In this document: positions 1 to 9,117 of the stretch, in pieces
Position numbering within the stretch: position 1 is the first letter of the stretch
Layout of the letters: every line of letters starts with the position of its first letter
Origin: a bacterium
GTDB taxonomy: Bacteria; JAMCPX01
Direction: 5' to 3'
NCBI GenBank assembly: GCA_021789095.1
Contig: JAJYJX010000104.1
Coordinates: forward strand, 1 to 9,117
DNA: 9,117 bases
Translations under genes and position numbers: made by a program
Notes under the pieces: generated by a model
Database searches by the model: none
The model's input: the letters and a program-made list of their open reading frames with translations, nothing else
Told to the model about the DNA's origin: nothing

Positions 1-1
1 A

Positions 2-499
2 CTCGGCTCAATCCCATTAGATATAGAGATCAGATTGATAGCAGAAGGTGACAAAAGGGACATAGCGACAATGCAAATAGAAAATGAAGACTTGCATACC
101 TTGGGCAAACGATGCTGTGACTGCACAAGTTGGCCGCCCCCTGATGCTAAAAACAATGAAACTGTGGTGTTTGCTGGATATCCCCAGATTTACCGTGGAG
201 AACCCAGAACAGGAGAGATCAGGATTGAATCTGTACCGATAATAGAAACAGTCCATGATTCATCGCCCAGGCATTTCAGTATAGGATTGAGCGGAGAGGA
301 TTGGGTCAAATTGATTGGTTACAGAGAATTATCAGAACTTACTAAGTTTGCCGGATTCAGCGGCGGTCCTGTTTTCCGTTTAAAAGATACTGAAATTGTA
401 GTCCTTGAACCCATCGGGGTAATTTACCAATACAATAGTTATGGGATAATCCATGCTTTGCATATTGGATTTATAAATGCAGACGGAACAATTATCTGA
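2..499 (+). CDS. Trypsin-like serine peptidase domain protein, C-terminal part (5' end outside window)
   Basis: The frame is open to the left edge, so the gene starts upstream and only its last 165 codons or so are here. The TTG at 35 could open the frame but would cut into the fold, so it is probably not the start. Two trypsin-fold signatures are visible. RDIATMQI has its Asp codon at 59-61 and resembles the 'DIALL' strand carrying the catalytic Asp. GFSGGPVF has its Ser codon at 359-361 and matches the GDSGGP nucleophile motif, with the usual Asp replaced by Phe. The two residues are 100 apart, close to the spacing in chymotrypsin-family enzymes. The segment after the Ser (EPIGVIYQY) resembles the following substrate-binding strand. 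The catalytic His would lie outside the window. No signal peptide can be judged. The DNA is more AT-rich than acsA (hand count 38 G+C in bases 301-400 against 57 in 1081-1180). Substrate and role are unknown, and activity is not assured. Confidence 0.65.
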   Translation, partial: LGSIPLDIEIRLIAEGDKRDIATMQIENEDLHTLGKRCCDCTSWPPPDAKNNETVVFAGYPQIYRGEPRTGEIRIESVPIIETVHDSSPRHFSIGLSGEDWVKLIGYRELSELTKFAGFSGGPVFRLKDTEIVVLEPIGVIYQYNSYGIIHALHIGFINADGTII

Positions 500-543
500 T
501 ACCAAGTTAATGAAACAACGACAAAAGACAATTGATTGCCCTG

Positions 544-571
544 TTGACTCATAACCTGAATCTGCTTTATT
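544..571 (+). promoter_or_regulatory. Weak candidate sigma-70 promoter for acsA
   Basis: TTGACT at 544-549 matches five of six bases of the -35 consensus. After a 16-base gap TTTATT at 566-571 matches four of six bases of the -10 consensus. The position, roughly 60 bases ahead of the acsA start, is plausible. In AT-rich DNA such matches arise by chance, so this is only a candidate. Confidence 0.3.
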
Positions 572-624
572 TATGAATATCGTCGTGTAAACGGACATGG
601 GGGACTGCTTGATAGCATATTTTC

Positions 625-633
625 AAAGGAGGG
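625..633 (+). promoter_or_regulatory. Ribosome binding site of acsA
   Basis: AAAGGAGGG is a near-perfect anti-16S match ending 3 bases before the ATG at 637 (AGGAGG core 627-632, 4 bases before the ATG). It fixes the start codon, because no other in-frame start has such a site. Confidence 0.85.
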
Positions 634-636
634 TTT

Positions 637-2532
637 ATGACGGTATCGGACAATAAGAACAAGGATGTTTATAATCCGTCCAAAGGGATTCTGGATAAGG
701 CGAATATACGGGGATATGAAAAGCTTTACCAGCAGTCCATAAAGAACCCCGAGGCATTCTGGGCAGGGATTGCAAAGGAACTCAACTGGTACAAGCCGTG
801 GAAAAAGGTCCTTGAGTGGAAGTATCCGTTTGCGAAATGGTTTGTAGACGGGAAAACAAACATCGTCGCAAACGCCGTAGACCGGCACCTTACCACGTTC
901 AGGAGGAACAAGATCGCCATTATATGGGAGGGTGAAAACAACGAGACAAAGACACTAAGCTACTATGCCCTTAACAGGGAGGTAAGCAAATTTGCAAATG
1001 TCCTTAAAGCTGCGGGTATTAAAAAAGGCGACAGGGTAACCATATACATGCCGAGGATACCCGAGCAGGTGATAGCCATGCTGGCGACAGCGAAGATCGG
1101 CGCGATCCACAGCGTTGTCTACGGCGGATTCAGCGTTGAGGCACTTCATGCGAGGATAATCGATTCTGCGTCCAAAGTGGTCATAACCGCCGACGGCGGT
1201 TATATGAACAACAAGATCGTGCAGTTGAAATCGATAACGGACGAGGCAGTCAAGAGGTCGCCCAGTGTGGAGACGGTCATCGTCGTAAAAAGGATCGGTC
1301 ATGATATCAATATGGAATCAGGCAGGGATTACTGGTACCACGATCTGATGAATCTGCCGATTGCCTCCCCGAAGTGTGAGACAGAGGTGATGGATGCTGA
1401 AGATCCCCTTTATATCCTTTACACGTCCGGAACAACAGGCGCACCCAAGGGGGTCGTCCATACCATAGGCGGATACATGACCTATATCTATGCAACCATG
1501 AAATACGTTTTTGATATTAAAGAAGAAGACCGGTGGTGGTGTACTGCAGATCCGGGGTGGGTAACAGGGCACAGCTATATTGTTTATGCACCGCTTATGC
1601 TCGGCACTACAAGCATAATGTACGAGGGTTCACCTACATACCCTTACCCTGACAGGTGGTGGTCGATCGTGGAAAAATACGGTGTGAACGTCCTTTACAC
1701 GACCCCCACAGGCATAAGAAGCCTGATGCGGTTCGGGGAACTGTGGGTCAACAGGCGTGACCTTTCTTCCCTGCGCCTGCTCGGTACTGTCGGAGAACCC
1801 ATAAACCCGGAGGCATGGAGGTGGTATTACAGGGTCATAGGCAAGGAAAAATGTCCGATCATGGATACATGGTGGCAGACGGAAACAGGAGGTTTTATGA
1901 TCACGCCCCTGCCCGAGACTCCCCTGAGACCCGGTTCCGCGGCAAAGCCCTTCTTCGGTATAGTAGCCGATGTCGTTGATGAAAAGGGCAGGCCTGTATC
2001 GCCCAACATGGAAGGATCGTTGATCATAAAGAAGCCCTGGCCCGGCATGCTGAGGACGATCTACAGGGACCCGGAAAGGTATAAAAAGGTTTACTGGGAA
2101 AAGATACCCGGGAACGTGTACACAACAGGCGATTCTGCGAAAAAGGACGAAGACGGGTATATATGGATCATCGGCAGGCAGGACGATGTTATAAAGGTCT
2201 CGGGTTACAGGCTGGGTACTGCGGAGATAGAGAGTGCGCTTGTATCCCACCCTGCAGTTGCAGAGGCGGCTGCAATAGGCAAGCCGCATGAAATAAAAGG
2301 CACGGCAATAAAGGTATTCGTGGTCCTGAGGACGGGCTTCAGTGCTTCGGACGATCTCATGGACGAGCTGAGATCGCATGTCGCAAAGGAGCTTGGTCCG
2401 ATTGCAAAACCCGAGGAGATACAGTTTGTGGACTCGCTGCCCAAGACCCGCAGCGGGAAGATCATGCGCAGGCTTCTCAAGGCACGGGAGCTCGGCATGC
2501 CCGAGGGAGACATCTCAACGCTCGAGGAATAA
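637..2532 (+). CDS. acsA: AMP-forming acetyl-CoA synthetase
   Basis: This cytoplasmic enzyme of the ANL superfamily converts acetate, ATP and CoA to acetyl-CoA, AMP and pyrophosphate through an acetyl-adenylate. At 631 residues it is full length for bacterial Acs (about 650). The N-terminal Acs cap covers roughly residues 25-85. The P-loop YTSGTTGAPKG is at 262-272, WVTGHSY at 308-314, GTVGEPINPEAW at 383-394 and the adenylation motif TWWQTETGG at 411-419. TTGD with Asp499 and GRQDD with Arg514 precede the C-terminal domain. SGYRLGTAEIE (522-532) and PKTRSGK (602-608) hold the mobile-domain motifs. Trp413 together with Val309, Thr310 and Val385 corresponds to the small acetate pocket of the Salmonella enzyme, favouring acetate over propionate or longer acids. 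Lys608 is the catalytic lysine that protein acetyltransferases silence in other bacteria; no acetyltransferase or deacetylase gene lies nearby. It is probably monocistronic, with a strong ribosome binding site, and converges on the CoA-binding gene. Confidence 0.96.
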   Translation: MTVSDNKNKDVYNPSKGILDKANIRGYEKLYQQSIKNPEAFWAGIAKELNWYKPWKKVLEWKYPFAKWFVDGKTNIVANAVDRHLTTFRRNKIAIIWEGENNETKTLSYYALNREVSKFANVLKAAGIKKGDRVTIYMPRIPEQVIAMLATAKIGAIHSVVYGGFSVEALHARIIDSASKVVITADGGYMNNKIVQLKSITDEAVKRSPSVETVIVVKRIGHDINMESGRDYWYHDLMNLPIASPKCETEVMDAEDPLYILYTSGTTGAPKGVVHTIGGYMTYIYATMKYVFDIKEEDRWWCTADPGWVTGHSYIVYAPLMLGTTSIMYEGSPTYPYPDRWWSIVEKYGVNVLYTTPTGIRSLMRFGELWVNRRDLSSLRLLGTVGEPINPEAWRWYYRVIGKEKCPIMDTWWQTETGGFMITPLPETPLRPGSAAKPFFGIVADVVDEKGRPVSPNMEGSLIIKKPWPGMLRTIYRDPERYKKVYWEKIPGNVYTTGDSAKKDEDGYIWIIGRQDDVIKVSGYRLGTAEIESALVSHPAVAEAAAIGKPHEIKGTAIKVFVVLRTGFSASDDLMDELRSHVAKELGPIAKPEEIQFVDSLPKTRSGKIMRRLLKARELGMPEGDISTLEE

Positions 2533-2551
2533 GCTGTCCTTAGAGCTTTTT
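2531..2551 (+). terminator. Weak candidate terminator hairpin after acsA
   Basis: AAGCT (2531-2535) and AGCTT (2544-2548) can pair around an 8-base loop, followed by TTT at 2549-2551. The 5-bp stem is short and overlaps the stop codons of both convergent genes, so efficiency would be low. It may simply be chance. Confidence 0.2.
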
Positions 2552-2929
2552 GTGTTCCTTGAGCATGCAGCGGTCCATGACGACCATGAGTCCGGCCGAG
2601 CGAGCCTTTTGTGCAGCAGGCTCGTTCACGATGCCTTCCTGCATCCATACTGCCTTTGCCCCGGCCTTTATCGCTTCATCTACCACAGGCGGCACGTCCC
2701 CGGATTTTCTGAAAATATCAACCACGTCGATCTTCTCAGGTATCGAGACCAGGCCGGGATAGGATTTTTCGCCAAGGATCTGATCCGCATTGGGGTTAAC
2801 GGGTATGATCCTGTATCCTTTTGACTTAAGGTAGCTTGCAACCTTGTAGCTCGGTCTGTCCTGTTTCGGCGACAACCCTACAACTGCTATGGTCTTGCTT
2901 TCTGTTAAAATCTTCCTTATCTCATCCAT
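2540..2929 (-). CDS. CoA-binding domain protein (YccU-like)
   Basis: This small cytoplasmic protein of 129 residues is essentially one Rossmann-type CoA_binding domain, the usual length for this family. The first strand and nucleotide loop read IAVVGLSPKQDRPSYKV (14-30), the next strand is YRIIPVNP (39-46), and the C-terminal half holds the family signature VWMQEGIVNEPAA (94-106) and VVMDRC (116-121). The domain is homologous to the CoA-binding part of succinyl-CoA and ADP-forming acetyl-CoA synthetases but has no catalytic domain, so it is likely a CoA or acyl-CoA binder rather than an enzyme. The biochemical role of stand-alone members is not settled. It stands tail-to-tail with acsA, which makes a CoA thioester, but shared function is only a guess. 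There is no Shine-Dalgarno sequence before the ATG and a promoter lies so close that the mRNA may be nearly leaderless. Family assignment is secure. Confidence 0.88.
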   Translation of the reverse strand: MDEIRKILTESKTIAVVGLSPKQDRPSYKVASYLKSKGYRIIPVNPNADQILGEKSYPGLVSIPEKIDVVDIFRKSGDVPPVVDEAIKAGAKAVWMQEGIVNEPAAQKARSAGLMVVMDRCMLKEHKKL

Positions 2930-3060
2930 AGGGTATTAATTATAATAACAGATGCATTGATGGACAAGCCGTGGCCGCTCCCTTTATAACCGGGTTTACT
3001 GCCCTGCGGGGCTCCATGGCCGTCAAGGTCGCAAAACCTCATCGGAGATTTTGAATCCAT
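2917..3060 (-). other. Possible small reading frame or repeat remnant (47 codons from ATG)
   Basis: An ATG at 3060 opens a 47-codon frame ending at TAA (2919-2917) inside the start of the CoA-binding gene. The frame is open further upstream to a stop at 3150-3148. The predicted peptide begins MDSKSPMRFCDLDGHG and continues with a Gly/Ser/Lys-rich stretch containing KPGYKGSGHGLS. I do not recognise it as a known family, and no ribosome binding site precedes the ATG. It could be a small unknown gene, a decayed gene end, or the chance translation of an intergenic repeat. Because it shares sequence with the promoter of the next gene, coding status is doubtful. Confidence 0.2.
2939..2967 (-). promoter_or_regulatory. 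Candidate sigma-70 promoter of the CoA-binding gene
   Basis: On the - strand, TTGTCC (2967-2962) and a perfect TATAAT (2944-2939) are separated by exactly 17 bases. Transcription would begin near 2932, only a few bases ahead of the ATG at 2929, giving an almost leaderless message. This agrees with the lack of a ribosome binding site there. Confidence 0.5.
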
Positions 3061-3071
3061 TATATGTATGT

Positions 3072-3098
3072 CGGTTATAACGGGAAAGCAGATAACCG
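3072..3098. repeat. Inverted repeat CGGTTAT / ATAACCG
   Basis: Seven-base arms at 3072-3078 and 3092-3098 are perfect complements around a 13-base loop. The left arm is embedded in the self-complementary GTTATAAC (3074-3081). It lies over 100 bases upstream of the candidate promoter of the CoA-binding gene, so it could be an operator, part of an RNA structure, or chance. No T-run follows on either strand, so it is not a typical terminator. Confidence 0.35.
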
Positions 3099-3156
3099 AG
3101 CGTGCAGTTGTGGAAAGTGTTTGCGTAACACCGGTTTCAATCAGTTGTCATCACCA

Positions 3157-3186
3157 CCCGTTTAGAGAACGAAATCCTCTAACGGG
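3157..3186 (-). terminator. Hairpin overlapping the cutA stop codon, possible operon 3' end
   Basis: CCCGTTTAGAG (3157-3167) and CTCTAACGGG (3177-3186) pair over ten bases with one bulged T and a 9-base loop. The right arm contains the cutA TAG stop (3181-3179). On the - strand no U-run follows, so it is not a textbook intrinsic terminator; it may stabilise the mRNA end. On the + strand it is followed by GTTTTA, a weak tract, so it could alternatively limit antisense reading into cutA. Confidence 0.35.
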
Positions 3187-3523
3187 GTTTTACAGCTTTA
3201 TAAATCCACTGCAAATAATCATCACTGCCGTATACAATATCTATTGATATAAATTCAGGCAATTCATAGGGGCTGAGCGCCTTGAGCTTCTTTTCAAGCA
3301 TGGCCAGCGCGCGTCTGTGGGTCTTTATGATTAAAAGGAATTCTTTTGTCCTGACCTTTTTCCCGTTCCACTTATAGAGGGATGTCAGACCCGGCACTAT
3401 GTTCACGCATGCCGCGAGTCCTTCATCTATGATTGCTCCAGCCATGGTTTCAGCGTCGGCTCTCTTTTCGGCAGTGGTGTATGCAATTATGTATCCGGAA
3501 TGCTTATCCTTCTTCGACCGCAT
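3179..3523 (-). CDS. cutA: CutA1-like divalent-ion tolerance protein
   Basis: CutA proteins are small, very stable trimers with a ferredoxin-like fold. Loss of the E. coli gene was linked to copper tolerance, but the general function remains uncertain. The 114 residues are normal for the family. The core signature LAACVNIVPGLTSLYKW lies at 36-52, LLIIKT at 63-68, the conserved SPYELPEFISIDI at 84-96, and YLQWI near the C-terminus at 103-107. The ATG at 3523 overlaps the end of the SRPBCC gene by 20 bases and has GGAAGAG seven bases upstream (3537-3531), so translation is probably coupled. It is the last gene of the six-gene operon. No signal peptide is visible, implying a cytoplasmic protein. 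The family call is firm, the physiological role is not. Confidence 0.93.
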   Translation of the reverse strand: MRSKKDKHSGYIIAYTTAEKRADAETMAGAIIDEGLAACVNIVPGLTSLYKWNGKKVRTKEFLLIIKTHRRALAMLEKKLKALSPYELPEFISIDIVYGSDDYLQWIYKAVKPR

Positions 3524-3944
3524 CTTTGAACTCTTCCATGGATTTTTTCATGGAAACATTGTTCAGTACATTCATGATGGTTTCAGGCAGCCAGAACCCC
3601 GGGTCAACGTATGCCGTAAATGTTGCGAGCGTCTTGTCTTTATCCATCTTTTCAAACGTATAGCTGCCCTTTACGTCTTTGACATCACCTTCGATATAGC
3701 CCCACTCAAGCATGTGTTTTTTATCATCATACTTATAATCAAGAACATACCTGATTTCCTTGCTGAGCACGGAAATCTTGAATTCCACATGCTTGGGCTT
3801 TCCGTTCTTGTCCTTTTTCAGAACCTTTGCCGATTTTACCGCTGATTGCCACTCAGGATAGCTCTCAAAATGGCATATCTTTTTATAACACTTGTCAACT
3901 GTGCCATTTATTTCTATGGTCCTTGTAAGTTCTTTTCCGGACAT
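3504..3944 (-). CDS. SRPBCC-superfamily protein (polyketide cyclase / COQ10-type START fold)
   Basis: The 146-residue protein has the expected layout of the helix-grip fold. It opens with a strand (LTRTIEING), then a helix pair ending in FESYPEWQSAV (27-37). A run of strands follows, including VEFKISVLSKEIRYVL and MLEWGYIEGDVKDVKGSYTFE. A long C-terminal helix (roughly 121-146) begins after a GFWLPE turn. Family members form a deep hydrophobic pocket that binds lipids, polyketides or isoprenoid quinones; some are cyclases or chaperones, and catalytic activity cannot be inferred here. No signal peptide or membrane span is seen, so it is probably cytoplasmic. Its strong ribosome binding site overlaps the stop codon of the oxidoreductase-like gene, and it overlaps cutA by 20 bases. 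A shared hydrophobic ligand with the upstream gene product is an inference from this pairing. The exact subfamily is uncertain. Confidence 0.8.
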   Translation of the reverse strand: MSGKELTRTIEINGTVDKCYKKICHFESYPEWQSAVKSAKVLKKDKNGKPKHVEFKISVLSKEIRYVLDYKYDDKKHMLEWGYIEGDVKDVKGSYTFEKMDKDKTLATFTAYVDPGFWLPETIMNVLNNVSMKKSMEEFKDAVEEG

Positions 3945-3949
3945 AAGAA

Positions 3950-3957
3950 CCTCCTTT
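3950..3957 (-). promoter_or_regulatory. Ribosome binding site of the SRPBCC gene, overlapping the upstream stop
   Basis: AAAGGAGG reads on the - strand from 3957 to 3950, five bases before the ATG at 3944. It overlaps the TAA stop (3958-3956) of the preceding gene, an arrangement expected for re-initiation or coupled translation. Confidence 0.85.
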
Positions 3958-5278
3958 AAAGGGTTGATATAAGACGTTTTGCCAGTTTTTTTATATATGC
4001 ATATTTTTCGTCCGAGGTATACATATTTATGAACTCATCGTTGAGCAGCATGATGCCTTTCCTGTATACCGGTGCGTCCGTGTTGTTCCACAGGATCGAC
4101 GGTTCGGTGTAGTATATATGTTCCACGTACTCGTCAAAAAACGGCATAAACCATTTTACGCGCTCGATAACAGACTGCCTTATTGAAGAGATCTTTGATA
4201 TGCTGTTTTCCTTTATGGGCATGGTGATGGTCAATGCGGCCATTTCGTCCTTGGCCCTTTTTATATCGCTTACCGGGTTTGAATCTATAAAAATGATGTT
4301 ATCGTTTGCAAGGGGCCGGTTGTAATCGGAGACCATGACCGCATTATTAACGCGGTCATAGATTTCCGGCAGGCAGGAACGGTGCAGCCCCACAAATATA
4401 TTATCGACATAAAACTGTTTTTTGATAATTTTACTATAATCGAATGGCAGCAGTGAAAGGGTCTTTTCATAGAGGGGTTCCGAAACAATGCTCCTGGATC
4501 GGACGGACTGCTCATGATCAAAGGTTATGGTGAAATATTTTTCGTAATCTATGGAGTTAACCTCTTTGTCCTGTACGATGTTCACATTGCGCTGCTGCAG
4601 CTCCTTTATAAGTGCTGTTTTAATGCTGTCCATGCCGCCGGCAGGGTAAAACCTTTTCCCTATGACCAACGGGGCAATGCATGTCCCCTGAAAGGCTCTG
4701 TTATCATCGACCCACGGCAACAGGTACCTGACAATCGCATTTATAAAAACGCGCGACCTGTCGTGTTCTGCGATCCTCCTGAAGCTCTCATTGGCAGACT
4801 GTTTTTCCTTCAACAGCAATTGTTTGAGCCTCAGTCTTCTTAAGACCGACCCGGCTATTTTTATACCATAACCGACCTGCCGGCTTAAGCCGGGCAGCAG
4901 CTCGCACAGCCTCTTCTCTTTGTCCAGATATTCCGTTAAAACAGAAGCCTCATCACGGTCAAAACGCAGTTCGACCGCAGCCATGAGTTTTTGTATATCG
5001 GAATAAATATCGACCCTCCTGTCGGGCAGAATCAGCTGATACATGGGATTTATGTATGTTTCAAATGTTACAGGAAGCTCTTTGAGTATCTCAGGCAGCT
5101 CATTGTACGCAAACACGTGTTCCGGGTAATAATTGAAGATGTAACCGTCTATGTCCAGTGACGGCTTGTAATTATCTATTACAACGATTGAAACGTCACT
5201 CTTTGAGAGTTCGTAAGCCGCGATCAGACCGTTTATGCCCTCGGTAATAACAGCAACATCGAAAAATCTGCCTGCCAC
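3956..5278 (-). CDS. Degenerate FAD-dependent amine oxidase/phytoene desaturase-like protein
   Basis: The 440 residues show the overall plan of the NAD(P)/FAD-dependent desaturase group. The N-terminal strand-loop-helix VAVITEGINGLIAAYELSK (8-26) is followed by VVID with Asp35, and DGYIFNYYPEHVF (44-56) matches the strand after the flavin loop. FYPAGGMDSIKTALIKEL (210-227) is the conserved 'YPxGGM' helix region. The usual flavin signatures are eroded. GxGxxG reads TEGING, so the first Gly is Thr. The GG-x-R loop after the second strand is absent. The C-terminal 'GD' motif region reads IMLLNDEF (409-416). It may bind FAD weakly, bind another cofactor, or be a non-catalytic homologue. GTG at 5278 is chosen as start because GGGGAG sits five bases upstream and the Rossmann strand begins within ten residues. 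Substrate is unknown. It lies between purN and the SRPBCC gene with 10- and 11-base gaps. Confidence 0.7.
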   Translation of the reverse strand: MAGRFFDVAVITEGINGLIAAYELSKSDVSIVVIDNYKPSLDIDGYIFNYYPEHVFAYNELPEILKELPVTFETYINPMYQLILPDRRVDIYSDIQKLMAAVELRFDRDEASVLTEYLDKEKRLCELLPGLSRQVGYGIKIAGSVLRRLRLKQLLLKEKQSANESFRRIAEHDRSRVFINAIVRYLLPWVDDNRAFQGTCIAPLVIGKRFYPAGGMDSIKTALIKELQQRNVNIVQDKEVNSIDYEKYFTITFDHEQSVRSRSIVSEPLYEKTLSLLPFDYSKIIKKQFYVDNIFVGLHRSCLPEIYDRVNNAVMVSDYNRPLANDNIIFIDSNPVSDIKRAKDEMAALTITMPIKENSISKISSIRQSVIERVKWFMPFFDEYVEHIYYTEPSILWNNTDAPVYRKGIMLLNDEFINMYTSDEKYAYIKKLAKRLISTL

Positions 5279-5283
5279 TGTTG

Positions 5284-5291
5284 CTCCCCTA
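5284..5291 (-). promoter_or_regulatory. Ribosome binding site deciding the GTG start at 5278
   Basis: GGGGAG (5289-5284 on the - strand) lies five bases before GTG at 5278 and runs out of the purN stop codon TAG (5291-5289). No ATG near the predicted first strand has a better site, so GTG is the likely start and its translation is probably coupled to purN. Confidence 0.7.
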
Positions 5292-5945
5292 CAGGTTGTA
5301 CGGGTTTATAGACGGCTGCCGTTGCGAGTATTCGTAACCCTTTACAAACACCCGCCTGCCTTTAAGGATCAGCCTGTTGTCTGCAAAAAGCTGTATGGCT
5401 ATGGGATAGATTATGTGCTCTTTATCATGGATTCTCTGCGCGAGCGTTTCTTCCGTATCGTTGTCTTTTACAGGGACGACGGCCTGGATGATAATCGGCC
5501 CTGTATCGGCACCCTCGTCTATAAAATGGACCGTGCAGCCCGTGAATTTCACGCCGTGTTCAAGGGCTTTCTGTATGACATTTATACCCGGGAACGAGGG
5601 CAGTATTGCCGGATGTATATTCATTATCCGCATCGGGAATGCGCTTATGAAATGTTTTGTCAGCAGCTTCATATACCCCGCAAGCACTACGAGCCCGACA
5701 TTGTACTTACCCAGTATCTCCATTACCCGGTCCTCTGCCTTCTCCCTGCTGGCAAAAGATTTATAGCTGACCGTATGGACAGGTATATTGCCGTGCCTGG
5801 CTCTTTCAATGGCATAGGCATTCTCATTATCGGATATGACGATTTCTACGCTGGCACTGAGCTTTCCTTCCTTTATACGGTCTATTATTGCCTGGAGATT
5901 CGTACCGTTGCCGGATACCAGCACCCCCAGTTTAAGCTTGCCCAT
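5289..5945 (-). CDS. purN: Phosphoribosylglycinamide formyltransferase 1 (GAR transformylase)
   Basis: PurN transfers the formyl group of 10-formyltetrahydrofolate to glycinamide ribonucleotide, the third step of de novo purine synthesis, in the cytoplasm. The 218 residues match the family (E. coli 212). The N-terminal phosphate-binding loop is VSGNGTNLQAI (10-20). VLAGYMKLL (87-95) lines the folate site. NIHPAILPSFPG (109-120) holds the catalytic Asn109 and His111, and VHFIDEGADTGPII (139-152) holds catalytic Asp147, which match Asn106, His108 and Asp144 of E. coli. All key residues are present, so the enzyme should be active. The ATG at 5945 has only a weak site (AGGAAC, 5961-5956) and follows the pseudo-receiver stop by 14 bases. 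Together with metH in the same operon it ties the locus to one-carbon folate metabolism; purM, often adjacent to purN elsewhere, is not in the window. Confidence 0.96.
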   Translation of the reverse strand: MGKLKLGVLVSGNGTNLQAIIDRIKEGKLSASVEIVISDNENAYAIERARHGNIPVHTVSYKSFASREKAEDRVMEILGKYNVGLVVLAGYMKLLTKHFISAFPMRIMNIHPAILPSFPGINVIQKALEHGVKFTGCTVHFIDEGADTGPIIIQAVVPVKDNDTEETLAQRIHDKEHIIYPIAIQLFADNRLILKGRRVFVKGYEYSQRQPSINPYNL

Positions 5946-5959
5946 AAAGTTTTCCGTTC

Positions 5960-6796
5960 CTATTCTTTCGGCAGCAGCGATGCCGCCTGATTGAGCAGGA
6001 GCTTTATTTTCTCAACGTCCGTTCTGCTCTTTTTTAACCTGTTCTGCAATGCACCGTAGGCATCGTTCAGTTCTTTCAGCTGCTTTTTTATGTTCTCGAA
6101 TTCCGCTTTTGCAGACGCATTTTCCTTTGTTATTTTATCGTTGTCTACCTGCAGTCTTTTCACGGTGTCGTTTGCTTCTGTAAGCCATTTATCAATAACG
6201 TTTGTATGTTCCTTGTTCTCCTTGAGCTGTTTCTGGAGCACGGTCTCCCTTTCTCTGGCTGCCTTGAGTTCTGACTGTATGTTCCCGGTGCCGTTCAACT
6301 GTTCTTTTAACTTTTCATTTTCCTTCTCGAGCGTATTTATCCTGTCGTCCAGTGTGATCTTTTCCTGTATCATTGAATTAAGGTGTTCCTGCATCAGTTC
6401 GAACTCTTTTTCGGATATATGGAAACCTATAAGGTTCTGGACTTTTGATAGTATGACTTCTTCGCTGAACGGCTTTAACATGTACTCGTCAGCCCTTATC
6501 TTCAGTTTCCTGTGCTGTTCGAAATCTTTTGGCTTTGCATCCTTTGAAATAATGATAATGGGCACCTTCTTTAAGCTGCCTTCCTCCCTGTACCTTTTGC
6601 AGAGCAGGTAGCCGTTTGAATCGGGCAGCTCCACGGATATGATGATGAGGTCCGGCCTGTCTTTCCTGGCAAGCTGGAACCCGCTTTCGCTGTCAAGCGA
6701 CATGTTTATCCTGTAGTTCGCCGGCTCAAGCGCATTTGTTATGAGTGCCTGGTATTCCACATCGTTATCCACAAGTAAAATCTTTTTTGACGGCAT
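5960..6796 (-). CDS. Pseudo-receiver (REC-like) protein with long coiled coil, FrzS/AglZ-like
   Basis: Residues 4-125 form a receiver fold: KILLVDND, a strand at 49-55, VPIIIISKD at 78-86 and EYMLKPF at 104-110. The phosphorylation site is not intact. Where the phosphoacceptor Asp is expected (PDLIIISVELPD, 48-59) there is Ser54, and the second acidic pocket residue is Asn11. The Ser/Thr switch (Ser84) and conserved Lys108 remain. Residues about 129-275 are a charged heptad-like coiled coil with no DNA-binding or enzymatic output domain. From memory, the layout and stretches such as NGYLLCKR and QHRKLKIRADEY resemble the Myxococcus motility proteins FrzS and AglZ, whose pseudo-receivers act by protein contacts rather than phosphorylation. 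This protein is much shorter. A structural or localisation role is inferred. Its ATG overlaps the metH stop by one base (TGATG), implying coupled translation. Confidence 0.85.
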   Translation of the reverse strand: MPSKKILLVDNDVEYQALITNALEPANYRINMSLDSESGFQLARKDRPDLIIISVELPDSNGYLLCKRYREEGSLKKVPIIIISKDAKPKDFEQHRKLKIRADEYMLKPFSEEVILSKVQNLIGFHISEKEFELMQEHLNSMIQEKITLDDRINTLEKENEKLKEQLNGTGNIQSELKAARERETVLQKQLKENKEHTNVIDKWLTEANDTVKRLQVDNDKITKENASAKAEFENIKKQLKELNDAYGALQNRLKKSRTDVEKIKLLLNQAASLLPKE

Positions 6797-9117
6797 CAGT
6801 GTATCCCGAAAAATATTTTAATACGTTCAACCGCCGACATCGCGTCCCTTGCATAAATGTCAGCCCCTATTTCTTTTGAGTATTCTTCTGTCAGTGCAGC
6901 TCCGCCTACAGCGATCGGTATATTCAGCCCGTTCTGCCTGACACTCCTCGTCACGTTGGCCATCTCTGACATGGTAGTTGTCATGAGTGCGCTCAGACCT
7001 ATCAAATCCACCTTGTTCTCCCTTGCCTGTTTTATAATCTCTTTTGTCGGAACATTTTTACCGAGATCAATAACATCAAAACCGTTATTTTCAAGTAATG
7101 TTACAACAATATTCTTGCCTATGTCATGGATGTCTCCCTCGACCGTTGCCATGAGGATTTTTTTATGCCCCTTTTGCTGCTGTTTTTTCATGTCCTGTTT
7201 TAACCGTGCAAACGCCTTTTTCATGGTCTCCGCAGAGAGCATGACCTGGGGAAGGAACAATTTGCCTGATTTAAAAAGCCTGCCGACAACATCCATACCG
7301 GGTACGAGCCCGTTGTTGCTTATCTTCAGCGGATCATGTCCCTGGGCAAGCGCATCTTCCACCATGCCTACGATGGTATCCTCGCTGCCCTTTATTACTG
7401 CGTCCTGTATTTTCCCGAATATGTCCATGGTTTCCGTTTTTACACCCGAGGAGGGTGCGGGGCCTGCATCTGAAAATGCCGACAGGAAGCCTCTGGCATT
7501 TTCGTCCCTGCCCAGCAGCAGGGACGCGGAAAGGAATGCTCCCTTTATATGTTCGTCAAGCACATTTACTATTGCACAGCCGAGCCCGTTTGACATCGCC
7601 ATTGCGAGAAAATGTGAATTCAAGATGTCCCTTGCAGGGAGGCCGAACGAGACATTGCTGAGTCCTATGATGGACGGCATCCCGAGACCGTCAGAGATCG
7701 CCCTTATGGCTTTTAGCGTTTCAATGCCGCCTGAAGGTTCTGCACTGATTGTCAGCGTCAGCGCATCAACTACAAAATTGTTTTCTTTTATCCCCATGTC
7801 CCGTGCCGTTTGTATTATCTTTTTCGCAATTGCTATCCTGCCGGATGCCTTTTTAGGGAGCCCGTCCTCATCGACAGGCAGGATCACCGCAGCTGCACCG
7901 TATTTCTTTATAAGCTTCAGCGTGGGGACAAGCCTTTTGTTCTCACCGGTCACGGAATTGACAAGCGGTTTCCCGTCAACCGCCTTCAGGCCGGCTTCTA
8001 CCGCGCTTAAATTGGATGAATCTATCGAAACGGGCAGTGTTGAGACGGAGTTTACTGCAAATATGGCTTTCGTCATCATGGCCGGTTCGTCTATGCCCGG
8101 CACGCCTACATTAACGTCGAGTATATGGGCGCCTGCCTCCTGTTGCAGCCTTGCCTGTTCGCGGATGTACCCGGTTTTACCCGTTTTAAGCTCTCCAGAA
8201 TATGCCTTTTTGCCCGTGGGATTGATCCTTTCCCCGATAAGGAGCGTGTTATTCATTGAAACAAGCTCTGCAAACCCTGTTCTGCTTGCCAGCCGTATGG
8301 CCGCGTCCTGTTTTACTTCATACGAAAGGCTGTGTTTCAGTTTAAGGCCTGTTTCGGCAATATGCCTTATGTGCTCAGGTGTTGTCCCGCAGCATCCGCC
8401 GTACACCCTCACCCCAAGAGCGATTGACTCCTCCATGTGCTCCGTCATCTGTTGGGGTGTTGCAGGGAAGGTTGTGATACCGTGCTTCAGTACAGGCATG
8501 CCTGCATTTGCCTCTGATATAAGCGGCAGGGACGTTACCTTTGACATCCTTTTTATGATGCTGTAGATGCCTTTTGGCCCCAGGCTGCAGTTTGCGCCTA
8601 TGACATCTGCACCCATTGCCTCAAGCACGATAGCGGCGACCTCCGGCGTGGTACCGAGGGTTGTCCTGAAATCTTCATTGAATGTCATCATTGCCATGAC
8701 AGGGAGGTCTGTTACCTCCCTGATGGCGATCATAACTGCCTTTATCTCTTTTATATCCATCATGGTCTCTATGGAGAACAGGTCGACTCCTGATTCAAGC
8801 AGCGCCTGTACCTGCTCCCTGTAGATATCAACCGCTTCATCAAACTCGAGGTTCCCGACAGGCTTCAGGAATTTTCCTGTCGGGCCTATATCTCCAGCTA
8901 CAAAAGCTTTATCAAGTGCGGCCTTTCTTGCATTGCCGGCAGCAGCACGGTTTATATCCCCGACCTTCTTTTCAAGCCCGAAATCCTTGAGCTTTATCCT
9001 GTTCGCACCGAACGTGTTGGTTTCCACGATATTTGCGCCTGCACCGATGTACTGCCTGTGGATGTCGACCAGCAGGTCTGGCTGCTGCAGGTTCAGCAGT
9101 TCCGGGGCCATGCCGGG
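6796..9117 (-). CDS. metH: Cobalamin-dependent methionine synthase, short form (5' end outside window)
   Basis: MetH moves the methyl group of 5-methyltetrahydrofolate through cobalamin to homocysteine, giving methionine and tetrahydrofolate in the cytoplasm. The frame is open to the right edge. The ATG at 9111 falls inside the conserved PGMAPELLNL stretch, so a few dozen N-terminal residues are missing. Numbering from that Met, the homocysteine domain has ETNTFG (30-35) and zinc ligands Cys175 (GANCSLGP), Cys240 and Cys241 (GGCCG). The pterin domain starts near GERINPTGKKAYSG (293-306) and includes DVNVG (332-336). The cobalamin cap is around 570-640, and the B12 domain has EGDIHDIGK (658-666) with lower ligand His662, then LSALMT and GGAAL. 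It stops at residue 771 right after this domain, lacking the AdoMet reactivation domain of E. coli MetH, like the short Thermotoga-type enzyme. It is the first operon gene visible here. Confidence 0.95.
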   Translation of the reverse strand, partial: PGMAPELLNLQQPDLLVDIHRQYIGAGANIVETNTFGANRIKLKDFGLEKKVGDINRAAAGNARKAALDKAFVAGDIGPTGKFLKPVGNLEFDEAVDIYREQVQALLESGVDLFSIETMMDIKEIKAVMIAIREVTDLPVMAMMTFNEDFRTTLGTTPEVAAIVLEAMGADVIGANCSLGPKGIYSIIKRMSKVTSLPLISEANAGMPVLKHGITTFPATPQQMTEHMEESIALGVRVYGGCCGTTPEHIRHIAETGLKLKHSLSYEVKQDAAIRLASRTGFAELVSMNNTLLIGERINPTGKKAYSGELKTGKTGYIREQARLQQEAGAHILDVNVGVPGIDEPAMMTKAIFAVNSVSTLPVSIDSSNLSAVEAGLKAVDGKPLVNSVTGENKRLVPTLKLIKKYGAAAVILPVDEDGLPKKASGRIAIAKKIIQTARDMGIKENNFVVDALTLTISAEPSGGIETLKAIRAISDGLGMPSIIGLSNVSFGLPARDILNSHFLAMAMSNGLGCAIVNVLDEHIKGAFLSASLLLGRDENARGFLSAFSDAGPAPSSGVKTETMDIFGKIQDAVIKGSEDTIVGMVEDALAQGHDPLKISNNGLVPGMDVVGRLFKSGKLFLPQVMLSAETMKKAFARLKQDMKKQQQKGHKKILMATVEGDIHDIGKNIVVTLLENNGFDVIDLGKNVPTKEIIKQARENKVDLIGLSALMTTTMSEMANVTRSVRQNGLNIPIAVGGAALTEEYSKEIGADIYARDAMSAVERIKIFFGIH

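Follow-up and report, generated by a model that had tools for sequence, protein, structure and literature searches.

To our knowledge, FrzS of Myxococcus xanthus is one of the few pseudo-receivers that have been studied. AglZ, a protein of the gliding machinery, combines a pseudo-receiver with a very long coiled coil. In FrzS, Ala53 and Ser10 take the place of the corresponding acids of CheY, and the protein binds neither Mg2+ nor Mg-BeF3 (PMC1974792). His92 and Tyr102 are essential in Myxococcus, as their mutation abolishes motility; Asp55, the nearest aspartate, is dispensable, and its mutation leaves motility in place (PMC1974792). Recruitment of SgmX by the FrzS head, which depends on MglA-GTP, activates type IV pili (PMC11580455, PMC12632262), and β4-α4 belongs to the SgmX-binding surface (PMC12632262). 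How pseudo-receivers act without phosphorylation is largely unexplained (PMC12632262).

Here we describe psRec, a short relative of FrzS encoded in a window of 9,117 nucleotides (the whole stretch of DNA that was analysed). The window comes from a small uncultured phylum, hereafter the family, with nine genomes in our collection, seven of which possess psRec. The gene and the parts of its product lie as follows.

5960..6796, minus strand: psRec gene, encoding a FrzS-type pseudo-receiver with a coiled coil, 278 aa (open reading frame, Pfam, phmmer, homologues)
6422..6796, minus strand: pseudo-receiver domain, residues 1-125 (AlphaFold model with pLDDT 88; top Foldseek match FrzS 2i6f)
6764..6766, minus strand: codon of Asn11, acidic-pocket position, Ser10 in FrzS and Asp13 in CheY (alignments; PMC1974792)
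6635..6637, minus strand: codon of Ser54, phosphoacceptor position, Ala53 in FrzS and Asp57 in CheY (alignments; Ala53 of FrzS from PMC1974792)
6512..6514, minus strand: codon of His95, aligned with FrzS His92 (alignment rows; essentiality from PMC1974792)
6482..6484, minus strand: codon of Tyr105, aligned with FrzS Tyr102 (alignment with 2gkg and the Y102A mutant chain 2nt3)
5978..6412, minus strand: coiled coil, residues 129-273, directly after the receiver (model helices 129-168 and 172-273; 3.5-residue periodicity)
6173..6208, minus strand: conserved coiled-coil patch, residues 197-208 (HT.V.DKWLTEA), a candidate partner site (identity between family genomes)

The plus strand of 5960-6796 is rich in stop codons. 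Response_reg (PF00072), the receiver family of Pfam, matches residues 6-119 of psRec (E = 1.5e-17; 64.2 bits, cut-off 30.2), and no further Pfam domain, output domains included, scores above its curated cut-off, in agreement with the sequence-only reading, which had described a coiled coil of about 145 residues (129-273) and no output domain. Sub-cut-off matches to XRCC4_CC and CUX1_N, two eukaryotic coiled-coil families, were taken as composition effects. Full-length homologues, 65-73% identical to psRec, are present in six other genomes of the family. No relatives of psRec itself were found among viral contigs, and a plasmid search retrieved ordinary response regulators only. Between close relatives dN/dS is 0.03-0.04 for the receiver and higher, 0.12-0.20, for the distal coiled coil; the receiver of psRec is under purifying selection, with strong constraint.

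The key positions of the head are D10, N11, D12, S54, S84, H95, Y105 and K108. A receiver-only AlphaFold model, the input of which included 32 ordinary receivers from viral contigs, is confident (pLDDT 88, pTM 0.85); it places Ser54 at the end of strand β3 (residues 50-54), the usual place of the phosphoacceptor Asp, Ser84 at the end of β4 (80-84) and Lys108 after β5. By its whole-domain profile match and its (βα)5 fold (model, Foldseek) psRec is a receiver domain, and with Ser54 where phosphorylatable receivers have an Asp at the end of β3, it does not belong to the latter. The initial assignment of Ser54 to the phosphoacceptor position and of Asn11 to the acidic pocket, with Ser84 and Lys108 kept, is borne out by the sequence, the alignments and the receiver model. 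CheY/PhoB-type receivers (PF00072) share with psRec the (βα)5 fold, Ser/Thr84, Lys108 and the switch Tyr105, but possess Asp at position 54 and two acidic pocket residues.

Among proteins of known structure, the best sequence match of psRec is FrzS (2gkg; phmmer 1e-25), the next non-FrzS chain following at 1.1e-15. The top Foldseek match of the head is likewise FrzS (2i6f; 40% identity, rmsd 1.3 Å); by VIA-align Z many receivers are level (22.5 to 20.3; FrzS 20.8), but FrzS shows the highest identities. The two proteins share the QHRKLK..ADEY..KP motif with equivalent His and Tyr residues, a head identity of 40%, a C-terminal coiled coil and the lack of a DNA-binding output. His95 and Tyr105 are invariant across the psRec proteins of the family; the Tyr105 position is conserved in every alignment row, and the FrzS-type His is found in 46 of 47 receiver rows lacking Asp at position 54 as against 6 of 26 rows with Asp. 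The combination of a non-Asp phosphosite with an altered second acidic residue, as in FrzS, is present in psRec (Ser54, Asn11), the latter position being Asn in six psRec genomes and Asp in one (G006), and so is the C-terminal coiled coil (129-273), albeit shorter than that of FrzS. When psRec is compared with the FrzS head of genome G035, 12 of 22 residues are identical over β4-α4, and elsewhere identity ranges from about a third to under half. The FrzS head of G035 differs little from the PDB sequence, which points to a Myxococcus-like genome; in the phylum of G035, matches at E <= 1e-26 occur in 131 of 195 genomes.

Sequence, structure, tree and signature residues support the identification of psRec as a FrzS-type pseudo-receiver with a coiled coil, as the kinship with FrzS noticed at the outset had implied. 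There are differences nonetheless: the Thr/Ser at position 84 is lost in FrzS but kept in psRec, and psRec, at 278 aa, is a compact version of the type, its head being joined directly to a coiled coil of about 145 residues. FrzS-type pseudo-receivers with coiled coils were already known; what is new is the compact, linkerless form, the lineage it occurs in and its conserved coupling to metH. Searching the literature for named FrzS homologues yielded a Myxococcus paper only, and an earlier description elsewhere is possible.

The sequence-only reading had proposed a survey of Ser54 across homologues. Asp proved to be lost in all of them, but Ser54 itself is retained in only two of the seven psRec genomes, the other five having Ala and none Asp. 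The wider receiver set contains 47 rows without Asp at this position (28 Cys, 9 Ala, 9 Ser and 1 Asn) and 26 rows with it. The FrzS-type group, drawn from many lineages, has Asp at position 54 in 0 of 47 receiver rows, so that the restored Asp that would have marked Ser54 as a single random mutation occurs in no member of the group. Since the loss of Asp is common to all homologues found, Ser54 is no chance substitution. A maximum-likelihood tree of 70 receiver heads, based on 124 columns only and with many forks unresolved, has a branch (98/88) that sets all Asp-bearing receivers apart. The psRec proteins of the family form a single clade (100/90), to which the homologue from G022, a genome of another phylum, is sister (99/87); the fork uniting the family with the myxobacterial heads is weaker (93/65). 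With few columns, and with rows picked by their similarity to the psRec query, the tree is compatible with a single loss of Asp rather than proof of it.

This conservation leads us to reject both a phosphate-controlled switch and gene decay. The former would require psRec to be controlled through another residue, either by phosphorylation of Ser54 or through a nearby acid comparable to Asp55 of FrzS. The retention of Lys108, Ser84 and Tyr105 would suit such control, but position 54 is occupied by Ala in five of seven close relatives and by Cys, Ser, Ala or Asn elsewhere, while FrzS, the nearest studied relative, lacks Mg2+ and Mg-BeF3 binding and does without Asp55 (PMC1974792); we regard this explanation as very improbable. 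That psRec is a decaying gene, or an ordinary receiver with a chance substitution, is scarcely credible given its full-length frame in seven genomes, the receiver dN/dS of 0.03-0.04 and the loss of Asp in all homologues.

Tandem-receiver coiled-coil proteins encoded in f108 genomes (L088, L089 and L093) resemble psRec in their FrzS-type His and in being extended at the C-terminus, yet they keep the phosphoacceptor Asp54 and cluster with canonical receivers in the tree. Judging from these residues, their receivers could possibly represent a phosphorylatable intermediate type.

The FrzS-type proteins of Myxococcota (L106-L135) share with psRec a non-Asp receiver (mostly with Cys, or with Ser/Ala), the same His/Tyr/Lys signature and, in nearly all cases, a coiled coil; they are mostly longer, however, and their strongest coiled-coil window lies far downstream. 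In psRec, residues 129-273 are predicted to be helical in the full-length AlphaFold model, a run on six close sequences in which only the coiled coil was modelled (pLDDT 57). The same residues display a 3.5-residue hydrophobic period with a power of 119, compared to a shuffle mean of 10.5, a value reached by none of 2000 shuffles; they are 38% charged and contain no Pro. No clear C-terminal tail was seen past the coiled coil. Between family genomes, residues 189-210 (window 6167-6232, minus strand) are 77-86% identical, as against 29-39% for residues 161-188. The contrast between a conserved head and a coiled coil that diverges except in the 189-210 patch suggests a lineage-specific partner.

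The genes surrounding psRec are all on the same strand.

6796..9117, minus strand: metH, short form, truncated 5' where the contig ends; its stop overlaps the psRec start by 1 nt, TGATG (Pfam homocysteine, pterin and B12 domains)
5289..5945, minus strand: purN, 14 nt downstream of psRec (TIGR00639, 250.7 bits)
3956..5278, minus strand: distant FAD/NAD(P)-dependent protein of 440 aa, next after purN (sub-threshold DAO/CrtI matches; conserved order)
3504..3944, minus strand: SRPBCC (polyketide cyclase-like) protein (PF03364, 6.5e-10; conserved order)
3179..3523, minus strand: cutA, last gene of the conserved run (PF03091, 1.1e-30; conserved order)

The first description of this locus had put psRec between metH and purN, away from any Frz genes. 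Frz genes are indeed absent within the window and the position of psRec is right, but its two neighbours are not equal. The metH gene directly precedes psRec in all seven psRec genomes of the family, and also in G022, whereas purN adjoins psRec in four of the five family genomes that could be assessed (G000, G001, G005 and G007). It is absent from the place after psRec in G006, and lies outside the data in G002 and G003, whose contigs end ~200-250 bases past psRec. The complete run of metH, psRec, purN, the FAD protein, the SRPBCC protein and cutA is common to four genomes; the gene for the 440-aa FAD/NAD(P)-like protein comes after purN in each of four genomes. The stop codon of metH and the start codon of psRec overlap by 1 nt (TGATG) in six genomes and by 4 nt in G006. 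The two family genomes without psRec are also without metH.

Outside the family the linkage was found in G022 only, where metH precedes the psRec homologue with a 9-nt gap. None of 23 loci with other FrzS-type heads, mostly from Myxococcota, has metH within the flanks covered, mostly ~5 kb on each side, including all those checked among L106-L135; the linkage to metH is therefore a property of a single clade. With G022 as the sister of the family in the head tree, this linkage may represent one inherited arrangement and not repeated selection. The phyla of G022 and of G051 (see below) are represented by one and two genomes, respectively, in the collection, so that searches within these phyla are uninformative. 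A literature search for metH together with a response regulator and a coiled coil yielded nothing relevant, and the conserved metH linkage of psRec is reported here for the first time.

Nothing in the biology of FrzS corresponds to a constant linkage to metH, which might mean that psRec has a different job. Such a job could be found with MetH itself or with one-carbon metabolism, psRec, through translational coupling, assisting in the docking or assembly of either the short MetH or the metH-purN enzymes. The adjacency in 7/7 genomes with overlaps of 1 or 4 nt, its recurrence in G022 and the joint absence of both genes from two family genomes would all accord with this idea. MetH, moreover, has no Pfam match to the C-terminal activation domain (its N-terminus being cut by the contig edge), and a MetH of this kind may need helper proteins. 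On the other hand, the 23 FrzS-type loci without metH in their flanks indicate that MetH is no general partner of the type, the sister position of G022 allows the linkage to be a single inheritance, and no sequence features pointing to MetH binding were found in psRec. We therefore consider a metabolic role unlikely. More doubtful still is its most specific form, in which psRec would be a dedicated methionine synthase partner that docks, places or helps to reactivate MetH, a signalling fold turned metabolic scaffold. If the coupling to metH is functional, it would represent a new use of the fold; if it is not, it calls for caution in inferring function from operons.

The genomes of the family offer another candidate setting. 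An MglA-type GTPase is encoded in all nine of them, adjoined in eight by an MglB-type Roadblock gene, and PilT-family ATPases scoring above cut-off are likewise present in 9/9. The assembly from which the window comes, 92% complete and in 203 contigs, shows one MglA-type gene only, which is of the second type and located at a contig end, and no MglBA pair was found in this incomplete assembly. G051 encodes a long coiled coil with a FrzS-type head three genes away from an MglA-type GTPase. Taken together with the FrzS-SgmX biology of Myxococcus, the presence of MglA and PilT and the proximity in G051 make a role in polarity or pilus function the leading reading, on grounds of co-occurrence and not of a test. 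We give a probability of about 0.5 to psRec being a dimeric adaptor that works like FrzS in cell polarity or on pili, independently of phosphorylation, and whose gene is carried on the transcript of metH.

As such an adaptor, psRec would dimerize through its coiled coil and present two receiver heads. Being unphosphorylatable, the heads may act as fixed docking surfaces, using the α3-β4-α4 / α4-β5-α5 side around His95 and Tyr105, and, in the manner of FrzS, would bring a partner protein to a place in the cell that the coiled coil determines. The setting would most likely be the polarity system of the MglA GTPase and type IV pili, operating without Frz-type phosphorylation input, and the conserved patch at 189-210 may provide a second partner site within the coiled coil. 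Stop-start coupling would allow psRec to be translated from the metH message, in which case its level could follow the steady expression of a housekeeping gene and not a signal. Against a FrzS-like role stands the architecture of psRec, in which a short coiled coil comes directly after the receiver, the myxobacterial proteins being mostly longer.

No pilus or MglA genes lie near psRec, either within the window or in the family neighbourhoods. This would also suit a general scaffold, that is, the same FrzS-type protein with a partner that is neither MglA nor the pili, acting for example in placement of the cell envelope or division machinery, with metH contributing a shared promoter only. The lineage-specific partner suggested by the conserved head and the divergent coiled coil outside 189-210 fits such a scaffold too. 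It is at odds, though, with the occurrence of MglA-type and PilT-family genes in every family genome and with the psRec relative near an MglA-type gene in G051, and we hold it to be possible but less probable than the polarity or pilus adaptor. The existence of short relatives outside Myxococcota, with fixed signature residues and a constant metH linkage, shows that the FrzS type predates social motility and is more widespread.

L064-L070 and L072 contain a second MglA-type gene, whose product is extended at the C-terminus; in L064 and L072 the gene before it encodes a protein of 391-399 aa, which in L064 has no Pfam match. The MglA-type GTPase of G051 (L057, 2024-3064, minus strand), encoded near the FrzS-type coiled-coil gene, carries a long acidic C-terminal extension.
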